A stretch of DNA of 60,146 nt from the NCBI GenBank assembly GCA_034439615.1, contig JAWXAT010000005.1, forward strand, positions 1 through 60,146, written 5' to 3'. The notes beneath the pieces are model-generated. The model ran no database searches, had not been told where the DNA came from, and saw only the letters and a list, made by a program, of their open reading frames with translations. Below are positions 1-60,146 of the stretch, in pieces (position 1 is the first letter of the stretch; the number at the start of each line of letters is the position of its first letter). This stretch comes from Oligoflexia bacterium (GTDB lineage Bacteria > Bdellovibrionota > Bdellovibrionia > JABDDW01). The position numbers were made by a program, and so were the translations under genes.

Positions 1-1
1 A

Positions 2-103
2 TTGCACCCTAAAGTCATAGAATGGGCTAAGAAAGAAGCTAAAAAAAGAGGTGTGGGCTATCAAACCATCATAAACGAAATACTATTGGCTAAAGCTGTA
101 TAA
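2..103 (+). CDS. BrnA/CopG-like antitoxin, C-terminal fragment (5' end outside window)
   Basis: An open frame enters from the left edge and stops at TAA 101-103, giving 33 residues. The tail contains EWAKKEAKKRGVGYQTIINE, the kind of GYQT-I-N segment found at the end of BrnA/CopG (ribbon-helix-helix) antitoxins that neutralise BrnT toxins. The toxin gene, if present, would lie to the left of the window. The family call rests only on this short tail. The stop codon falls inside the left copy of an imperfect inverted repeat (101-124). Confidence 0.5.
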   Translation: MHPKVIEWAKKEAKKRGVGYQTIINEILLAKAV

Positions 104-124
104 GTAGGTGTTCTACTAGCTTAG
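101..124 (+). repeat. Left copy of imperfect inverted repeat flanking the toxin-antitoxin pair
   Basis: TAAG-TAGGTGTTC-nnn-TAGCT recurs in inverted orientation at 1013-1040. About 20 of 24 positions match if a 2-base gap is allowed, and the longest exact block is 10 bp (104-113 against 1024-1033). The two copies bracket the toxin-antitoxin module. Terminal repeats of a small mobile unit are one reading. Coincidence is possible because no transposase is present. Confidence 0.45.
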
Positions 125-265
125 GACGTGAGGCACCAAATTCAATTCAATGAGTTGCATAGTTGATGGTTGGATCTGGAGTTAGTGATTCAAAATGTCT
201 ATTTCTGTCTGAATGCAGTTAACCAAAATAATATAATATTGGTATCAATTACGACATGCATTTCT

Positions 266-577
266 TTACGCCACTCTCTTCTTCTTATGTGGAGTTATGA
301 GCGCAACAGTGAGTTCTAAACCCAGGGGCTTAAGAAGGCGGTTGAGTGTGTCTTGAGTAGGATTATGTGCGGGATTGATTGCACGTAAAATGTTGGGACT
401 TGCCACTTTCACTTGTTTGGAAAATTCTTTAACTCCCATGGCTCTGATGATTTTACCGAGAGCTTCTTGAAGGGTGATGCCTTCTTTAAGGGCTGCTAAT
501 AAAAACTCACGGGCAAATTTGGGATTTTGTAAATCTTGAGCTAATCCCTCATTCCAATCTTTGCTTCTTTTTGACAT
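266..577 (-). CDS. Antitoxin, XRE-type helix-turn-helix (HI1420-like)
   Basis: This 103-residue protein lies 5 bases downstream of a RelE/ParE-type toxin gene on the same strand. It resembles the 'putative addiction module antidote' family (HI1420-like): an N-terminal acidic/aromatic helix (AREFLLAALKEG), then an XRE-type helix-turn-helix around residues 38-75, and a basic KKKR tail. Its expected role is to bind and silence the toxin and to repress the operon through its DNA-binding domain. The toxin-first gene order is typical of this family and of HigBA. A palindrome upstream of the toxin (926-939) is the likely binding site. Confidence 0.82.
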   Translation of the reverse strand: MSKRSKDWNEGLAQDLQNPKFAREFLLAALKEGITLQEALGKIIRAMGVKEFSKQVKVASPNILRAINPAHNPTQDTLNRLLKPLGLELTVALITPHKKKRVA

Positions 578-582
578 ACCAC

Positions 583-906
583 TTACCTCTTCTTGTAATC
601 AAGCCACAGAGCTTGAGCTTTTTTAATGTCACGACTCTGAGTGCTTTTTGATCCACCCATGAGCAGTAAAATTATTTTTCCACCATCCAAACCAAAATAA
701 ATCCTAAAACCTGGTCCAAAATCCAATCGAACTTCGAGCACGGCATCACCAACGGACTTGTAGTCACCCAGGTTGCCTAACTCGAAGCGAAAGATGCGTG
801 CCTGAACGCGAGCCTTAAAAACATTGTCCAATGAGTCAAGCCACTCCCTGAAGGGAGACTTGCCTGAATCTGTGACATATTCTTTAACTGTTAAAGGCTT
901 TTGCAT
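583..906 (-). CDS. RelE/ParE-family toxin (HI1419/HigB-like)
   Basis: This 107-residue protein is of the 'phage-derived Gp49/HigB-like' toxin family, which members of the RelE/ParE superfamily use to cleave mRNA on the ribosome. Visible family features are SPFREWLDSLD near residue 17, the central R-F-E-L-G-N-LGDYKSVGDAVLEVR block, the GPGFRIYFG strand (residues about 65-73), and the LLLMGGSKSTQSRDI-KA segment close to the C-terminus. The length is normal for the family. It is transcribed leftward and followed after 5 bases by its antitoxin. The Shine-Dalgarno sequence before ATG 906 is weak (GAAGTCAG). Confidence 0.85.
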   Translation of the reverse strand: MQKPLTVKEYVTDSGKSPFREWLDSLDNVFKARVQARIFRFELGNLGDYKSVGDAVLEVRLDFGPGFRIYFGLDGGKIILLLMGGSKSTQSRDIKKAQALWLDYKKR

Positions 907-921
907 CTGACTTCAGTGATA

Positions 922-950
922 TAAGTATCATATATGATAACTAAATACAA
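922..950 (-). promoter_or_regulatory. Toxin-antitoxin promoter with palindromic operator
   Basis: On the minus strand TTGTAT (950-945) and TACTTA (927-922) are 17 bp apart, 16 bp before the toxin start. The perfect 14-bp palindrome TATCATATATGATA (926-939) lies in the spacer and touches the -10. This is the expected arrangement for autorepression by the helix-turn-helix antitoxin. The promoter assignment is an inference. Confidence 0.5.
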
Positions 951-1012
951 GCATCAAAAGCAGGTAAAGCCATGGTTGGAAAATGGTTGGGTAGAAACAG
1001 AACGTAAAAAAA

Positions 1013-1040
1013 CATAGCTATTCGAACACCTACACTTAAG
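1013..1040 (-). repeat. Right copy of imperfect inverted repeat flanking the toxin-antitoxin pair
   Basis: This is the inverted partner of 101-124. Read on the minus strand it gives TTAAGTGTAGGTGTTC followed by TAGCT, sharing GTAGGTGTTC exactly and TAGCT at the same offset. The pair encloses about 0.9 kb carrying only the toxin-antitoxin module. Confidence 0.45.
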
Positions 1041-1213
1041 TTTGTTAAATACTAAATAAGATAAGGACCAGGAGGGGGTAATTCACGGGCGGAGGCTCTA
1101 GATAATTTGTGGAATTAAGTAATTGGTAAAATACAGAGAGAAGAGTTGGCTAAAATGATTAGGTACGGAACCTTAGGTACTCATGAGAGTAGAGGTTCGT
1201 CTGTCAGGACGAT

Positions 1214-1298
1214 TGGTGCCGACGAGAGGACTTGAACCTCCACACCTTACGGTACCAGATCCTAAGTCTGGCGTGTCTGCCAATTTCACCACGTCGGC
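1214..1298 (-). tRNA. tRNA-Leu (anticodon UAG) with encoded CCA
   Basis: On the minus strand the 85-nt sequence starts GCCGACG and ends CGTCGGC-A-CCA, a perfect 7-bp acceptor stem with the CCA encoded. The D-arm region is GGTGAAATTGGCAGAC. The anticodon stem CCAGA/TCTGG encloses loop CTTAGGA with anticodon TAG. A class II variable arm follows, then a T-arm containing GTTCAAGTC. All of this fits tRNA-Leu reading CUA-type codons. A consensus-like promoter lies 30 bp upstream. The first 33 bases of the gene are duplicated at 1867-1903. Confidence 0.95.
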
Positions 1299-1302
1299 GT
1301 AA
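1266..1302 (-). repeat. 37-bp direct repeat, copy 1 (tRNA-Leu 5' half)
   Basis: This is identical over 37 bp to 1867-1903. It covers the tRNA-Leu 5' end, the D-arm and the 5' side of the anticodon stem, stopping just short of the anticodon, plus 4 bases of leader. Beyond the exact block the leader sequences remain about 80% similar for roughly 30 bp, sharing TTGAAAT and TTACGCC. The copies are 601 bp apart. Confidence 0.9.
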
Positions 1303-1327
1303 GATGATAAACTTTATAGATTTCAAT

Positions 1328-1356
1328 AATCTAACTAGCTTTTATGCGCCTGTCAA
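1328..1356 (-). promoter_or_regulatory. Sigma-70 promoter of tRNA-Leu
   Basis: TTGACA (1356-1351) and TAGATT (1333-1328) are separated by 17 bp on the minus strand. The predicted start, near 1321, gives a leader of about 23 nt before the mature tRNA 5' end at 1298. Confidence 0.7.
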
Positions 1357-1450
1357 ATCATCACTTTTTGATCTGAAAATCGCCTGTGTGCCCAGAGTGT
1401 GCCTAGTCGGCAGATTTATGATAGTTAAAAATGAAAAAATAAAGAATAGA

Positions 1451-1789
1451 TCAAACTTCGTTGTCTTTAAGAACTTTTTTTACAGTGTTAAGATCGGTTT
1501 CAACATGGGTAATTCTTTGTTCATGATTGTTCACAACCACTTCATGCTGTAGCACTGAGGTGGAGACTTCAAGTGCTGTATCAATCTTACTATGAATTTG
1601 CTCCATTAGAACTTCTAGACGGTGCGTTTTATCATCAATACGTTTTGTTAAAGTTGATTTAACTTCATTAACGCCAAGAATGAGGTTCTCAAAAATAGTG
1701 CCAATGTAATTGACCATCTCTTCTTTGGTCAAAGATGAGGATTTCATTTTAACAGGTTTTGGTTTTAAGATTTTTTTCTTTTGCACCAT
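1451..1789 (-). CDS. Small coiled-coil protein of unknown function
   Basis: This 112-residue protein is not recognised. A lysine-rich start (KKKILKPKPVK) is followed by a long helical, heptad-like region rich in E, V, L, K and T (residues about 20-110: NLILGVNEVKSTLTKRID, then EVLMEQIHSKIDTALEVS) that looks like a coiled coil. An AAAGGGA purine tract lies about 6 bases before the start. It is the only gene between the two copies of the tRNA-Leu 5' half, so it may be cargo of a small tRNA-inserted element. No integrase accompanies it. Confidence 0.6.
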   Translation of the reverse strand: MVQKKKILKPKPVKMKSSSLTKEEMVNYIGTIFENLILGVNEVKSTLTKRIDDKTHRLEVLMEQIHSKIDTALEVSTSVLQHEVVVNNHEQRITHVETDLNTVKKVLKDNEV

Positions 1790-1866
1790 AAGGAGTCCCT
1801 TTAAAAAATTTGATTTAAACTAACAAAGGAACAACTAATAAGAAAGGGGAATTATATGTGTAACCC

Positions 1867-1903
1867 GTCTGGCGTGTCTGCCAATTTCACCACGTCGGCG
1901 TAA
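1867..1903 (-). pseudogene. Orphan 5' half of tRNA-Leu (37-bp direct repeat, copy 2)
   Basis: This copy of the first 33 nt of tRNA-Leu plus 4 leader bases lies immediately downstream of the small gene ending at 1923. The 3' half (anticodon, variable arm, T-arm, acceptor 3' strand) is missing, and the sequence turns into unrelated DNA after GCCAGAC. It cannot form a tRNA. It looks like the remnant of the original tRNA 5' half left behind by an insertion, or of a partial tandem duplication. Confidence 0.85.
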
Positions 1904-1922
1904 AGTGATTACTCTATTAATT

Positions 1923-2276
1923 TCAAAACTCAAAGGCAAGTACAACGATATCGCTTAATAAAATTCCCACCGTATTTGCCACAAGATCATCAGCCGCAAC
2001 TTCACGATCAATCACCGTCTCTTTGGCTACACCTAGGGCAAAAGTTGTGAGACTTGCGTACAAAACAGATTTTAAGCGGGGTGTTTTGTATTTTTGAAAA
2101 ATTTCGGTAAACGTAAAAGTTAATCCGTATGAAACCGCAACATGAAGTTGATGATCTGCCGCTTTGATATCAAACGGTCTTAAATCTTTCACGGCAGATG
2201 CTGAGGCTAAAGCTGATGCCGTAGCAGAAACTGAACTCAACATTAATAAAAAAACCAGACCAGCTTTAAAACACAT
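1923..2276 (-). CDS. Small exported/membrane protein, YfiM (DUF2279)-like
   Basis: This 117-residue protein starts at ATG 2276, one base after the gcvP stop. A longer frame to 2354 would overlap gcvP by 77 bp, whereas this start gives a clean signal peptide (CFKAGLVFLLMLSSVSATAS, then an ALASASA-type cleavage site). The mature part has DHQLHVAVSYG, then GVAKETVIDREVAADDLVANTVGI and a hydrophobic C-terminal stretch. This HxxxS...GxxKE...D(D/L)xANxxG pattern resembles YfiM/DUF2279 and VanZ-like small envelope proteins. It is translationally coupled to the glycine-cleavage operon, but no link to glycine metabolism is evident. Confidence 0.6.
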   Translation of the reverse strand: MCFKAGLVFLLMLSSVSATASALASASAVKDLRPFDIKAADHQLHVAVSYGLTFTFTEIFQKYKTPRLKSVLYASLTTFALGVAKETVIDREVAADDLVANTVGILLSDIVVLAFEF

Positions 2277-2277
2277 G

Positions 2278-5160
2278 TCAGCTGTAGGTTTCCATCGTCG
2301 GACACGAACAAATAAGATTGCGATCGCCATGAGGATCATTAATGCGCGAAACACTTGGCCAAAATTTATGTTGTTTAGTCCATGGAGCGGGAAATGCCGC
2401 GCGTTCTCTTGAATAGGGATGTTCCCATTTATCAGCTATCACAGTGGCTGCTGTATGGGGAGCATGTTTTAACATATTGTCATCACGATCAAGTTTTCCA
2501 TCTTCAATTTCTGTGATTTCTTTTCGAATTGAAATCATGGCATCACAAAAACGATCCAGCTCCCCTTGAGTTTCACTCTCAGTAGGCTCAATCATCATAG
2601 TACCAATAACAGGAAACGAAACAGTTGGTGCATGAAAGCCGTAATCCATAAGGCGCTTTGCAACATCCATAACTTCAACACCACTTGTGACTTTTAATGG
2701 TCTAAGATCCACAATGCATTCATGAGCCACAAGACCATGAGAACCTCTATAAAGAACGGGATAATATTTATCTAATTTTTTAGCTACGTAGTTAGCATTT
2801 AAAATTGCAACCTCTGTCGCTTTTTTAAGCCCGAGTGCACCCATCATTAAAATATAAACAAATGAAATGGGTAAGATACTAGCACTTCCCCAAGGAGCTG
2901 CAGAAATTGCTCCCACGGATTGTTCACCACCAACTTTAACCATGGGATTACTTGGCAAAAATGCAGTGAGATGTGATTTCACACCGATGGGGCCCATACC
3001 CGGACCACCACCACCATGAGGGATACAAAATGTTTTATGAAGATTAAGATGACAAACATCTGCGCCGAACTCGCCCGGTTTACATAATCCAACTTGGGCA
3101 TTCATGTTAGCGCCGTCCATGTAGACTTGACCGCCATGTTGATGAACCACATTACAAATATCAATGATCGTTTCTTCAAACACACCGTGTGTTGACGGGT
3201 ATGTGATCATCAGTGATGAAAGCTGTTTACTATATTGCTCAGCTTTTTTTCTAAGATCATCAAGTCGCACGTTACCACTTGCATCACATTCCACACCGAC
3301 AACTTTGAGCCCTGCCATAACTGCACTAGCAGGATTTGTTCCGTGAGCTGAGTTAGGAATTAAACAAACATCGCGATGCCCCTCACCACGACTATGATGA
3401 TATTTTTGAATAACAAGAAGCCCCGCATACTCGCCCTGTGAACCCGCATTTGGCTGCAGTGACACTCCGTCAAAACCAGTAATATCAGCAAGCATGGTTT
3501 CTAATCGGTCAGTGAGTTGTCTATACCCTTTTACTTGTTCTGCTGGCACGAATGGATGAATCTTACCAAACTCTGGCCAAGTCACAGGAAACATTTCAGC
3601 CGTAGCATTAAGTTTCATTGTGCATGAACCAAGTGGAATCATTGATGTGGTGAGCGAAAGATCTTTTGCCTGCAGTCTTTGCATGTATCTTAGCATTTCA
3701 GTTTCAGAATGATATTTGCTAAATACGGGATGTGTCAGATATTCAGTTTGACGTAAAAGATTTGTGGATAATACCTTTTCATTACTTATGAGTGATTCAA
3801 CTGATGGAACTGTTTCACCTAATGAAAAAACTTGAAGTAGATCTTGAAGATCTTTTGTTGTGACTGTTTCATCTAGACTTACACTCACACATGTATTGCT
3901 GATTTTTCTAAAATTCATTTTTTGAATTTGTGCATGACTTAAAATTTTTGAGAGATCCTCACCCACTTCAATTTTTAGTGTATCAAAAAATGGAGTGGCG
4001 ACTTTATAACCCAACTGTTCAAGACCGTAAGCTAAAGTTGAAGCTAAGCCATGCACACGTTGAGCTATTTTCTTAAGCCCCTTAGGGCCATGATAAACCG
4101 CATACATGCTTGCCATAACAGCCAACAATACTTGGGCTGTACAGATATTGCTTGTCGCTTTTGCTCGACGAATATGTTGCTCACGTGTTTGAAGAGCGAG
4201 TCGCAAAGCAGGTTTTCCATTAGCATCAATTGAGACACCAACAATTCGGCCAGGCATTTGACGTTTAAATTCATCTTTTGTCGCAAGGTAAGCTGCATGG
4301 GGGCCACCAAAACCAAGTGGAACACCAAAACGCTGTGTGTTTCCAACAACAATATCAGCTCCAAATTCACCTGGTGATTTGAGCAAACATAGACTCAAAA
4401 GATCAGCAGCAACAACGGCCATTGATTTATTTGCATGAGCTTTTGCAATGAAACTTGCATAATCGTAAACAACACCATCAGTCGCAGGATATTGAAGTAA
4501 AACGCCAAAAATATTTCCGCTAAAATTAAATTTTCGATGATCGCCGACAACAATTTCAATACCCAGCGGATTTGCACGAGTGCGAACTACATCAATTGTT
4601 TGTGGATGACAGTCTTCAGACACAAAAAAAGTTTTTGCACCTTCAACCGCATTCGCCAAACAAAGTGTCATTGCTTCAGCAGCAGATGTGCCCTCATCAA
4701 GCATGGATGCATTTGCGATTCCCATACCTGTTAAATCCATAATCATGGTTTGAAAATTTAAAAGTGCCTCGAGACGCCCTTGAGCAATTTCAGCTTGGTA
4801 AGGAGTGTATTGAGTGTACCATCCAGGGTTTTCAATAATGTTTCTTTGAATGACAGGAGGTGTGATGCAATCGTTATAACCCATGCCAATATATGTTCTA
4901 AAAATCTTATTCTCACTGGCAATGGCGCGCATTTCACTTAAAGCTTCATACTCGCTAAGTGCAATTCCCGTTTTTAGCGGATTTTTTGTACGAATAGCTG
5001 GAGGCACGGCATTTTTAATCAGCTCGTCTAAAGAAGCATAACCCACAGATTTCAGCATTTCCTGAATTTCTACTTCGTTGGGACCAATATGTCGGTCTAC
5101 AAAAGCGTCTGTGGATTTAAACGGATCTTCAGATTTATTTTGGCGTGGAACTTGGGTCAT
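2278..5160 (-). CDS. gcvP: Glycine dehydrogenase (decarboxylating), P-protein
   Basis: This is the P-protein of the glycine cleavage system, which decarboxylates glycine with PLP and hands the aminomethyl group to the lipoyl arm of GcvH. At 960 residues it has the full length of the single-chain form (two homologous halves). The PLP lysine is K709 in [18 protein letters not shown]. The N-terminal DRHIGP motif and the C-terminal [12 protein letters not shown] and [10 protein letters not shown] signatures are intact. It follows gcvH by 14 bases and is the fifth gene of folD-metF-gcvT-gcvH-gcvP. No glycine riboswitch was recognised upstream of the operon. Confidence 0.98.
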
Positions 5161-5174
5161 ACCCCCCCTAATTT

Positions 5175-5567
5175 TTATTTCTTAACAATAAGTTTTTCGT
5201 AATCAGCCGGGGTCATTAAGGTTGTTAATTCTTTTTCACTATCCATCTCAATGCGAATAAGCCAACCATCTCCGTACGGATCATCATTCACGCTGCCAGG
5301 ATTATCCATTAACACTTCATTCACTTCGACAACTGTACCTGAAATGGGTGCAAATAAATCACTCACAGCTTTTACACTTTCAACGACGCCAAAAGGTTCG
5401 TTCTGCGTAACTTTTTGACCTTCTTCAGGAAGTTCAACGTAAACAACTTCACCTAATGCATCTTGTGCATATTCGGTTATGCCTACAGAGACCAAGTTTT
5501 CATCAACTTGTGCCCACTCGTGATCTTTTGTGTATAAAAATTCTGTTGGAACTGGGGTATTGGCCAT
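5175..5567 (-). CDS. gcvH: Glycine cleavage system H protein
   Basis: This 130-residue lipoyl carrier shuttles the aminomethyl group of glycine between GcvP, GcvT and the L-protein (dihydrolipoyl dehydrogenase, not in this window). The lipoyl-lysine is K66 in [11 protein letters not shown]. Other family marks are YTKDHEWA near the start, [22 protein letters not shown], and [13 protein letters not shown]. The length is standard. A GAGGAGAAAA Shine-Dalgarno sequence precedes the ATG. It lies between gcvT (17-base gap) and gcvP (14-base gap). Confidence 0.98.
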
Positions 5568-5584
5568 TGTTTTCTCCTCACAAT

Positions 5585-6676
5585 TTACTTCTGTATAAAG
5601 GGTGTTTTTACTACATGTGCCCTAACGTTTCGACCTCGAATTTGAACAAAAAATTCTTTTCCTTCTTGTGACAATTCCACAGGAACGTATCCAATGCCAA
5701 TAGGCTCTTTAAGTGTGGGCGACATCGTTCCACTTGTTACCTTGCCGATTTCAATATTGTCAAATGAAATCAATGGGTAATCATGCCTTGGGATTCCCTT
5801 TTCCACCATTTTAAAGCCTACAAGTTTAGTCTTCAAACCTGCGAGCTTTTGCTTTTCAAGTGGCGCTTTACCGATAAAATCACCCTTTGAGAACTTAATA
5901 ACCCACCCAAGCCCCGCTTCTAATGCCGAGGTGAGAGCCGTGATTTCATTGCCATAGAGGGAATATTTCATCTCTGTGCGTAATGTATCACGAGCGCCGA
6001 GCCCAATAGGCTGAACACCAAGATCTTCGCCTTTATTTAACAAATCGTTCCAAAAGCTAACGGCCTGAGCATTGGGAAGAAATACTTCATATCCATCTTC
6101 ACCTGTATAGCCAGTACTGGCCACATACCAAGTCTGACCAAGTTGTGTATAAGTTTTAAACTCATTACGCTTAAGAGCTTCAACTTCCGCACCTAAAATA
6201 TGCCCTAGAAGTTTTCGAGCCTTTGGGCCTTGAATGGCAATTTGTGCCCACTGAGCTGATTGGTTTTCAATAACAGCACCTTTATTATTACTGCTCATCC
6301 ATTCAAAATCTTTGTCAGCATTAGAAGCGTTAACACACACGAGATAGTTCGTATTTTTTTCAATGCAATAAATAAAAATATCGTCGACCAAACCACCCTG
6401 AGGATTCAAAAGCAGTGAATATTGAGCTTGGCCATTTTCAAGTTTACTAACGTCGTTGCTCGTAAGCCACTGAAGTGTTTCAAGAGCTTTTGGGCCTTTA
6501 ACGAAAATTTCGCCCATGTGACTTACATCAAAGAGTCCGACATTTTTTCGAACAGCTTCGTGCTCCTCAATGACACCTTTGTATTGAACAGGCATATGCC
6601 AGCCAGCAAAATCCACCATGCGGCCGTTTAGTTTGATGTGCTCGGCATTTAAAACTGTTTTTCTTATTTCACTCAT
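5585..6676 (-). CDS. gcvT: Aminomethyltransferase (glycine cleavage T protein)
   Basis: GcvT releases ammonia from the aminomethyl-lipoyl arm of GcvH and transfers the one-carbon unit to tetrahydrofolate, giving 5,10-methylene-THF. The 363 residues cover the whole family length. Marks seen are DFAGWHMPVQY (residues about 22-32), GLFDVSHMGEI, NPQGGLVDDIFIY with the conserved folate-proton Asp, GPKARKLL, TGYTGEDGYEVF, and GLGARDTLRTE. Its start overlaps the end of metF by 8 bp, so the two are translationally coupled. Confidence 0.98.
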   Translation of the reverse strand: MSEIRKTVLNAEHIKLNGRMVDFAGWHMPVQYKGVIEEHEAVRKNVGLFDVSHMGEIFVKGPKALETLQWLTSNDVSKLENGQAQYSLLLNPQGGLVDDIFIYCIEKNTNYLVCVNASNADKDFEWMSSNNKGAVIENQSAQWAQIAIQGPKARKLLGHILGAEVEALKRNEFKTYTQLGQTWYVASTGYTGEDGYEVFLPNAQAVSFWNDLLNKGEDLGVQPIGLGARDTLRTEMKYSLYGNEITALTSALEAGLGWVIKFSKGDFIGKAPLEKQKLAGLKTKLVGFKMVEKGIPRHDYPLISFDNIEIGKVTSGTMSPTLKEPIGIGYVPVELSQEGKEFFVQIRGRNVRAHVVKTPFIQK

Positions 6677-7550
6677 TTAATTTTCCGATTCCCGCTCTAT
6701 TTAAAACTTCAATGATGAGTTCTTCATTTTTAATAGCAATCAAATGAACACCATCGCACATATCTAAGTAATCGCGCACAAGCTCAGAGGCAAATTTAAT
6801 TCCTTCTTCACTTGGATCCTTCGCATCTGAAAGTCTTTTAAAAAGTTCATCGGGAACAAAAATACCAGGGACCTTGTCATGGAGAAATTGCGCTGTTTTA
6901 ATTGAACGCACTAATAAAATACCAGCAAGAACTTTTGTTCCAAATGGACGAACCTTTTTCATAAATTCTTCCATCAAAGTTCGATTATAAACAATTTGTG
7001 TCTGAAAAAACTGGGCACCGGCTTTAATCTTTTTTTCCATGCGACGAATTTGTGGTTCCATGGCTCGTCCACCCGGATTCACCACTGCCCCCGGAAATAA
7101 ACCCAGTTTGCCTTTGAGTTCTTTACCGTTAAGATCTGTTCCTATATTCATTTTATTAATAAGGTTTAGTAGACCAACGGCCTCTACCTGAAAAACTCCT
7201 TTAGCATCGGGAGTATCACCTGCAGCTACGGGGTCGCCAGTGAGAGCAAGAATGTTTTTTATTCCAAGCCCCTTAGCACCTAAAATATCAGATTGAAGAC
7301 CTAAAATATTTCGATCACGACAAGTAAGTTGATAAATTGGTTCAATGCCTTCACGCACTAAAAGTGCGGAGCAGGCCAGGCCACTCATACGCATAAGTGC
7401 TCGTTGATTATCAGTGACATTGAGTGCATGCACGTAGGGTTTAAAGAGCCTTGCACTTTTGTAAAAGTGCTCAAGGTCTGTTCCGTGAGGAGGAGTAACT
7501 TCAGCAGTGATGACTTTCTTACCCGCCAGGAGTGCTTCTTGAAAGGTCAT
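6669..7550 (-). CDS. metF: 5,10-methylenetetrahydrofolate reductase
   Basis: This 293-residue FAD-dependent enzyme of the MetF TIM-barrel family reduces methylene-THF to methyl-THF for methionine synthesis. It is close to the usual bacterial length. Visible family segments are ITAEVTPPHGTD at the N-terminus (catalytic Glu region), NVTDNQRALMRMS, YQLTCRDRN, ILALTGDP (residues about 100-107), and AQFFQTQIVY. It overlaps folD by 4 bp upstream and gcvT by 8 bp downstream. Methylene-THF made by GcvT or interconverted by FolD can therefore be routed to methyl-THF by co-expressed enzymes. Confidence 0.95.
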   Translation of the reverse strand: MTFQEALLAGKKVITAEVTPPHGTDLEHFYKSARLFKPYVHALNVTDNQRALMRMSGLACSALLVREGIEPIYQLTCRDRNILGLQSDILGAKGLGIKNILALTGDPVAAGDTPDAKGVFQVEAVGLLNLINKMNIGTDLNGKELKGKLGLFPGAVVNPGGRAMEPQIRRMEKKIKAGAQFFQTQIVYNRTLMEEFMKKVRPFGTKVLAGILLVRSIKTAQFLHDKVPGIFVPDELFKRLSDAKDPSEEGIKFASELVRDYLDMCDGVHLIAIKNEELIIEVLNRAGIGKLNE

Positions 7551-8404
7551 AAAAGTCTGTGTGCTTCTTGGTGAAAAGCTAAATCCACAGTATTTTTCAG
7601 TAGCATGGCCACGGTCATTTGCCCAACACCTCCGGGCACAGGGCTCAGGGCGGCAACTTTACCTTCACAAGATTTAAAATCCACATCACCCATCATTTTG
7701 CCATCGATGTGATGCATTCCCACATCAATGACACATGTGTGTGAACCAAAATAACTGGCGTCAAACATTTCTGGCTGACCCGCTGCCACAACAACGATGT
7801 CTGCATCTTTAGTAAATCGTTTGATGTCTTTGGTTTTGGAGTGACACATCGTAACTGAAGCGTCAGCTGCTAATAAAAGTTGGGCCATAGGTTTACCGAC
7901 GATGTTTGATCGACCAATGACCACAGCGTTTTTGCCACTGACTTGAATTTTGTAGTGCTCAAGGATACGCATAACGCCAAAAGGTGTACACGGCTTCACT
8001 CTTGGGCGCCCTGAAAGTAATAGCCCTAAATTTTCTGGGTGAAAACCATCGCTATCTTTAAGTGGATTCATCGCATTAAGAACTGCTTCAACGCTAAAAT
8101 GTTTAGGCATGGGAAGTTGAACAAGTATGCCGTTAACTTCGGTGTCAGTATTGAGGCGTGTGATTAGTGAATCAAGCTCTTCTTGATTTTCTTCTTTATC
8201 TAAAGCGAATCTCAAAGATTGTATTCCCACCTCAGCGCAGGCTTTTTCTTTATTTCGCAGATATATTTTTGAGGCAGGGTCATCACCAACAGATACGACC
8301 GCCAATTGTGGTGAGCGCTTATATTTTTGTTTGAAGCGCGCAGAATCTTTTGCGACTTCTTCTTTAACTTGTTTAGCAACCGCGCGTCCATCCAGCAGGA
8401 GCAT
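7547..8404 (-). CDS. folD: Methylenetetrahydrofolate dehydrogenase / cyclohydrolase
   Basis: This bifunctional enzyme oxidises 5,10-methylene-THF to methenyl-THF (NADP) and hydrolyses it to 10-formyl-THF. It has 285 residues, the normal length. The catalytic Tyr and Lys are in KIYLRNKEKAC (Y48, K52), with Gln in GILVQLPMP (Q95), KDSDGFHPENLG, the nucleotide-binding VIGRSNIVGKP, and the C-terminal PVPGGVGQMTVAML. It is the first gene of the one-carbon operon. GGAGG lies 6 bases before the ATG and a sigma-70-like promoter about 45-75 bp upstream. Confidence 0.98.
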   Translation of the reverse strand: MLLLDGRAVAKQVKEEVAKDSARFKQKYKRSPQLAVVSVGDDPASKIYLRNKEKACAEVGIQSLRFALDKEENQEELDSLITRLNTDTEVNGILVQLPMPKHFSVEAVLNAMNPLKDSDGFHPENLGLLLSGRPRVKPCTPFGVMRILEHYKIQVSGKNAVVIGRSNIVGKPMAQLLLAADASVTMCHSKTKDIKRFTKDADIVVVAAGQPEMFDASYFGSHTCVIDVGMHHIDGKMMGDVDFKSCEGKVAALSPVPGGVGQMTVAMLLKNTVDLAFHQEAHRLL

Positions 8405-8449
8405 GGGGGCCTCCGGATTGTGAAGATGATAAATTTCAATAACTTGACA

Positions 8450-8478
8450 GTTTTATCGCGTCTAAGAGTCTATGACAA
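8450..8478 (-). promoter_or_regulatory. Promoter of the folD-metF-gcvTHP operon
   Basis: TTGTCA (8478-8473) and TAAAAC (8455-8450) are 17 bp apart on the minus strand, with ATG of folD at 8404. No other convincing promoter lies between folD and the divergent gene at 8612. Confidence 0.5.
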
Positions 8479-8517
8479 GCATGTTTAGAGATCTTACACA
8501 CATGAACTTATTGCCCG

Positions 8518-8546
8518 TTGACTCAACGTAAGTATTTGATTATAGT
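8518..8546 (+). promoter_or_regulatory. Sigma-70 promoter of the 79-residue ORF
   Basis: TTGACT (8518-8523) and TATAGT (8541-8546) are separated by exactly 17 bp, close to the consensus. A start near 8553 gives a leader of about 60 nt. A second TTGACG lies at 8551-8556 without an equally good -10. Confidence 0.7.
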
Positions 8547-8611
8547 GGCTTTGACGCTTGTTACGCGTTTTTAATACGGGCTTATCTAGCCTCATAACGG
8601 AGATTCGAATC

Positions 8612-8851
8612 ATGGAAAAAGTTAAAATTTCAAAAGATGGCGAAAGTATCGACTTTATTCAAAGTGAAACTACACCCGTAAATCCCAAAAAATTTCGCGC
8701 CTCTGTTGAAGTTGAAAGCTTTTACCGATTTGTATTTGAAAATGATCTGCGCAAAGAATCTCTTGAGATTATCGAGAGAATAGCTGCAAAACGTAAAGTC
8801 ATCAAAATGGCTGCTCGTGCCAGTGCAAAAAAAGCTAACGCAGCAAACTAA
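8612..8851 (+). CDS. Small charged protein of unknown function
   Basis: This 79-residue protein is not recognised. The start at 8612 is chosen because GGAG (8599-8602) lies 9 bases upstream and a strong promoter precedes it. A longer frame from 8558 would begin near the transcription start. The protein has an acidic N-terminal third (KISKDGESIDFIQSE), a central ESFYRFVFENDLRKESLEIIERIA helix, and a strongly basic Ala/Lys tail (KRKVIKMAARASAKKANAAN) that could bind nucleic acid. It lies alone between the one-carbon operon and the pilus genes. Its strong promoter and SD suggest good expression. Confidence 0.7.
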   Translation: MEKVKISKDGESIDFIQSETTPVNPKKFRASVEVESFYRFVFENDLRKESLEIIERIAAKRKVIKMAARASAKKANAAN

Positions 8852-8864
8852 GATATAAAACCAT

Positions 8865-8919
8865 TATAATTTAAACGCCTTGTCCGGATTCACAACGAAC
8901 ATCCGTATTATTTCGGACA
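8865..8919 (+). promoter_or_regulatory. Upstream region of the Flp pilin: TATAAT and nested inverted repeats
   Basis: A perfect TATAAT (8865-8870) lacks a good -35. Downstream, TGTCCG (8881-8886) pairs with CGGACA (8914-8919), and CGGAT (8885-8889) pairs with ATCCG (8901-8905), so two mutually exclusive hairpins are possible 75-115 nt before the pilin ATG. A regulatory role is inferred. Confidence 0.3.
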
Positions 8920-8995
8920 CCTGCAACTCACATCTCTATAAATCAATCTAAAACCAAACTTTACTTTGCACTTCGTCATGTAGACGGAGGATTTT

Positions 8996-9229
8996 ATGAT
9001 TAAAAACAATCGCGGACAAAGTTTGATCGAATATCTCATTATTGTGGCCCTCATTGGCGTAGGAAGCATCGCAATCATGAGAGGGCTTGGGCAAACCATT
9101 TACGTACGTTTTGCTAATATCACCAACGCTCTTCAAAATAAAAATGTCGAGCTCAATACTGAAAATGTAAAAGCTGAACATTTTCAAAAACGAGGGCTCG
9201 ATGATTTCTTTAAAGCCGCTGGGGATTAA
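8996..9229 (+). CDS. flp: Flp-type (class IVb) pilin
   Basis: This 77-residue prepilin is the likely major subunit of a Tad/Flp pilus. A short basic leader ends in G7, followed by QSLIEY, so the cleavage motif G/xxxxEY with E at +5 is present. A 20-residue hydrophobic helix (LIIVALIGVGSIAIMRGLG) comes next. GGAGG lies 6 bases before the ATG. It is the first gene of a plus-strand pilus cluster, as is common for flp. No prepilin peptidase is encoded nearby. Confidence 0.85.
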   Translation: MIKNNRGQSLIEYLIIVALIGVGSIAIMRGLGQTIYVRFANITNALQNKNVELNTENVKAEHFQKRGLDDFFKAAGD

Positions 9230-9575
9230 GGCTCAAAGTAGTCTTGAGTTTCTGGTTTCAGCGATAGCCGTCATACTCGTAATGTTTATGGGGACAAGTG
9301 TATTGCTTCATGGTTTCGCGACACTCATGTGTGCTCGCTTAGCCAGCTCTCATAGTCGCTGTCTTGTGACTGAAACAAATCCACTCATTTGTGAGAGCAA
9401 AACAAGGAATGCTTTAAAAACTTATTTTGGTTTTAAAAATATTGTCATACAGACAAAAAAAATACGCCAAATCGTGCGCACTGAAATCAACGCTCAACAA
9501 TTTAGCGGTTTAGTAATACGTGCGAGCTATGACCTAGAACCCAGTGAATACAAACGAGTATCCCATGGGAAATAA
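9201..9575 (+). CDS. TadE-like pseudopilin
   Basis: This 124-residue protein has a type IVb pseudopilin N-terminus. The leader ends in A11 (the less usual Ala at -1), then QSSLEF with Glu at +5 and a hydrophobic helix (VSAIAVILVMFMGTSVLL). The rest is a small, Cys-containing (three Cys), basic domain. The start lies 29 bp inside the flp gene and a GAGGG sits just upstream. In Tad systems TadE/TadF are minor pilins needed for assembly. Confidence 0.7.
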   Translation: MISLKPLGIKAQSSLEFLVSAIAVILVMFMGTSVLLHGFATLMCARLASSHSRCLVTETNPLICESKTRNALKTYFGFKNIVIQTKKIRQIVRTEINAQQFSGLVIRASYDLEPSEYKRVSHGK

Positions 9576-10281
9576 AGGGCAAAGTCTGATTTTATTTTTA
9601 GTATTATTTCCCGTATTGCTCACAATCAGCGGGGTTATTGTTCGATCAGGACAATCAGCCCTTATACTCACCCAATCAGAAAATCTCTGCTCACAAATTG
9701 CACTTGATACTCTTGCTGAACAAGCCAAAGGAATTGAAACACTTGGTAAACTTAATCCCTATGCAAAACAAATTATTGATATGAAAAGAGAAGTTGAACT
9801 ACTTATTCTTGCAGCAACAACCCAACCTCAATTTCTCCCCGCTCTGATTCAAGCACGTAAAACTTTAATTGCTTCTCAAAAAATCATCGCCATTAACCAA
9901 CAAAACATTAAGCGCCAAGCTCTTGCACGATCATTTGCACGCATCAATAAGCAATTGCCTAAAAAATATCGTGGGAAACTCTTGTTTCGCTGGAATCCGG
10001 CAATGCCACTAATCTTACTTAATCAGAAGTTAGGATACGAAAATGAAACTGGAGCACCACTGGAATTGCCATTTGATTTTGAATTACGTTCAAAGCTTAT
10101 CGGCACAGGGAAATTAGAAACTGAGAAGTTCTTATTACCCTGGCAAAATGCCGACGGTGAAAAATTTAAAAAATATTCAAGCTTAAGTTTAACCTGCAAT
10201 GCATATATCAAAATGAAAGGAATTGGTGAGCCATGGGAAGTACTTCTCACAAAGGACAAGCCCTCATTGAAACTGCTATAG
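9565..10281 (+). CDS. TadG/TadE-like pilus-associated protein
   Basis: This 238-residue protein starts at ATG 9565, overlapping the previous gene by 11 bp; a GTG at 9544 is an alternative. The N-terminus has the pseudopilin-like GQSLI followed by a long hydrophobic segment (FLVLFPVLLTISGVIV), but Glu+5 is replaced by Leu, so normal pilin processing is doubtful. The remainder is mainly helical and basic, with two Cys. Its position and hydrophobic anchor suggest a TadG-like or minor-pilin role. The sequence itself is not closely recognised. Confidence 0.6.
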   Translation: MGNKGQSLILFLVLFPVLLTISGVIVRSGQSALILTQSENLCSQIALDTLAEQAKGIETLGKLNPYAKQIIDMKREVELLILAATTQPQFLPALIQARKTLIASQKIIAINQQNIKRQALARSFARINKQLPKKYRGKLLFRWNPAMPLILLNQKLGYENETGAPLELPFDFELRSKLIGTGKLETEKFLLPWQNADGEKFKKYSSLSLTCNAYIKMKGIGEPWEVLLTKDKPSLKLL

Positions 10282-10589
10282 GTATTATTACTTTGGTTTT
10301 ATTCATAAGCATGGGTGCACAGGTAAGTTTTATTTTGCTCAAAAACTTTAGGCATCATCATCTTGAACATCAAACGCCTCTTAAAAGTAAGGAATTGCCT
10401 TTTGAGATTATGTGGTCAAAAGATTTGATGTTTTTTAAAAAACAAAGTGCGCGCAAAATTGAGAAAACTTACAAAGATAATGGCTGGCAAGTTGTTCAAA
10501 AAACAAATTTAGGCACAGATATTTTACTTTTGATGGAAAAAGATCATGAGCAGATTCTAATTAACAATGAAATGGGAGTTAAGTTATGA
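10233..10589 (+). CDS. TadE-like pseudopilin
   Basis: This 118-residue protein has a short leader ending in G8, followed by QALIET with Glu at +5 and a hydrophobic helix (AIGIITLVLFISMGAQVSFILL), the class IVb pseudopilin pattern. The remaining 75 residues are basic and unrecognised. The start lies 49 bp inside the previous gene. It is the third pseudopilin-like gene in a row and overlaps the next gene by 4 bp, indicating one transcript. Confidence 0.7.
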   Translation: MGSTSHKGQALIETAIGIITLVLFISMGAQVSFILLKNFRHHHLEHQTPLKSKELPFEIMWSKDLMFFKKQSARKIEKTYKDNGWQVVQKTNLGTDILLLMEKDHEQILINNEMGVKL

Positions 10590-11074
10590 GAGAGAAACTG
10601 CAAAAACTAATAAATGATAAATTTACCAAAGAACATTACATCCTTTTAGGTACACTCATCTTAACTGTTCTCATGAGTTTATGGATCGGTCAAAAACCTG
10701 TGGCGCAAGCCGAGCAAGAAACCACAGAGGTCAGCGTATTAATTCCAAAAGGTTTTCTTATGATTCCGCTACAACTGGCAAATGGAGACTCAATAGCAAG
10801 TCTGATTCATCGCAATGCCGTTATTGATGTTTTTAAAGCCGGACAAAAAATAGCTTTAGCTCAAAATCTCAGGGTTTTAAAACTTCCTCAAGAAGATGGG
10901 GCCCTCTTTGGTGCTTTGGTTCCATCAGATATTGCCGGAACACTGCAAGAAATTTTTAGTAGCCCGAAACTCAGGGGAGCAATTCGGACACTTAACTCGG
11001 GGGTAACGAAATTTAGTATTCCCAAACCCCGCAGCTCTTTACTTACAGAAATACATGTGGATGAGGATTTATGA
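10586..11074 (+). CDS. CpaB/RcpC-like pilus assembly protein (short)
   Basis: This 162-residue protein has one N-terminal membrane helix (residues about 20-36, HYILLGTLILTVLMSLWIG) and a periplasmic part. VLIPKGFLMIPLQLANGDSI and the later VLKLPQEDGALFGALVPSDI resemble the SAF/RcpC domain of CpaB. The protein is shorter than typical CpaB (about 250-300 residues). CpaB/RcpC works at the periplasmic face next to the secretin. It overlaps the genes on both sides by 4 bp. Confidence 0.55.
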   Translation: MREKLQKLINDKFTKEHYILLGTLILTVLMSLWIGQKPVAQAEQETTEVSVLIPKGFLMIPLQLANGDSIASLIHRNAVIDVFKAGQKIALAQNLRVLKLPQEDGALFGALVPSDIAGTLQEIFSSPKLRGAIRTLNSGVTKFSIPKPRSSLLTEIHVDEDL

Positions 11075-12129
11075 AAAAATTATTTTTAATTATTTTAGTT
11101 AGTATATTTTCAATTGAGAGTTTTGCACAGCAAGTGTGGGTAACATCATCTCAATTATCATCACGTGATCAGCTGATTAAATTAGCGGATATTAGAAGGC
11201 CTGAATTTCAAGATATTGACCTTATCTCATGGCATGAAGCCCAATTAGCACACCCAATTACTAGAGAAGAACTAACGACACTTTTGCAGCAAGAAGAAAA
11301 GGCAAAAGATTTAAGCCTTAAAGGTGACTTTAAAGGTAGCCTTGGTCTTTACTTAAAACTTTTAGGTCAACTTGAAACTCTACCGAATGTTGCCGGAATA
11401 GAAAAAATTACTTTTGCGACTTTAGTTCGAATTGCTGAAATCAGCACTGTATTAAAAAAACAAGATGCCGGCTCTTGGTGGAAGCAGGCTCGGGGCTTTG
11501 TAAAAAATTTGAATTTTAAAGACCAGCAATTCTCGCCACAGGTCATAGAAAAATTAAAATCAGTTAAATTTAAAATGAATAAAATAATTTTAACCATTAA
11601 CACCAATCCAAACGACATCCTTTACATTGATGGGCGAAGAATTTTTTGTTCGCAGGCTAATTGTGAGGTTTCAGTATTACCTGGTATTCATTTAATTGCG
11701 GCAATTTCCCCTGGCTCACAATGGGTAGTTCAAAAAATTAATATATCTGAGAGTGACAAAATTCCCAAAATATCTTTTTTATTTGAACCAGTAGTAACAG
11801 GTGATTGTGATCATCCACGCTATGTAGGGAAACAACTTCCTTCCAAAATAAAATTGCTAGCTCGTTTTCAAGGTACTGTATGTGAACGCGTATATGATGG
11901 CAAAAAGTGGTATTCAACGCAGAAAAAACCACTAGAAATGTATTTACCGGTAACGACATCTCAATTTGAGAATTTTGAAGCACCCACACAAAAATCTTGG
12001 TTTCAAAAAATGGTTCGCTCACCTTGGTTTTGGATAGGCGCTGGTTTAGTTACTGCGGGTACAGTGATCGCTGTTAAGAAAAGTCAAGAATCAGAAACAG
12101 TTATTGTCCCAACTCACACTAATAAATAA
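11071..12129 (+). CDS. Secreted PEGA-domain-like protein with C-terminal membrane helix
   Basis: This 352-residue protein has a signal peptide (KKLFLIILVSIFSIESFAQ). A helical, TPR-like region follows (residues about 70-150, with EEKAKDLSLKGDFKGSLGLYLKLL). A PEGA-like beta domain comes next (about residues 170-225: TINTNPNDILYIDGRRIFC, then VLPGIHLIAA). A Cys-containing segment leads to a C-terminal membrane helix (FWIGAGLVTAGTVIAV) with a basic tail. PEGA domains are surface or envelope beta modules. It is the last gene of the pilin-side cluster (4-bp overlap upstream), so a pilus-related envelope role is likely but unproven. Confidence 0.6.
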   Translation: MKKLFLIILVSIFSIESFAQQVWVTSSQLSSRDQLIKLADIRRPEFQDIDLISWHEAQLAHPITREELTTLLQQEEKAKDLSLKGDFKGSLGLYLKLLGQLETLPNVAGIEKITFATLVRIAEISTVLKKQDAGSWWKQARGFVKNLNFKDQQFSPQVIEKLKSVKFKMNKIILTINTNPNDILYIDGRRIFCSQANCEVSVLPGIHLIAAISPGSQWVVQKINISESDKIPKISFLFEPVVTGDCDHPRYVGKQLPSKIKLLARFQGTVCERVYDGKKWYSTQKKPLEMYLPVTTSQFENFEAPTQKSWFQKMVRSPWFWIGAGLVTAGTVIAVKKSQESETVIVPTHTNK

Positions 12130-12133
12130 TTTA

Positions 12134-14038
12134 TTAGCGACCTGTAGATGTATTGGTTGGAACATTTGCTCCGGGATTGAAATAAGATGGTGTGGTTCTA
12201 ACTCCACCAGTTACATCGAGGCCGAATTGAAAACCGGATGGACTACCATTATACCCACCGCCACCACCAGAACCGCCATTTAAACAATTCATTGAACCTG
12301 ATCTTAAGCAGGCAAGTTGTTGTTGGGATTCCATGATGTTCTTAATGATATTGTATTCAAGTTCAGATTGACGACGCTGTTGATCCATCATTTGTTGCAT
12401 GGCTTGTTGTTGAGCTTGCATCATGATTTGATTGTATTGAGCTCCACCAAAAGCATTTGCACCCATAAATGGATTTCCCACTTGTCCGTTTGCATAGGGA
12501 TTAAATCCACCGGAACCATTAAAAGAAGGATTAAATTGCGAGTTTCCAAATGGATTAAATTGTCCGTTTGCACCTGGGTACGTGGTGTGAGGACCAGGAT
12601 ACATTGAACCTGGAGGACAAAAAGAGCCTCCTGAAAATCCGGGAGAGCAACCATAATTTCCGGGTCCACCGGGGCCGAACTGACCGTTTGGCCCGAACTG
12701 ACCGTTAGCTCCACCATTGAGACCAAGTTGCGCCATGATATATGGATTGCCTGCAAGAAATGGATTCATCGATGCATTCCCACCAATACCACCGGGGCCA
12801 CCAGGGCCACCGGCTCCGTACATAGCTGCGAGCCATGGTGGAAGACCATTGGCGCCAAAGTTTGCGTACACACCAGCATTTATGCCAGCACCTTGTCCGC
12901 CATTCGGGCCAAAATATCCGTATGGATTCATAAAACCTGGATTATACATTCCACCGCTATTTGGATAGCCGTTTCCATTATAGACATTACCGTTAATGCC
13001 ATGGAACTGACCAGCGGGAGGAAATGGAGAATTATACATTTGTGAACAACCGTAAGAACCACTTCCCGTTCCGCCATTGATTGATCCGTAAAGACCGTAG
13101 GCGAAAAATGGAAACCCCGCAGAAAAGGGTGATGTCGCTGCTGAATCTGGTGGAACGTAACCTTCCTCAGCTAAAATATCTGCTGCATAGCGGTTGTACT
13201 CGCCTTGTTTTTTCATTGCGTAAATTCCAAGCCCAGCACCGACGGCTAATGGAATATAACTTGTCCATGGGCGTTTGTATGAACCACGCGCTCCATCACA
13301 GTCGCGGCAGTTTGTGCCAGCATTATCGGCGCGCATATCTTCGTCATCGATATCGTATTCGTCTCGTTCATTGTCGTAAGCTGAGTTAAAGTCACCAGAT
13401 GCTTCTTCTGCTTCACGAATTATCGGAACTGAATCTTCTTGGACACTAGCCAATGTTTCTCTTGCTTCTTCATATTCACTTGCAGCTGTGCGACAGCCAG
13501 AAAGATCATTTTCTTTTTTGACTGTACTTGGAACACATAATTCGGCGGTTCCGATTTCTTTGCCTCTTGAACTATTGATAGCTTCATTACAACTTTGACG
13601 TGAAGATCTGGTAGTCATCACGGTTTCGCATTTCAGTTCGTCTTTTTGACCCTGACTAGCTTTAACTTTATTTGTACCTTCAACAAGTTTGTCAAATGAG
13701 CTGATTGTGATGGTGTCTTTTAATTTTCCTAGAAGTGCATCTGACTTTTTATCAAAGTTCTTCTGAGCTTTATCTAATGCTTCTTGAGCTTTTTTAGCTG
13801 CCTTAGATAATCTTTCAGAATTTTTCTTAAGCCTTTTTAGTTCATGATTACGCTCAATGATGTCGTCTTTTCTATGGCCCTTCCAAGGTTTACCACCGTA
13901 ATCGCATTGTTGTTGCAAAAACTGTTGTCCACCTGGTTGGTACATCATGTTTTGTTGGCCGTAACCAACTTGGGCTTCTGCTCCGAAGCCAATGATAACC
14001 ACCAGTGAGAAACTTAAAATATTCATAACATTCTTCAT
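12134..14038 (-). CDS. Secreted Gly/Asn/Pro-rich coiled-coil protein
   Basis: This 634-residue protein has a signal peptide (KNVMNILSFSLVVIIGFGAEA). The start is taken at 14038 because GGGAGCAGG lies just upstream; a frame from 14092 would add a non-signal extension. Order: a YGQQNM/QQ-rich start, a charged coiled coil (residues about 55-110), a region with about six Cys, a short hydrophobic helix (YIPLAVGAGLGIYAM), then some 250 residues rich in G, N, P and Y with collagen-like GGPGGPGG and GPNGQFGPGG repeats, a Gln/Met-rich helix, and a glycine tail. It lies convergent to the pilin genes and divergent from the kinase-secretin genes. It is not recognised; a surface or pilus-associated adhesin is plausible. 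Confidence 0.7.
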   Translation of the reverse strand: MKNVMNILSFSLVVIIGFGAEAQVGYGQQNMMYQPGGQQFLQQQCDYGGKPWKGHRKDDIIERNHELKRLKKNSERLSKAAKKAQEALDKAQKNFDKKSDALLGKLKDTITISSFDKLVEGTNKVKASQGQKDELKCETVMTTRSSRQSCNEAINSSRGKEIGTAELCVPSTVKKENDLSGCRTAASEYEEARETLASVQEDSVPIIREAEEASGDFNSAYDNERDEYDIDDEDMRADNAGTNCRDCDGARGSYKRPWTSYIPLAVGAGLGIYAMKKQGEYNRYAADILAEEGYVPPDSAATSPFSAGFPFFAYGLYGSINGGTGSGSYGCSQMYNSPFPPAGQFHGINGNVYNGNGYPNSGGMYNPGFMNPYGYFGPNGGQGAGINAGVYANFGANGLPPWLAAMYGAGGPGGPGGIGGNASMNPFLAGNPYIMAQLGLNGGANGQFGPNGQFGPGGPGNYGCSPGFSGGSFCPPGSMYPGPHTTYPGANGQFNPFGNSQFNPSFNGSGGFNPYANGQVGNPFMGANAFGGAQYNQIMMQAQQQAMQQMMDQQRRQSELEYNIIKNIMESQQQLACLRSGSMNCLNGGSGGGGGYNGSPSGFQFGLDVTGGVRTTPSYFNPGANVPTNTSTGR

Positions 14039-14077
14039 GAACCTGCTCCCTATAGATGTACGGTTCCAGTACTCTTC

Positions 14078-14134
14078 TCGACACCTTTGCAAATGAACTT
14101 AATGGCTTAGGACTTAAATCTAGGTTTCGACACC
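14078..14134. promoter_or_regulatory. Paired 9-bp direct repeats in the divergent promoter region
   Basis: TCGACACCT occurs at 14078-14086 and again at 14126-14134, 48 bp apart, in the 136-bp gap between the Gly-rich gene and the receiver-kinase gene. The second copy overlaps a weak TTTCGA-N17-TATCAT promoter reading right. A shared operator for the divergent genes is an inference. Confidence 0.3.
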
Positions 14135-14174
14135 TGGTCTGGTTCTTTATCATTTTTTTGACTAAAATTTAGAC

Positions 14175-15275
14175 ATGCAACACATTATTCTCGTCGTCGA
14201 CGACGAAAAGGACATCATTGATTCTCTTGAGCGCCAATTTCGTAAGCAATATAAAATTTTAAAGGCCACCTCAGGAATCGACGCCCTTCGTATTTTAAAT
14301 CAAGAATCGGTTCACCTCATTTTAAGTGACCAGCGCATGCCTGAAATGACTGGTGTTCAACTTTTTGAACGAGCCCAAAAACTTCAACCTGATGCTATTC
14401 GAATTTTATTAACCGGCTATACAGATGTGGAATCTGTCATTGCCGCAATTAACAATGGTCAAATTTATCGATACATTACTAAACCTTGGGACCCAATTGA
14501 TTTAGATATTATCGTCAAAAAAGCACTTGAGACTTTTGATTTAAAATTTGAACTCAAAGAGAAAAATAAAAAATTAGAACAAGCCCTTGAAGAACTCAAA
14601 AGCCTTGATCAGGCAAAAAGTCATTTTATGTTACTCATAGGGCATGAGCTTAGAACTCCGCTGACTACAATTTCTTCTTTCACTGAACTTTTGTTAGAGG
14701 AAAATCTCAAAGATGATGTTAAAAAATATGTTTCTCGAATATCGCAAGGCACAAATCGTTTGAGTGAAATAATTTTTGATGTTTTAGATCTTTTAGGTGC
14801 AGAAACGGGCCAGACAAAACTGAATAAATCTAAATCAAATTTGAGTGAATTAATTAATAACACAACAGATGAGTTTAAAGATTTGGTTAAAAAAAGATCA
14901 TTAAAAATAAAATCAAATCTAAAAGCAAATAATGCTTTTTACGATTCTACTGTGATTAAAAAGGTATTTAAAAAAATTCTGCACAATGCTTTGAAATTTT
15001 CGACTGAGAATAGCGAAGTGATCATTTCAACAAGCGATGATAAAGATGGTGTAACTTTAAAAATAACAAATGACGGCGCACCTATTTCTCAATCTAAAAT
15101 TCAGCAGATCCTAAAGCCCTTTACACTTGACGAAGACATCATGAATCACAGCCAAGGTTTGGGCCTCGGACTTTCTGTTTGCCAAAGCCTCCTTAAACAC
15201 CATGGCTCGCTCTTAGTTGTTGATTCCCATGGGAATCAGACGTCCGTCGGATTTCACCTCCGGACAAATGCCTAA
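14175..15275 (+). CDS. Receiver-domain histidine kinase (REC-HisKA-HATPase)
   Basis: This 366-residue soluble signalling protein has an N-terminal receiver domain (residues 1-120, phospho-acceptor D52, with LTGYTD and ITKPW), a coiled linker, and a kinase with its histidine at H157 (FMLLIGHELRTPLT). The HATPase domain has an N-box (ILHNALKFS) and a GLGLGLSVCQSLLKHHGS lid. The G1 box reads NDGAPI instead of DxGxGI, so ATP binding may be weakened. There is no membrane segment, so input probably comes by phosphotransfer to the receiver. It directly precedes the secretin and ATPase genes, which suggests control of pilus genes or function. Confidence 0.88.
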   Translation: MQHIILVVDDEKDIIDSLERQFRKQYKILKATSGIDALRILNQESVHLILSDQRMPEMTGVQLFERAQKLQPDAIRILLTGYTDVESVIAAINNGQIYRYITKPWDPIDLDIIVKKALETFDLKFELKEKNKKLEQALEELKSLDQAKSHFMLLIGHELRTPLTTISSFTELLLEENLKDDVKKYVSRISQGTNRLSEIIFDVLDLLGAETGQTKLNKSKSNLSELINNTTDEFKDLVKKRSLKIKSNLKANNAFYDSTVIKKVFKKILHNALKFSTENSEVIISTSDDKDGVTLKITNDGAPISQSKIQQILKPFTLDEDIMNHSQGLGLGLSVCQSLLKHHGSLLVVDSHGNQTSVGFHLRTNA

Positions 15276-15329
15276 AGCACTCATTATATTCATTTTAAAG
15301 CCTACGCATAGTTTGCACATCTAAAAGGC

Positions 15330-16661
15330 ATGTGGAAAACAATATTAATTTCTTTAACTCTACTATCTCAAAGCGCTTGGTGTGAAAACGTATTAGTAAC
15401 ACTTAGCCCTGGGGAACAAAAAATACTGCCCATAAGTCATATGACTACAATGACTGTGACGAATCCCAAGGCTGCCAAAGTAAGCATCATAAAAGGTGCA
15501 ATAAAGATTACAGCAGTTCGCATAGGCACCACTCACGTTTTCACCAAAGGTGGTAAAACAAATATTGAGATAGTTGTTCACAGTTCAAAACTTAAGAGAG
15601 CAAAAGCGCAGATATCTCATTGGTTAAAAAATGTTCACGGAATCACGTTCTTAATCAACACCAATCACATTTTATTACAAGGAGAAGCATTTCGACTCTC
15701 GGATTGGCAAGTGCTTCACAAGTATAAAAAACTTTTTAAGTCGCAAATTAAAAGCGAAGTTAAACTTTCACAAGAACTTCAACCTGCGTTGAAAAAGGCA
15801 GTGAATGACGACCTCAATAAACGCTCAATTTCTTCAGCCTGGACAGAAAACGACAACGGAGAAATCTCAATTCAATCAAATATGAATAAAAAAGAAAAAA
15901 CAGCCGTTAACGAGGTTATTGAAGATTGGGGCTTACCAAAGGCAAAATCTACTCATGCTTTAGAATTAAAACCTATGATTGAAATTGATGTGGTTATCGC
16001 TGAAGTGAAGAAAAACTCGTTAAGCACTTTAGGCCTTCAATTACCAGGCAGCTACTCTGCTACTGTAATCCCCACGAGTGATCTCAGTTCAGCAGCTTTT
16101 GCATTTAATCCGTTAGATATTGTTTTTAATGCTGCCTCTTCTCGTGGCGGCGGCCGAGTGCTTGCGAACCCAAAGCTTTTATGCCGAAGCGGTGAAGCAG
16201 CTCACTTTGTTGCTGGCGGCGAGATTCCAATTAAAATAATGAATACTCGAATTCACGATGTTATTTGGAAGCGTTATGGTGTGATTTTAGACATCACTCC
16301 ACTTGCAGATTATCAAAATCGCATTTCAACAAAACTTGTAACCGAAGTTAGTTTAATTGATGACAGTCGCGTTATTGATGGAATCCCCGGGTTATTCACC
16401 AATCGCATAGAAACTCATTTTGATCTCAATGGTTCAAAAACAATTGCTCTCTCTGGTCTTATTAAGAGCGAATTGGGTCGAAGCACTACATCGAACTCAC
16501 TTTTGGGAGAAATACCTATACTGGGAGAACTTTTTAAAAGCCGAGATTATAAAGATAGTAAAACCGAACTTGTAGTGTTCGTAACACCACGAGTGATTTC
16601 ACCTTACGACACAAATCAAAAGCCTCCTCAAATTCCTCAGTGGAGTGATGATGACTTATGA
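15330..16661 (+). CDS. cpaC: CpaC/RcpA-type secretin of a Tad pilus
   Basis: This 443-residue outer-membrane secretin forms the pilus exit channel. It has a signal peptide (WKTILISLTLLSQSAWC), an N-terminal pilus/BON-like domain (SPGEQKILPI, about residues 25-90), and a C-terminal secretin domain from about residue 210 (IEIDVVIAEVKKNSL; GRVLANPKLLCRSGEAAHFVAGGEIP; LSGLIKSELG; IPILGELFKSRDYKDSKTELVVFVTPRVI). No lipoprotein Cys or separate pilotin is seen. It overlaps the ATPase gene by 4 bp. Confidence 0.92.
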   Translation: MWKTILISLTLLSQSAWCENVLVTLSPGEQKILPISHMTTMTVTNPKAAKVSIIKGAIKITAVRIGTTHVFTKGGKTNIEIVVHSSKLKRAKAQISHWLKNVHGITFLINTNHILLQGEAFRLSDWQVLHKYKKLFKSQIKSEVKLSQELQPALKKAVNDDLNKRSISSAWTENDNGEISIQSNMNKKEKTAVNEVIEDWGLPKAKSTHALELKPMIEIDVVIAEVKKNSLSTLGLQLPGSYSATVIPTSDLSSAAFAFNPLDIVFNAASSRGGGRVLANPKLLCRSGEAAHFVAGGEIPIKIMNTRIHDVIWKRYGVILDITPLADYQNRISTKLVTEVSLIDDSRVIDGIPGLFTNRIETHFDLNGSKTIALSGLIKSELGRSTTSNSLLGEIPILGELFKSRDYKDSKTELVVFVTPRVISPYDTNQKPPQIPQWSDDDL

Positions 16662-17734
16662 TGCATGAAAAAGCTTATTCAATTATTCAAGATACATTAG
16701 GAGATATGGGAGAAGAAAACTTAGAAAGTCTTCTCAAAAAGAATATTCAAAAAAATATTATATCAAATAACCATGAATCATCTAAACTTTTCACATCACT
16801 CTTTGAAGAGCTAGAAGGTTATGGGCCGCTTAAAGAATTAATGGAAGACAAGCTGATCACAGAAATACTGGTAAACGGACATCAGCATATCTATTATGAA
16901 AAAAATGGGAAATTACATTTCCACAACTCTCAATTCACATCAGAAATTACACTTAATCGACTCATCCATAGGCTTCTTATAAAAATGGACAAAACTGCCG
17001 ACGCTCGTCACCCGCTTGTTGATGGCACAATTGATAATGGTACTCGAGTTCACATTGCCCTTGCCCCTGTGACCGAAGTTCCAACTTTAAGTATTCGTCG
17101 TCACACATTTCGAAAATGGACACTAAATGATCTTGTAAATACAGGTATGTTAACTAATGACATGCTTATAAAATTTAAAGGATGGATCACTGATAAAAAA
17201 AACATTCTCATCTGCGGCTCTACTGGTTCTGGTAAAACAACTCTCATGCGTGCAGCCCTTAGTTGTGTTTCCGAGCAAGAGCGTATTATTACACTTGAAG
17301 ATACTGCTGAAATTGGAAAACTTGGCCCCCATGTTGTGAATTTAGTTACCCGTGAGAATCCTGACGATATGTACCCTGCGATTAATCTTCAAACGCTTTT
17401 GCGACATAGTTTAAGAATGCGACCTGATCGCATTATTGTAGGAGAAGTGAGAGGGGCCGAAGCTTTAGTACTATTAGACGCTTTGGCAACTGGGCATCAA
17501 GGCTCAATGTGTACGCTTCATGGGGCCACCGCGGCTCAAGCACTGAGGCGTTTAGAAAGTCTTGTTTCAAGAGCAGCACCTCAATGGGATATTTTAACAG
17601 TCAGACAACTTATTGCTGATGCAATAGGGATAATTATTGTCGTACAAAAAGAAAACGGCCTGAGAAAAATTACTCAGGCCGTTGAAATTTCAAGTTTTGA
17701 AAGCTTTGGCTTTCTCTTAAATCCGTTGATTTAA
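16658..17734 (+). CDS. cpaF: CpaF/TadA-type pilus assembly ATPase
   Basis: This 358-residue secretion ATPase of the VirB11/CpaF family powers pilus assembly. Walker A is CGSTGSGKTT (residues about 186-195). The Asp box is ITLEDTAEIG, Walker B lies around RPDRIIVGEVRGAEAL, and the His box is GHQGSMCTLHGA. The N-terminal GYGPLKELMEDKLITEILVNG is typical of CpaF. It is complete, slightly shorter than many CpaF proteins. The TadB/TadC platform genes that usually follow are absent, and a minus-strand gene converges with a 4-bp overlap. A terminator for that opposing gene is embedded in the cpaF 3' end (17644-17683). Confidence 0.95.
   Translation: MMHEKAYSIIQDTLGDMGEENLESLLKKNIQKNIISNNHESSKLFTSLFEELEGYGPLKELMEDKLITEILVNGHQHIYYEKNGKLHFHNSQFTSEITLNRLIHRLLIKMDKTADARHPLVDGTIDNGTRVHIALAPVTEVPTLSIRRHTFRKWTLNDLVNTGMLTNDMLIKFKGWITDKKNILICGSTGSGKTTLMRAALSCVSEQERIITLEDTAEIGKLGPHVVNLVTRENPDDMYPAINLQTLLRHSLRMRPDRIIVGEVRGAEALVLLDALATGHQGSMCTLHGATAAQALRRLESLVSRAAPQWDILTVRQLIADAIGIIIVVQKENGLRKITQAVEISSFESFGFLLNPLI
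17644..17683 (-). terminator. Intrinsic terminator of the FliG-like unit, inside cpaF
   Basis: On the minus strand AACGGCCTGAG pairs perfectly (11 bp) with CTCAGGCCGTT around an 8-nt loop and is followed by TTCTTTTTGT. It lies about 50 bp beyond the stop of the FliG-like gene, so it would end that transcript while being antisense to the last cpaF codons. On the plus strand no U-tract follows the hairpin. Confidence 0.85.
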
Positions 17735-18198
17735 GATGCCCTCATCATGCTTCCTTGTTTAAGTGGAACATCATTCTCATCTAATTTTAGTGAACCTTCT
17801 TTTTCAAGAGTGCGCACTATTTCGACAAGCTTGATATGAGCTGATTCAATCTCGATGGGAGTAGGTTTTAATATCTCGAGAAGATTTGTAACTTCACGCT
17901 TTTTGAGATCGCGAAGTGTATGTGTTGCAATTGCAAAGGCTTCGGGCGGGAGACCCTTAAGACAAATCGCTAATGTACGTTCACTCAATCGTGTTGTGGC
18001 TTCACAAACTACGAGTGGATCCCATTTAAATATTTTTTCTGTTGTAAGAATTTTGCTTTTTATCATAGTGCCAAATTCTTTATCTTCAGCGATGATCATA
18101 TTGATCAAATTTTCTCTTTTTTTACTTAAGCAAGTTTCCAAAAGAGCTAATAGCTGCTGAACACCACCTGGTTTGCGATAACGTGCAAGCATTGACAT
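17731..18198 (-). CDS. Stand-alone FliG C-terminal-domain protein
   Basis: This 155-residue protein matches, by eye, only the last 40% of FliG. RKPGGVQQLLALLE corresponds to the GGV linker region, followed by equivalents of the 'elaeeIrekmF.Fedl...d' segment (FGTMIKSKILTTEKIFKWD), the 'LalALKga' segment (LAICLKGLPPEAF), and the terminal 'iv.ivR.Lee.Gei' helix (IVRTLEKEGSLKL). The N-terminal FliF-binding domain and the EHPQ middle region are absent. The charged torque-helix residues of FliG-C are not obviously conserved. GGGAGGAG precedes the ATG. It forms a bicistron with a 73-residue ORF under a sigma-28-type promoter, so a late flagellar function is likely. Confidence 0.75.
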   Translation of the reverse strand: MSMLARYRKPGGVQQLLALLETCLSKKRENLINMIIAEDKEFGTMIKSKILTTEKIFKWDPLVVCEATTRLSERTLAICLKGLPPEAFAIATHTLRDLKKREVTNLLEILKPTPIEIESAHIKLVEIVRTLEKEGSLKLDENDVPLKQGSMMRAS

Positions 18199-18250
18199 AG
18201 GAAAAACTCCTCCCCCGTTATGCAGGGCTCAATGACAAGCACTGCATTTA

Positions 18251-18472
18251 TTACGCTGTTAAATCAAGTCGCTGACCAAACCCGGCCGGCGCTTCTGCCT
18301 TAACTGCTGTTTCTGTTATCGGTGTGACTGGTAACGGACTCGAAACCACACGTTGAAAAGCTGGTCCGCTTTCTACCGCATTTGGTTCAGTCATCCGTCT
18401 TGGTTTTGGAATTTCTCCAGAAATCAAAACCTGCCGCGTCGACGCCGGAATAATCTTACTGATCTTCTCCAT
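18251..18472 (-). CDS. Small proline-rich protein, first gene of a FliA-type unit
   Basis: This 73-residue protein is not recognised. Its reality is supported by a strong Shine-Dalgarno sequence (GGAGGTGG, 18483-18476, 6-base spacing) and by a sigma-28-type promoter 40-66 bp upstream. The sequence is low in hydrophobics and rich in Pro, Val, Thr and Ala, and is probably disordered. It starts EKISKIIPASTRQVLISG and ends GFGQRLDLTA. It does not show the C-terminal helices of FlgM. It lies 52 bp before the FliG-like gene. Confidence 0.75.
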   Translation of the reverse strand: MEKISKIIPASTRQVLISGEIPKPRRMTEPNAVESGPAFQRVVSSPLPVTPITETAVKAEAPAGFGQRLDLTA

Positions 18473-18511
18473 GAGCCACCTCCATGTGTTCTGGAAAGAA
18501 CTTATAATTAA

Positions 18512-18538
18512 CTATCGGCGGGTCAGGACTAAACTTGA
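18512..18538 (-). promoter_or_regulatory. Sigma-28 (FliA)-type promoter
   Basis: On the minus strand TCAAGTTT-N11-GCCGATAG (18538-18512) matches the enterobacterial FliA consensus TAAAGTTT-N11-GCCGATAA at 14 of 16 positions with exact spacing. A start near 18505 gives a leader of about 32 nt to the 73-residue ORF. FliA itself is encoded in this window at 24158-24934. Confidence 0.8.
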
Positions 18539-18711
18539 GTCTTGTATTTTATTATTTTGTCGATTTTTTTAACAGGACTAAAGTGGTGTTCAAAACCCCT
18601 TAATATCTTGGCTGAATTCAAATTAAGGCGTATGGATAAACTTATGTTAAGCAGAAAATAATTTGTGAATTACTTATGTTGCCTGACAGCTCAATTTCGA
18701 TTTTACGAGCA

Positions 18712-19638
18712 TCAAGACCCGACAGCTAGCTCGATTGCTCTTGGTAAGATTGTGTACACTACAGGGGCTACACCGGGTTGTTCGCCATCCATTTCAAGAT
18801 AAACATCATCTACTGTTTCAATGGTTATTTCTTTACCTTGGTAATGATGAATTCCTGGCAGGTTTATAAATGTACCGTCGTACATACGATGGCCCGAAAG
18901 TACGATTTGATATTTAGGCATAGGTTCGCAAATAATTACTTCGAATTTTCCGTCATCTACTTGTGCCATGGGGGCCCAGCACATTCCTGCGCCGGAGTAA
19001 CTTCCGTTTGCTACAAAGACATTTAGGCAAGCGCCATCATACACTAGTTGTTTATCGACATGAATTTTCATTAATTGACCTTTGGCAGCCAAAAAACTTA
19101 AAGCGACATTACCAAAATAGGCAATTTGAGGCGGAACAAATCGAGGGGTGTGATTTACTTTGCGCGCAACAATACCAGCAAGGCCTGCGGTAGCGATATT
19201 GAGAAAAAATCTTTTTTGTTCACGACCGAATTCATCTTTGAAATAGGCACAGCCTACATCAATTTTTTTAAAAATTGGATTTACCAAAACATCTACGGCT
19301 TCTCGATAATTTTCAGGAATTTCTACACTCTTAATAAAATCACAACCACGGCCTGCGCTCAAAATTCCAAGTTTTAAATTTGGATTGATCGGTTCGTTCT
19401 TCTCTGTAAATAAACCATTAATGACTTCATTGATTGTACCATCACCACCACCCACTATGAGAAGTTCTGTATCTGACATTGCAACTTGTGTGGCAAAGCG
19501 TGTGGCATCACTAGTTGTTGTAGTCATGAATTCTTCTAGTTCGCCTAATCGCCCCTTCACTTCATCGCGAATAGACTTCCACATACTCAAAGTGCGACCG
19601 CCACCTGATGCTGGGTTTACGATAATGGCTGATTTCAA
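18712..19638 (-). CDS. Diacylglycerol/lipid kinase family protein (YegS/DgkB-like)
   Basis: This 308-residue protein of the DAGK catalytic family phosphorylates a lipid (diacylglycerol or a related lipid or sphingoid base) with ATP. Key motifs are VNPASGGGRT at the N-terminus, GGGDGTINEVINGL (ATP binding, residues about 65-78), AGRGCDF and LEMDGEQPG near the C-terminus. The start is taken as TTG 19638: AGGAGT lies 6 bases upstream, the codon overlaps the aspS stop as TTGA, and the length then fits the family. A frame to 19752 would run into aspS. It is the last gene of hisS-aspS-dagK. The exact lipid substrate cannot be told. Confidence 0.88.
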   Translation of the reverse strand: MKSAIIVNPASGGGRTLSMWKSIRDEVKGRLGELEEFMTTTTSDATRFATQVAMSDTELLIVGGGDGTINEVINGLFTEKNEPINPNLKLGILSAGRGCDFIKSVEIPENYREAVDVLVNPIFKKIDVGCAYFKDEFGREQKRFFLNIATAGLAGIVARKVNHTPRFVPPQIAYFGNVALSFLAAKGQLMKIHVDKQLVYDGACLNVFVANGSYSGAGMCWAPMAQVDDGKFEVIICEPMPKYQIVLSGHRMYDGTFINLPGIHHYQGKEITIETVDDVYLEMDGEQPGVAPVVYTILPRAIELAVGS

Positions 19639-21455
19639 GTTGTAACTCCTGTTTGCGGATTCACCACAAGATTTTGTGGGTTCACAACCTTCACGTGTAA
19701 CTCTGCTAATTGATCGCGAGAAACTGTGCTTGGGGTACCAGACATCTGACACGCGGCTTTTTGTGTTTTAGGAAACGCAATGACTTCTCGAATTGCTTCT
19801 GTACCACAGAGAATCATGACGACGCGATCAACTCCCCAGGCGATTCCGCCATGTGGAGGGGTTCCGTATCTTAAGGCATCTAAAAAGAAACCAAACTTAT
19901 GTTGAGCTTCTTCTGGGCTGATATGTAAGGTTCTAAACATCGCATCTTGAACTTCTTTTCTATGAATTCGAATACTCCCACCAGCAATTTCGTAACCATT
20001 ACAAACCAGATCATAGGCTTTGGCTTTAATGTCTTTGAATTTATCTTCATCACCTTTAACAAAAGCTTCAAGATCTTGATCTTGGGGTGATGTAAATGGA
20101 TGATGTCTTGCAGCCCAACGCTTTGCCAATGGATCAAATTCTAAAAGCGGAAAATCTATAATCCATAAAAGCGCATCTTTACTTGTGTCGATGAGTTTGA
20201 GTTTATGCCCGAGGTGTAAACGTAAGACACTTAAAGTTTGACAAACAACATTGTAATCATCGGCCACCATCAATACGCAGTCACCTTTTTTGGCACCAAT
20301 AGTTTGGCAAAATGATTCTAATTTTTCAGGAGTAAAAAATTTTGCAATGGGAGTATTAAAAGTATCTTCCCATTTGATCCACACAAGGCCTTTGGCACCA
20401 GATTTTTTAGCCATATCTGTGAGATCATCAAAATCTTTACGAGAAAATTTCGCTCCACCTGGAACTGCAATCCCCTTCACCGCACCCTTACGGCTAAGCG
20501 CTTCGTCAAAAACTTTAAATCCAGAACCTTGAGCAAGTGAGCTGATGTCTTTGATTTCCATTCCAAAACGTGTGTCAGGCTTGTCATTACCGAAACGATC
20601 CATGGCATCTTGAAAAGTCATGCGTGGTAATGGCAATTTTAAATCAACTTTTTTAATTTCTTTCCAAATGCTTGCTACCGCGCGCTCATTGACATCAATG
20701 ATGTCGTCAGCATCAACGAACGACATTTCAATATCAACTTGGGTAAACTCCGGTTGACGATCAGCGCGCAAATCTTCATCTCGAAAACAGCGGGCAATCT
20801 GAAAATAGCGATCAAAACAAGAAATCATCAAAAGCTGCTTTAAAGTTTGTGGGCTTTGTGGAAGTGCAAAAAAAGTCCCAGGATTTACTCTTGAAGGAAC
20901 CAAGTAATCGCGCGCTCCCTCAGGAGTGCTTTTCCATAAAATAGGGGTTTCAACTTCGATAAAACCTTCTTGATCAAAAAAGTTTCTTACCAAATGTACA
21001 AATTTTGAACGCAAGAAAAGCTTTTTTTGTAAATGCGGTGATCGAAGCTCTAGATATCTGTATTTTAGCCTGAGCATTTCGTTTACAGATTCATCATCTG
21101 GTTGAAACGGAAGTGTTTCTGCTTCTGATAAAATTTCTAATTTCACCGCTTCAACTTCAATTTCACCGGTTTGAATTTTAGGATTAATCATTCCGGTTGG
21201 GCGTTTTTTAACAAGACCTTGAATGGCGAGTACATACTCACCGCGAATATTCTTCGCTGTTTCTAAACCTGATGCTTGCGGGTTAATGACAACTTGAGTG
21301 AGCCCCTCGCGATCACGCATATCAACAAATACAAGTCCCCCATGGTCTCTGCGTGTATTGACCCAACCCATAAGGACCACGGTTTTTCCGTCGTCGTTGG
21401 CTTTGAGGCTTCCACACCTATGGGTACGCTTGAGCTTTGAAATAAAAGAACTCAC
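19635..21455 (-). CDS. aspS: Aspartyl-tRNA synthetase
   Basis: This 606-residue class II synthetase of the bacterial type has an OB-fold anticodon domain (HRCGSL, VLMGWVNTRRDHGG), motif 2 (FRDEDLRADRQPEFTQ), a GAD insertion (residues about 290-420), and motif 3 (GIAWGVDRVVMIL). Whether it is strict for Asp or also charges tRNA-Asn was not determined. It starts at GTG 21455, preceded by AGGAGA and overlapping the hisS stop as GTGA, and its own stop overlaps the lipid kinase start. Confidence 0.97.
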   Translation of the reverse strand: MSSFISKLKRTHRCGSLKANDDGKTVVLMGWVNTRRDHGGLVFVDMRDREGLTQVVINPQASGLETAKNIRGEYVLAIQGLVKKRPTGMINPKIQTGEIEVEAVKLEILSEAETLPFQPDDESVNEMLRLKYRYLELRSPHLQKKLFLRSKFVHLVRNFFDQEGFIEVETPILWKSTPEGARDYLVPSRVNPGTFFALPQSPQTLKQLLMISCFDRYFQIARCFRDEDLRADRQPEFTQVDIEMSFVDADDIIDVNERAVASIWKEIKKVDLKLPLPRMTFQDAMDRFGNDKPDTRFGMEIKDISSLAQGSGFKVFDEALSRKGAVKGIAVPGGAKFSRKDFDDLTDMAKKSGAKGLVWIKWEDTFNTPIAKFFTPEKLESFCQTIGAKKGDCVLMVADDYNVVCQTLSVLRLHLGHKLKLIDTSKDALLWIIDFPLLEFDPLAKRWAARHHPFTSPQDQDLEAFVKGDEDKFKDIKAKAYDLVCNGYEIAGGSIRIHRKEVQDAMFRTLHISPEEAQHKFGFFLDALRYGTPPHGGIAWGVDRVVMILCGTEAIREVIAFPKTQKAACQMSGTPSTVSRDQLAELHVKVVNPQNLVVNPQTGVTT

Positions 21456-22708
21456 GATAATCTCCTTAACAACTCTATTTCTAAATCATCTAATTTAATA
21501 TTTTCTTGAGTTTTAGTAGCCATGTTTCTAAAAACTGCAAAGCCTTGATCAATCTCACTGCCACCCATAATTAATGAATATTGGGCTTTTAATTTATCAG
21601 CACGCTTCATTTGTGATTTCATACTTTTACCTGTGTAATCAAGCTCTACTCGCACACCGCTATTTCGAAGTTTTTGAGCCAATACGAAAGCCAAATCTTG
21701 GCCTCGATCATCTGGTAAAACTATAAAAAGTTTAAGTTTTGGTCGAAATTGCTCAATGCGATCAGCGATAAGTAAAATAAGCCTTTCTACTCCACCAGCA
21801 AAACCAACCGCTGGTGTGTCAGGGCCGCCAAGTAGACTGACCAGTTTATCGTAACGGCCGCCTCCACCAACGGCATCTTGCGCACCCAACTGACTACTTG
21901 AAATTTCAAATACAGTGCGATTGTAATAATCGATTCCACGCACAAGACGTTTATCAACTACAAACGGTGTTTTGAGTCGCACGAGATGATCGCGTACTGA
22001 ATCAAAATGTTCATGACAAGGTTGGCAGAGAAAATCAAGCATACACGGTAATACCGCAGCCACTTCTTTACATGTTGGATTCTTACAATCAAAAACTCTC
22101 AGCGGATTTTTTTCTAAGCGTATCTGACAATCAGGACATAAAACATTTATTGATGGCGTAAGTATTTTTACTAATTGTTCTCGATAAACGGGGCGACATG
22201 CTTCACAACCCAGACTTGCTAGTTTTACATTGAGGCCTTTGAGTTCAAACTTTTCGTAAAGTGATACGAGCATTCCGATAAGTTCTGCATCAATTTTTGG
22301 CGAGGCTATTCCTAAGACTTCGATTCCGTATTGATGAAATTGCCGGTATCTTCCTTTTTGAGGCCGCTCATATCGAAACATAGGGCCCCAATAATAAAGT
22401 TTTTGGACTGGTTCATTGTTTAAAATATTATGTTCTACAAGACTCCGAACCACACACGCAGTTTCTTCTGGCCGAAGGGTGAGGCTATCGTCGTTTCGAT
22501 CTTTGAACGTATACATTTCTTTGGTAACAATGTCGGTGGTGTCTCCTACAGTGCGCGCAAATAGGGCTGTAGGCTCAACAATTGGAGTTTTGATTTCAGT
22601 GTAACCGTAGGCTTCAAAATGCATACGAATGAGTGTTTCTGCATGCCGCCAAGCAAAGATCTCGGGCTCTAAGACGTCATTCATTCCTTTAATAGATTTT
22701 ATATTCAT
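21452..22708 (-). CDS. hisS: Histidyl-tRNA synthetase
   Basis: This 418-residue class II synthetase charges tRNA-His. Motif 1 region is SIKGMNDVLEPE, motif 2 is FRYERPQKGRYRQFHQYG, and the histidine-specific motifs are LVRGIDYYNRTVFE and GGGRYDKLVSLLGG. A C-terminal anticodon domain follows. The Cys-containing insertion (ACRPVYREQL, NPLRVFDCK, CMLDFLCQPC) is a common bacterial variant. The start is taken at 22708 rather than 22735, because the predicted transcription start (about 22728) lies between them and MNIKSIKGMND is the usual beginning. Confidence 0.96.
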   Translation of the reverse strand: MNIKSIKGMNDVLEPEIFAWRHAETLIRMHFEAYGYTEIKTPIVEPTALFARTVGDTTDIVTKEMYTFKDRNDDSLTLRPEETACVVRSLVEHNILNNEPVQKLYYWGPMFRYERPQKGRYRQFHQYGIEVLGIASPKIDAELIGMLVSLYEKFELKGLNVKLASLGCEACRPVYREQLVKILTPSINVLCPDCQIRLEKNPLRVFDCKNPTCKEVAAVLPCMLDFLCQPCHEHFDSVRDHLVRLKTPFVVDKRLVRGIDYYNRTVFEISSSQLGAQDAVGGGGRYDKLVSLLGGPDTPAVGFAGGVERLILLIADRIEQFRPKLKLFIVLPDDRGQDLAFVLAQKLRNSGVRVELDYTGKSMKSQMKRADKLKAQYSLIMGGSEIDQGFAVFRNMATKTQENIKLDDLEIELLRRLS

Positions 22709-22734
22709 AAACGATTTTCCATTGTCAGAACACA

Positions 22735-22763
22735 AACATACGTCTGTCAGCTGTGAGTGTCAA
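22735..22763 (-). promoter_or_regulatory. Sigma-70 promoter of hisS-aspS-dagK
   Basis: TTGACA (22763-22758) and TATGTT (22740-22735) are 17 bp apart on the minus strand, about 30 bp before the chosen hisS start. Confidence 0.7.
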
Positions 22764-22806
22764 ATAGGCCTTTAAAAGTTGGCTCTTCTAGTGTAGAACC
22801 CTTTGT

Positions 22807-23109
22807 ATGCCAAGTTTTACTGTAGAACACGATACAAAATTGTCAAAAACTGAGGCCTATCAAAAGGTCCAGGATTATCTCCGCAATAGCGAGAGTATTA
22901 AAAAGCTGGATAGTGACCTAAAGTATGATTTTGATGACGCGACTCATTCAGGCAAAGTCAAAGGGTCAAAGTTTGATTGTCAGCTTAAGATTACGGGAGA
23001 CAGCCCCACAAAGGTTGCGATCACTGTAAATCTCCCACTGCTACTCACTCCGTTTAAGGGTAAAATACAAGAAACACTGCAAAACAAAATGTCTCAGCTA
23101 TTAGGCTGA
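22807..23109 (+). CDS. Polyhydroxyalkanoic-acid-system-like small protein
   Basis: This 100-residue soluble protein begins MPSFTVEHDTKLSKTEAYQKVQDYL and ends with LPLLLTPFKGKIQETLQNKMSQLL. A central segment, HSGKVKGSKFDCQLKITGDSPTKVAITVNLPLL, has alternating beta character. The overall pattern (H-x-L-x3-A at the start, G-x-V-x-G in the middle, beta strands then an amphipathic helix) resembles the PHA_gran_rgn family of small START-like proteins. The similarity is modest and no PHA genes are nearby. It lies 15 bp upstream of the rpoH-like gene. Confidence 0.5.
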   Translation: MPSFTVEHDTKLSKTEAYQKVQDYLRNSESIKKLDSDLKYDFDDATHSGKVKGSKFDCQLKITGDSPTKVAITVNLPLLLTPFKGKIQETLQNKMSQLLG

Positions 23110-23124
23110 TAAAAGTTAAAGTTA

Positions 23125-24156
23125 ATGAAAAAAACAACCACCAAGAAGCCAGCAGAGCAGGTTAAGAAAAACCCTGCTAAATCAAAGTCAAAGAAGAGTA
23201 AAACCACTCTTAAGCCTGAAGTACTACAAGAAGAAAAACTTGATCCCAATATTGATGATTTAGATGCAAAAGCTTTGGCACCGACAGAAGAAAGTGTGCC
23301 CAATCTTGATGCCCTTCAAAAATATCTCAGTGAAGTTAGAAAATATCCGCTGATCTCAGCTGAAGAAGAACATCGCTTAGCTGTAATTTATAAAGAGACC
23401 GGTGATCGTAAGGCTGCTGAAGCCTTGGTTACTGCAAATTTGCGTTTTGTTGTAAAAGTAGCAGCAGAGTATTCTAAGTTTGGTGCTCGCATGATTGATC
23501 TGATTCAAGAAGGTAACGTTGGACTCATGCATGCCGTAAGAGAGTTTAATCCCTATAAAGGAATTAAACTGATTACTTACGCTGTTTGGTGGATACGAGG
23601 CTATATTCAAGAATATTTAATGAAAAACTACTCTCAAGTGCGCATAGGCACGACACAAGCACAGAAAAAACTTTTTTATCACCTCAATAAAGAAAAAGCC
23701 AAACTCGATGCTCTCGGAAATGCCCCCGATGTGAAGTTATTAAGTTCACGTTTAGGTGTTACTGAAAATGATGTCATCGAGATGGAAAAACGTATGTCTG
23801 GCCGCGATCTCAGTCTCGATACACCTCAGGGCGATGATGATTCTGGCAGTCGATGGATAGACACACAATCAGATCAAAACGCTACTTCTATTGATGATGT
23901 ATTGGCACTTTCAGAAGAGAAGAAAATATTTTACCGAGAAATTGAAAAGATAGTTTTAGAACTCAATGAAAAGGAAAAATATTTATTACAGTTTCGCGTT
24001 TTAGGTGATCCGCCACAGACACTTCAAGAAGTGGGCGATCATTTTAAAATTACGCGAGAACGAGCTCGTCAGCTAGAAGAACGATTGATAGAAAAAATCA
24101 AAGAGCACTTTCAAAAAGTCATGCCCGATTATCAGATCAATTTACCAAAAGATTAA
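23125..24156 (+). CDS. rpoH: RNA polymerase sigma factor, RpoH (sigma-32)-like
   Basis: This 343-residue group 3 sigma factor has a Lys-rich, probably disordered N-terminal extension (residues 1-60), region 1.2 (LQKYLSEVRKYPLISAEEEHRLA), region 2 (ANLRFVVKVAAEYSKFGARMIDLIQEGNVGLMHAVREFNPYKG, then TYAVWWIRGYIQEYLM), the RpoH-type stretch after it (QVRIGTTQAQKKLFYHLNKEKAKL), and region 4 with helix-turn-helix TLQEVGDHFKITRERARQLEERL. It is the expected heat-shock sigma. The gene ends 1 base before the convergent fliA. Confidence 0.88.
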   Translation: MKKTTTKKPAEQVKKNPAKSKSKKSKTTLKPEVLQEEKLDPNIDDLDAKALAPTEESVPNLDALQKYLSEVRKYPLISAEEEHRLAVIYKETGDRKAAEALVTANLRFVVKVAAEYSKFGARMIDLIQEGNVGLMHAVREFNPYKGIKLITYAVWWIRGYIQEYLMKNYSQVRIGTTQAQKKLFYHLNKEKAKLDALGNAPDVKLLSSRLGVTENDVIEMEKRMSGRDLSLDTPQGDDDSGSRWIDTQSDQNATSIDDVLALSEEKKIFYREIEKIVLELNEKEKYLLQFRVLGDPPQTLQEVGDHFKITRERARQLEERLIEKIKEHFQKVMPDYQINLPKD

Positions 24157-24157
24157 T

Positions 24158-24934
24158 TTAAGCTGGTAGCTCTTCATCACCAAGATGAGTAACGAGCTTT
24201 GCGCGCAATCGAGCTACAGCTTGTGCATGAAGCTGACTCACGCGGCTCTCAGTTACATCAAGAACTTTGCCTATTTCTTTTAAGTTAAGATCTTCGTAAT
24301 AATACAAGCTCAATACAAGACGTTGCTTTTCAGGCAACTCTTCAATGGCATTAGTTACGATGTCTTTAATGGTCTTAAGATTGAGTTGATTAAATGGATT
24401 ATTAATACGGCAAGATTCAAGTAAATTGAGAATTGATTTCTTATCAACGTTTGAAAATGTATGAGTGTCATCAATCGATAAGAGTGAAACCGGACGCACT
24501 TGATTTACAAGATCGTAGAATTCATCCATCGACATTTTCAATTCAGCTGCTACTTCTTCATCAGTGGCAGCGCGACCCATTGTTTGCTCAAGAGCTGAAT
24601 ACGTGCGATCTAAAAGCTTAGATTTATCACGCACTGAACGAGGCACCCAATCTTGAGCACGAAGTTCATCGAGTATTGCTCCTCGAATTCTAAACTCAGC
24701 ATATGTTTTAAATTTATTATCGCGGCTTGGATCGTATTTTTCGATGGCGTCCATAAGGCCAATAACACCACTAGATATGAGGTCATCTAATTCAATATTC
24801 GATGGCAACCTCACCGCAATTTTTTGTGCGATAAACTTAATTAATGGAGCGAACTCCATAATGAGTTTATCTTTTTGTTGTGGTGTAAGTTTATTTGGTT
24901 CTTCTTTGTACTTACGCAGAAGATTGCTGCTCAT
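24158..24934 (-). CDS. fliA: Flagellar RNA polymerase sigma factor (sigma-28)
   Basis: This 258-residue sigma factor of the FliA/WhiG type directs late flagellar transcription. Region 2 includes LDDLISSGVIGLMDAIEKYDPSRDNKFKTYAEFRIRGAILDELRAQDWVPRSVR, the classic FliA block. Region 3 is TDEEVAAELKMSMDEF, and region 4 is LPEKQRLVLSLYYYEDLNLKEIGKVLDVTESRVSQLHAQA. It is the last gene of the flagellar export operon, separated from flhG by 104 bp that hold a hairpin. A matching promoter is present at 18512-18538. Confidence 0.95.
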   Translation of the reverse strand: MSSNLLRKYKEEPNKLTPQQKDKLIMEFAPLIKFIAQKIAVRLPSNIELDDLISSGVIGLMDAIEKYDPSRDNKFKTYAEFRIRGAILDELRAQDWVPRSVRDKSKLLDRTYSALEQTMGRAATDEEVAAELKMSMDEFYDLVNQVRPVSLLSIDDTHTFSNVDKKSILNLLESCRINNPFNQLNLKTIKDIVTNAIEELPEKQRLVLSLYYYEDLNLKEIGKVLDVTESRVSQLHAQAVARLRAKLVTHLGDEELPA

Positions 24935-24976
24935 GGATATTTACCCCTTAACCCAAACGTCCCCGATTTAACATTC

Positions 24977-25011
24977 CGCTACCCTTGTCTTATTTTAACA
25001 AATAAGTAGCG
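24977..25011. promoter_or_regulatory. Hairpin in the flhG-fliA gap
   Basis: CTTATTT/AAATAAG (24989-24995 with 25000-25006, 4-nt loop) is nested in CGCTA/TAGCG (24977-24981 with 25007-25011). On the minus strand no U-tract follows, so it is not a simple terminator for flhG. It may adjust fliA expression within the operon or stabilise an mRNA end. Confidence 0.4.
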
Positions 25012-25038
25012 CTTTTCGTTATTATTTTTGACACTAGT

Positions 25039-25881
25039 TTACGCAACTCCCATTAATTGCTCCCAGAAGAACTGGATCCCACCTTTGACTTGGCTTGAAT
25101 TTTGAGAGCTGCTTATTTTTTCTACCATCTTTTTTATAGACTGACTGGCGGGTGCCTCTGGAGCGGTTTTAATAACCAATTGCTGGCTTTTTGTCGCCCT
25201 TTTAACCCCTACATCAGTCGGAATACAGCCTACATAGTCTAAACTCACATAGAGAAACTTCTGGCTTACATCGCTAAGTCTTTGAAACACGGCTAAGCCT
25301 TCTTGCTCATCGCGCACTTGGTTTGCGATAATCGAAAACCGCTTTTCTTGGTGATATGTATGCAAGACTTTGATCAAGGCATAGGCATCAGCAAAACTTG
25401 CTGGATCTGGCGTTACTACGACATAGATCTCTTGAGCAGATGTATTAAAATACATGACGTTGTTATCAATGCCAGGTGCCGTATCAATAAGCATATAATC
25501 AAAATGGGTTTTTAGAGAACTCAGCTGATCGAGCATGATACGTTTTTCGCGCTCACTTAGATTTTGAAGTTCGTTAAATCCTGAGCCTCCAGGCAAGAGC
25601 CAAATACGGGGCTCAATCTGAGTTACAACTTCGTCAATGCGTTTATTACCTGAAAATAAATCTCTGATTGAATGGTTCGCTCGTGTTCCAAACATGATAT
25701 CAACATTGGCCATGCCCAAATCACCATCAAGGATCAAAACATTGTGACCCATGCGACTTAATTGAACGGCCATGTTACATACCATTGTTGTTTTACCAAC
25801 TCCGCCTTTGCCAGATGTAATGCTTATTGTTCTGGTCTGACGACGATACCCTGAAATATTACTCGATGATGTGGCTGACAT
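25039..25881 (-). CDS. flhG: Flagellar number regulator, MinD-like ATPase FlhG/FleN
   Basis: This 280-residue ParA/MinD-family ATPase sets flagellar number with FlhF. The deviant Walker A is SGKGGVGKTT (residues 23-32), with VLILDGDLGMANVDIMFG, IDTAPGID (Walker B) and the FlhG-type FSIIANQVRDEQEGLAVFQRL. A C-terminal amphipathic helix (SIKKMVEKISSSQ) is expected for membrane contact. It follows flhF by 9 bp. In FleN-type polar flagellates the protein also restrains the sigma-54 activator FleQ; whether that applies here is unknown. Confidence 0.93.
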   Translation of the reverse strand: MSATSSSNISGYRRQTRTISITSGKGGVGKTTMVCNMAVQLSRMGHNVLILDGDLGMANVDIMFGTRANHSIRDLFSGNKRIDEVVTQIEPRIWLLPGGSGFNELQNLSEREKRIMLDQLSSLKTHFDYMLIDTAPGIDNNVMYFNTSAQEIYVVVTPDPASFADAYALIKVLHTYHQEKRFSIIANQVRDEQEGLAVFQRLSDVSQKFLYVSLDYVGCIPTDVGVKRATKSQQLVIKTAPEAPASQSIKKMVEKISSSQNSSQVKGGIQFFWEQLMGVA

Positions 25882-25890
25882 GATTACTCC

Positions 25891-27381
25891 TTAAACGTTT
25901 CTTTTTGTGATTTTGTAAATGAGATCTAAAACACGCTCTCGTGTGGCAAGCTCTATGTCTTCTGGAATTTTTGACCCTATTCCAAAAGCATAAAGTGGTT
26001 TTTCAGTTTTTCTTTGAATATTGTATAGAAAACCATGTGTATAACTTTCGTCAATTTTTGTAGGTAAAATATCATCAAACTGCGTCACTTGATAACGGTT
26101 ACAAATTTCATATGCATCAATGTCTTTGGCTGTACAACTCATTACCAAATGAGTTACGCGCACCATGTCTCTGGGAGGCATGAGTGTACGAATTTGATCG
26201 ATCTCTCTAATATCTTTGAGTGAGAAACCCGGATAATCAATCAAGATCATATCGTAACCCGCATAACGTTGGAGTAATCGTGGAAACTCCATGGCATGTT
26301 TTACTGTTTCAAATGGGATATTAAGAATTTGTGAATAAATTTTTAATTGATCTGCAGCTCCAACCTTAAAAGTATCGGCTGTGAAAATTGCGACTTTCTT
26401 TTTTTCGTGCATGACTAGCTGGCTAGCTATCTTTACTAGCGCCGTTGTTTTACCATGACCACCCGGACCAACAAAAAGATGAAGCTGGCTTAGCTCTGAT
26501 TGTCGTTGCCAGCTACCTACAACATGGGTGTGGCTCATGATATAACGTGCAACCCATGCATCAATAAGTGAACGTTTCTTTTTCTCTAAACCCGTTAACT
26601 CTTTGTCAGCTTTTTCTAAAATCTCAACGATATAACGAGAATCAATACCTGCTGTTTGTAATTTTTCAAAATTCGCAGCTAATTCAAAAGGCAATCCATA
26701 CTCAGCACCAGGATGTTGAGTTCGTGGTTTAGAACTACCATTTTGCATTTGACCAAGAAGTTCACGAAGAGAATCTACTTCATTTCTAAGTGTGGTGACT
26801 TCGTCAGTTGAAGTGTGTGATGACGCCTGATAAGTTTTGGTCACGGGACCAACACGAATTTGCGCTTTGTTGGCTGCGTCTTCAAGAACGTACGAACCTG
26901 TCCGCGCGAAATCTTCTAAAATGTCATCGACACGACGACCACTTATTGGTTGCTCAAAAGCCTCTTCATCTTGGATATCGATATATTTAGCTGAAGTGGG
27001 TCCACGTTTTGTCGGAATTTTTATACGCGCTGCTTGCGTGCTTAAGCTTATTTGATCTAAATCTCCCGCACTACGGGTTGCAATTGCAGATTGTCGCTGA
27101 TGATACTTGTTTACGGTTGTATCAATAAATGTCTTTTGGTGTTTTGCGCTCTTTGCACGAAAACGTTCTCGAGATTCTTCTGGAATTCGACTTTCTGCAT
27201 ATTGTCTTTTTTGAAGTGCTTTTTCAGAAATTGCAGCTGTGATTTCAACACTTCCTCGACCAGCGAGGCCGAATTTTTTATTATCTTTTGCATTAAGAAT
27301 TATCGCCTCGGGCCCGAGTTCTTGCTTCACCAACTGAAGCGCTTCCTTCATGGATTTTGCTTCAAATTTTTTAACTTGCAT
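25891..27381 (-). CDS. flhF: Flagellar placement GTPase FlhF
   Basis: This 496-residue SRP-type GTPase recruits early flagellar parts to the pole. It starts MQVKKFEAKSMKEALQLVKQELGPEAIILN, the FlhF signature. A long variable basic region follows, then the NG domain. G1 is VGPGGHGKTT (residues 304-313), and the DTF motif is TADTFKVGAADQLKIY. The G3 box reads IDYPG (D382) instead of the usual DTAG, G4 is TKIDE, and the closure segment GIGSKIPEDIELA is normal. The G3 change could slow GTP hydrolysis. It overlaps flhA by 11 bp. Confidence 0.94.
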   Translation of the reverse strand: MQVKKFEAKSMKEALQLVKQELGPEAIILNAKDNKKFGLAGRGSVEITAAISEKALQKRQYAESRIPEESRERFRAKSAKHQKTFIDTTVNKYHQRQSAIATRSAGDLDQISLSTQAARIKIPTKRGPTSAKYIDIQDEEAFEQPISGRRVDDILEDFARTGSYVLEDAANKAQIRVGPVTKTYQASSHTSTDEVTTLRNEVDSLRELLGQMQNGSSKPRTQHPGAEYGLPFELAANFEKLQTAGIDSRYIVEILEKADKELTGLEKKKRSLIDAWVARYIMSHTHVVGSWQRQSELSQLHLFVGPGGHGKTTALVKIASQLVMHEKKKVAIFTADTFKVGAADQLKIYSQILNIPFETVKHAMEFPRLLQRYAGYDMILIDYPGFSLKDIREIDQIRTLMPPRDMVRVTHLVMSCTAKDIDAYEICNRYQVTQFDDILPTKIDESYTHGFLYNIQRKTEKPLYAFGIGSKIPEDIELATRERVLDLIYKITKRNV

Positions 27382-29479
27382 CTCTCACCCTCACTACATC
27401 CACAGATTTTACGTTTGCTGTGGCCGTTAATTCATTATGCGACAAAACTACGAGTTGTGGAATAAATCGCTCTGTCAATTTTCGCAAATGGCGACGAATT
27501 GTTGGGTTAGTTAATAAGATAGGTTGACCCGCCATTTGGGGATTACCTTCGATAGCTTTTGAGACAGCGTGCAAAATTTGTTGTGCATATTGCGGATCAA
27601 GGACTAGTTGAACACCTTGCTCTGTCTGTAATAACGAATTTGAAATAACTTCTTCCACACGACGGTCTAGTGAAAGTACAGGAATCAGACCATCGTCTGT
27701 GGTGTATTTTTTAGTTATGTTGCGTGCGAGTGCTTTACGCACTGATTCAGTCAACATCTCACCGTCTTTACTCTTAGGTGCTTCATCAGCCAATGTCTCA
27801 AATATTGTAAGCAGATCTCTAATTGAAACTTGCTCGCGCAATAAATTTTGAAGTACTCGAACCACTCCACCTAATGGCAACACGTTGGGAACAAGTTCTT
27901 CCACGACCTTTGGATTGGTTTTTTGAAATGATTCAATAAGACGTTGCGCTTCTTGGCGACCCAAGAGCTCATGAGCATGACTACGAATAACTTCAGTTAA
28001 GTGAGTAGCAATAACAGTGGGAAGATCTACCACTGTGTAACCAGAAATTTCTGCTTCTTCTTTTTGAGTAGAAGAAACCCAAAGTGCAGGAAGCCCAAAT
28101 GCGGGTTCTGTTGTTTCAATGCCTTCGATGGGCTTTGAAACATTACCTGGATCCATGGCTAGCATATGATCAGGAAGAAGTGATCCTCCCGCTACTTTAA
28201 CACCCTTAATAATGATCTGATATTCACCGGGCTGTAATTGCAAATTGTCACGGATATGAACGCTAGGAACTACAATTCCAAGATCTAATGCAAATTGTTT
28301 TCTAATGCTGACAATTCTCTCTAATAAATCACCGCTTTGATCACTATCAACGATATTAATAAGACCATAACCCACTTCAAGCTCGAGCATGTCGAGTGGC
28401 AAAAAGTTTTCAATTTTTTCTTTATCAGGTTTAAGGGCGGCCTCTTCAAATTTACGTTTTGTGTCAGTAACTTCATCAGATTGCATGCGCGTAATTACCC
28501 ATGAAAATACACCTGCACCTGCAGCAAACAAAAAGAATGGCCCCTTAGGCATTCCAGAAAACAAACCTAAAAATGCCAATATCGCACCAACAATGCCAAT
28601 AGCTCGAGGGTGTAAAAAAAGTTGTGATGTAAGTTCATTTCCTAAGTTTTTACCTGAGGAAGCGCGTGTAACAACAATACCAGCTGCAGTAGAAATAATA
28701 AGTGCTGGAATTTGAGAAACAAGACCTTCACCAATTGTGAGTTTTGTATATGTTTCTGCTGCAATGCCTAAACCCATGCCCTTTTGAAGAACGCCAATGA
28801 GTAAACCGCCGATGATGTTTACGAAAACAATAATAATACCGGCGATGGCATCTCCGCGAACAAACTTGCTGGCACCATCCATGGATCCATAAAAGTCCGC
28901 TTCTGCTTCGATATTTTTTCTACGTTTTCTCGCTTCTTCATCATTGATTAAACCAGCATTAAGATCGGCATCAATTGACATTTGTTTACCGGGCATCGCA
29001 TCTAATGTGAATCGCGCTGCAACCTCAGCAACGCGCCCGGAACCCTTTGTGATAACAACGAAGTTAATAATAACCAAGATTGTAAACACGATCATACCGA
29101 TGATGTAGTTGTCACCGACAACAAAACTTCCGAACGCTTGAATCACACCACCCGCTGCTGCCACACCTTCATTGCCATGTGATAAAATTAAACGAGTAGA
29201 AGCGACGTTTAAACTGAGACGAAAGAGAGTTGTAATTAAAAGCATGCTAGGAAATACGCTAAATTCTAAAGGCTTGGTTGTATAAATACTTACTAAAAGT
29301 ACAAGTAAACTTATTGTAAATGACAATGTCAAAAACATATCGATGAGGAGTGGTGGAACCGGGACCAGCATTACTACGAGAATGCCAACGAGGCCCACTG
29401 CAATCATCATGTCAGTATTGCGGGTGTATTTACTTAAACCTTTTAGAAAATTATAAAGTTCATCCATTTTATGCGCCAC
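27371..29479 (-). CDS. flhA: Flagellar type III export gate protein FlhA
   Basis: This 702-residue protein is the large ring-forming component of the flagellar export gate. The N-terminal half has eight or so membrane helices, beginning at about residue 24 (IAVGLVGILVVMLVPVPPLLIDMFL). It contains the FHIPEP family signature RVAEVAARFTLDAMPGKQMSIDADLNAG (residues about 145-172). The C-terminal cytosolic domain that binds chaperone-substrate complexes spans about residues 350-700 and includes LWVSSTQKEEAEISGY. The length is standard. It overlaps flhB and flhF by 11 bp each. Confidence 0.98.
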   Translation of the reverse strand: MAHKMDELYNFLKGLSKYTRNTDMMIAVGLVGILVVMLVPVPPLLIDMFLTLSFTISLLVLLVSIYTTKPLEFSVFPSMLLITTLFRLSLNVASTRLILSHGNEGVAAAGGVIQAFGSFVVGDNYIIGMIVFTILVIINFVVITKGSGRVAEVAARFTLDAMPGKQMSIDADLNAGLINDEEARKRRKNIEAEADFYGSMDGASKFVRGDAIAGIIIVFVNIIGGLLIGVLQKGMGLGIAAETYTKLTIGEGLVSQIPALIISTAAGIVVTRASSGKNLGNELTSQLFLHPRAIGIVGAILAFLGLFSGMPKGPFFLFAAGAGVFSWVITRMQSDEVTDTKRKFEEAALKPDKEKIENFLPLDMLELEVGYGLINIVDSDQSGDLLERIVSIRKQFALDLGIVVPSVHIRDNLQLQPGEYQIIIKGVKVAGGSLLPDHMLAMDPGNVSKPIEGIETTEPAFGLPALWVSSTQKEEAEISGYTVVDLPTVIATHLTEVIRSHAHELLGRQEAQRLIESFQKTNPKVVEELVPNVLPLGGVVRVLQNLLREQVSIRDLLTIFETLADEAPKSKDGEMLTESVRKALARNITKKYTTDDGLIPVLSLDRRVEEVISNSLLQTEQGVQLVLDPQYAQQILHAVSKAIEGNPQMAGQPILLTNPTIRRHLRKLTERFIPQLVVLSHNELTATANVKSVDVVRVRDAS

Positions 29480-30593
29480 CTAAGCCGTTGGGATTCTCTT
29501 TTGCGATTTCTTGGCTAACTTGTTGAATTTTTCCTTTGATTCGATAAACGTAAGCTAAGACTTCTGCCACGGCATTGTAGAGTGATCGTGGTATAGGGTG
29601 CCCAAGCTTTATATTTTTAAACATATTGCGCGCTAAAGGCTTATTCTCAACGATGGGAATATTATGTTTTCGCGCAACTTCTTTTATTTTTTCTGCAATA
29701 AAATCTGCACCCTTTGCGACCATCACAGGGGCTGCCATAGCAACGCGGTCATATTTTAATGCAATTGCGATATGTGTTGGATTAGTAATGATAACATCGG
29801 CTTTTGGAACTTCTTCCATCATGCGTCTTTGTGAAAGTTCACGCTGAATTCTTTTAATTCTTGATTTAATAAGCGGATCACCCTCACGTTGTTTAAACTC
29901 TTCTTTAATTTCTTGTTTTGTCATGCGCATGCGTTTTTCTAAATCCCAGCGCAAATATCCGTAATCAAGGGCTGCTACGAAAGCCATTAGAATACAAATT
30001 CCACCAATGAGTTTAAATACGACTGTCCCCATATAAACTAAGATCTGAGCCGTTGACATTTGTACAAGTTGAGGGCTAAATGCGATTTCATTTTTTACAA
30101 TGAAGTAAGCGGTAATCCCGACAACAGCAATTTTTATTACAGATTTAATTCCCTCAACAATACTGCGCATATTAAAAATTTTTGTGAACCCTGTAATCGG
30201 ATTAAGTCGTTCGATATCAAAGTTGATATGATCCCAAGCAGTTAAAAAACCAATTTGGAGCACGGTTGCACCAATACCCATCACAATCGTGATTGCAAAT
30301 ACTGGAAGTACAATCATGCCACCTTTAATAAATGCAAGTTTAAGAGGAGGAAGAATATCACCATGTCTTGCGGCTGCAACAAACTGCTCGGTAAAGGCTA
30401 GAGAAAATAGACTTTGAATTTCGAGTAAAAATTGACGCGACATAAAGTAAAACACACTAGCTACACCGATGAGTACTAGAATACTTGTCACTTCACGACT
30501 TTGTGCGACTTGACCTTGCTTACGAAAGTCTTCACGCCGTTGTGTCGTCGCTTCTTCACTTCGTTCTTCTAAACTATCACCACCGTCAGCCAA
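29469..30593 (-). CDS. flhB: Flagellar export switch protein FlhB
   Basis: This 374-residue protein switches export specificity from rod/hook to filament. The N-terminus reads GDSLEERSEEATTQRREDFRKQGQVAQSRE, typical of FlhB. Four membrane helices follow (residues about 36-52, 88-116, 150-167, 185-212). The cytosolic domain carries the autocleavage site N271-P272-T273-H274 in VIITNPTHIAIAL. It lies between fliR (8-base gap) and flhA (11-bp overlap). Confidence 0.97.
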   Translation of the reverse strand: MADGGDSLEERSEEATTQRREDFRKQGQVAQSREVTSILVLIGVASVFYFMSRQFLLEIQSLFSLAFTEQFVAAARHGDILPPLKLAFIKGGMIVLPVFAITIVMGIGATVLQIGFLTAWDHINFDIERLNPITGFTKIFNMRSIVEGIKSVIKIAVVGITAYFIVKNEIAFSPQLVQMSTAQILVYMGTVVFKLIGGICILMAFVAALDYGYLRWDLEKRMRMTKQEIKEEFKQREGDPLIKSRIKRIQRELSQRRMMEEVPKADVIITNPTHIAIALKYDRVAMAAPVMVAKGADFIAEKIKEVARKHNIPIVENKPLARNMFKNIKLGHPIPRSLYNAVAEVLAYVYRIKGKIQQVSQEIAKENPNGLGGA

Positions 30594-30601
30594 AAATTAC
30601 C

Positions 30602-31384
30602 TCAAAAGTTTTTTATATATTTAAATATCTCAGCACTTACATCGACAAAATCTGTCTGCATTGTTGATAAAAGTAGCGGGATACTAACGATAAATACAAA
30701 CAACCCAACTAAAATATTCACCGGAAAACTAATTACAAAAACATTCACCTGAGGAACAGCTCGACCAATAATACCCATGGCGATGTTCAAAAATAAAATA
30801 ACAGCGATCATTGGAGCCGCGAGTTTAAAGCCAATTGTAAATACCTGCTGAATTATTACAGATAATGAAGCCATATTTTCAGGATTAATACTTAGCTGTG
30901 CCAAGGGCACTAAACTGAAACTTCGATATATTGCTTCAATGAGCATGTGATGACCGTTGATAGCTAAAAAAAGTAGAGTTGCAAGAATCGTTAAGAATTG
31001 TTCCATCACTGAACTAGCTTCACCTGAAGTGGGGTTAACAAGTTGTGCCGTGCTAAAGCCCATACTAAAACCTAAAAGCTCACCAGCTACGTCTACCGCT
31101 ATGAAAATTAAGCGCGTTAAAAAGCCCATGAACATCCCTAAAAACGCTTCTTTGGCAACGAGTAAGAATATTTCATCTTCCCAATTTATTAGTGGCATTT
31201 GTGTGGTTTTAATCAAAACTGGAAACAAAATGAACGTTAACAATAAACTCAATAAAACTTTAACAGATGAAGGAACATGACGAACTCCAAAAATAGGAAT
31301 GATAGCAATGCACGTTGAAATGCGAATGAGCATCAACGCGAAGAGAGCAATTTCAGTTTCATTAAATCGATAAACTTCGAACAA
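30602..31384 (-). CDS. fliR: Flagellar export protein FliR
   Basis: This 260-residue polytopic membrane protein is part of the FliP5-FliQ4-FliR1 export channel. Its mostly hydrophobic helices include LFALMLIRISTCIAIIPIFG, VLLSLLLTFILFPVLI, and the family segment GELLGFSMGFSTAQLVNPTSGEASSVMEQFLTILATLLFLAINGHH. The length fits. It follows fliQ by 4 bases. Confidence 0.96.
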   Translation of the reverse strand: MFEVYRFNETEIALFALMLIRISTCIAIIPIFGVRHVPSSVKVLLSLLLTFILFPVLIKTTQMPLINWEDEIFLLVAKEAFLGMFMGFLTRLIFIAVDVAGELLGFSMGFSTAQLVNPTSGEASSVMEQFLTILATLLFLAINGHHMLIEAIYRSFSLVPLAQLSINPENMASLSVIIQQVFTIGFKLAAPMIAVILFLNIAMGIIGRAVPQVNVFVISFPVNILVGLFVFIVSIPLLLSTMQTDFVDVSAEIFKYIKNF

Positions 31385-31388
31385 ATTC

Positions 31389-31658
31389 CTACCTCACGTA
31401 CGTTGTAATATTCTCAAACAGTGTGGTGGTAAAACGGGTGATAACGTCGAGCATCCAAGGCGCGCAAACTACCAGAGTTACGGCAATTGCTAATATTTTT
31501 GGAATAAATGAAAGTGTGGCCTCATTGATTTGTGTGATGGCTTGAAAGACACTCACGATCAAACCCACAATAAGTGCACATGCCAATAATGGCGCGGCTA
31601 AAAGCAGAGTGGTCTTTATCGTTTCTTGTCCTAAAGTCATTACTAATTCAGGTGTCAT
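31389..31658 (-). CDS. fliQ: Flagellar export protein FliQ
   Basis: This 89-residue protein with two membrane helices (TLLLAAPLLACALIVGLIVSVFQA, then IPKILAIAVTLVVCAPWML) forms part of the export channel. The motif FQAITQINEATLSFIPK between the helices is characteristic of FliQ. It lies 3 bases after fliP and 4 before fliR. Confidence 0.96.
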   Translation of the reverse strand: MTPELVMTLGQETIKTTLLLAAPLLACALIVGLIVSVFQAITQINEATLSFIPKILAIAVTLVVCAPWMLDVITRFTTTLFENITTYVR

Positions 31659-31661
31659 ATT

Positions 31662-32432
31662 TTAACCAAAACTCTTTACTATAGAGCCCACAATGAGTTG
31701 CCAGCCATCTACCAAAACAAAAAGCATAATTTTAAAAGGTAATGAAACTACAATGGGCGGAACCATCATCATACCCATGGCCATCAATACGCTGGCCACA
31801 ACCATATCGATTATTAAAAATGGAAGATAAATGATGAAACCAATTTCAAAGGCAGTCTTTAATTCTGAAATTACAAACGCAGGAATCAAAACTAGAGATG
31901 GTACATCCGCACGTGTTTTAGGTTGGTCAATACGACCCATTTTTAAAAATAAGGCCAAGTCGGTATCTCGGGTTTGGGCAAACATAAATTTACGAAGAGG
32001 TTTCATCACCTCTTCACCTGCTTGTTCTTGTGATATTGCATTTTTCAAATAGGGTTGAAGTGCTTTTGAATTAATGTCTGCTAAGAAAGGCGACATGATA
32101 AAAAATGTCAGAAATAATGAAAGCCCCACAATTAATTGATTTGGTGGCATTTGCTGTGTACCAAGTGCTTGACGCAAAAATGCCATGACTACAACAATGC
32201 GAGTGAAACTTGTCATCATGATGATAATGGCAGGAGCTAAAGTTAATACTGTTAAGAGAATAATGATTTTTAAAACATTCACAACTTCTTCAGGTTTTTG
32301 TGTTGATGTAAAACCCAAACTTATTGTGGGGAGCGTAACTCCACCGACATTTTTTGCCTGAGCCTGAACCAGTACAGGCATAACAAGCGAAAATAAGAAT
32401 ATGCTCAACAAGAAGATCTTTGTGATTCTCAC
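31662..32432 (-). CDS. fliP: Flagellar export protein FliP
   Basis: This 256-residue core subunit of the export channel has a cleavable signal sequence (RITKIFLLSIFLFSLVMPVLVQAQ), typical of FliP. Membrane helices follow, including ILLTVLTLAPAIIIMMTSFTRIVVVMAFLRQALGTQQMPPNQ, with the FliP signature and the methionine-rich loop. The C-terminal MVVASVLMAMGMMMVPP segment is also characteristic. It overlaps fliO by 4 bp. Confidence 0.97.
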   Translation of the reverse strand: MRITKIFLLSIFLFSLVMPVLVQAQAKNVGGVTLPTISLGFTSTQKPEEVVNVLKIIILLTVLTLAPAIIIMMTSFTRIVVVMAFLRQALGTQQMPPNQLIVGLSLFLTFFIMSPFLADINSKALQPYLKNAISQEQAGEEVMKPLRKFMFAQTRDTDLALFLKMGRIDQPKTRADVPSLVLIPAFVISELKTAFEIGFIIYLPFLIIDMVVASVLMAMGMMMVPPIVVSLPFKIMLFVLVDGWQLIVGSIVKSFG

Positions 32433-33505
32433 AATTCCCTCATTGATTTTAATCGCTCACCTACGATTTCACGCAAGCCGCGCATACTGAATTCTTCGTC
32501 TTTATCTGAATTAGTGATCGCATCTAAAGTTGCCTTACGATCAACCTCACCTTGAACTTTATTTGCCAAAGCTGAATTAAATTTCGCAGGAGATTTTCCA
32601 CCAGTGGCAATTGCCATATCGTCATCAAGGAGTGCGAGTGTTTTTAAAATCGTGATGTTATTATCTGTCACACCAATCAGCACTGCCTCACCAGCTACTT
32701 TTACAACTGCCAATGAACGTTTAGCACCCAGATGATGTTGCGCCATAACCTCAATCATACGATTGCGAGTAGATAATTTTTTTGAACCTGGCCATTTTTT
32801 AAATGCGTAGTATCCACCACCTATTACGGCTAGTACTATTGCCAGACTCATGAGCATACGTGGTAGAAGTGCTTTTTTAGGCTGAGCTTTTTCTTTATTC
32901 AGTGCTTGCTCAGTTTTGAAAACGGGTTGAACTTCTTCAGTTGTCGCAGTTAAGATTTTTTTCTCAGGCAATGCAATTGGTGTGAGCGTAACTGTATCAC
33001 CCATTTCACCAGCTTCTTTACGCATCATCTGATCAATCAGTGCACCTGGCAATTCTGTTGGAATTGTATTTGCCGCTGTAGCCGTAGGACTCGTTGTAGC
33101 TGGAGCCGTAACTTTAATAAAAAGTTTGTTAGCGCGGGATAAAACAGCCGTTGAATTTTTAAATTGAGTAGCTTGATTGGGAGGAGTCAAAATAATTTGA
33201 CACTTCAGTGCATCAGCTGTTGCTTGCGTCGTGTAAAGATGATCGACCATGCTATCGCTGATCTTTGTTATTCCCTTTTTAACTTTAGTTATAGCTGAGG
33301 GAATATTTACTTCAATGGTGCGGTTTGAATACTCCAAGGTGACGCCAGCTTCAACGACATCTTCAGCAAACGTGAGCTCTACAAAAAAATCTTGTCCGAT
33401 TCTCTTTGTCGAGATATCTGAAAGAGAGTTTCCAGCTTGAGCTTCTTGGGTACTTAAAATAAACCCCGCGACTAGCACGAGGAATGAAAAAAACAACCGC
33501 GACAT
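32429..33505 (-). CDS. fliO: Long FliO-type flagellar export accessory protein
   Basis: At 358 residues this is far longer than enterobacterial FliO (about 120). It has a signal peptide (residues 1-24), then an AMIN-like beta domain (residues about 25-135: FFVELTFAEDVVEAGVTLEYSNRTIEVNIPSA), a Thr/Ala/Pro linker, a membrane helix near residues 215-235 (MLMSLAIVLAVIGGGYYAFKKWP), and the FliO cytosolic domain (RNRMIEVMAQHHLGAKRSLAVVKVAGEAVLIGVTDNNITIL). FliO helps FliP oligomerise. The AMIN-like part could contact peptidoglycan or glycans. The position between fliN and fliP supports the call. Confidence 0.85.
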   Translation of the reverse strand: MSRLFFSFLVLVAGFILSTQEAQAGNSLSDISTKRIGQDFFVELTFAEDVVEAGVTLEYSNRTIEVNIPSAITKVKKGITKISDSMVDHLYTTQATADALKCQIILTPPNQATQFKNSTAVLSRANKLFIKVTAPATTSPTATAANTIPTELPGALIDQMMRKEAGEMGDTVTLTPIALPEKKILTATTEEVQPVFKTEQALNKEKAQPKKALLPRMLMSLAIVLAVIGGGYYAFKKWPGSKKLSTRNRMIEVMAQHHLGAKRSLAVVKVAGEAVLIGVTDNNITILKTLALLDDDMAIATGGKSPAKFNSALANKVQGEVDRKATLDAITNSDKDEEFSMRGLREIVGERLKSMREL

Positions 33506-33516
33506 CTTACCCCCTT

Positions 33517-33921
33517 TTATTTCAGCTGCTGGATGCGTTCCATTGGCGAAATAATATCAGTCAAACGAACACCGAATTTTTCATTAACAACAACGGCTTC
33601 ACCGCGCGCCACAAGCTTGTCGTTTACCAAAACTTCCATTGGCTCACCTGCGAGTTTGTTTAACTCGATGACGCTTCCTTGGCCCAAAGCTAATAGATCA
33701 TGCACAACCATTTTGGTTCTTCCTAACTCAACAGTTACTTTGAGTGGAATATCCAAAATCAAATCAAGATTGCGAGGCCGTGCTGTTTTATCACCTTCAG
33801 CAAAAGCATTTAGGGCCTCGTCATTGGGCATACCAGCTGCCGCAACTACTGGCCCTGGTGTTACCTCTGAATCTTGATTCGCGGCTGCAATAAGATCATC
33901 AGCTGCTGATTTGTCTGCCAT
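33517..33921 (-). CDS. fliN: Flagellar motor switch protein FliN
   Basis: This 134-residue C-ring subunit has an Ala/Asp-rich N-terminal tail and a SpoA domain (residues about 52-130: [72 protein letters not shown]). It is of normal length. It lies 11 bases after fliM and 11 before fliO. Confidence 0.97.
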
Positions 33922-33932
33922 TTAATCCTCCC

Positions 33933-34928
33933 TCACGTATCATATCGCGTTGCTAAAACGCGCGTTATCTGAACAGCCACATTACCGTGACTGACACCGT
34001 AAAATGCCTTCATTTTCTTTACACCTTCTACTTCAACGTTCAATTCACCTGTGGCATCTTGATCAAGCGGGATTACATCCCCAACTTGCATGTTAAGAAG
34101 ATCACCCATGGTGATTTCAGTGACGCCAAGATTAACCCGCACACCAACATCTGTTTCTAAAAATTGTTTTTCTAAAATTGCTGTCCAAAGTTTTTTATCT
34201 GTTTGATCTGATTCCACCTGAAAGCCACTTGAAAGTTTTTGTTTGATGGGCTCAATGGTGGAATAAGGAATTACTAAAGTAATTGTTCCGTTCGCATTCT
34301 CAAGTTCAACGTCAAACGTAGAAGCAATAACAACGTCTGTTGGTGGAACAATACCTACGAATTGTGGATTAACTTCAGTACGAACAAAACTTGCATCGAT
34401 TTTCCCAACTGATATCCAAGCACTCTCAAGATCACTCATCGCCAACTCAACAACACGGCGAACGATACTTAATTCTATAGCAGTAAACTCTTTGCCTTCG
34501 ATTTTTGTATACGGTCGATCTGCTCCACCCAAAAAACTATCTACCAATGCATAGGCTAGTTTACTTTCAACTACTACTAGTGCTGAACCACGTAAAGCAT
34601 TGAACCGTAAAACGCTCATGCATGTTGGAACTGGCAATGTATTGATGAACTCACCAAATTTTAAAAAATCTGTAGATGCATGATTAAGTGATGCGATCTT
34701 ACGAAGTGCTGATGAAAGCGAAACTCGAAACGCTCGCATGAAGCGTTCATAGATGACATCCAGTTGCGGCATGCGACCGCGAATAATTCTATCTTGACTG
34801 GTGAGATCATAAACAATGACTCCAGAGGCAACTCCACCAGAGGCAACTCCACCTTCAGTGGCGACTTCCCCCTCGGAAACCGCCGCTAACAGTGCATCAA
34901 CTTCATTTTGTGAGAGTACCTGATTCAT
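33933..34928 (-). CDS. fliM: Flagellar motor switch protein FliM
   Basis: This 331-residue C-ring protein binds phosphorylated CheY to switch rotation. The N-terminal CheY-binding peptide is LSQNEVDALL. The middle CheC-like domain includes the GGAD-type GSALVVVESKLAYALVDSFLGG, and the C-terminal SpoA domain ends the protein. The linker after the peptide contains a perfect tandem duplication (GVASG-GVASG). It follows fliL by 14 bases. Confidence 0.98.
   Translation of the reverse strand: MNQVLSQNEVDALLAAVSEGEVATEGGVASGGVASGVIVYDLTSQDRIIRGRMPQLDVIYERFMRAFRVSLSSALRKIASLNHASTDFLKFGEFINTLPVPTCMSVLRFNALRGSALVVVESKLAYALVDSFLGGADRPYTKIEGKEFTAIELSIVRRVVELAMSDLESAWISVGKIDASFVRTEVNPQFVGIVPPTDVVIASTFDVELENANGTITLVIPYSTIEPIKQKLSSGFQVESDQTDKKLWTAILEKQFLETDVGVRVNLGVTEITMGDLLNMQVGDVIPLDQDATGELNVEVEGVKKMKAFYGVSHGNVAVQITRVLATRYDT
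34822..34851 (-). repeat. 15-bp tandem repeat x2 in the fliM linker
   Basis: CCAGAGGCAACTCCA (plus strand) occurs twice in immediate succession, 34822-34836 and 34837-34851. It is in frame and encodes the doubled GVASG of the flexible linker between the CheY-binding peptide and the FliM core. It is a likely replication-slippage site. Confidence 0.9.
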
Positions 34929-34942
34929 TCGCGCTGGTCCCC

Positions 34943-35506
34943 TTAGTTTACAATAAAATCTGTAAAATAAACTTTCTTGATTTTGCCTTTAACAAGAAAG
35001 CTATTTACTGTTTCGCGCACTTCATCTCTTAAAAATTCTTTACCTTCTTTGGTGGTGACTTGATCGTAAGTTTTGCTTGAGAGAAGAATAATGATGATGT
35101 CTCGAATCTGAGGTTTTCTTTTTTCAATTTCTTCTTCTACTTTACCGCCATCAACTTCAAGCTCCATATTGATCTTTACGAGCTTATTGCCCCGTGTGCC
35201 GGCAAGATTGACTAAGAAAGTTTCCATTGGAATAAGTTTACCGATGTATTCTTGATGTTCCTCATCAGTGGCTTTATTCGCCTCATCTTCTTTGACGCCA
35301 TCAACAATATCACCAATTTTTGGCTTAGCTTTTTCAGCTTTATGAGAGGTCCAGAGAATTCCCACCACTGAAGCCATGACCATCATATTAAGTACGGCAA
35401 TGATGATCAGAAGTATGGGCTTCTGAGGTTCATTAGTTACGCGCTTCTCCGCCGTCGGCGTTTCAATTTCATCTTCTTTTTTTGCTGCATTATTATCCGC
35501 TGCCAC
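34943..35506 (-). CDS. fliL: Flagellar basal-body-associated protein FliL
   Basis: This 187-residue stator-associated membrane protein has a charged N-terminal cytosolic tail, one membrane helix (ILLIIIAVLNMMVMASVVGILW, residues about 32-54), and a periplasmic SPFH-like domain (LIPMETFLVNLAGTRGNKLVKINMELEVDGGKVEEEIEKRKPQIRDIIIILLSSKTYDQV). GTG 35506 is chosen as start because GGGAGGAC lies 6-8 bases upstream; the ATG at 35536 has no ribosome site. It is the first gene of the operon and is preceded by a sigma-54-type promoter. Confidence 0.93.
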   Translation of the reverse strand: MAADNNAAKKEDEIETPTAEKRVTNEPQKPILLIIIAVLNMMVMASVVGILWTSHKAEKAKPKIGDIVDGVKEDEANKATDEEHQEYIGKLIPMETFLVNLAGTRGNKLVKINMELEVDGGKVEEEIEKRKPQIRDIIIILLSSKTYDQVTTKEGKEFLRDEVRETVNSFLVKGKIKKVYFTDFIVN

Positions 35507-35573
35507 AGCACGTCCTCCCTGACGATGAGGTGTCATTCATCAAACATATAGACACCTTCGTGACTGTATAAAA

Positions 35574-35588
35574 GCAATGGCGGTGCCA
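35574..35588 (-). promoter_or_regulatory. Sigma-54 promoter of the flagellar operon
   Basis: On the minus strand TGGCAC (35588-35583), 5 bases, TTGC (35577-35574), then T: this matches the -24/-12 consensus TGGCAC-N5-TTGC exactly. The predicted start near 35562 lies about 55 nt before the GTG of fliL. An activator of the NtrC/FleQ class is needed; one is encoded at 54253, but its target is unknown. Confidence 0.85.
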
Positions 35589-35675
35589 TATAACTTTCGT
35601 CGAGAAATCCCGTGGTCTAGTTTTTCTAACTGTTTGAAAGTAGTAGGAAGTGTTTGCTCTAGCCTTTAGTCAGTC

Positions 35676-35716
35676 ACCGCCAAGATTGACGGTTGGGGAG
35701 TCAGAACTTTGGCGGT
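35676..35716. promoter_or_regulatory. Possible activator site (inverted repeat) upstream of the fliL promoter
   Basis: ACCGCCAA (35676-35683) and TTGGCGGT (35709-35716) are perfect inverted repeats with 25 bp between. They lie 114-154 bp upstream of the predicted sigma-54 start, the usual distance for an enhancer. On the minus strand no U-tract follows, so a terminator for the inositol monophosphatase gene is less likely. Confidence 0.4.
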
Positions 35717-35770
35717 TTTAAAATTATTTGCAGCACTTTATTTGTTTAAGAGATGAAGGTGCCTATTTTT

Positions 35771-36562
35771 TTACTTATTCTGAATCGTCTGCTGAATCAA
35801 TGGATGCATATTAGGATTCGCAGCCAAAACTGATTTCATTGAAAAATGAAACGGGTCATTTTCAAAATTAGTTACAACACCACCGGCTTCAGTGACGAGT
35901 AAACACCCTGCAGCTGTATCCCAAGGGGCAAGTTGACGTTCCCAAAAACCATCATATACGCCCGATGCAACCATACACATATCAAGTGCCGCTGAACCTG
36001 CACGACGAATTCCGCGGGCTTTTACCGCGAGCAATCTAAAATCTCTTAATTCTTGATCAAGATATTCATTGCGTGAATAACTAAACCCCGTTGCAAGTAG
36101 ACTATCTTCGATACGATCTGTGCCACTAACATGAATGGGCTTGCCGTTAAGAAATGCACCTCGACCACGAATTGCTGTGTATATTTGTTTTAATAAAGGA
36201 GCATACACAACACCAACCTCAACAACGCCATTTACCTCTAAACCAATTGATACACAGTAAAATGGAAAACCATGAACGTAATTTGTAGTTCCATCTAATG
36301 GATCAACAACCCACAATTCAGCCGCTCGATCTGAGCCAGAATAACCCGCCTCTTCACCTAAGACCTGATGTGTTGGATATGCTTTGTGGATAATTTTGGT
36401 GATAACCGCTTCGCTCTCTTTATCAGCCTCAGAAACTAGACCTGCACCCTCTTTGATACTGACAAATTTGAGTCGCCGAAAGTACTTCAATGTAATCGCA
36501 CCGCCTTTTTTTGCGGCGTCTAGTGCAACTTTAAGTGCTTTGTCTTGCTGTCTCGTATCCAT
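35771..36562 (-). CDS. suhB: Inositol-1-monophosphatase family protein (SuhB-like)
   Basis: This 263-residue Mg-dependent phosphatase of the IMPase family hydrolyses inositol phosphates. Metal-site motifs are GEEAGYSG (Glu), WVVDPLDGTTNYVHGFPFY (residues about 80-98), and WDTAAGCLLVTEAGGVV near the C-terminus. The start is taken at 36562, which gives the family length; the frame extends 32 residues upstream without homology, and neither start has a clear ribosome site. Other members act on nucleotide sugars or PAP, so the exact substrate is open. It lies upstream of, and in the same direction as, the flagellar operon. Confidence 0.9.
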   Translation of the reverse strand: MDTRQQDKALKVALDAAKKGGAITLKYFRRLKFVSIKEGAGLVSEADKESEAVITKIIHKAYPTHQVLGEEAGYSGSDRAAELWVVDPLDGTTNYVHGFPFYCVSIGLEVNGVVEVGVVYAPLLKQIYTAIRGRGAFLNGKPIHVSGTDRIEDSLLATGFSYSRNEYLDQELRDFRLLAVKARGIRRAGSAALDMCMVASGVYDGFWERQLAPWDTAAGCLLVTEAGGVVTNFENDPFHFSMKSVLAANPNMHPLIQQTIQNK

Positions 36563-36721
36563 TGATAAGATCTTAAAGCACACTTCAGGTCCTTTGTCCA
36601 AAAAACCGGGTACATGCAAGTCACCTGATTGACACTTGGTCGCGTCAGTCTGTACCATATGACTATAAGGTAGGTGCTTTCAAAAAGGGCATTAAGTGAC
36701 TTTAACAAAAAGGGTAAGGGA

Positions 36722-37498
36722 ATGTTAAATCAAACTGGCGGATCAAGAACAGATACACTAATCAAACTAGTTCTAGTGTTTTTCCTATCACTACTTTCTT
36801 TCTCAGTGGGAACTTTCGTAGGAAAACAATTTAGTGATAGCCAACATAAAATTGCCGATCTCGAAAGTACCGGTGAAGAAGAGCGCAACACGGCTTCTAT
36901 TCCCGCTGACGTAGCAAAAGTCGAGCCTAGTAGTGCAATTTCTGAAGAAGAAATTTCCAAACTATCAGATGAGTTTGTGAAAAAAGAAAAATTAGAAGCT
37001 GCCCCTGCTCCAGATACCGCTACTGCAAAAAATGAAGCTGGATCAGAAGGTCTCACGGGCACTGCAGTGGGCGAAGAAGCGCCAGTTGCTGAAGTTAAAA
37101 AGAATGAAACTGCTGAAGTTAAAAAGACAAACACCGTACATGATGAGATCGCAGATATTTCAAAGCGACTTGCCACTGGCGAAAAAATTGAAGCTCCAAA
37201 AGCAAAGCCCAGTCGTATTCCTTCAAGCCTAACTAAAGATCTAGCTAATTCAGTTGTTGGAAAGTTTACGATTCAACTCTCTGCACATGCTACAGAAGAA
37301 GAAGCAAAAGCTAAATCACAAGAGCTTGTTGATAAGGGCCTGAGCGCATTTTATATTCCAGCTGCGGTTAATGGCAAAACATGGTACCGCGTAAGCGTGG
37401 GTCAATTTGACGATGCTAAATCAGCAAAACACGCTCGAGCAGATGTAGCGAAAAAAGCGGGCGCTGAGTCAGCAATCGTTCAAAAAATCGGAAATTAA
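36722..37498 (+). CDS. SPOR-domain inner-membrane protein
   Basis: This 258-residue protein is anchored by one membrane helix (TLIKLVLVFFLSLLSFSVGTFVG, residues about 12-34). A long Glu/Lys/Ala/Pro linker follows, then a C-terminal SPOR domain (about residues 180-258: GKFTIQLSAHATEEEAKAKSQELV, then WYRVSVGQFDDAKSAKHA), which binds denuded peptidoglycan at division sites. ATG 36722 is preferred (AAGGG upstream, positive-inside topology) over the frame start at 36674. A strong terminator follows directly. The architecture is like DedD/FtsN-type proteins. Confidence 0.88.
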   Translation: MLNQTGGSRTDTLIKLVLVFFLSLLSFSVGTFVGKQFSDSQHKIADLESTGEEERNTASIPADVAKVEPSSAISEEEISKLSDEFVKKEKLEAAPAPDTATAKNEAGSEGLTGTAVGEEAPVAEVKKNETAEVKKTNTVHDEIADISKRLATGEKIEAPKAKPSRIPSSLTKDLANSVVGKFTIQLSAHATEEEAKAKSQELVDKGLSAFYIPAAVNGKTWYRVSVGQFDDAKSAKHARADVAKKAGAESAIVQKIGN

Positions 37499-37524
37499 TA
37501 AATAAACTACAACTAAAACACATC

Positions 37525-37553
37525 TTGATAGCGCCGCAAAACGGCGCTATATT
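37525..37553 (+). promoter_or_regulatory. Sigma-70 promoter of the cupin-manC operon (overlaps terminator)
   Basis: TTGATA (37525-37530) and TATATT (37548-37553) are exactly 17 bp apart, each 5/6 to consensus. The predicted start at about 37560 is only 1-3 nt before ATG 37562, and no Shine-Dalgarno sequence is present, so the mRNA would be leaderless or nearly so. The spacer and -10 coincide with the terminator stem. Confidence 0.65.
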
Positions 37554-37556
37554 TTT
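37528..37556 (+). terminator. Intrinsic terminator of the SPOR gene
   Basis: ATAGCGCCG (37528-37536) pairs perfectly with CGGCGCTAT (37542-37550) around CAAAA and is followed by ATTTTTA. It lies 30 bp after the SPOR gene stop. Confidence 0.9.
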
Positions 37557-37561
37557 ATCTC

Positions 37562-37915
37562 ATGAACACCAAACGAGTTGAAAAGCCTTGGGGCTATGAA
37601 TTGATTTACGCAGTCACAGAGCGCTATGTGGGCAAGGTATTACACATTAATAAAGGCGAAGCCCTGAGTCTTCAGTACCACAACTTCAAGGATGAAACGA
37701 TTCACATCCAAAAAGGTAAAATCAAATTTTTGACAGCAGCGAATCCCGACGCTCCACTTACAGAAACCATCTTATCACCTGGCCAAAGTTTCCATATTAC
37801 ACCAAAGCTCGTTCACCGCATGGTTGCACTTGAAGACACCGACATCTTAGAGGTGAGCACTCCTGAACTTGACGACGTTGTGCGCCTTGAAGATAGGTAC
37901 GGCAGAAACAAGTGA
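37562..37915 (+). CDS. Cupin mannose-6-phosphate isomerase (type II, stand-alone)
   Basis: This 117-residue single cupin resembles the C-terminal phosphomannose isomerase domain of bifunctional ManC/AlgA proteins. It has VEKPWGYELIYAVTERYVGKVLHINKGEALSLQYH (metal-binding His region), DETIHIQKG and SPGQSFHITPKLVHRM. It would interconvert fructose-6-P and mannose-6-P. The gene overlaps manC by 4 bp (GTGA), so the two activities are encoded as separate, coupled proteins. No ribosome-binding site precedes the ATG. A more general sugar-binding cupin role cannot be excluded. Confidence 0.8.
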   Translation: MNTKRVEKPWGYELIYAVTERYVGKVLHINKGEALSLQYHNFKDETIHIQKGKIKFLTAANPDAPLTETILSPGQSFHITPKLVHRMVALEDTDILEVSTPELDDVVRLEDRYGRNK

Positions 37916-38964
37916 AACGATTCGCCATCATCATGGCTGGCGGTAGTGGCACTCGCTTTTGGCCAAAGAGCACTAAACGCTCACCTAAGCAACTTCTCCC
38001 CCTCACATCTCAACGATCACTTTTGCAGATGACCAATGATCGACTTAATGGGCTCGTCGATAAAACACATCGCTGGGTAATCAGCACCAAGCTTTTAGAA
38101 AAAGACATCAAAAAACAACTTGGCGCGGTTAAGATTCTTTCTGAACCTGTTGGGCGTAACACCATGGCCGCAGTTTGCTGGGGAGCATGGAGCATCGCGC
38201 AAAAACACCCCGATGCATTAGTTGCTGTGTTACCCGCAGATGCACACATCACTGAAAATAACGCATACAAAGCTGCACTTAAAACCGCATTTGAAGTCGC
38301 TGATAATGAAAACCGCATTGTGTGTTTGGGAATGAAACCCACCTATGCAGCAACTGGTTATGGCTATATTCAAGCAGGCCAAGATCTGCAAGCTGGAGGC
38401 CTTAGCATTGTAAAGTTCATCGAAAAACCATCACTCCAAACCGCAGAAACACTCGTAAGTTCAAAAGATTTTTTATGGAATGCTGGGATCTTTGTATTTA
38501 AGGTGAAAACTTTTATTGAAGAAACTAGAAAACATGCTCCTGCATTTGCAAAAATATTTGATTCGGTGATGAAAACCCCAAAACGTTTAAATTCAGTTTA
38601 TAAAACTATCCCCAAAGAACCTGTTGATATTGCACTTATGGAAAAAACAGATCGCGGAGCCGTATTGCCATGCGATTTTGGTTGGAATGACCTTGGTTCA
38701 TGGACAGCCCTAGAAGAAGTATTAAAATCAAACTTTCCTGGTGGTGTTATCAATTCAGAGTGTGACTCTATCTCTATTGATTCCCATGGAAATATCGTTG
38801 ATGCACCAAAAGGTAAATTTGTCGGCCTCATAGGCGCTGAAAATCTAATTATTGTTCAAACACCCGATGCACTTCTGATTTGTTCTAAAGATAAAGCCCA
38901 AGATATCAAAAAACTTGTTAGCCTTTTAGAACAAAATAAAAAACTTGGCAAAAAACTACTTTAA
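37912..38964 (+). CDS. manC: Mannose-1-phosphate guanylyltransferase
   Basis: This 350-residue nucleotidyltransferase makes GDP-mannose for polysaccharide or LPS synthesis. It has the N-terminal signature MAGGSGTRFWPKS (residues about 8-20), KQLLPLTS, the EPVGRNTMAA segment, VLPADAH, KFIEKP, LWNAGIFVF and CDFGWNDLGSW. The C-terminal isomerase domain of long ManC proteins is missing and is supplied by the preceding cupin gene. It starts at GTG 37912, overlapping the cupin stop. A gene on the other strand ends 2 bases downstream. Confidence 0.95.
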   Translation: MKRFAIIMAGGSGTRFWPKSTKRSPKQLLPLTSQRSLLQMTNDRLNGLVDKTHRWVISTKLLEKDIKKQLGAVKILSEPVGRNTMAAVCWGAWSIAQKHPDALVAVLPADAHITENNAYKAALKTAFEVADNENRIVCLGMKPTYAATGYGYIQAGQDLQAGGLSIVKFIEKPSLQTAETLVSSKDFLWNAGIFVFKVKTFIEETRKHAPAFAKIFDSVMKTPKRLNSVYKTIPKEPVDIALMEKTDRGAVLPCDFGWNDLGSWTALEEVLKSNFPGGVINSECDSISIDSHGNIVDAPKGKFVGLIGAENLIIVQTPDALLICSKDKAQDIKKLVSLLEQNKKLGKKLL

Positions 38965-38966
38965 AA

Positions 38967-39641
38967 TTACTCAGCTGATGCAGGACTCGTTGAATCTTTT
39001 TGAGTTTTGTTTGGGCTAAGCGCACCCTCCACACGGGTGACTCGTCCATCAAACTTTTCATCGATTTCAGTACGAATGACTTTGCCCGCTCTGTAATAAA
39101 CCCAGAGATCAGGTTTACCATCAGAATTTCGATCTACTTCTTTTTTACGTAATTCATTTTTAAAATAATGTTTCCAGATATTGGTATCACCATCTGCTTG
39201 AATTTTTCTTTTAATCTCACCTGATAATAAATCATATTCAGAAACCACATCTACTATGGCGTCGTAATCTAAATCCATTTCGGTTTTAGACATTTTTCCT
39301 TTTTCCCAATGTTTAACGAGGTCAACTTTTTTATCGCGGTTAATATCAAAGAGCTGCATCAAAAGTTGTTTTGTTCCATTCTCATTTTTTATGAATAAAA
39401 CAAAAATATCAGGGCTTCCTTTGCCTGCTGAATCTATTTTCTCTAGAATATTTTCTGGCCCAATATTTTTGAGATAATCGTCTAATTTAATATTTTGAAC
39501 CAAGGGCTTTTTGTCTTTTTCAGTATCTTTTTTTTCAGAATCTTTTTTCTCGGTAACTTTTTTTTCTGAAGCGGTAGGCACTGGCGCCCCAAGTACTGTT
39601 ACAGATAATGTTAATGTGATAAGTCCCACCAGAAATTGCAT
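38967..39641 (-). CDS. Secreted protein with repeated Asp-rich (EF-hand-like) motifs
   Basis: This 224-residue protein has a signal peptide (QFLVGLITLTLSVTVLGA), a Lys/Glu/Asp repeat stretch (KKVTEKKDSEKKDTEKDKK), and then a series of short calcium-loop-like motifs about 25-35 residues apart: DINRDKKVDLVKHW, DLDYDAIVDVV, ADGDTNIWKHY and DRNSDGKPDLWVYYRAGKVIRTEIDEKFDGRVTRVE. This D-x-[DN]-x-D-G-x-x-D-x-W pattern is known from secreted proteins of delta-type bacteria and may bind calcium. The function is unknown. A promoter lies 40-68 bp upstream. Confidence 0.7.
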   Translation of the reverse strand: MQFLVGLITLTLSVTVLGAPVPTASEKKVTEKKDSEKKDTEKDKKPLVQNIKLDDYLKNIGPENILEKIDSAGKGSPDIFVLFIKNENGTKQLLMQLFDINRDKKVDLVKHWEKGKMSKTEMDLDYDAIVDVVSEYDLLSGEIKRKIQADGDTNIWKHYFKNELRKKEVDRNSDGKPDLWVYYRAGKVIRTEIDEKFDGRVTRVEGALSPNKTQKDSTSPASAE

Positions 39642-39680
39642 TTGTTACCCTCCCCAAAAGCGCACCGTGCGAGTTGAAAA

Positions 39681-39709
39681 ATCGTAACTAATATTTCTAT
39701 TTTTGGCAA
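39681..39709 (-). promoter_or_regulatory. Sigma-70 promoter of the Asp-repeat protein gene
   Basis: TTGCCA (39709-39704) and TACGAT (39686-39681) are 17 bp apart on the minus strand. A short palindrome, CGCACCGTGCG (39661-39671), lies just downstream and could be an operator or a 5' hairpin. Confidence 0.55.
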
Positions 39710-39736
39710 GCCGCATTAGATGTAGCGAGCGACGCG

Positions 39737-40285
39737 TTATAATATATGTGAAGAAAAATATCCGAGTGATAGTGTGTAGTTATAACCATCCACATTAGAG
39801 TACTGATAATATTTTACGGCTGCATTATAGCCGAAATCTTTAAACAAGACGCCCATAATACCCAGACCTATGTCTTGAACAAAATAAAAGTCAGAACTTT
39901 TCTCAGACATTCCCATTACTGAAGATTTAACTGTCTTATAGAGCGACCCCGCTCCAAAAGTTACATACGGATTAATATGATTGTTGAATTCATAACGATA
40001 CTTTGCCTCAAGAGTCATGAGCAAATCAGATTGCTGAACTGACACTGTTGCATTTCCGTCAGTGGGGTAAGGTAAATAAGAAAGATGAAACCCGGCACCA
40101 TAGGGCCCTTTAAACGCCATGACATCACCACCATATGAATATTCACTTACGCGATCTTTTTCACCAGTAGGTGGTGTGTAACTTGTTTTTCCAAATTGTG
40201 GGCCCAAATAAAAATCAGCAGCGTATGAAGTTACCCCGAATAAATTTAGACTCATAAGAATAAGAAATAGGCACAACACTCGCAT
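39737..40285 (-). CDS. Small outer-membrane beta-barrel protein
   Basis: This 182-residue protein starts at ATG 40285, 1 base after the preceding stop, with GGAG in the upstream gene end. The signal peptide is RVLCLFLILMSLNLFGVTSYA. The mature part alternates polar and hydrophobic residues with many aromatics, and includes FYLGPQFGKTSY, GAGFHLSYLPY, LEAKYRYEFNNHINPYVTFGAGSLY, GLGIMGVLFKDFGYNAAVKYY and a C-terminal TLSLGYFSSHIL. This is an OmpA/OmpW-like eight-stranded barrel pattern. No specific function can be assigned. It is co-transcribed with the protease-like lipoprotein. Confidence 0.72.
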   Translation of the reverse strand: MRVLCLFLILMSLNLFGVTSYAADFYLGPQFGKTSYTPPTGEKDRVSEYSYGGDVMAFKGPYGAGFHLSYLPYPTDGNATVSVQQSDLLMTLEAKYRYEFNNHINPYVTFGAGSLYKTVKSSVMGMSEKSSDFYFVQDIGLGIMGVLFKDFGYNAAVKYYQYSNVDGYNYTLSLGYFSSHIL

Positions 40286-40286
40286 T

Positions 40287-41540
40287 TTATTCTCCACGAT
40301 TCACCATTCTCGGTGGATTAATTTCAAAGCCTTTACACGGTTTGAAATTTTGAATGGTTAATTCATCACCAAATACAGATAGAACCTCACTACAGACATC
40401 AGGTGATAATTTTTCATCATTAAAAAAAACTGAAATGGTTTCGCCCATGCTCATGAAATCTGTTTTTCTATTTTTTGTGAAATTCTCAGCAAACCGAGGT
40501 AAAAAATTTAAAATCGCTATTTTTGTTTTTTCAGCGCCCCAGATATTTGACAATCGATAAAAAAATGAAGCGTAAATACTACCAATCTCATGTTGCTCGA
40601 GTCGACGGCGCGGACTATCTTCATTTAAATTATGATCAACAATATCTTTTAATTGCTGTTTTTTATTTCCGGCAACATTTTTTTTCACCTGCACATCACG
40701 AGAAAGATTCTTTTTGGCCGAAGGCAACATCCATGCAGGATTTTTTGAATACTCATAAGCGAAATAATCAGCTAAACCTTCATTCAGCGCTGAAGCTAAC
40801 AGTACGTTTACTTTAGCTAGCTGTTCTGGCGTTAAGTCTGTGATGTCTTGTGGGTCAGGAGTAAGTTCAGCCGTGCGATCAGCCAATTGTGTCATCACAA
40901 AATTTGTTTTAGCATGAAAAATTCTATGAAAATACTCATGGGCAACGATACCGCCGTTAAATCCCAAGGGTAACTCATCTCTTTTATAAGGGTGGTACAC
41001 AAAGAGATCCAACATCGATATATAGGCTGCATTGTTAGTGATAGGATATGTTTCAAATCTTTTGTCTGTAAAAATATGCTCAGGGTCAACAATTACAGCA
41101 TAGGGAAATTCCAACTTATCATTTGCATTAAACCCGTCATAAAAGGTTTTTGTTCCTTCGGTATGATACATGACCGTTGAGAGTAATAAAGATGTGTAGT
41201 CTGTAGGGATAAGCACATCGCCAACAGTGGCGAAATGAGCAGATGGCGTATTTTGGCCACTGATTTTTGTATCGATGATACCCCAGTCTTTAGCTTTAAG
41301 ATTTTCAACTTCATGTGAAACTTTGCCGCCATACTTTAAATTTGCCACAGAGCCTGTCATAGACTGAATATCACTTACCGATCTTAGCTCGACCGTAGTA
41401 AAGCGATATTGCCCCTGGCCGTCTTCAAGTGGGATTCTCACCTTATAAATCCCGTTATATTTTGGCTCTTTTTTAGTGCAAGACATGGCTATAAACACGA
41501 TGGCCATTAAGACTGAAATTTTACAGATTACGCGCTTCAC
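40287..41540 (-). CDS. Lipoprotein with zinc-metalloprotease (HEXXH) motif
   Basis: This 417-residue protein has a lipoprotein signal (KISVLMAIVFIAMSC, lipid Cys at 21). The start is taken as GTG 41540 with CGGAGA 7 bases upstream. A HEYFH motif lies in GGIVAHEYFHRIFHAK (residues about 203-218), and about 70 residues later NEGLADYFAYEYS supplies a likely third ligand, the Glu of a gluzincin-type site. The N-terminal part is probably beta-rich. A peptidase on the periplasmic or outer surface is inferred, but the family is not recognised. It is followed by a small barrel gene in the same operon. Confidence 0.75.
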   Translation of the reverse strand: MKRVICKISVLMAIVFIAMSCTKKEPKYNGIYKVRIPLEDGQGQYRFTTVELRSVSDIQSMTGSVANLKYGGKVSHEVENLKAKDWGIIDTKISGQNTPSAHFATVGDVLIPTDYTSLLLSTVMYHTEGTKTFYDGFNANDKLEFPYAVIVDPEHIFTDKRFETYPITNNAAYISMLDLFVYHPYKRDELPLGFNGGIVAHEYFHRIFHAKTNFVMTQLADRTAELTPDPQDITDLTPEQLAKVNVLLASALNEGLADYFAYEYSKNPAWMLPSAKKNLSRDVQVKKNVAGNKKQQLKDIVDHNLNEDSPRRRLEQHEIGSIYASFFYRLSNIWGAEKTKIAILNFLPRFAENFTKNRKTDFMSMGETISVFFNDEKLSPDVCSEVLSVFGDELTIQNFKPCKGFEINPPRMVNRGE

Positions 41541-41660
41541 AAGTAGTCTCCGAGAGAGTAAAGACATAGCAATACTGAGGCCATGGAGGTGCGTAATATA
41601 TTGAGATTTCGCTCCTTTTTTGAGACAAAAAGCAGCTAAACCGCATAACTTGAGGCTATT

Positions 41661-43934
41661 TTGGGCACCCTGACGTTTGATTTCGCAAAAGAACTTAATC
41701 CTGAGCAGTGGTTTGCTGTGGAATCAACTGACGGCCCCGTCTTAATTTTAGCTGGAGCAGGAAGCGGCAAAACTCGAGTTTTAACCTATAGAGCTGCGCA
41801 TCTTGTGGCCACTGGCAAGGCACATCCCAGTGAAATTTTAGCCGTCACATTCACCAATAAAGCAGCTCGAGAAATGCTTGAGCGCACAAATAAGTTACTC
41901 ACGCGCATAGGCGTTGATCGCACATCAGAGCCTTTATGGATAAGTACATTTCACTCATCATGTGTGCGCATTTTACGTCGCCATGTAGAATTACTTGGCT
42001 ACGGTTCAAGCTTTGCGATTTATGACGACGGTGATCAGCTCTCAATACTTAAAAAAGTTTGTAATAATCTAGGAATCAACGACAAAATTTACCCTCCTAA
42101 GAGTTTTCAATTTCAGATCAATCAAGCAAAAAATCAATTTATAGACCCAGCAGAAATGAAAAAAAGGAAATTTCATTTTATGGATGAAAAAAACGCCACC
42201 GTCTATGAAGCTTATGAAAATGAGATGCGAAAAAACAACGCTCTTGATTTTGGCGATTTACTTTTCAAAACAGTTGAGCTCTTTCAGCAACATAAAAATC
42301 TTTTAGAAGAATACCAAGAGCGCTTTCGCTACATCATGGTTGACGAGTATCAAGATACAAATCGTGTTCAGTACCTCCTTGTTCAACTTTTAGCGCAAAA
42401 ATACGGCAATCTTTGCGTTGTTGGTGATGAAGATCAAAGTATCTACTCATGGCGAGGGGCTGATATTTCAAATATTCTTAACTTTGAACGTGATTTTCCA
42501 AATGCGAAGGTTGTTAAATTAGAACAAAATTATAGATCAACAAAAAATATCGTAGAAGCCGCAAGTCATGTCATTCGTAACAATACTGAAAGAAAAGATA
42601 AAATCTTATGGACTGAAAATTCTGTGGGCGAGCTTATCACCTTACGTGAAGAACCCACTGAACAAGACGAAGCTAGAAGCCTTGTGCGCGAAATTAAAAC
42701 ATTAGCCCAAGATGAAAATCTTAATTTTAATGAATTTGCTGTTTTTTACCGAACTAACGCACAATCAAGAGTCATTGAAGATCAACTGCGCAGTCATCAA
42801 GTGCCTTACAAAATTATTGGCGGCATGAAGTTTTATGACCGCGCTGAGATTAAAGATATGATCAGCTATCTAAAAATTATCTTAAATCCCAGAGATAGTA
42901 TTAGTCTCAAAAGAATTATTAACACACCCGCTCGGGGCATCGGCAAAACAACAATTGAAAAGTTAGAAAAATATTCTGATGCGCAGGGGCTTTGTCTTTA
43001 CGATACGATTATCCCTGCCCTTGAAGAAAAAATACTTGATCGAGGTGCCACAAGAAAAGTTTTAGAATTTATGGAAATGCTCACAAAACTCATTGAGCAA
43101 AATAAAAACGCCTCACCTATTGATGCCTATCACTCGATCTTAGATGCTACTCAGTATGTAAATAAATTACGTCTTGAAGACACACCCGAAGCTCAAGCTC
43201 GAGTTGAAAATTTAGAAGAACTCGATTCAGCTATTGCTGAATTCCAAAAAGAACGTGGAGACGAAGGTACACTTCAGGCCTTGCTAGAAGAAATGGCTTT
43301 AGTTACAGACGCTGACAAACACAATATCGAACAAGTACATGCAGTGACACTGATGACCCTACACGTATCAAAGGGTTTAGAATTTCCGGTGGTGTTTGTT
43401 GTTGGTTTAGAAGACGGGTTATTTCCTTCATCGCGAACAATAGAAGAAGGCGATGGCGAATGTGAAGAAGAACGCAGACTTTTTTACGTCGGCATGACTC
43501 GCGCACGCCAAAGACTTTTCTTAAGTTATGCTCGTACTAGAAAAGTATGGGGCAATGATCAGATGAACCCACCGAGTCGATTCTTAAATGAAATTCCTGA
43601 AAATTATTTAAATAAAATTTCATCCCTACAACGACCATCAACTTCTAGTTGGCGTGCTCCCACATTAGGTCGAAACTCGTGGTCAAAACGCAGTAATGAT
43701 ACATCTGCAGATGCCATGCCTTCATACGAAGATTTTGGAGATGCCCATAGCGATATGGATAGTGATGCAGCCAATGGTTTTAAAAAAGGAATGCGTGTCA
43801 GACACCCGAGCTACGGCGTGGGTGTGATTCATCAAGCCGAGGGAAATGGCGATGATCAAAAAGTCACAATTTTGTTTCCAGATAATTCGATCAAAAAATT
43901 TGTCGTAAAGTTTGCAAGGCTTGAGCGCGCCTGA
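41661..43934 (+). CDS. UvrD/PcrA-type DNA helicase
   Basis: This 757-residue superfamily 1A 3'-5' helicase acts in nucleotide-excision and mismatch repair and in removing RecA or polymerases. Motif Q is LNPEQWFAV, Walker A is AGAGSGKT (31-38), motif Ia is AVTFTNKAAREMLER, motif II is VDEYQDTN, motif III is GDEDQSIYSWRGAD, motif IV is LEQNYRST, motif V is MTLHVSKGLEFPVVF, and motif VI is VGMTRARQRL. The C-terminus has the PcrA-like GMRVRHPSYGVGVI Tudor-type domain. The start is TTG 41661, with GAGG about 8 bases upstream. Confidence 0.95.
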   Translation: MGTLTFDFAKELNPEQWFAVESTDGPVLILAGAGSGKTRVLTYRAAHLVATGKAHPSEILAVTFTNKAAREMLERTNKLLTRIGVDRTSEPLWISTFHSSCVRILRRHVELLGYGSSFAIYDDGDQLSILKKVCNNLGINDKIYPPKSFQFQINQAKNQFIDPAEMKKRKFHFMDEKNATVYEAYENEMRKNNALDFGDLLFKTVELFQQHKNLLEEYQERFRYIMVDEYQDTNRVQYLLVQLLAQKYGNLCVVGDEDQSIYSWRGADISNILNFERDFPNAKVVKLEQNYRSTKNIVEAASHVIRNNTERKDKILWTENSVGELITLREEPTEQDEARSLVREIKTLAQDENLNFNEFAVFYRTNAQSRVIEDQLRSHQVPYKIIGGMKFYDRAEIKDMISYLKIILNPRDSISLKRIINTPARGIGKTTIEKLEKYSDAQGLCLYDTIIPALEEKILDRGATRKVLEFMEMLTKLIEQNKNASPIDAYHSILDATQYVNKLRLEDTPEAQARVENLEELDSAIAEFQKERGDEGTLQALLEEMALVTDADKHNIEQVHAVTLMTLHVSKGLEFPVVFVVGLEDGLFPSSRTIEEGDGECEEERRLFYVGMTRARQRLFLSYARTRKVWGNDQMNPPSRFLNEIPENYLNKISSLQRPSTSSWRAPTLGRNSWSKRSNDTSADAMPSYEDFGDAHSDMDSDAANGFKKGMRVRHPSYGVGVIHQAEGNGDDQKVTILFPDNSIKKFVVKFARLERA

Positions 43935-43945
43935 CAAGAAATGTT

Positions 43946-45226
43946 CTATTTCACAGCCTCAATTGGCAAACCCATTTGATGATCAATACTAAGATTATTC
44001 TTAGCATTTTTTAATTCTTCCCACTCGTGCTCATAATCACCCACGTCACTAGGCTTGAGCATCTCAACCTTTGGATCTCGATAAATTCCTTTTCGACTAT
44101 CCCAACCTACAAACTCACGAACACCCTTGGAAGCTGAAACCATAAAGTTTGGTACAAGAGTTGTTTTTCCGCCACCACTGGGAATATCAAGGGACAATGT
44201 TGGCATGGCAAGACCTGAAAGATGCCCCCACATTTCACGCATGATCTCTTCACTACTTTCAACTGTTGTGCGTAAGTGATCAGTGCCTTCACTTGGATCA
44301 CACTGAAACATATAATAGGGCTTCACTCGCAAATACAAAAGTCTGCGGTTAAGCGCTTGAATGATCGCAGCATTGTTATTCACACCATTGAGTAAAACCA
44401 TTTGATTTAAAACTGGAATCCCGTGATCAACAAGCAATGTAAGTGCTTGCCTTGCTTCAAGGGTGAGTTCTTTTGGATGACTAAAGTGACTCATCATATA
44501 GACAGGCGCATAACGACGCATGATTTTACAAAGATCTTCATCAATACGCATTGGGCAAACAACTGGCATTCGTGAGCCAATACGAATAATTTCAATATGC
44601 TCAATACTTCGAATATCACTAAGCACACGATCAAGAAGTGAATTTGAAAGTGTAAGCGGGTCACCGCCCGAAAAAATCACCTCACGAATACCGGGGTGAG
44701 AGCGTATATATGACAGGGCTTTTTGATATTCATTTGAATTGATGAAACCTTCATCTTGGCCGGTAAATCGCTTTCGCGTACAAAACCTGCAATAAACACT
44801 ACACGTATCAGTTACTAAAAATAAAACCCGATCAGAATAGCGATGAATTAGATTTTGCCCGTGGCTATGAGTTTCTTCAGCCAGCGGATCAAGCATTTGT
44901 TGCTCACCAGCTTCTACCTCTAATACATGAGGCAGCATGATGCGCTTTAACGGATTCATAAAATTACTTTGATTTTTTTTAGCAACACTATTTGATTCTT
45001 CAATTTGAGCAGCAATACTTGCGTAATAAGGTGTTGTTGATACTTTAAAGATGCTTTTAAGTTGTTCAAAACCTTTGATTTCATCAGAGCTGAGATTAAA
45101 TACTTTTTCAAAATCTTCTTTTTGAGTCAGTCGATGTTGAAGCTGCCAAGTCCATTGGTACCATTGATGAGAATCAATAGCCTCATATGCACTAGCTTTC
45201 TTTGTGGATAAGAAATCAAACTTCAT
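43946..45226 (-). CDS. kamA: Lysine 2,3-aminomutase (KamA-type radical SAM enzyme)
   Basis: This 426-residue radical SAM, PLP-dependent enzyme converts L-lysine to beta-lysine. The iron-sulfur cluster motif is CSVYCRFC (C142, C146, C149) in VTDTCSVYCRFCTRKRF. GGDPL follows for SAM binding, and the PLP lysine is probably in PSGGGKTTLVPNF. The overall length matches KamA rather than the short EpmB. beta-Lysine may serve as an osmolyte or for EF-P modification; nothing nearby decides between these. A CGACA-TT-TGTCG palindrome (45232-45243) lies in its leader. It converges with the helicase gene at an 11-base gap. Confidence 0.9.
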   Translation of the reverse strand: MKFDFLSTKKASAYEAIDSHQWYQWTWQLQHRLTQKEDFEKVFNLSSDEIKGFEQLKSIFKVSTTPYYASIAAQIEESNSVAKKNQSNFMNPLKRIMLPHVLEVEAGEQQMLDPLAEETHSHGQNLIHRYSDRVLFLVTDTCSVYCRFCTRKRFTGQDEGFINSNEYQKALSYIRSHPGIREVIFSGGDPLTLSNSLLDRVLSDIRSIEHIEIIRIGSRMPVVCPMRIDEDLCKIMRRYAPVYMMSHFSHPKELTLEARQALTLLVDHGIPVLNQMVLLNGVNNNAAIIQALNRRLLYLRVKPYYMFQCDPSEGTDHLRTTVESSEEIMREMWGHLSGLAMPTLSLDIPSGGGKTTLVPNFMVSASKGVREFVGWDSRKGIYRDPKVEMLKPSDVGDYEHEWEELKNAKNNLSIDHQMGLPIEAVK

Positions 45227-45491
45227 AGTGACGACATTTGTCGCTTATAGGGGTGCGTTGTGTCAAGTTTTGATACATGTCTAACCCACATAAATCATTA
45301 AGGAATTCTAATCCACTTTAAAGCTCTGTTTGAAGACCTGTGATTTTTAGTAATTCACCCATGGCGCATACCCTTTTAAATTCTCAATGATTCTCGACGC
45401 CTAGGCAAAAACAACTCGTTGGCGTGGCCTTTGGAATAAGAACAGTCATGACGGCCTAAGCGCTGCAAGTTTATTTAAAAGGAGAGAAGCG

Positions 45492-46901
45492 ATGAATCGC
45501 CTACTTGTCACATTAATTCTAACGCTGGTTTTAGTTGTTTCATTTATGAGCACCGCACAAAGTGCAGTTACAGACATACCCTATAACGTAGAGCTACAAG
45601 AAATTGCGACAAAGCAAACGGCGCAAACAACAGCTGAATGTAGTGGTGACTGTCTTACAACGGATAAGCAGAACCCAACTACTCCTGAAACTAAAAATAC
45701 AAAAGACATTGCAGCCGTCATCGCAATTGCAGTGCCGCCTGCCGTACCGACTACTGATAAAGCCAATCAAGAAGCACTCGAAGCAGACATCTATGCATGC
45801 GAAAAAGATAAAGAAGGTAATCTTCTCTATGGAATCAACCGCGGAAAATGTCTCACCGAAAAAATTAAACAACTGGTTAAAGATCGTAAACATCGCGAAG
45901 ACATCATGGAAGCCATGGACGATCTCGAAGTTGCCTATAATGATTTTCTCATGGGCGAAGATGACGAAGATTCATTTGAACGCGATAATGACGAAGACTC
46001 TGATTCAAGTTCATTGCGCAGAAGTCGAAGAAATAGTCGAAGAAGTGATCGCAGCAGTGCAAATTCAAGAAAACGTGAAGTTAAAAAATTCGAAAAACTT
46101 ATTGAAGGACTTGATAGCCGCACGGTAAAGAATTCAAACGTACGCGCACGTGCACGTGAAATCTTGCTCTTTGGCAAACATCTTGTTTATAGCAATAACG
46201 TTGCTCGCGTTGAAAATTTAAAAATGCAAATTAAAGGTGCTTTAGAAAATAAAGACTACTCAACAGCACAAAATCTAGTTAATCAACTTAATGATCGAAA
46301 TCTAATGAAGAATCTTTTTGAAACTAGAGGCGATGCACTTGTTGCATTAAGAAACTATAATAAAATTTCATCCAAACTTGACCCCCAATATGATTGGGCA
46401 ATAAAAAATTCGAATGAAAATCTTATCTCTGCAATGAATAGAATCTCTTCTGCTCAAGATAGCAGTAGTGACCCACGACAATATCAACAAGAATTAATGA
46501 AATTACGTGCCGCCATTGAAACAAGAAGTCGCAGTCAAGTTAACGAAGGTGGAACTGTTGCTAATCAAAATACAGGAATGTTTGGCGATATTCTAACTGA
46601 GCTTGGAGTGAATCGTCCACGCACACAAAACCAAAATGGAAATGGCACAAACTCAAACGCTGATTTTGGATTTAACTACTCACCACGTTCATCAGGTAAT
46701 GCTAATAGAATTTCACTAGAAGCTTTTGATCTCTCGTCTACAACCACAAATAACAGCTCTGGTAGATCTATTTTTGATACCGGCAGTACAGCCCCAGGAA
46801 GTAGATTAGGTAATTATCTCAACTCAAATCCTGCAGCTCAATATGCCGTAGCTCCTGTTGGTCAAAATTATTTACCAACTACAAGCTTGGGTCGTAATTA
46901 A
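45492..46901 (+). CDS. Secreted charged protein of unknown function
   Basis: This 469-residue protein is not recognised. It has a signal peptide (NRLLVTLILTLVLVVSFMSTAQSA), Cys residues in AECSGDCLT and YACEKD-KGKCLT, then a striking charge switch. An acidic block (GEDDEDSFERDNDEDSDSSS, about residues 150-172) is followed at once by an Arg/Ser block (LRRSRRNSRRSDRSS). A helical coiled region follows (residues about 200-350), then an Asn/Ser/Gly-rich tail. AAAAGGAG precedes the ATG. The 265-bp divergent region to kamA should hold its promoter. It is probably an envelope or surface protein. Confidence 0.75.
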   Translation: MNRLLVTLILTLVLVVSFMSTAQSAVTDIPYNVELQEIATKQTAQTTAECSGDCLTTDKQNPTTPETKNTKDIAAVIAIAVPPAVPTTDKANQEALEADIYACEKDKEGNLLYGINRGKCLTEKIKQLVKDRKHREDIMEAMDDLEVAYNDFLMGEDDEDSFERDNDEDSDSSSLRRSRRNSRRSDRSSANSRKREVKKFEKLIEGLDSRTVKNSNVRARAREILLFGKHLVYSNNVARVENLKMQIKGALENKDYSTAQNLVNQLNDRNLMKNLFETRGDALVALRNYNKISSKLDPQYDWAIKNSNENLISAMNRISSAQDSSSDPRQYQQELMKLRAAIETRSRSQVNEGGTVANQNTGMFGDILTELGVNRPRTQNQNGNGTNSNADFGFNYSPRSSGNANRISLEAFDLSSTTTNNSSGRSIFDTGSTAPGSRLGNYLNSNPAAQYAVAPVGQNYLPTTSLGRN

Positions 46902-47450
46902 TTATAAATTCTCTAAGCGAAATGAAAACCCGATTGTTATAAAAGTCAGCGGAATTGGCCCGAGGCCTTGTGCGATTTCAAATCGCGCATCCGTTGCAGG
47001 GTGAAGTGAATAATACGTGCCCAAAGCTAAACCCACGACACCGTAGTCTTTAACTTGACCCACAAATAAATAATGATCATCACCTATAAATGATCGAATG
47101 TAGGGCCCCCAACTTGAGTTCTCGTAATAAGTTTGAAAACGAGGGCCGATTGTTCCGATATAATGGGTTTCTCCATTTTGGGCTGCAATCCTGATTGATG
47201 CATCAATATAGATCATGTCGTGTTCATTGTATGATCCGATTCTTAAACCAGAAAAACCTTCGACTAAAATATAACTTGAAGTACTAAACGCCGTACCAAG
47301 TGAAACTCCTATATCAAATATTTGAGGTGAATACGGTTCATCTTTAATTGGACTCACATACTGATCTATTTGTGCACTTGCATTTATAGAGATGCCAAGT
47401 ACTACAGACATGAGGGTTATTGAAATTTTTCTGAAAAACCGAGGTTTCAT
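46902..47450 (-). CDS. Small outer-membrane beta-barrel protein
   Basis: This 182-residue protein has a signal peptide (FFRKISITLMSVVLGISINASAQ). The barrel-like strands are rich in Gly and aromatics (FDIGVSLGTAF, ILVEGFSGLRIGSY, YIDASIRIAAQ, HYIGTIGPRFQTYY, YGVVGLALGTYYSL) and it ends FITIGFSFRLENL, a plausible C-terminal barrel strand. The function is unknown. It converges with the preceding gene with no gap. Confidence 0.7.
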   Translation of the reverse strand: MKPRFFRKISITLMSVVLGISINASAQIDQYVSPIKDEPYSPQIFDIGVSLGTAFSTSSYILVEGFSGLRIGSYNEHDMIYIDASIRIAAQNGETHYIGTIGPRFQTYYENSSWGPYIRSFIGDDHYLFVGQVKDYGVVGLALGTYYSLHPATDARFEIAQGLGPIPLTFITIGFSFRLENL

Positions 47451-47498
47451 TTCATCAGGCTAACAACACTCAACTGAATTAGACCAACAAAAAAGCCT

Positions 47499-47529
47499 TA
47501 AAAATAAAACCCCTGGGTTTCCCCAGGGG
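47499..47529 (-). terminator. Intrinsic terminator of the porin-like gene
   Basis: On the minus strand CCCCTGGG and CCCAGGGG pair (8 bp, 4-nt loop) and are followed by TTTTATTTTT. It lies about 100 bp after the stop at 47627 and before the next minus-strand gene start at 47450. Confidence 0.85.
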
Positions 47530-47626
47530 CCCTGCTCGCCGCCGCTCACTGATGCCAGCTGCTTTTCGTAGTTGTTTATCAGAGCTGCAAAATCGTAGAT
47601 GCCGTCGAGATGCAATTAAAATGCGA

Positions 47627-49153
47627 TCAGAAGTTGATGGCGGCTTTCGAAGTTAAACCGTATGCAAAATCATTTCTAAAGTTTTGTCCGGGTGTTCCTG
47701 TCCATGCACTGCCGGGAAATAAAAATCCCATAGTGGTGGACCACATAAATTTATCTGTGGGATGATAATTGATTCCTAAATCTGCTTCAAAACCTATAGA
47801 GTTACCCACATTTCCATTGGCTGCTGACGTAGCAGGCTTTTGTAATGTTGCATATGCAACTGTTCCAAGTAGATCATACTTTTCGCCCAACGCTAGCTTG
47901 ATATTTGGCGCGAAGTAAATGGCGTTACTGATCACTTCAGTATCTAGACCACCTAATTCAGAAACTCGTGAAGCTGGATTTGAAACTCCAGCAACTTGTG
48001 CAACTCGGCTACCCGCCATATTTGTTTTCAAAAGATCGTATTGCCCGAGTGCATGATTAAACATCATCATGGCGATATCATAGTTTGGGCTGAAGAAATA
48101 ACCTTCAAAGCGTGCTGTGTCTGGATCATCCCCACTGGCAACACCAGCGAGTAAATTCAAAGTAAGACTACCCGTACGATAACCAAATTGCCCTGCTAGA
48201 CCAAAGCCTGACATCTCAACTCTCTCAAGACCACTTGGTGTTTGAATTTTCACACCACTGTAGCCATTTAAGAAACCAAGCTCAGCACCTAAATTAAAGT
48301 TGTCGGTGTTTTTCTTCACAAAGAAATTCATGTTGTATGCTTGATAACCATCATAGAGAATCGCAGGTTGTGCAGCACTACCAAAATTTGAAGCGGGAAA
48401 ATCATTACCACGGCTTGGTGTACCAGCATCACGTGGTGCCACTCGTGAATCAAACAAAAATCCCATAGCAAAATCTGTCTCAGGATTACTGTACTCAGCG
48501 GTCACAATATAATCGTTGATGTCATCTTCTGAAGTGAGAGCTGATTCACGCACTTTACCGTATGCTGGAGTAATAGTGATGTTACCCATGACAATTTTAT
48601 AAGCCACAAGATCTTTTGTTGAGAGCCAGTGATCAAACGGGCCATTGCCAGCATTGTAAGCCATACCAAGACCAAATTCAAAAGGCACTCGCCCAATAAC
48701 AAGTGCACCGAACTCGTGGATCCAATCCATGTAGAGTTCGTTCACTGCAATGGTTTGACTTTCTTGAGCAGTTGATTGAATTGCTGAGGGTGTCCCTTGA
48801 GTACTTGTAGAACTTGTTTGTGTTCCTGAGTAATCACCTAAAGGTGCACCGGCTTGGTTATTTGAAATTGAATTATTAAAAATATCAAACCGAGCTTTGA
48901 TGTTAAGACCATCGGTTGCAATAATTTTTGGTTTTAAGACTAAGTGATTCAAAATGTAGCTGTTTTCAATACCGGCGTTTTTATCGAGTGTGAGGTTTTT
49001 AATGAAGATTCCCTCAGCGCGATAATAACCAGACCAGCCAATGTCACCAGCATGTGAGAAATTCAAATAGCCAATATTTACGAGTAGTATGAGAACGACG
49101 CGCATAATCACGCAGCTAACCCCCCTAAAAGAATTCATAATTCCTTGATTCAT
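47627..49153 (-). CDS. Porin-like outer-membrane protein
   Basis: This 508-residue protein has a long signal region ending in RVVLILLVNIGYLNFSHA. GGAG lies 9 bases before ATG 49153; internal ATGs at 49138 and 49105 are possible alternative starts. The mature protein begins GDIGWSGYYRAEGIF, with many amphipathic strands and Gly/Asn/aromatic-rich turns. Segments such as WIHEFGALVIGRVPFEFGLGMAYNAGNGPFDHW and a C-terminus ending TSKAAINF fit a large barrel such as a general or substrate-specific porin. The substrate is unknown. A palindrome overlaps the probable promoter. Confidence 0.72.
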   Translation of the reverse strand: MNQGIMNSFRGVSCVIMRVVLILLVNIGYLNFSHAGDIGWSGYYRAEGIFIKNLTLDKNAGIENSYILNHLVLKPKIIATDGLNIKARFDIFNNSISNNQAGAPLGDYSGTQTSSTSTQGTPSAIQSTAQESQTIAVNELYMDWIHEFGALVIGRVPFEFGLGMAYNAGNGPFDHWLSTKDLVAYKIVMGNITITPAYGKVRESALTSEDDINDYIVTAEYSNPETDFAMGFLFDSRVAPRDAGTPSRGNDFPASNFGSAAQPAILYDGYQAYNMNFFVKKNTDNFNLGAELGFLNGYSGVKIQTPSGLERVEMSGFGLAGQFGYRTGSLTLNLLAGVASGDDPDTARFEGYFFSPNYDIAMMMFNHALGQYDLLKTNMAGSRVAQVAGVSNPASRVSELGGLDTEVISNAIYFAPNIKLALGEKYDLLGTVAYATLQKPATSAANGNVGNSIGFEADLGINYHPTDKFMWSTTMGFLFPGSAWTGTPGQNFRNDFAYGLTSKAAINF

Positions 49154-49202
49154 TTGGTATGTCTCCAGAAGAAAAATGTCAAACGTTAAACAAAATATAA
49201 TA

Positions 49203-49230
49203 CGTTACCATACATCACAATATGTTAACG
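49203..49230. promoter_or_regulatory. 28-bp imperfect palindrome over the porin promoter
   Basis: CGTTACCATA (49203-49212), 8 bp, then TATGTTAACG (49221-49230): 10-bp arms with one mismatch. On the minus strand it covers a TTGTGA element whose 17-bp-spaced partner is TATTTT. It is a likely operator for a dimeric regulator of the porin-like gene. Confidence 0.4.
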
Positions 49231-49263
49231 GTTCAGCTTACAAATATAACGCGTCACGCTAAA

Positions 49264-49536
49264 TCAGCGTCCTCGACGTTGTTGTTCTTCTTCGTAGTAT
49301 TTCTTGTAGAGGAGATCGTATTCCCTTGAACCTTCAAAAATGCCTTTTTTCATGGAGGTAATTTTTTGACGGACAGCATCATCAACCGAAGTCTCGCGTT
49401 TTACATATTCAATCACTGCACGCTTAGCCTCACGGATAACTTCATCTTCATCTGTATATTCAACAAGATCATCGTTCCAAATTCCGTCTACAATTACGTG
49501 GGCTAAATGGGTTTGACGATCTTCACTTAAAATCAC
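49264..49536 (-). CDS. DUF507 family protein (second of a tandem pair)
   Basis: This 90-residue soluble, highly charged helical protein of the DUF507 type begins ILSEDRQTHLAHVIVDGIWNDDLVEY and continues with DEVIREAKRAVIEYVKRE and a basic C-terminus (YYEEEQQRRGR). It starts at GTG 49536, overlapping the stop of the first DUF507 gene by 4 bp. The family function is unknown. Members often occur as coupled pairs, as here. Confidence 0.82.
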   Translation of the reverse strand: MILSEDRQTHLAHVIVDGIWNDDLVEYTDEDEVIREAKRAVIEYVKRETSVDDAVRQKITSMKKGIFEGSREYDLLYKKYYEEEQQRRGR

Positions 49537-49811
49537 AAAACTATTCCTTTTTGTTTCGCTAACTTTTGTTTCAACATTGGAAACATCTTGCGACGATCAA
49601 ACCCGCCTGGGTTCTGGATTTCAAGCTCATCCATCATGCGGTGAACTTCTTGTACCAGATCATCTTCTCGCTTAAAGTCTAGGTTCACAAGTTCAATTGC
49701 CCGAGCAATAACTTCTTTCTCAGATTTTTTAAATTCAATGAGTTCTCGCTCTTTGAGTTTATCAATCACGTTATGAACTAAACGATCAATTTGTGTAGGA
49801 TGTAGTTTCAT
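49533..49811 (-). CDS. DUF507 family protein (first of a tandem pair)
   Basis: This 92-residue helical protein has the family pattern KLHPTQIDRLVHNVIDKLKERELIEF, then EVIARAIELVNLDFKREDDLVQEVHRMMDELE, and a Lys-rich end. It is homologous to the following gene by layout: helix, 'EVI.RA...', helix. It is divergent from the PBP1b-like gene with a 30-bp gap, so their promoters must overlap or lie within the genes. The function is unknown. Confidence 0.85.
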   Translation of the reverse strand: MKLHPTQIDRLVHNVIDKLKERELIEFKKSEKEVIARAIELVNLDFKREDDLVQEVHRMMDELEIQNPGGFDRRKMFPMLKQKLAKQKGIVL

Positions 49812-49841
49812 CGAAATTGACTAAATGCCCACAACCCTTCA

Positions 49842-52196
49842 ATGTCAAGAGAGATGGTAAAAAAACGTTGGGCTATTATTCTCATTATCACTTCTATTAG
49901 TTTGCTCGCTCTCGGAGCCTTTGGCCTTGTAATATGGGGAACAAGGTTAAATACGACTATTAAAGACAGACTTGCAGGTAAACGTTGGGCAGCACCTACT
50001 GAATTTTACGCAGCGCCGGAACGTTTTCTTAAGGGCCAATCTCAGATTTCAAAAACACTTTCCAGTACACTCGAGCGCCTTGAGTACCAAAATATTTTAG
50101 TAGAAAAAAAACTGACCCCAGGGGATTTCACCAAATGGACTCCAGAAATTTGTAAGCAAAAAGTTCAAGCTGGTATTCCGGATGACACGGTTACATGTTG
50201 GGCTATTAAACCACGACAACGCAGCGGTGGCGCACCACCGACTAATACACAAATTGCTACTGAACGTGCTCTGCAAGTTTTAGCTGTAAACGCTGAAGAT
50301 GTGATTGTGGAAGTTTACGAAGGTGAGCCCCCTCAAACTGCTGCTGTTATAGAATTAGAACCAGAACTTTTTGCACAATTTTATGGCGGTCAACCTGTAC
50401 TCAGGCAAATTGTTTCACTAGGTGATGTACCACCGCACCTGCTTAATGCGGTTTTAGCTATTGAAGACAGTGCCTTTCTCACCCATCGAGGTGTGAGTTG
50501 GTCTGGTATGTTAAGAGCCGCTTTTAGAAATATAATGAAAAGGCATGTTGCTGAGGGCGGAAGCACCATCACACAACAACTCATTAAAAATTATTTTTTA
50601 ACACCAGAGAGAACTTTTAAACGAAAAATTACAGAAATTCTAATGGCACTGCTTTTAGAATCGCAATTCACTAAAGATGATATTTTAGAAACCTATATTA
50701 ATGAAGTGTATCTAGGTCAAACAGGTCCGTTTGAAATTCACGGAGTTGGAGTTGCAGCAAAAAACTTTTTTAACAAACGTGTTGGTGAACTTTCCATTGG
50801 CGAGAGTGCTCTGCTTGCCGGTAGCATTCGAGGCCCCAATACGTATAATCCGTTTAAGCATGCTGTAAAGTCTCAAGCACGTCGCAATGTGGTGCTTAAA
50901 CGCATGCGTGAGTTAGAATTAATTAGTGCTGAAGAATATGAATTGGCACTTAATGAAACTTTACCCATTGAGAAAAAACAATTGCTGCGCGATTTAGCGC
51001 CATTTTTTATCGACTCGGTGAAATTCCAACTTCAAAAGCTAAAACTTTCAGATCTTGAGGGTTTGCAAGTTTACACCACATTAAATTTACGCGCACAACA
51101 AGCAGCAACGGCATCAGTAACAGAGGGCTTAGCGCAAATCGAAAAACAATATGCCAGCATTCAAAAAACTGAAAAATCTAAAAATATAAAATTACAAGCA
51201 GTCCTTATTTCAGCTGATCCTACAAATGGTTTTGTTGAAGCTGTTGTGGGGGGGCGTGCGTATAATGAAACCCAATTAAATCGCGCTGTAAATAGCCAAC
51301 GTCAAGTTGGAAGTATTTTTAAACCCTTTGTTTTTTTAGCGGCGTTTTCGAGTAACGACCAAAATGGGTCACCCTACACTCCACTCACTCAAATACTAGA
51401 TGAACCATTCACTATAAAATATGACAAACAAAGTTGGACCCCTCAAAATTATAAGAATGAATATGAAGGAAATATTCCGCTTTATCGCGCACTCGAAGGA
51501 AGTCTTAATGCTTCAACGAGTAAAATTGCACTTCAAGTTGGAATTCCAAAAGTTATAGATGTGGCAAGACGTGCAGGTATTGATACGTCACTTCAAGCAG
51601 TTCCAAGTATAGCACTTGGGAGTGCGGGGTTAACACCCCTTGAAGTTTTGCAATCATATTGCACTCTCGCAAGACGCGGTGAACTGAATCCGTTGACATT
51701 TATTTACGTTGTTATGAATGCCACGGGCGATATTTTATACGAATTTAAACCTGCACGTTCACAATCCCTTGACCCCATTGAAGTCAGGCAAACTGTTTCA
51801 CTGATGGAAGGGGTGTTTTTACGAGGAACAGGGCGCGGAATTCCCGCACAAGGATTCACTCACCCGGCAGCAGGAAAAACTGGAACCACATCAGATACAA
51901 AAGATGTTTGGTTTGGCGGATTCACACCACTTCACGCAGCCGTTGTGTGGGTTGGTTTTGATCAGCCCACACCTACTGGTTTGACAGGTGCCACTGGGGC
52001 AATTCCCCTCTGGACTCAATACATGAAAACTTATGCATCACGATATCCACCCGTTGATTTTGCCATTCCTGAAGGTGCGAGTATTGTGGCGTTTGATCCG
52101 GCCAGTGGAATGTTGGCTAAGCCTACGTGTGCTGTTCAAGTGAGGCATGTTTTTAAAAACGGAACTGCCCCAAGTTCTGAGTGTTGGTTGCATTAA
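49842..52196 (+). CDS. Bifunctional penicillin-binding protein, PBP1b-like
   Basis: This 784-residue class A PBP polymerises and cross-links peptidoglycan. One membrane helix (residues about 10-33) is followed by a UB2H-like domain (about 45-100, WAAPTEFYAAPE) as in PBP1b. The glycosyltransferase domain has catalytic Glu in LAIEDSAFLTHRG (E208), EGGSTITQQLIKN and RKITEILMALLLE. The transpeptidase has SxxK (S491-IFK), SLN in EGSLNAS and KTGTT near residue 680. ATG 49842 and ATG 49854 are both possible starts; neither has a well-spaced SD. Confidence 0.93.
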   Translation: MSREMVKKRWAIILIITSISLLALGAFGLVIWGTRLNTTIKDRLAGKRWAAPTEFYAAPERFLKGQSQISKTLSSTLERLEYQNILVEKKLTPGDFTKWTPEICKQKVQAGIPDDTVTCWAIKPRQRSGGAPPTNTQIATERALQVLAVNAEDVIVEVYEGEPPQTAAVIELEPELFAQFYGGQPVLRQIVSLGDVPPHLLNAVLAIEDSAFLTHRGVSWSGMLRAAFRNIMKRHVAEGGSTITQQLIKNYFLTPERTFKRKITEILMALLLESQFTKDDILETYINEVYLGQTGPFEIHGVGVAAKNFFNKRVGELSIGESALLAGSIRGPNTYNPFKHAVKSQARRNVVLKRMRELELISAEEYELALNETLPIEKKQLLRDLAPFFIDSVKFQLQKLKLSDLEGLQVYTTLNLRAQQAATASVTEGLAQIEKQYASIQKTEKSKNIKLQAVLISADPTNGFVEAVVGGRAYNETQLNRAVNSQRQVGSIFKPFVFLAAFSSNDQNGSPYTPLTQILDEPFTIKYDKQSWTPQNYKNEYEGNIPLYRALEGSLNASTSKIALQVGIPKVIDVARRAGIDTSLQAVPSIALGSAGLTPLEVLQSYCTLARRGELNPLTFIYVVMNATGDILYEFKPARSQSLDPIEVRQTVSLMEGVFLRGTGRGIPAQGFTHPAAGKTGTTSDTKDVWFGGFTPLHAAVVWVGFDQPTPTGLTGATGAIPLWTQYMKTYASRYPPVDFAIPEGASIVAFDPASGMLAKPTCAVQVRHVFKNGTAPSSECWLH

Positions 52197-52371
52197 TTTT
52201 AATCACTACCACATCTGACCAAGCTGGTGACATTGTGACACTCCACGTCCAAATCGGCTCTGAATTATAAAAATCACTCCACGCTAAACCATTGAAATTA
52301 CTGACCCAGGACAAAATGCACCATGGCTTTGATCTTGCTTAGAATACTCTGTTGGCGTTGTTACAAAACAT

Positions 52372-54222
52372 ATGAATCAAAGGCGATCGGTAGTGGCATT
52401 CGTAGTTCGTTGGAAGTATTTCTACCCCCTCTTAAGACTCTTGGGAGCCGTGGGCATCGCTTTAGTTTTGCTCCGCTTTCACTTTCATTATTTAGAAGGA
52501 GCACTTTACGATGCTCGCGTTAGATTTAGCCCCTCACCTTCTATCACCGGACAAGTCGTAACAATCGCAATTGATCCAAAAACCGTTTCAACATTTCAAG
52601 GTGAACCAGATACCAAAGACAACATCAGTTTACTTGAACAATTAAAAACAGAAAGCCCACAAGCAATCGTTTACATGGCCGACCCCACTCAATGGGTTGG
52701 GAGTATGCCCGAAAAAACAAAGTTCGCACTTACAGCCGCACAAATTCTCAATTTCTTTTTCACCACAGAACAAATTGCACCCGTTGGAAAATACACACAA
52801 CAAAGACTGGCAAAGCCTTTTGACAATCTCTCGCTCTCGCCCGCACCAATTACTCGCGATAATATTACGTTTGCGGGAGATAAAGTCACCAGACGTGTAC
52901 TCTTAGCTTTTGAAGGCCAATTGGTTTTACAGCCTATTTTAGCTAACCTTCATAATCAGATTGTTCACCCCGCAGCTTATCGCGGGAGTTTTGAATCAGA
53001 AGGAAGTATTTTTAATTATATCCGCTATCGCCCCACTGGAACATACAAAGCACTGAGCTTTGTCGATGTGAAAGATGGAAGATTTCCGAAGGGCTATTTT
53101 AATAATAAAATTGTACTCATCGGTCGCGACACACAACTTGATACTGACGATTACATTCTCACACCGCACTCCCGATACCCGCTTGCGATGTCACGGCTTG
53201 AAGCACAAGCAAATATTATTGATACACTAATCGAAAATAATGGTGTTGCCCGCGCACCAACTACGGTTGATATCATTTTGTCAATTCTTGTGGCTTATTT
53301 GACGGTGCTTATTGTTTGGGGAGCTAGCCCCATTGCTGGAATTGCGCTCTTGTTTTTACAAGCTTTTGTATTTTGCATATTTGCATACTCACTCTTTGCT
53401 GTCTTTGGATTATGGATCGACATGATTCATCCGTTGATGGCGATTTTTGTTTCTTACTATTTCTTTATTCCCTATCGACTTATCAAAGAAAATAAAAAGA
53501 GCTGGGAGTATTATCAAAAAAATAGACTTCTCACCCAAGTTGAAGAACTCAAAACTAATTTTCTCTCTATGATGAGTCATGATTTAAAAACTCCCATTGC
53601 GCGCATTCAAGGAATGGCCGAAATGGCTCTCAACGATAAGAAAAATCTTTCTCAAGAACAGAATCAAGCGCTAAAGACCATCATGCGCTCAAGTGAAGAG
53701 CTCGGCAATTTCATTGGCAGCATTTTAGATTTAAGCCGCATTGAAAGCAAAGAAGTGAAACTTCAAAAAACAAGTCGTGACATTAACTCAGTGGTAAAAG
53801 AGACCATTAAAAAATATGACTTCAATGCTCGCCAAAAAAACATCACTCTAAAAACTGAATTAGAACCACTTTTTAGCCTCAAAGTTGACGTAGATCTTAT
53901 TCGTCAGGTTTTTAGTAATCTTATAGAAAACGCCATTAAGTATAGCCCTGAGAATTCTATTATTAAGATTTCATCAAAAGAAGAGAACGGCCAAATCTTA
54001 GTGCGTGTAACTGATGAAGGCCCCGGTATTGACCAAGATGATGTGGACAATATCTTTCTTAAATTTTATAGAAGTAAGGCCGCAAAAGCGTCTCCTATTA
54101 AGGGGTCGGGTTTGGGACTTTACTTAGCAAAGTATTTTATCGAACTTCATAACGGAACAATAAACGTGGAATCTCAACCAATGAAGGGATCCACATTTAC
54201 AGTGCAATTGCCGCTGGTATAA
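52372..54222 (+). CDS. CHASE2-domain sensor histidine kinase
   Basis: This 616-residue membrane kinase has helix 1 (residues about 17-36), an extracytoplasmic CHASE2 sensor (about 40-295, beginning LEGALYDARVRF with VVTIAIDPKTV and FNNKIVLIGRDTQLDTDDYILTP), then three helices (about 300-370). HisKA has H403 (LSMMSHDLKTPIARIQG), and the HATPase domain has NLIENAIKYS, DEGPGID and KGSGLGLYLAK. The ligand is unknown. It lies 30 bp before an NtrC-type regulator, its probable partner. No clear SD precedes ATG 52372. Confidence 0.92.
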   Translation: MNQRRSVVAFVVRWKYFYPLLRLLGAVGIALVLLRFHFHYLEGALYDARVRFSPSPSITGQVVTIAIDPKTVSTFQGEPDTKDNISLLEQLKTESPQAIVYMADPTQWVGSMPEKTKFALTAAQILNFFFTTEQIAPVGKYTQQRLAKPFDNLSLSPAPITRDNITFAGDKVTRRVLLAFEGQLVLQPILANLHNQIVHPAAYRGSFESEGSIFNYIRYRPTGTYKALSFVDVKDGRFPKGYFNNKIVLIGRDTQLDTDDYILTPHSRYPLAMSRLEAQANIIDTLIENNGVARAPTTVDIILSILVAYLTVLIVWGASPIAGIALLFLQAFVFCIFAYSLFAVFGLWIDMIHPLMAIFVSYYFFIPYRLIKENKKSWEYYQKNRLLTQVEELKTNFLSMMSHDLKTPIARIQGMAEMALNDKKNLSQEQNQALKTIMRSSEELGNFIGSILDLSRIESKEVKLQKTSRDINSVVKETIKKYDFNARQKNITLKTELEPLFSLKVDVDLIRQVFSNLIENAIKYSPENSIIKISSKEENGQILVRVTDEGPGIDQDDVDNIFLKFYRSKAAKASPIKGSGLGLYLAKYFIELHNGTINVESQPMKGSTFTVQLPLV

Positions 54223-54252
54223 GCGGCCAATGCTAATTAAGGGAGCAAACGA

Positions 54253-55671
54253 ATGCTAAAAGTACTTGTAGTAGATGATGATCAAGGGCTCAGAACTTCA
54301 GTGCGAGCAGCACTTTCTTCAGCAAACAAGTTTGAAATCGACGAAGCCGCTGACGGACTCGAAGCTGTCACCAAGGTTCGTGCCGGTGGAGTGAGCCTTG
54401 TAATTCTCGATGTTGACATGCCAAATCTTGGTGGGATGGACGCTCTCAAACTGATCAAAGAATTTAACCCTGGGATCATCGTTATTGTTCTCACGGCCTA
54501 CAGTAATATCGAAGACGCCGTTCGTGCCGTAAAAGAAGGTGCGTACAACTACATCGCAAAACCCGTTAAACAAACCGACATCATTGAAATGATCGACAAA
54601 GCAATGGCTGCTCATGATCTCATTGAAAAAGTGGCTTCAAGTTCTCCTATTTTGACACTAGAAGGTGGCCGAAAATTTGTGGGCACGAGTCGTGAAATGC
54701 AAAAAGTTTTTAATATCATTCATAAACTCTCAAAAGTGAACACTCCCGTTCTCGTACGTGGTGAATCAGGTACAGGCAAAGAACTTGTTGCTCGAGCCAT
54801 CCATTTTAACGGCTCACGCAAAGACGAAAAATTTGTTGCGATTAATTGTTCTGCTATTCCAGAGAATCTTTTTGAAAGTGAACTCTTTGGTCATGAAAAA
54901 GGGTCTTTCACAGGGGCTGATCAACGAAAAATCGGCAAATTTCAATATGCAGAAGGTGGAACTCTCTTTTTAGATGAAGTAGGAGATCTCTCACCCAATA
55001 TGCAAGTGAAGCTCTTACGTGTTTTACAAGAAAAGAAGTTCACCCCTGTCGGGTCAAACCGTGAAATTGAATCAGATGTGCGCATCATTGCAGCTACAAA
55101 CAGAAATCTTGATGAAATGATTAAATCAGGTCAATTCAGAGAAGACTTGTTTTACAGATTAAATGTTATTCCGGTTGTTCTTCCGCCCTTGAAAGATCGC
55201 AAAGACGATATTGATCGCCTGCTTACTTTGTTTATCAGCAAGTTTAATAAGAGCCACGCTAAAGAAATCACAGGTGTCACACCTGATGCCGTCACAGCGC
55301 TTAAAAAATATGAATGGCCTGGTAATATTCGTGAATTAGAGAATGTCATCGAACATGCTTTTATTATTGAAGGTAGTAATTGGATTACACTCACAAGTTT
55401 GCCTGAGAAAATCACAGGTGAAATAACAGAGGGCAGCGATTCTTATGATACCCAAGCTCTGATTAAGTCTTCAGAGGGTATTACCCAAGAGATTTTTGAT
55501 TTTAATCGACAAAAAGAAATGTTTGAAAAAGAATTTATCATCAAAGCTTTGAAAGCATTTAAAGGACGAATTAATCAAACAGCTCTGCACGCAAATATTC
55601 CAAAAAAGACACTCTTACGTAAAATTGAAAAATACGGAATTATTGCTAAGGAGTATTCAGAAAAAATCTAA
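54253..55671 (+). CDS. NtrC-family sigma-54-dependent response regulator
   Basis: This 472-residue regulator has a receiver domain (residues 1-120, phospho-acceptor D53, with LTAYSN and IAKPVK). The AAA+ domain has Walker A GESGTGKE, the sigma-54 loop reading GSFTGA instead of the usual GAFTGA, and GTLFLDEVGDLSPNMQVKLLRVLQE. A C-terminal Fis-type helix-turn-helix follows (ALHANIPKKTLLRKIEKYGI). It activates sigma-54 promoters when phosphorylated, probably by the kinase encoded just upstream. The window's one sigma-54 promoter (fliL) is a candidate but unproven target. AGGGAG precedes the ATG. Confidence 0.94.
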   Translation: MLKVLVVDDDQGLRTSVRAALSSANKFEIDEAADGLEAVTKVRAGGVSLVILDVDMPNLGGMDALKLIKEFNPGIIVIVLTAYSNIEDAVRAVKEGAYNYIAKPVKQTDIIEMIDKAMAAHDLIEKVASSSPILTLEGGRKFVGTSREMQKVFNIIHKLSKVNTPVLVRGESGTGKELVARAIHFNGSRKDEKFVAINCSAIPENLFESELFGHEKGSFTGADQRKIGKFQYAEGGTLFLDEVGDLSPNMQVKLLRVLQEKKFTPVGSNREIESDVRIIAATNRNLDEMIKSGQFREDLFYRLNVIPVVLPPLKDRKDDIDRLLTLFISKFNKSHAKEITGVTPDAVTALKKYEWPGNIRELENVIEHAFIIEGSNWITLTSLPEKITGEITEGSDSYDTQALIKSSEGITQEIFDFNRQKEMFEKEFIIKALKAFKGRINQTALHANIPKKTLLRKIEKYGIIAKEYSEKI

Positions 55672-55851
55672 ATCAAGCGTCAAGCTTTTTCGTAATACTG
55701 AAAGATAAAACTACATAATGATCTGTTGCATGCATGAGCAAAGACATTATTCGTACAATTTCTTTAAGTTCAAACTGTTTCAGACTTGCCCCCATTGCAA
55801 TGTTCAGGTTAAAAATACCTTCCATTTCAAATAAACAGGGGAGTTCTGTTT

Positions 55852-56364
55852 TTGATTCCACAGGCTTTTACAACTCGCGATATGAGTGAGGCATACAAAT
55901 GGCTTCAGAGTCTTCCGCCGACTATTCGAGAAGAAATGAAATCCATGGAACAAGTCGTATCGCTTTATCTGCGCGCCAAGAGATTTGGCGGATCTGTACC
56001 CACCACAGATGAATTGAATCAAGCGCCCAAATTTCATACTGAAACAGAAGCCCCAAAGAGCAGTCAAGATTTTCAAAAAGCACTCAAAGGTTTAAAACAT
56101 GAATTAGAACAATTTGATTTTGCGCCCTCGCCACAACCGCCACAAGCTCAAGCTCCGGCGAATACACAGACCAGCAATGAATCAGCTGAACCTCCACTAC
56201 CACCACAATCAACGCCCAATATACTCTCAAGCCTCAGACTTGACCCCAAGAGCCGCCAGATTGTGAATGAAGTCAGAGAGAGCTTAAATTTAAGCTCTGA
56301 TATGGAAGTCATTCGCATGAGCCTTGTACTTGCGCACAAAAAACTCAAAGATCTGTCGTCATAA
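55852..56364 (+). CDS. Proline-rich protein with possible ribbon-helix-helix-like C-terminus
   Basis: This 170-residue protein is not recognised. It starts at TTG 55852, with AGGGGAG 9 bases upstream. The N-terminal helical part (FTTRDMSEAYKWLQSLPPTIREEMKSMEQVVSLYLRAKRFG) is followed by a Pro/Gln-rich linker (residues about 95-125). A short C-terminal region (SRQIVNEVRESLNLSSDMEVIRMSLVLAHKKL) could be a ribbon-helix-helix or small helical interaction domain. No signal peptide is seen. It follows the NtrC-type gene by 180 bp. Confidence 0.65.
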   Translation: MIPQAFTTRDMSEAYKWLQSLPPTIREEMKSMEQVVSLYLRAKRFGGSVPTTDELNQAPKFHTETEAPKSSQDFQKALKGLKHELEQFDFAPSPQPPQAQAPANTQTSNESAEPPLPPQSTPNILSSLRLDPKSRQIVNEVRESLNLSSDMEVIRMSLVLAHKKLKDLSS

Positions 56365-56385
56365 CCAAAATAGGGCTTTCTAGGC

Positions 56386-57084
56386 ATGCGGGTTGCATTG
56401 TTTATTCTTATGCACAAACGAACTTTATTTTTAGCTGCATTAGTATTGGTTTTGGCAGCCCTTTTGGCCCCAATACCACAAGCCCAGGCAGGCGGTATTT
56501 CAACCTCATGCTTTAAATTACTTCACAAAACTTTGAACTTTATTGAAGATAGTTTGTTTCCTGTTAAGTCCACATTACCAGAATATATTCCCGACCCTTC
56601 AATCACACATGTTGATCCAACTCTTATTGGTCAAAATTACCATGAAACAAAATATAATTTTAAAGTTAAAAGTTTAGAACCCGGCTTTGGCCCTCATGAT
56701 GCTGACTATATTCATGATCCTTGGCACCAATCTGTGAATCGAATTTACCCCGTGAATGGTCGGTTTTATACTTCGAGAGGAATGTTACCCGAAGGTGCAT
56801 TTCCAGAAAAATATTTAGATTATGTAATGACTGAAAAAGGTGATTTTTACGCCGCTTTTCAACATACGGGTTCAACCGTGATTCGCCACTCCTCATATCT
56901 TGCGGGAGCACCCGTTGCAGGTGCTGGGCAGATTAAATTTCATGGGGGCATTCCCGTTTACGTAAACAACAATAGTGGGCATTACAAACCCGACACGGTT
57001 TTTCTTAAACAAGTTTTATTAAGACTTCAAGAACTCGGATTTGATCTAAGTCAAATTGTTGTAAATGTAACGCCACACCCCTAG
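56386..57084 (+). CDS. Secreted protein with SGHY motif
   Basis: This 232-residue protein has a signal peptide; HKRTLFLAALVLVLAALLAPIPQAQA gives a clean core, so ATG 56410 is an alternative to 56386. The C-terminal third contains RHSSYLAGAPVAGAGQIKFHGG, VYVNNNSGHYKPD and a final helix ending LGFDLSQIVVNV. The pattern HSS-x-LAG-x6-G, G-x-P, SGHY-x-P is one I recall from bacterial effector/toxin-like proteins and from plant IQM proteins. The biochemical role is unknown. The middle is rich in His, Asp and aromatics. It precedes ileS by 85 bp and looks monocistronic. Confidence 0.7.
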   Translation: MRVALFILMHKRTLFLAALVLVLAALLAPIPQAQAGGISTSCFKLLHKTLNFIEDSLFPVKSTLPEYIPDPSITHVDPTLIGQNYHETKYNFKVKSLEPGFGPHDADYIHDPWHQSVNRIYPVNGRFYTSRGMLPEGAFPEKYLDYVMTEKGDFYAAFQHTGSTVIRHSSYLAGAPVAGAGQIKFHGGIPVYVNNNSGHYKPDTVFLKQVLLRLQELGFDLSQIVVNVTPHP

Positions 57085-57095
57085 CAAAGGCCCCT

Positions 57096-57124
57096 TTGAC
57101 ATGCCAACCGATTTACACTAATCT
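57096..57124 (+). promoter_or_regulatory. Sigma-70 promoter of ileS-lspA
   Basis: TTGACA (57096-57101) and TAATCT (57119-57124) are exactly 17 bp apart, about 78 bp before the chosen ileS start. Confidence 0.7.
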
Positions 57125-57201
57125 GAACCCCAACTTAGCACTATTTTTCTTATCGTGAAAAAGCCACTTTGACCAAAACCATGGGTCTTAAAAGGTATTG
57201 T

Positions 57202-60000
57202 ATGACAGACACACAAACTGATTATCGCAACACACTTAATCTTCCTGAAACTGACTTCCCCATGAAGGCCAATTTACCGGTAAGAGAACCAGAACAAGTT
57301 AAAACTTGGCTTTCACAAAAGACTTACGAACAAATTCAAGAGATGAATAAATCCAAACCTCTCTTTGTCATGCCCGATGGCCCTCCCTATGCTAACGGCA
57401 ATATTCACGTCGGCCATTGTCTAAATAAAATTCTTAAAGACATCGTTATCAAATATAAATCCATGGCGGGCTTTCGTTCAGTGTTTATTCCTGGTTGGGA
57501 TTGTCACGGACTCCCTATCGAACACGCTGTTGCAAAGGAATTAGGAAACAAACGTCGTGAAAAATCTGATGCAGAAATCAGAAAACTTTGTCGCGAATAC
57601 GCCAGCAAATATATTGATCTTCAAAGAGAACAATTTAAACGACTTGGCATTTTAGCTGATTGGGATCACCCCTACACTACCATGGACACCCCATACGAAG
57701 CCGCCATGATCAGAAGTCTTGCACGCATCTACGATGCGGGTCATGTTTATCGTGGTGAAAAACCAGTTCATTGGTGTTGGTCTGATGGAACCGCCCTTGC
57801 TGAAGCAGAGGTTGAATACGCAAATCGCAAAGACCCATCAATTTACGTTAAATTTGAAGCCGCAAAGAATTTAGATAAACTAGGCAATCCAAAAAATAAA
57901 ACATACTTTGTTATATGGACAACCACTCCCTGGACTCTCCCTGCAAATTTAGCGATCAGTTTAAATTCAGAATTTGATTATGGTATTTATGAAGTCGATG
58001 GTGAGAACTGGGTTTTAGCAAAAGAACTTGCTCCTGCATTAGAAAAAGCTTCGGGGAAATCACTTAAACTCACAAACACTTTTAAAGGCTCTACACTCGG
58101 TGGGACAAAAAAAGTCGGTGATTCGTTTGACGGTGTAGTTTGTCGACATCCGTTTATTGACCGCGAAAGTTATGTGCTCTTAGGCGATCACGTAACACTC
58201 GATGCTGGTACGGGTTGTGTTCATACGGCTCCTGGTCACGGACAAGATGACTATCAAGTTGGTTTTAAATATGGCCTTCAACCCTATAACCCCGTCAACG
58301 ATTGGGGCAAATACACAGATAAAGTTCCTGAGTATGTGGGCCAAAAAGTTTTTGATGTGAATCCAAAAGTTGTTCAAAGACTTCGCGAATCAGGGCATCT
58401 CATTGTTGAAGAAACTTTAGATCACAGTTTTCCTCACTGTTGGCGCTGTCATAATCCAGTTATTTTTCGAGCTACAGCTCAATGGTTTATCGCTATGGAT
58501 GAGACGGAGAAAAACAAAAGCAAAGGTTCGATACGTAAAAAAGCATTAGAAGAAATTAAAAAAGTAAAATGGTTTCCAAGTTGGGGTGAAAATCGAATCA
58601 CAGCCATGGTTGAAAATCGCCCTGATTGGTGTATCAGCCGCCAAAGACTTTGGGGAGTACCGATTCCCGTATTTTATTGTGAAAAATGCCAAGAATCAGA
58701 GGCCTCCGCTGAACTCATGAACAAAGTGGCACTTAAAGTTGAAAAACAAGGTTTGGAATCTTGGTACACATCAGAAGCTAGTGAGTTTTTAGGTGCGAAT
58801 CATAAATGTAAATGCGGTCACGGAGTTTTTAAAAAGGGTTCTGATATTCTTGATGTTTGGTTTGATAGCGGAGTTTGTCACTCAGCTGTTCAAGAAACCA
58901 GAGAGGGCATGAGTAATCCAGCTGATCTCTATCTTGAGGGTAGCGATCAACATCGCGGTTGGTTTCAATCAAGTCTCATGACCAGCATTGCAATGCATGG
59001 CCGCGCACCGTTTAAGAATGTACTCACACATGGTTTTGTCAACGATGCTCAAGGTCGTAAAATGTCAAAGAGTATCGGCAATGTTTTAGATCCTCATAAA
59101 TTTATGGAAAAAAACGGCGCTGAAATCTTAAGGCTTTGGACAGCTTATGTTGATTACAGTAACGATCTGCAAGCCGGACAAGAAAGTTTTGACCGAGTCT
59201 CAGAAAGTTACCGTCGCGTTCGAAATACTTGTCGATATATTTTAGGAAATATTTCTGATTTTGATCCTAAAAAAGATTCAGTAGATTACGAAGATCTATT
59301 AGATGTCGATAAATGGGCGCTCTCAAGACTTGCTAAACTTATAAAAACGAGCACTGAATCTTATGATAAATTTGAGTACCATCCTATTTATCATGCGCTT
59401 CAAAATTATTGCACCGTTGAACTCTCAGCTGTTTACTTAGATATTCTTAAAGACCGACTTTACACATTTAAAAAAGATGGCATTGAGCGTCGAGCCGCAC
59501 AGACTACGATTTATCTCATCTTGCGTAATATCGTTGGAATTATGGCTCCTATTACTAGTTTTTTAAGTGAGGAAGTGTATTTAAGACTTCCAGGGCATGA
59601 AAAAGAAAGTATTTTTCTAACTGACTTTCCAAAAGCTGATCCAAAATGGTTTAATCAAAGCCTGGAACAAAAATGGTCTAAACTTTTTGAAGCCAGAAGT
59701 GTTGTTACAAAACAACTTGAAGAAGCAAGACAGGGCAAAATGATCGGATCAGGGCTTGAAGCTAAAGTAGAATTAACTGTTCCTGTACAACATAGTGATA
59801 TTTTCTATGACAATGCGGTAGAACTCCCCAGCATTTTTATTGTTTCTCAAGTTAAAATTAAAGAAGGTCCAGAATTTTCGGTTAAAGTAGAAAAAGCTGA
59901 CGGAGAAAAATGCGAACGCTGTTGGAACTTCAGTGCACAGACAAATAAAGATTCTAAATTTCCAAACATTTGCCCCAAATGCGTAAAGGCACTCTCATGA
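57202..60000 (+). CDS. ileS: Isoleucyl-tRNA synthetase
   Basis: This 932-residue class I synthetase charges tRNA-Ile. The HIGH-type motif is GNIHVGHCLNK, followed by a CP1 editing domain (TTPWTLPANLAI, DAGTGCVHTAPGHGQDDY). The KMSKS motif is GRKMSKSIGN, with a C-terminal zinc finger (CERCWNFS, CPKC). This is the bacterial IleS1 architecture. ATG 57202 is chosen because AAAGG lies 7 bases upstream and MTDTQTDYRNTLNLPETDFPM is the usual beginning; a TTG at 57169 would add 11 residues. It overlaps lspA by 4 bp (ATGA). Confidence 0.97.
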   Translation: MTDTQTDYRNTLNLPETDFPMKANLPVREPEQVKTWLSQKTYEQIQEMNKSKPLFVMPDGPPYANGNIHVGHCLNKILKDIVIKYKSMAGFRSVFIPGWDCHGLPIEHAVAKELGNKRREKSDAEIRKLCREYASKYIDLQREQFKRLGILADWDHPYTTMDTPYEAAMIRSLARIYDAGHVYRGEKPVHWCWSDGTALAEAEVEYANRKDPSIYVKFEAAKNLDKLGNPKNKTYFVIWTTTPWTLPANLAISLNSEFDYGIYEVDGENWVLAKELAPALEKASGKSLKLTNTFKGSTLGGTKKVGDSFDGVVCRHPFIDRESYVLLGDHVTLDAGTGCVHTAPGHGQDDYQVGFKYGLQPYNPVNDWGKYTDKVPEYVGQKVFDVNPKVVQRLRESGHLIVEETLDHSFPHCWRCHNPVIFRATAQWFIAMDETEKNKSKGSIRKKALEEIKKVKWFPSWGENRITAMVENRPDWCISRQRLWGVPIPVFYCEKCQESEASAELMNKVALKVEKQGLESWYTSEASEFLGANHKCKCGHGVFKKGSDILDVWFDSGVCHSAVQETREGMSNPADLYLEGSDQHRGWFQSSLMTSIAMHGRAPFKNVLTHGFVNDAQGRKMSKSIGNVLDPHKFMEKNGAEILRLWTAYVDYSNDLQAGQESFDRVSESYRRVRNTCRYILGNISDFDPKKDSVDYEDLLDVDKWALSRLAKLIKTSTESYDKFEYHPIYHALQNYCTVELSAVYLDILKDRLYTFKKDGIERRAAQTTIYLILRNIVGIMAPITSFLSEEVYLRLPGHEKESIFLTDFPKADPKWFNQSLEQKWSKLFEARSVVTKQLEEARQGKMIGSGLEAKVELTVPVQHSDIFYDNAVELPSIFIVSQVKIKEGPEFSVKVEKADGEKCERCWNFSAQTNKDSKFPNICPKCVKALS

Positions 60001-60146
60001 AAATAAAATATCTTTTACTTTCAACAATCAGCGGAACAATCATTGCCCTTGATCAATTGACAAAGCTCTATATTCACACGCGATTTCACTTAGGCGAATC
60101 TAAAACTATAATCACTGATTTTTTTGATATCACTTATGTCAGAAAC
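59997..60146 (+). CDS. lspA: Lipoprotein signal peptidase, N-terminal fragment (3' end outside window)
   Basis: The first 50 codons run to the right edge. A hydrophobic start (KIKYLLLSTISGTIIALDQLTKLYIHTRF) contains the LspA DQ-x-TK-x-Y signature, and DFFDITYVRN matches the conserved F-x-TYVRN region. LspA removes signal peptides from prolipoproteins, such as the one at 40287-41540. The ileS-lspA order is common in bacteria. The catalytic Asp residues lie beyond the window. Confidence 0.93.
   Translation, partial: MKIKYLLLSTISGTIIALDQLTKLYIHTRFHLGESKTIITDFFDITYVRN

Follow-up and report, generated by a model that had tools for sequence, protein, structure and literature searches.

The systems that come closest to the one described here are a brake, a clutch and a duplicated rotor protein. 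The brake YcgR/FlgZ is a PilZ receptor of c-di-GMP, and in E. coli it is the product of a FliA-class gene located outside the main flagellar operons. In Borrelia, a second FliG-type protein, FliG1, is present beside the main FliG and is a full-length homologue. The clutch EpsE from Bacillus subtilis is reported to be a protein of its own that targets FliG and disengages the rotor from the stator (PMC13432727; PMC3000366). The locus analysed in this work encodes a predicted stand-alone paralogue of the FliG ArmC and C-terminal (torque) domains. Its resemblance to YcgR lies in the proposed action at the FliG-C/MotA interface, but it is of another make, and no PilZ match appeared among the families listed for this protein or for 20 aligned members of its family. 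EpsE resembles glycosyltransferases whereas the paralogue derives from FliG; hence for YcgR and EpsE the effect is analogous to that of the brake or clutch proposed here and the origin is different. FliG1, as usually described, is full-length, in contrast with a paralogue composed of ArmC-C only. FliG itself (TIGR00207; FliG_N, FliG_M, FliG_C) shares with it the fold of ArmC and C1-6, the order of helices in the C domain and the GG linker that opens ArmC; it differs in possessing the N-terminal and middle domains, the R281/D289/R297 charges and the MFXF hinge, all of them missing from the paralogue, which also belongs to another clade and is preceded by a FliA-type promoter-like site.

The protein encoded in the window (the whole analysed stretch of 60,146 nucleotides; Table 1) has the N-terminus MSMLARYRKPGGV and the C-terminus RAS. 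Its residues 37–139 match the Pfam family FliG_C (E 5.7e-8; 33.4 bits, above the curated cut-off of 23.3 bits), and the Pfam search gave no match of FliG_N or FliG_M in this protein. The alignment with TIGR00207, the NCBIfam equivalog model of FliG, begins at residue 4 and covers FliG positions 192–326 alone, which indicates that ArmC and C1-6 are present and that the N-terminal and middle domains are absent; the score, 31.9 bits versus an equivalog cut-off of 226.7, does not reach that of a true FliG. When the PDB was searched with a 20-member profile of the family, FliG was the sole match below E 0.001 (best, 3hjl, 1.2e-18). With the AlphaFold (AF2) model of the window protein (pLDDT 79.5), all 16 of the first Foldseek matches listed were FliG, and the best TM among the matches listed, 0.68, was to FliG from clockwise C-ring structures. 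There is thus strong evidence, from sequence and from the model, that this gene encodes a protein formed only by the FliG ArmC and torque domains. This agrees with the sequence-only reading of the window, which had recognised a FliG-C protein devoid of the FliF-binding and middle domains; neither of the two outcomes that would have refuted that reading, a lack of any FliG_C match or an unrelated fold, occurred. In the host genome (3.0 Mb, 70 contigs) a single conventional full-length FliG is encoded, on a different contig, and a FliG_C search of this genome yielded nothing beyond this FliG and the 155-residue protein.

Table 1. Coordinates of the features in the window and of related loci from other genomes (L numbers)
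Feature	Position	Strand	Remarks
Predicted stand-alone paralogue of the FliG ArmC and C-terminal (torque) domains	17731..18198	(-)	155 aa, ATG start
Shine-Dalgarno-like GGGGGAGGAG, 5' of the FliG-C gene	18207..18216	(-)	from sequence
73-aa partner ORF	18251..18472	(-)	class-wide family (also L189-L203), probably FliA-driven
Putative sigma-28 (FliA)-type site TCAAGTTT-N11-GCCGATAG	18512..18538	(-)	14/16 consensus positions
Flagellar operon fliL-fliM-fliN-fliO-fliP-fliR-flhB-flhA-flhF-flhG-like-fliA	24158..35536	(-)	same window
FliF-FliG hybrid-like locus, L103	1732-3465	(-)	
FliF-FliG hybrid-like locus, L104	2495-4222	(-)	
FliF-FliG hybrid-like locus, L105	2518-4314	(-)	
FliF-FliG hybrid-like locus, L106	2999-4675	(-)	
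FliF-FliG hybrid-like locus, L107	2517-4274	(-)	
FliF-FliG hybrid-like locus, L117	4265-6604	(+)	
Two stand-alone FliG-C genes in tandem, L099	9131-10153		one genome outside the class

The paralogue is present in 51 of the 60 relatives of the class that were sampled, and in nearly all of these the protein starts with M-x-[ML]-L-x-R-Y-K-K-x-G-G-F-x-Q-L-L or a near variant. It accompanies FliG and FliM in 51 of the 56 class members that have both proteins, versus none of the four that lack them (Fisher p 2.6e-4, a value that overstates the evidence because related sequences are not independent); the five flagellate relatives without the gene reveal that it is dispensable. A profile scan of genome contigs with a Bdellovibrio-type alignment of the family as query, within the phylum, gave matches in 108 of 192 Bdellovibrionota genomes, 102 once those whose sole match was a full FliG or another long protein were dropped; these include an orthologue in B. 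bacteriovorus strain kdesi. Two sorts of the protein exist in the class, a short one of the window type (about 155 residues) and a long one with a coiled coil; the predicted fold of a Bdellovibrio-type long form (pLDDT 84) matches FliG and has in addition one long C-terminal helix.

In a 78-row tree the FliG-C family of the class forms one clade (support 99/94), and all the FliG proteins, including that of T. maritima, group in a separate clade (94/90). The comparison of the window gene with its nearest relative (pN 0.19, pS 0.81) indicates that it is under purifying selection. From its distribution, its separate clade and this ratio, it follows that FliG-C is an old and maintained paralogue and not debris; that FliG was truncated recently, or that the gene is a pseudogene, is ruled out by the tree, the substitution rates and the conservation of the family. 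That the gene is a functionless, decaying duplicate of FliG is scarcely credible: the protein does lack two FliG domains out of three, as well as the torque residues, but this idea is refuted by the class-wide conservation, the low pN relative to pS and the conserved N-terminus, as well as by the conserved promoter position and C-terminal tail described below. The open-access papers searched contained no description of a stand-alone FliG-C family, in line with the sequence-only reading.

Other FliG-like proteins were noticed in the phylum. Besides FliF and FliG of the flagellum, many Bdellovibrionota genomes encode hybrid-like proteins of 560–780 residues with, in most cases, a signal-like N-terminus, followed by a region that by eye resembles the ring-building part of FliF/YscJ, one probable transmembrane helix and FliG_C; some also carry FliG_M. 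Another type of short stand-alone FliG-C protein (L108, L109, L110, L111 and L112), of approx. 142–148 residues, shows higher FliG_C scores, mostly FliG-like C-termini and a position in the tree near FliG and not with the window family. Genome G049 (L113, L114, L115) has extra copies of FliG, one of them with a long C-terminal extension and adjacent to a second fliM/fliN-like set near 522–523 kb, possibly a second C-ring. Given that several genomes carry the hybrids or the other short proteins, the paralogue could build a second, non-canonical ring together with them. This is very unlikely; no matched presence or absence was seen, and the host genome, whose FliG_C search returned the two proteins mentioned above, lacks a hybrid to pair with.

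Nearly all members of the family have lost the residues that in FliG contact MotA. Alignment of 22 FliG proteins of the same phylum with 70 class members of the family revealed that R281 is arginine in 22/22 FliG versus 3/70 family members, that D289 is acidic in 22/22 versus approx. 3/70, that R297 is basic in 21/22 versus approx. 2/70, and that the first phenylalanine of the MFXF hinge is present in 22/22 versus 0/70. The position of K264 is often histidine in the family, but the window protein keeps the lysine; its other changes are R281 to L, D288 to N, D289 to L, R297 to T and the MFXF phenylalanine to L. Since the charges at these MotA-contacting positions are lost, the domain looks torque-dead. 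The suspicion, raised from the window protein alone, that the charged torque residues had not been kept was therefore borne out across the family.

Regarding its genomic context, the flagellar operon (fliL to fliA) ends 6 kb upstream of the FliG-C gene and on the same strand. The sequence-only reading had placed the gene away from the flagellar operon; this is only partly right, as that operon lies in the same window, with fliM and fliN 16 kb from the gene and fliG on another contig, and the distance from the flagellar genes was overstated. In relatives from four other families the order flhG, fliA, two genes, hisS, aspS, diacylglycerol kinase, small ORF and FliG-C is largely kept, although single genes are absent in some, and FliG-C is convergent with tadA-cpaC; in the window lineage the gene belongs to the conserved end of the flagellar locus. 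The small ORF, with which a pairing had been suspected, is a real partner gene, whose family was found in 45 of the 60 relatives. Its products vary in length and share the N-terminal motif M-x-K-[IV]-S-x-I-[LI]-P-x-x-[ST]-R (typically M-x-KISGILPxxSR); no convincing match to Pfam was obtained, the sub-threshold matches of one member being judged spurious. In the loci inspected the partner is found beside tadA where the flagellar locus ends, also when FliG-C is encoded somewhere else, as in Bdellovibrio-type genomes, in which the long forms occupy a different conserved neighbourhood with, by inspection, ribosomal-protein genes. An operon with the tad/cpaC genes was considered and ruled out, because the tad genes are convergent; in Bdellovibrionaceae, moreover, these genes stay with the partner ORF and not with FliG-C.

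A search for the FliA consensus (TAAAGTTT-N11-GCCGATAA-like) placed the putative site of the window approx. 39 bp upstream of the 73-residue ORF, from where it would probably drive both this ORF and the FliG-C gene as a shared promoter. The sequence TCAAGTTT...CCGATA is conserved upstream in the sister genus (L005); in Bdellovibrio-type genomes it is kept in front of the partner ORF, which is preceded there by a strikingly conserved TCTCAAGTTTAAACGTTTNNTTCCGATAC-type site. In the host genome, motA and a flagellin gene, both identified by sequence, have sites with the same score in front of them. In the long-form relatives a FliA −10 box lies directly before the start codon of FliG-C itself in 41 of 59 cases, mostly 13–15 nt from the ATG, a position suggestive of a leaderless or nearly leaderless transcript. 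Among representatives with less than 75% identity the box was found in 19/35 versus 8/705 background genes (p 4e-22, again an overstatement for sequences that share ancestry). FliA-type sites are thus found in two unrelated gene settings, the partner ORF–FliG-C pair and the long-form FliG-C alone. Genome-wide, the pattern with up to three mismatches was no commoner than a reversed control, and for this reason single sites are weak and it is position and conservation that carry weight; likewise, the full 16-position score is just mildly raised upstream of the family members, and the feature that discriminates is the fixed location of the −10 box. Altogether, a promoter-like site at a sensible distance and conserved in relatives was found, as expected from a member of the FliA regulon, and both the identity of the FliG-C gene and its predicted promoter have strong sequence evidence.

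In Bdellovibrio, FliA is a regulator of the attack phase, with FliA-type sites in 92 of the 140 mapped attack-phase promoters of B. bacteriovorus, and it also drives many non-flagellar genes (PMC3627812); a fliA deletion was not obtainable in this species (PMC5430801). Because FliA has these other targets, FliA control alone is no proof of a role in the motor, and this is the main weakness of a motor reading. The abundance of these attack-phase sites would also fit an attack-phase adaptor under FliA control that puts the FliG fold to use at the cell pole, or together with a different motor of the MotA/ExbB type such as those for gliding or pili, and not in the flagellum. The loss of the torque residues, the FliA-driven TAD pilus operon in published Bdellovibrio work, and the convergence with tadA/cpaC in the window lineage are in line with this alternative, which we consider doubtful, given that the paralogue is absent from fliM-less genomes (1/24 in the phylum is an exception, and that genome is 75% complete and has fliG) and that it is the partner ORF that has the tad genes as neighbours, a setting that FliG-C does not retain in Bdellovibrionaceae.

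The C-terminal residue is alanine in 63 of the 70 class members versus 8.6% of the neighbouring genes taken as background, and A, S or G in 70/70 versus 21.9%. Tails of this kind resemble the C-terminal signals of ClpXP substrates, and thus the A/S/G end, RAS in the window protein, is possibly a degron for a ClpXP-type protease; the tail of CtrA, for instance, ends in NAA (PMC8138137). Breakdown of the flagellar machinery upon invasion of the prey has been reported (PMC11323537), and the tail is also present in the short forms without coiled coil, so the paralogue could be an assembly or disassembly factor, either a FliG-C mimic on the C-ring that recruits a protease at prey entry through its degron-like tail, or a chaperone of FliM/FliN or FliG. 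This option is unlikely, since FliG-C proteins outside the class show no conservation of this tail, many proteins ending in alanine are no protease substrates, and timing by FliA suits a function in the rotating motor no less well.

The best single explanation, held tentatively and with somewhat less than even confidence, is that the protein modifies the assembled motor at a time set by FliA and works as a torque-dead mimic of FliG-C; it draws on the fold, the paralogy, the co-occurrence with the flagellum, the lost torque residues, the promoter-like sites and the conserved tail. An ancient paralogue of FliG, reduced to ArmC and the C1-6 torque domain, would be expressed late under FliA (sigma-28), alongside flagellin and the stator proteins and after assembly of the C-ring, and would then dock on the assembled motor. 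Its ArmC could compete for the ArmM surface of an adjacent FliG, or the side of MotA that faces FliG could be occupied by its C1-6; in both cases torque would fall or switching would be biased in the attack phase. In Bdellovibrionaceae the protein would dimerise or be anchored through its C-terminal coiled coil, and the A/S/G tail may allow proteolysis of ClpXP type when the flagellum is dismantled. A brake, clutch or switch bias is the best reading because the protein would be a late, torque-dead copy of the part of FliG that meets the stator, and the motor-modifier function (brake, clutch or decoy) suggested from the window alone is plausible. Against a role in the motor, contact with the stator may be wholly lost with the torque charges; against docking on FliG, no ArmM is left free once the C-ring is closed. 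On a cautious estimate, it is possible that these proteins represent a new class of flagellar motor regulators in which a duplicated, charge-stripped torque domain is made under FliA, substitutes for or competes with FliG-C, and is proteolysed when swimming stops.

Judging from the sequences, most flagellated relatives of Bdellovibrio carry a shortened extra copy of FliG without the residues for stator torque, and this copy may be a built-in, seemingly undescribed, modifier of the motor. The known brakes and clutches that act on FliG, YcgR and EpsE, have folds unrelated to it; if true, a brake or a modifier of switching that arose from the torque domain of the rotor itself would be a new way of tuning the motor, and would test the tolerance of the C-ring to non-torque subunits. 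The gene spans a predatory phylum that includes B. bacteriovorus, which is amenable to deletions and motility assays, and in these bacteria the paralogue may tie the flagellar output to the switch from attack to growth.
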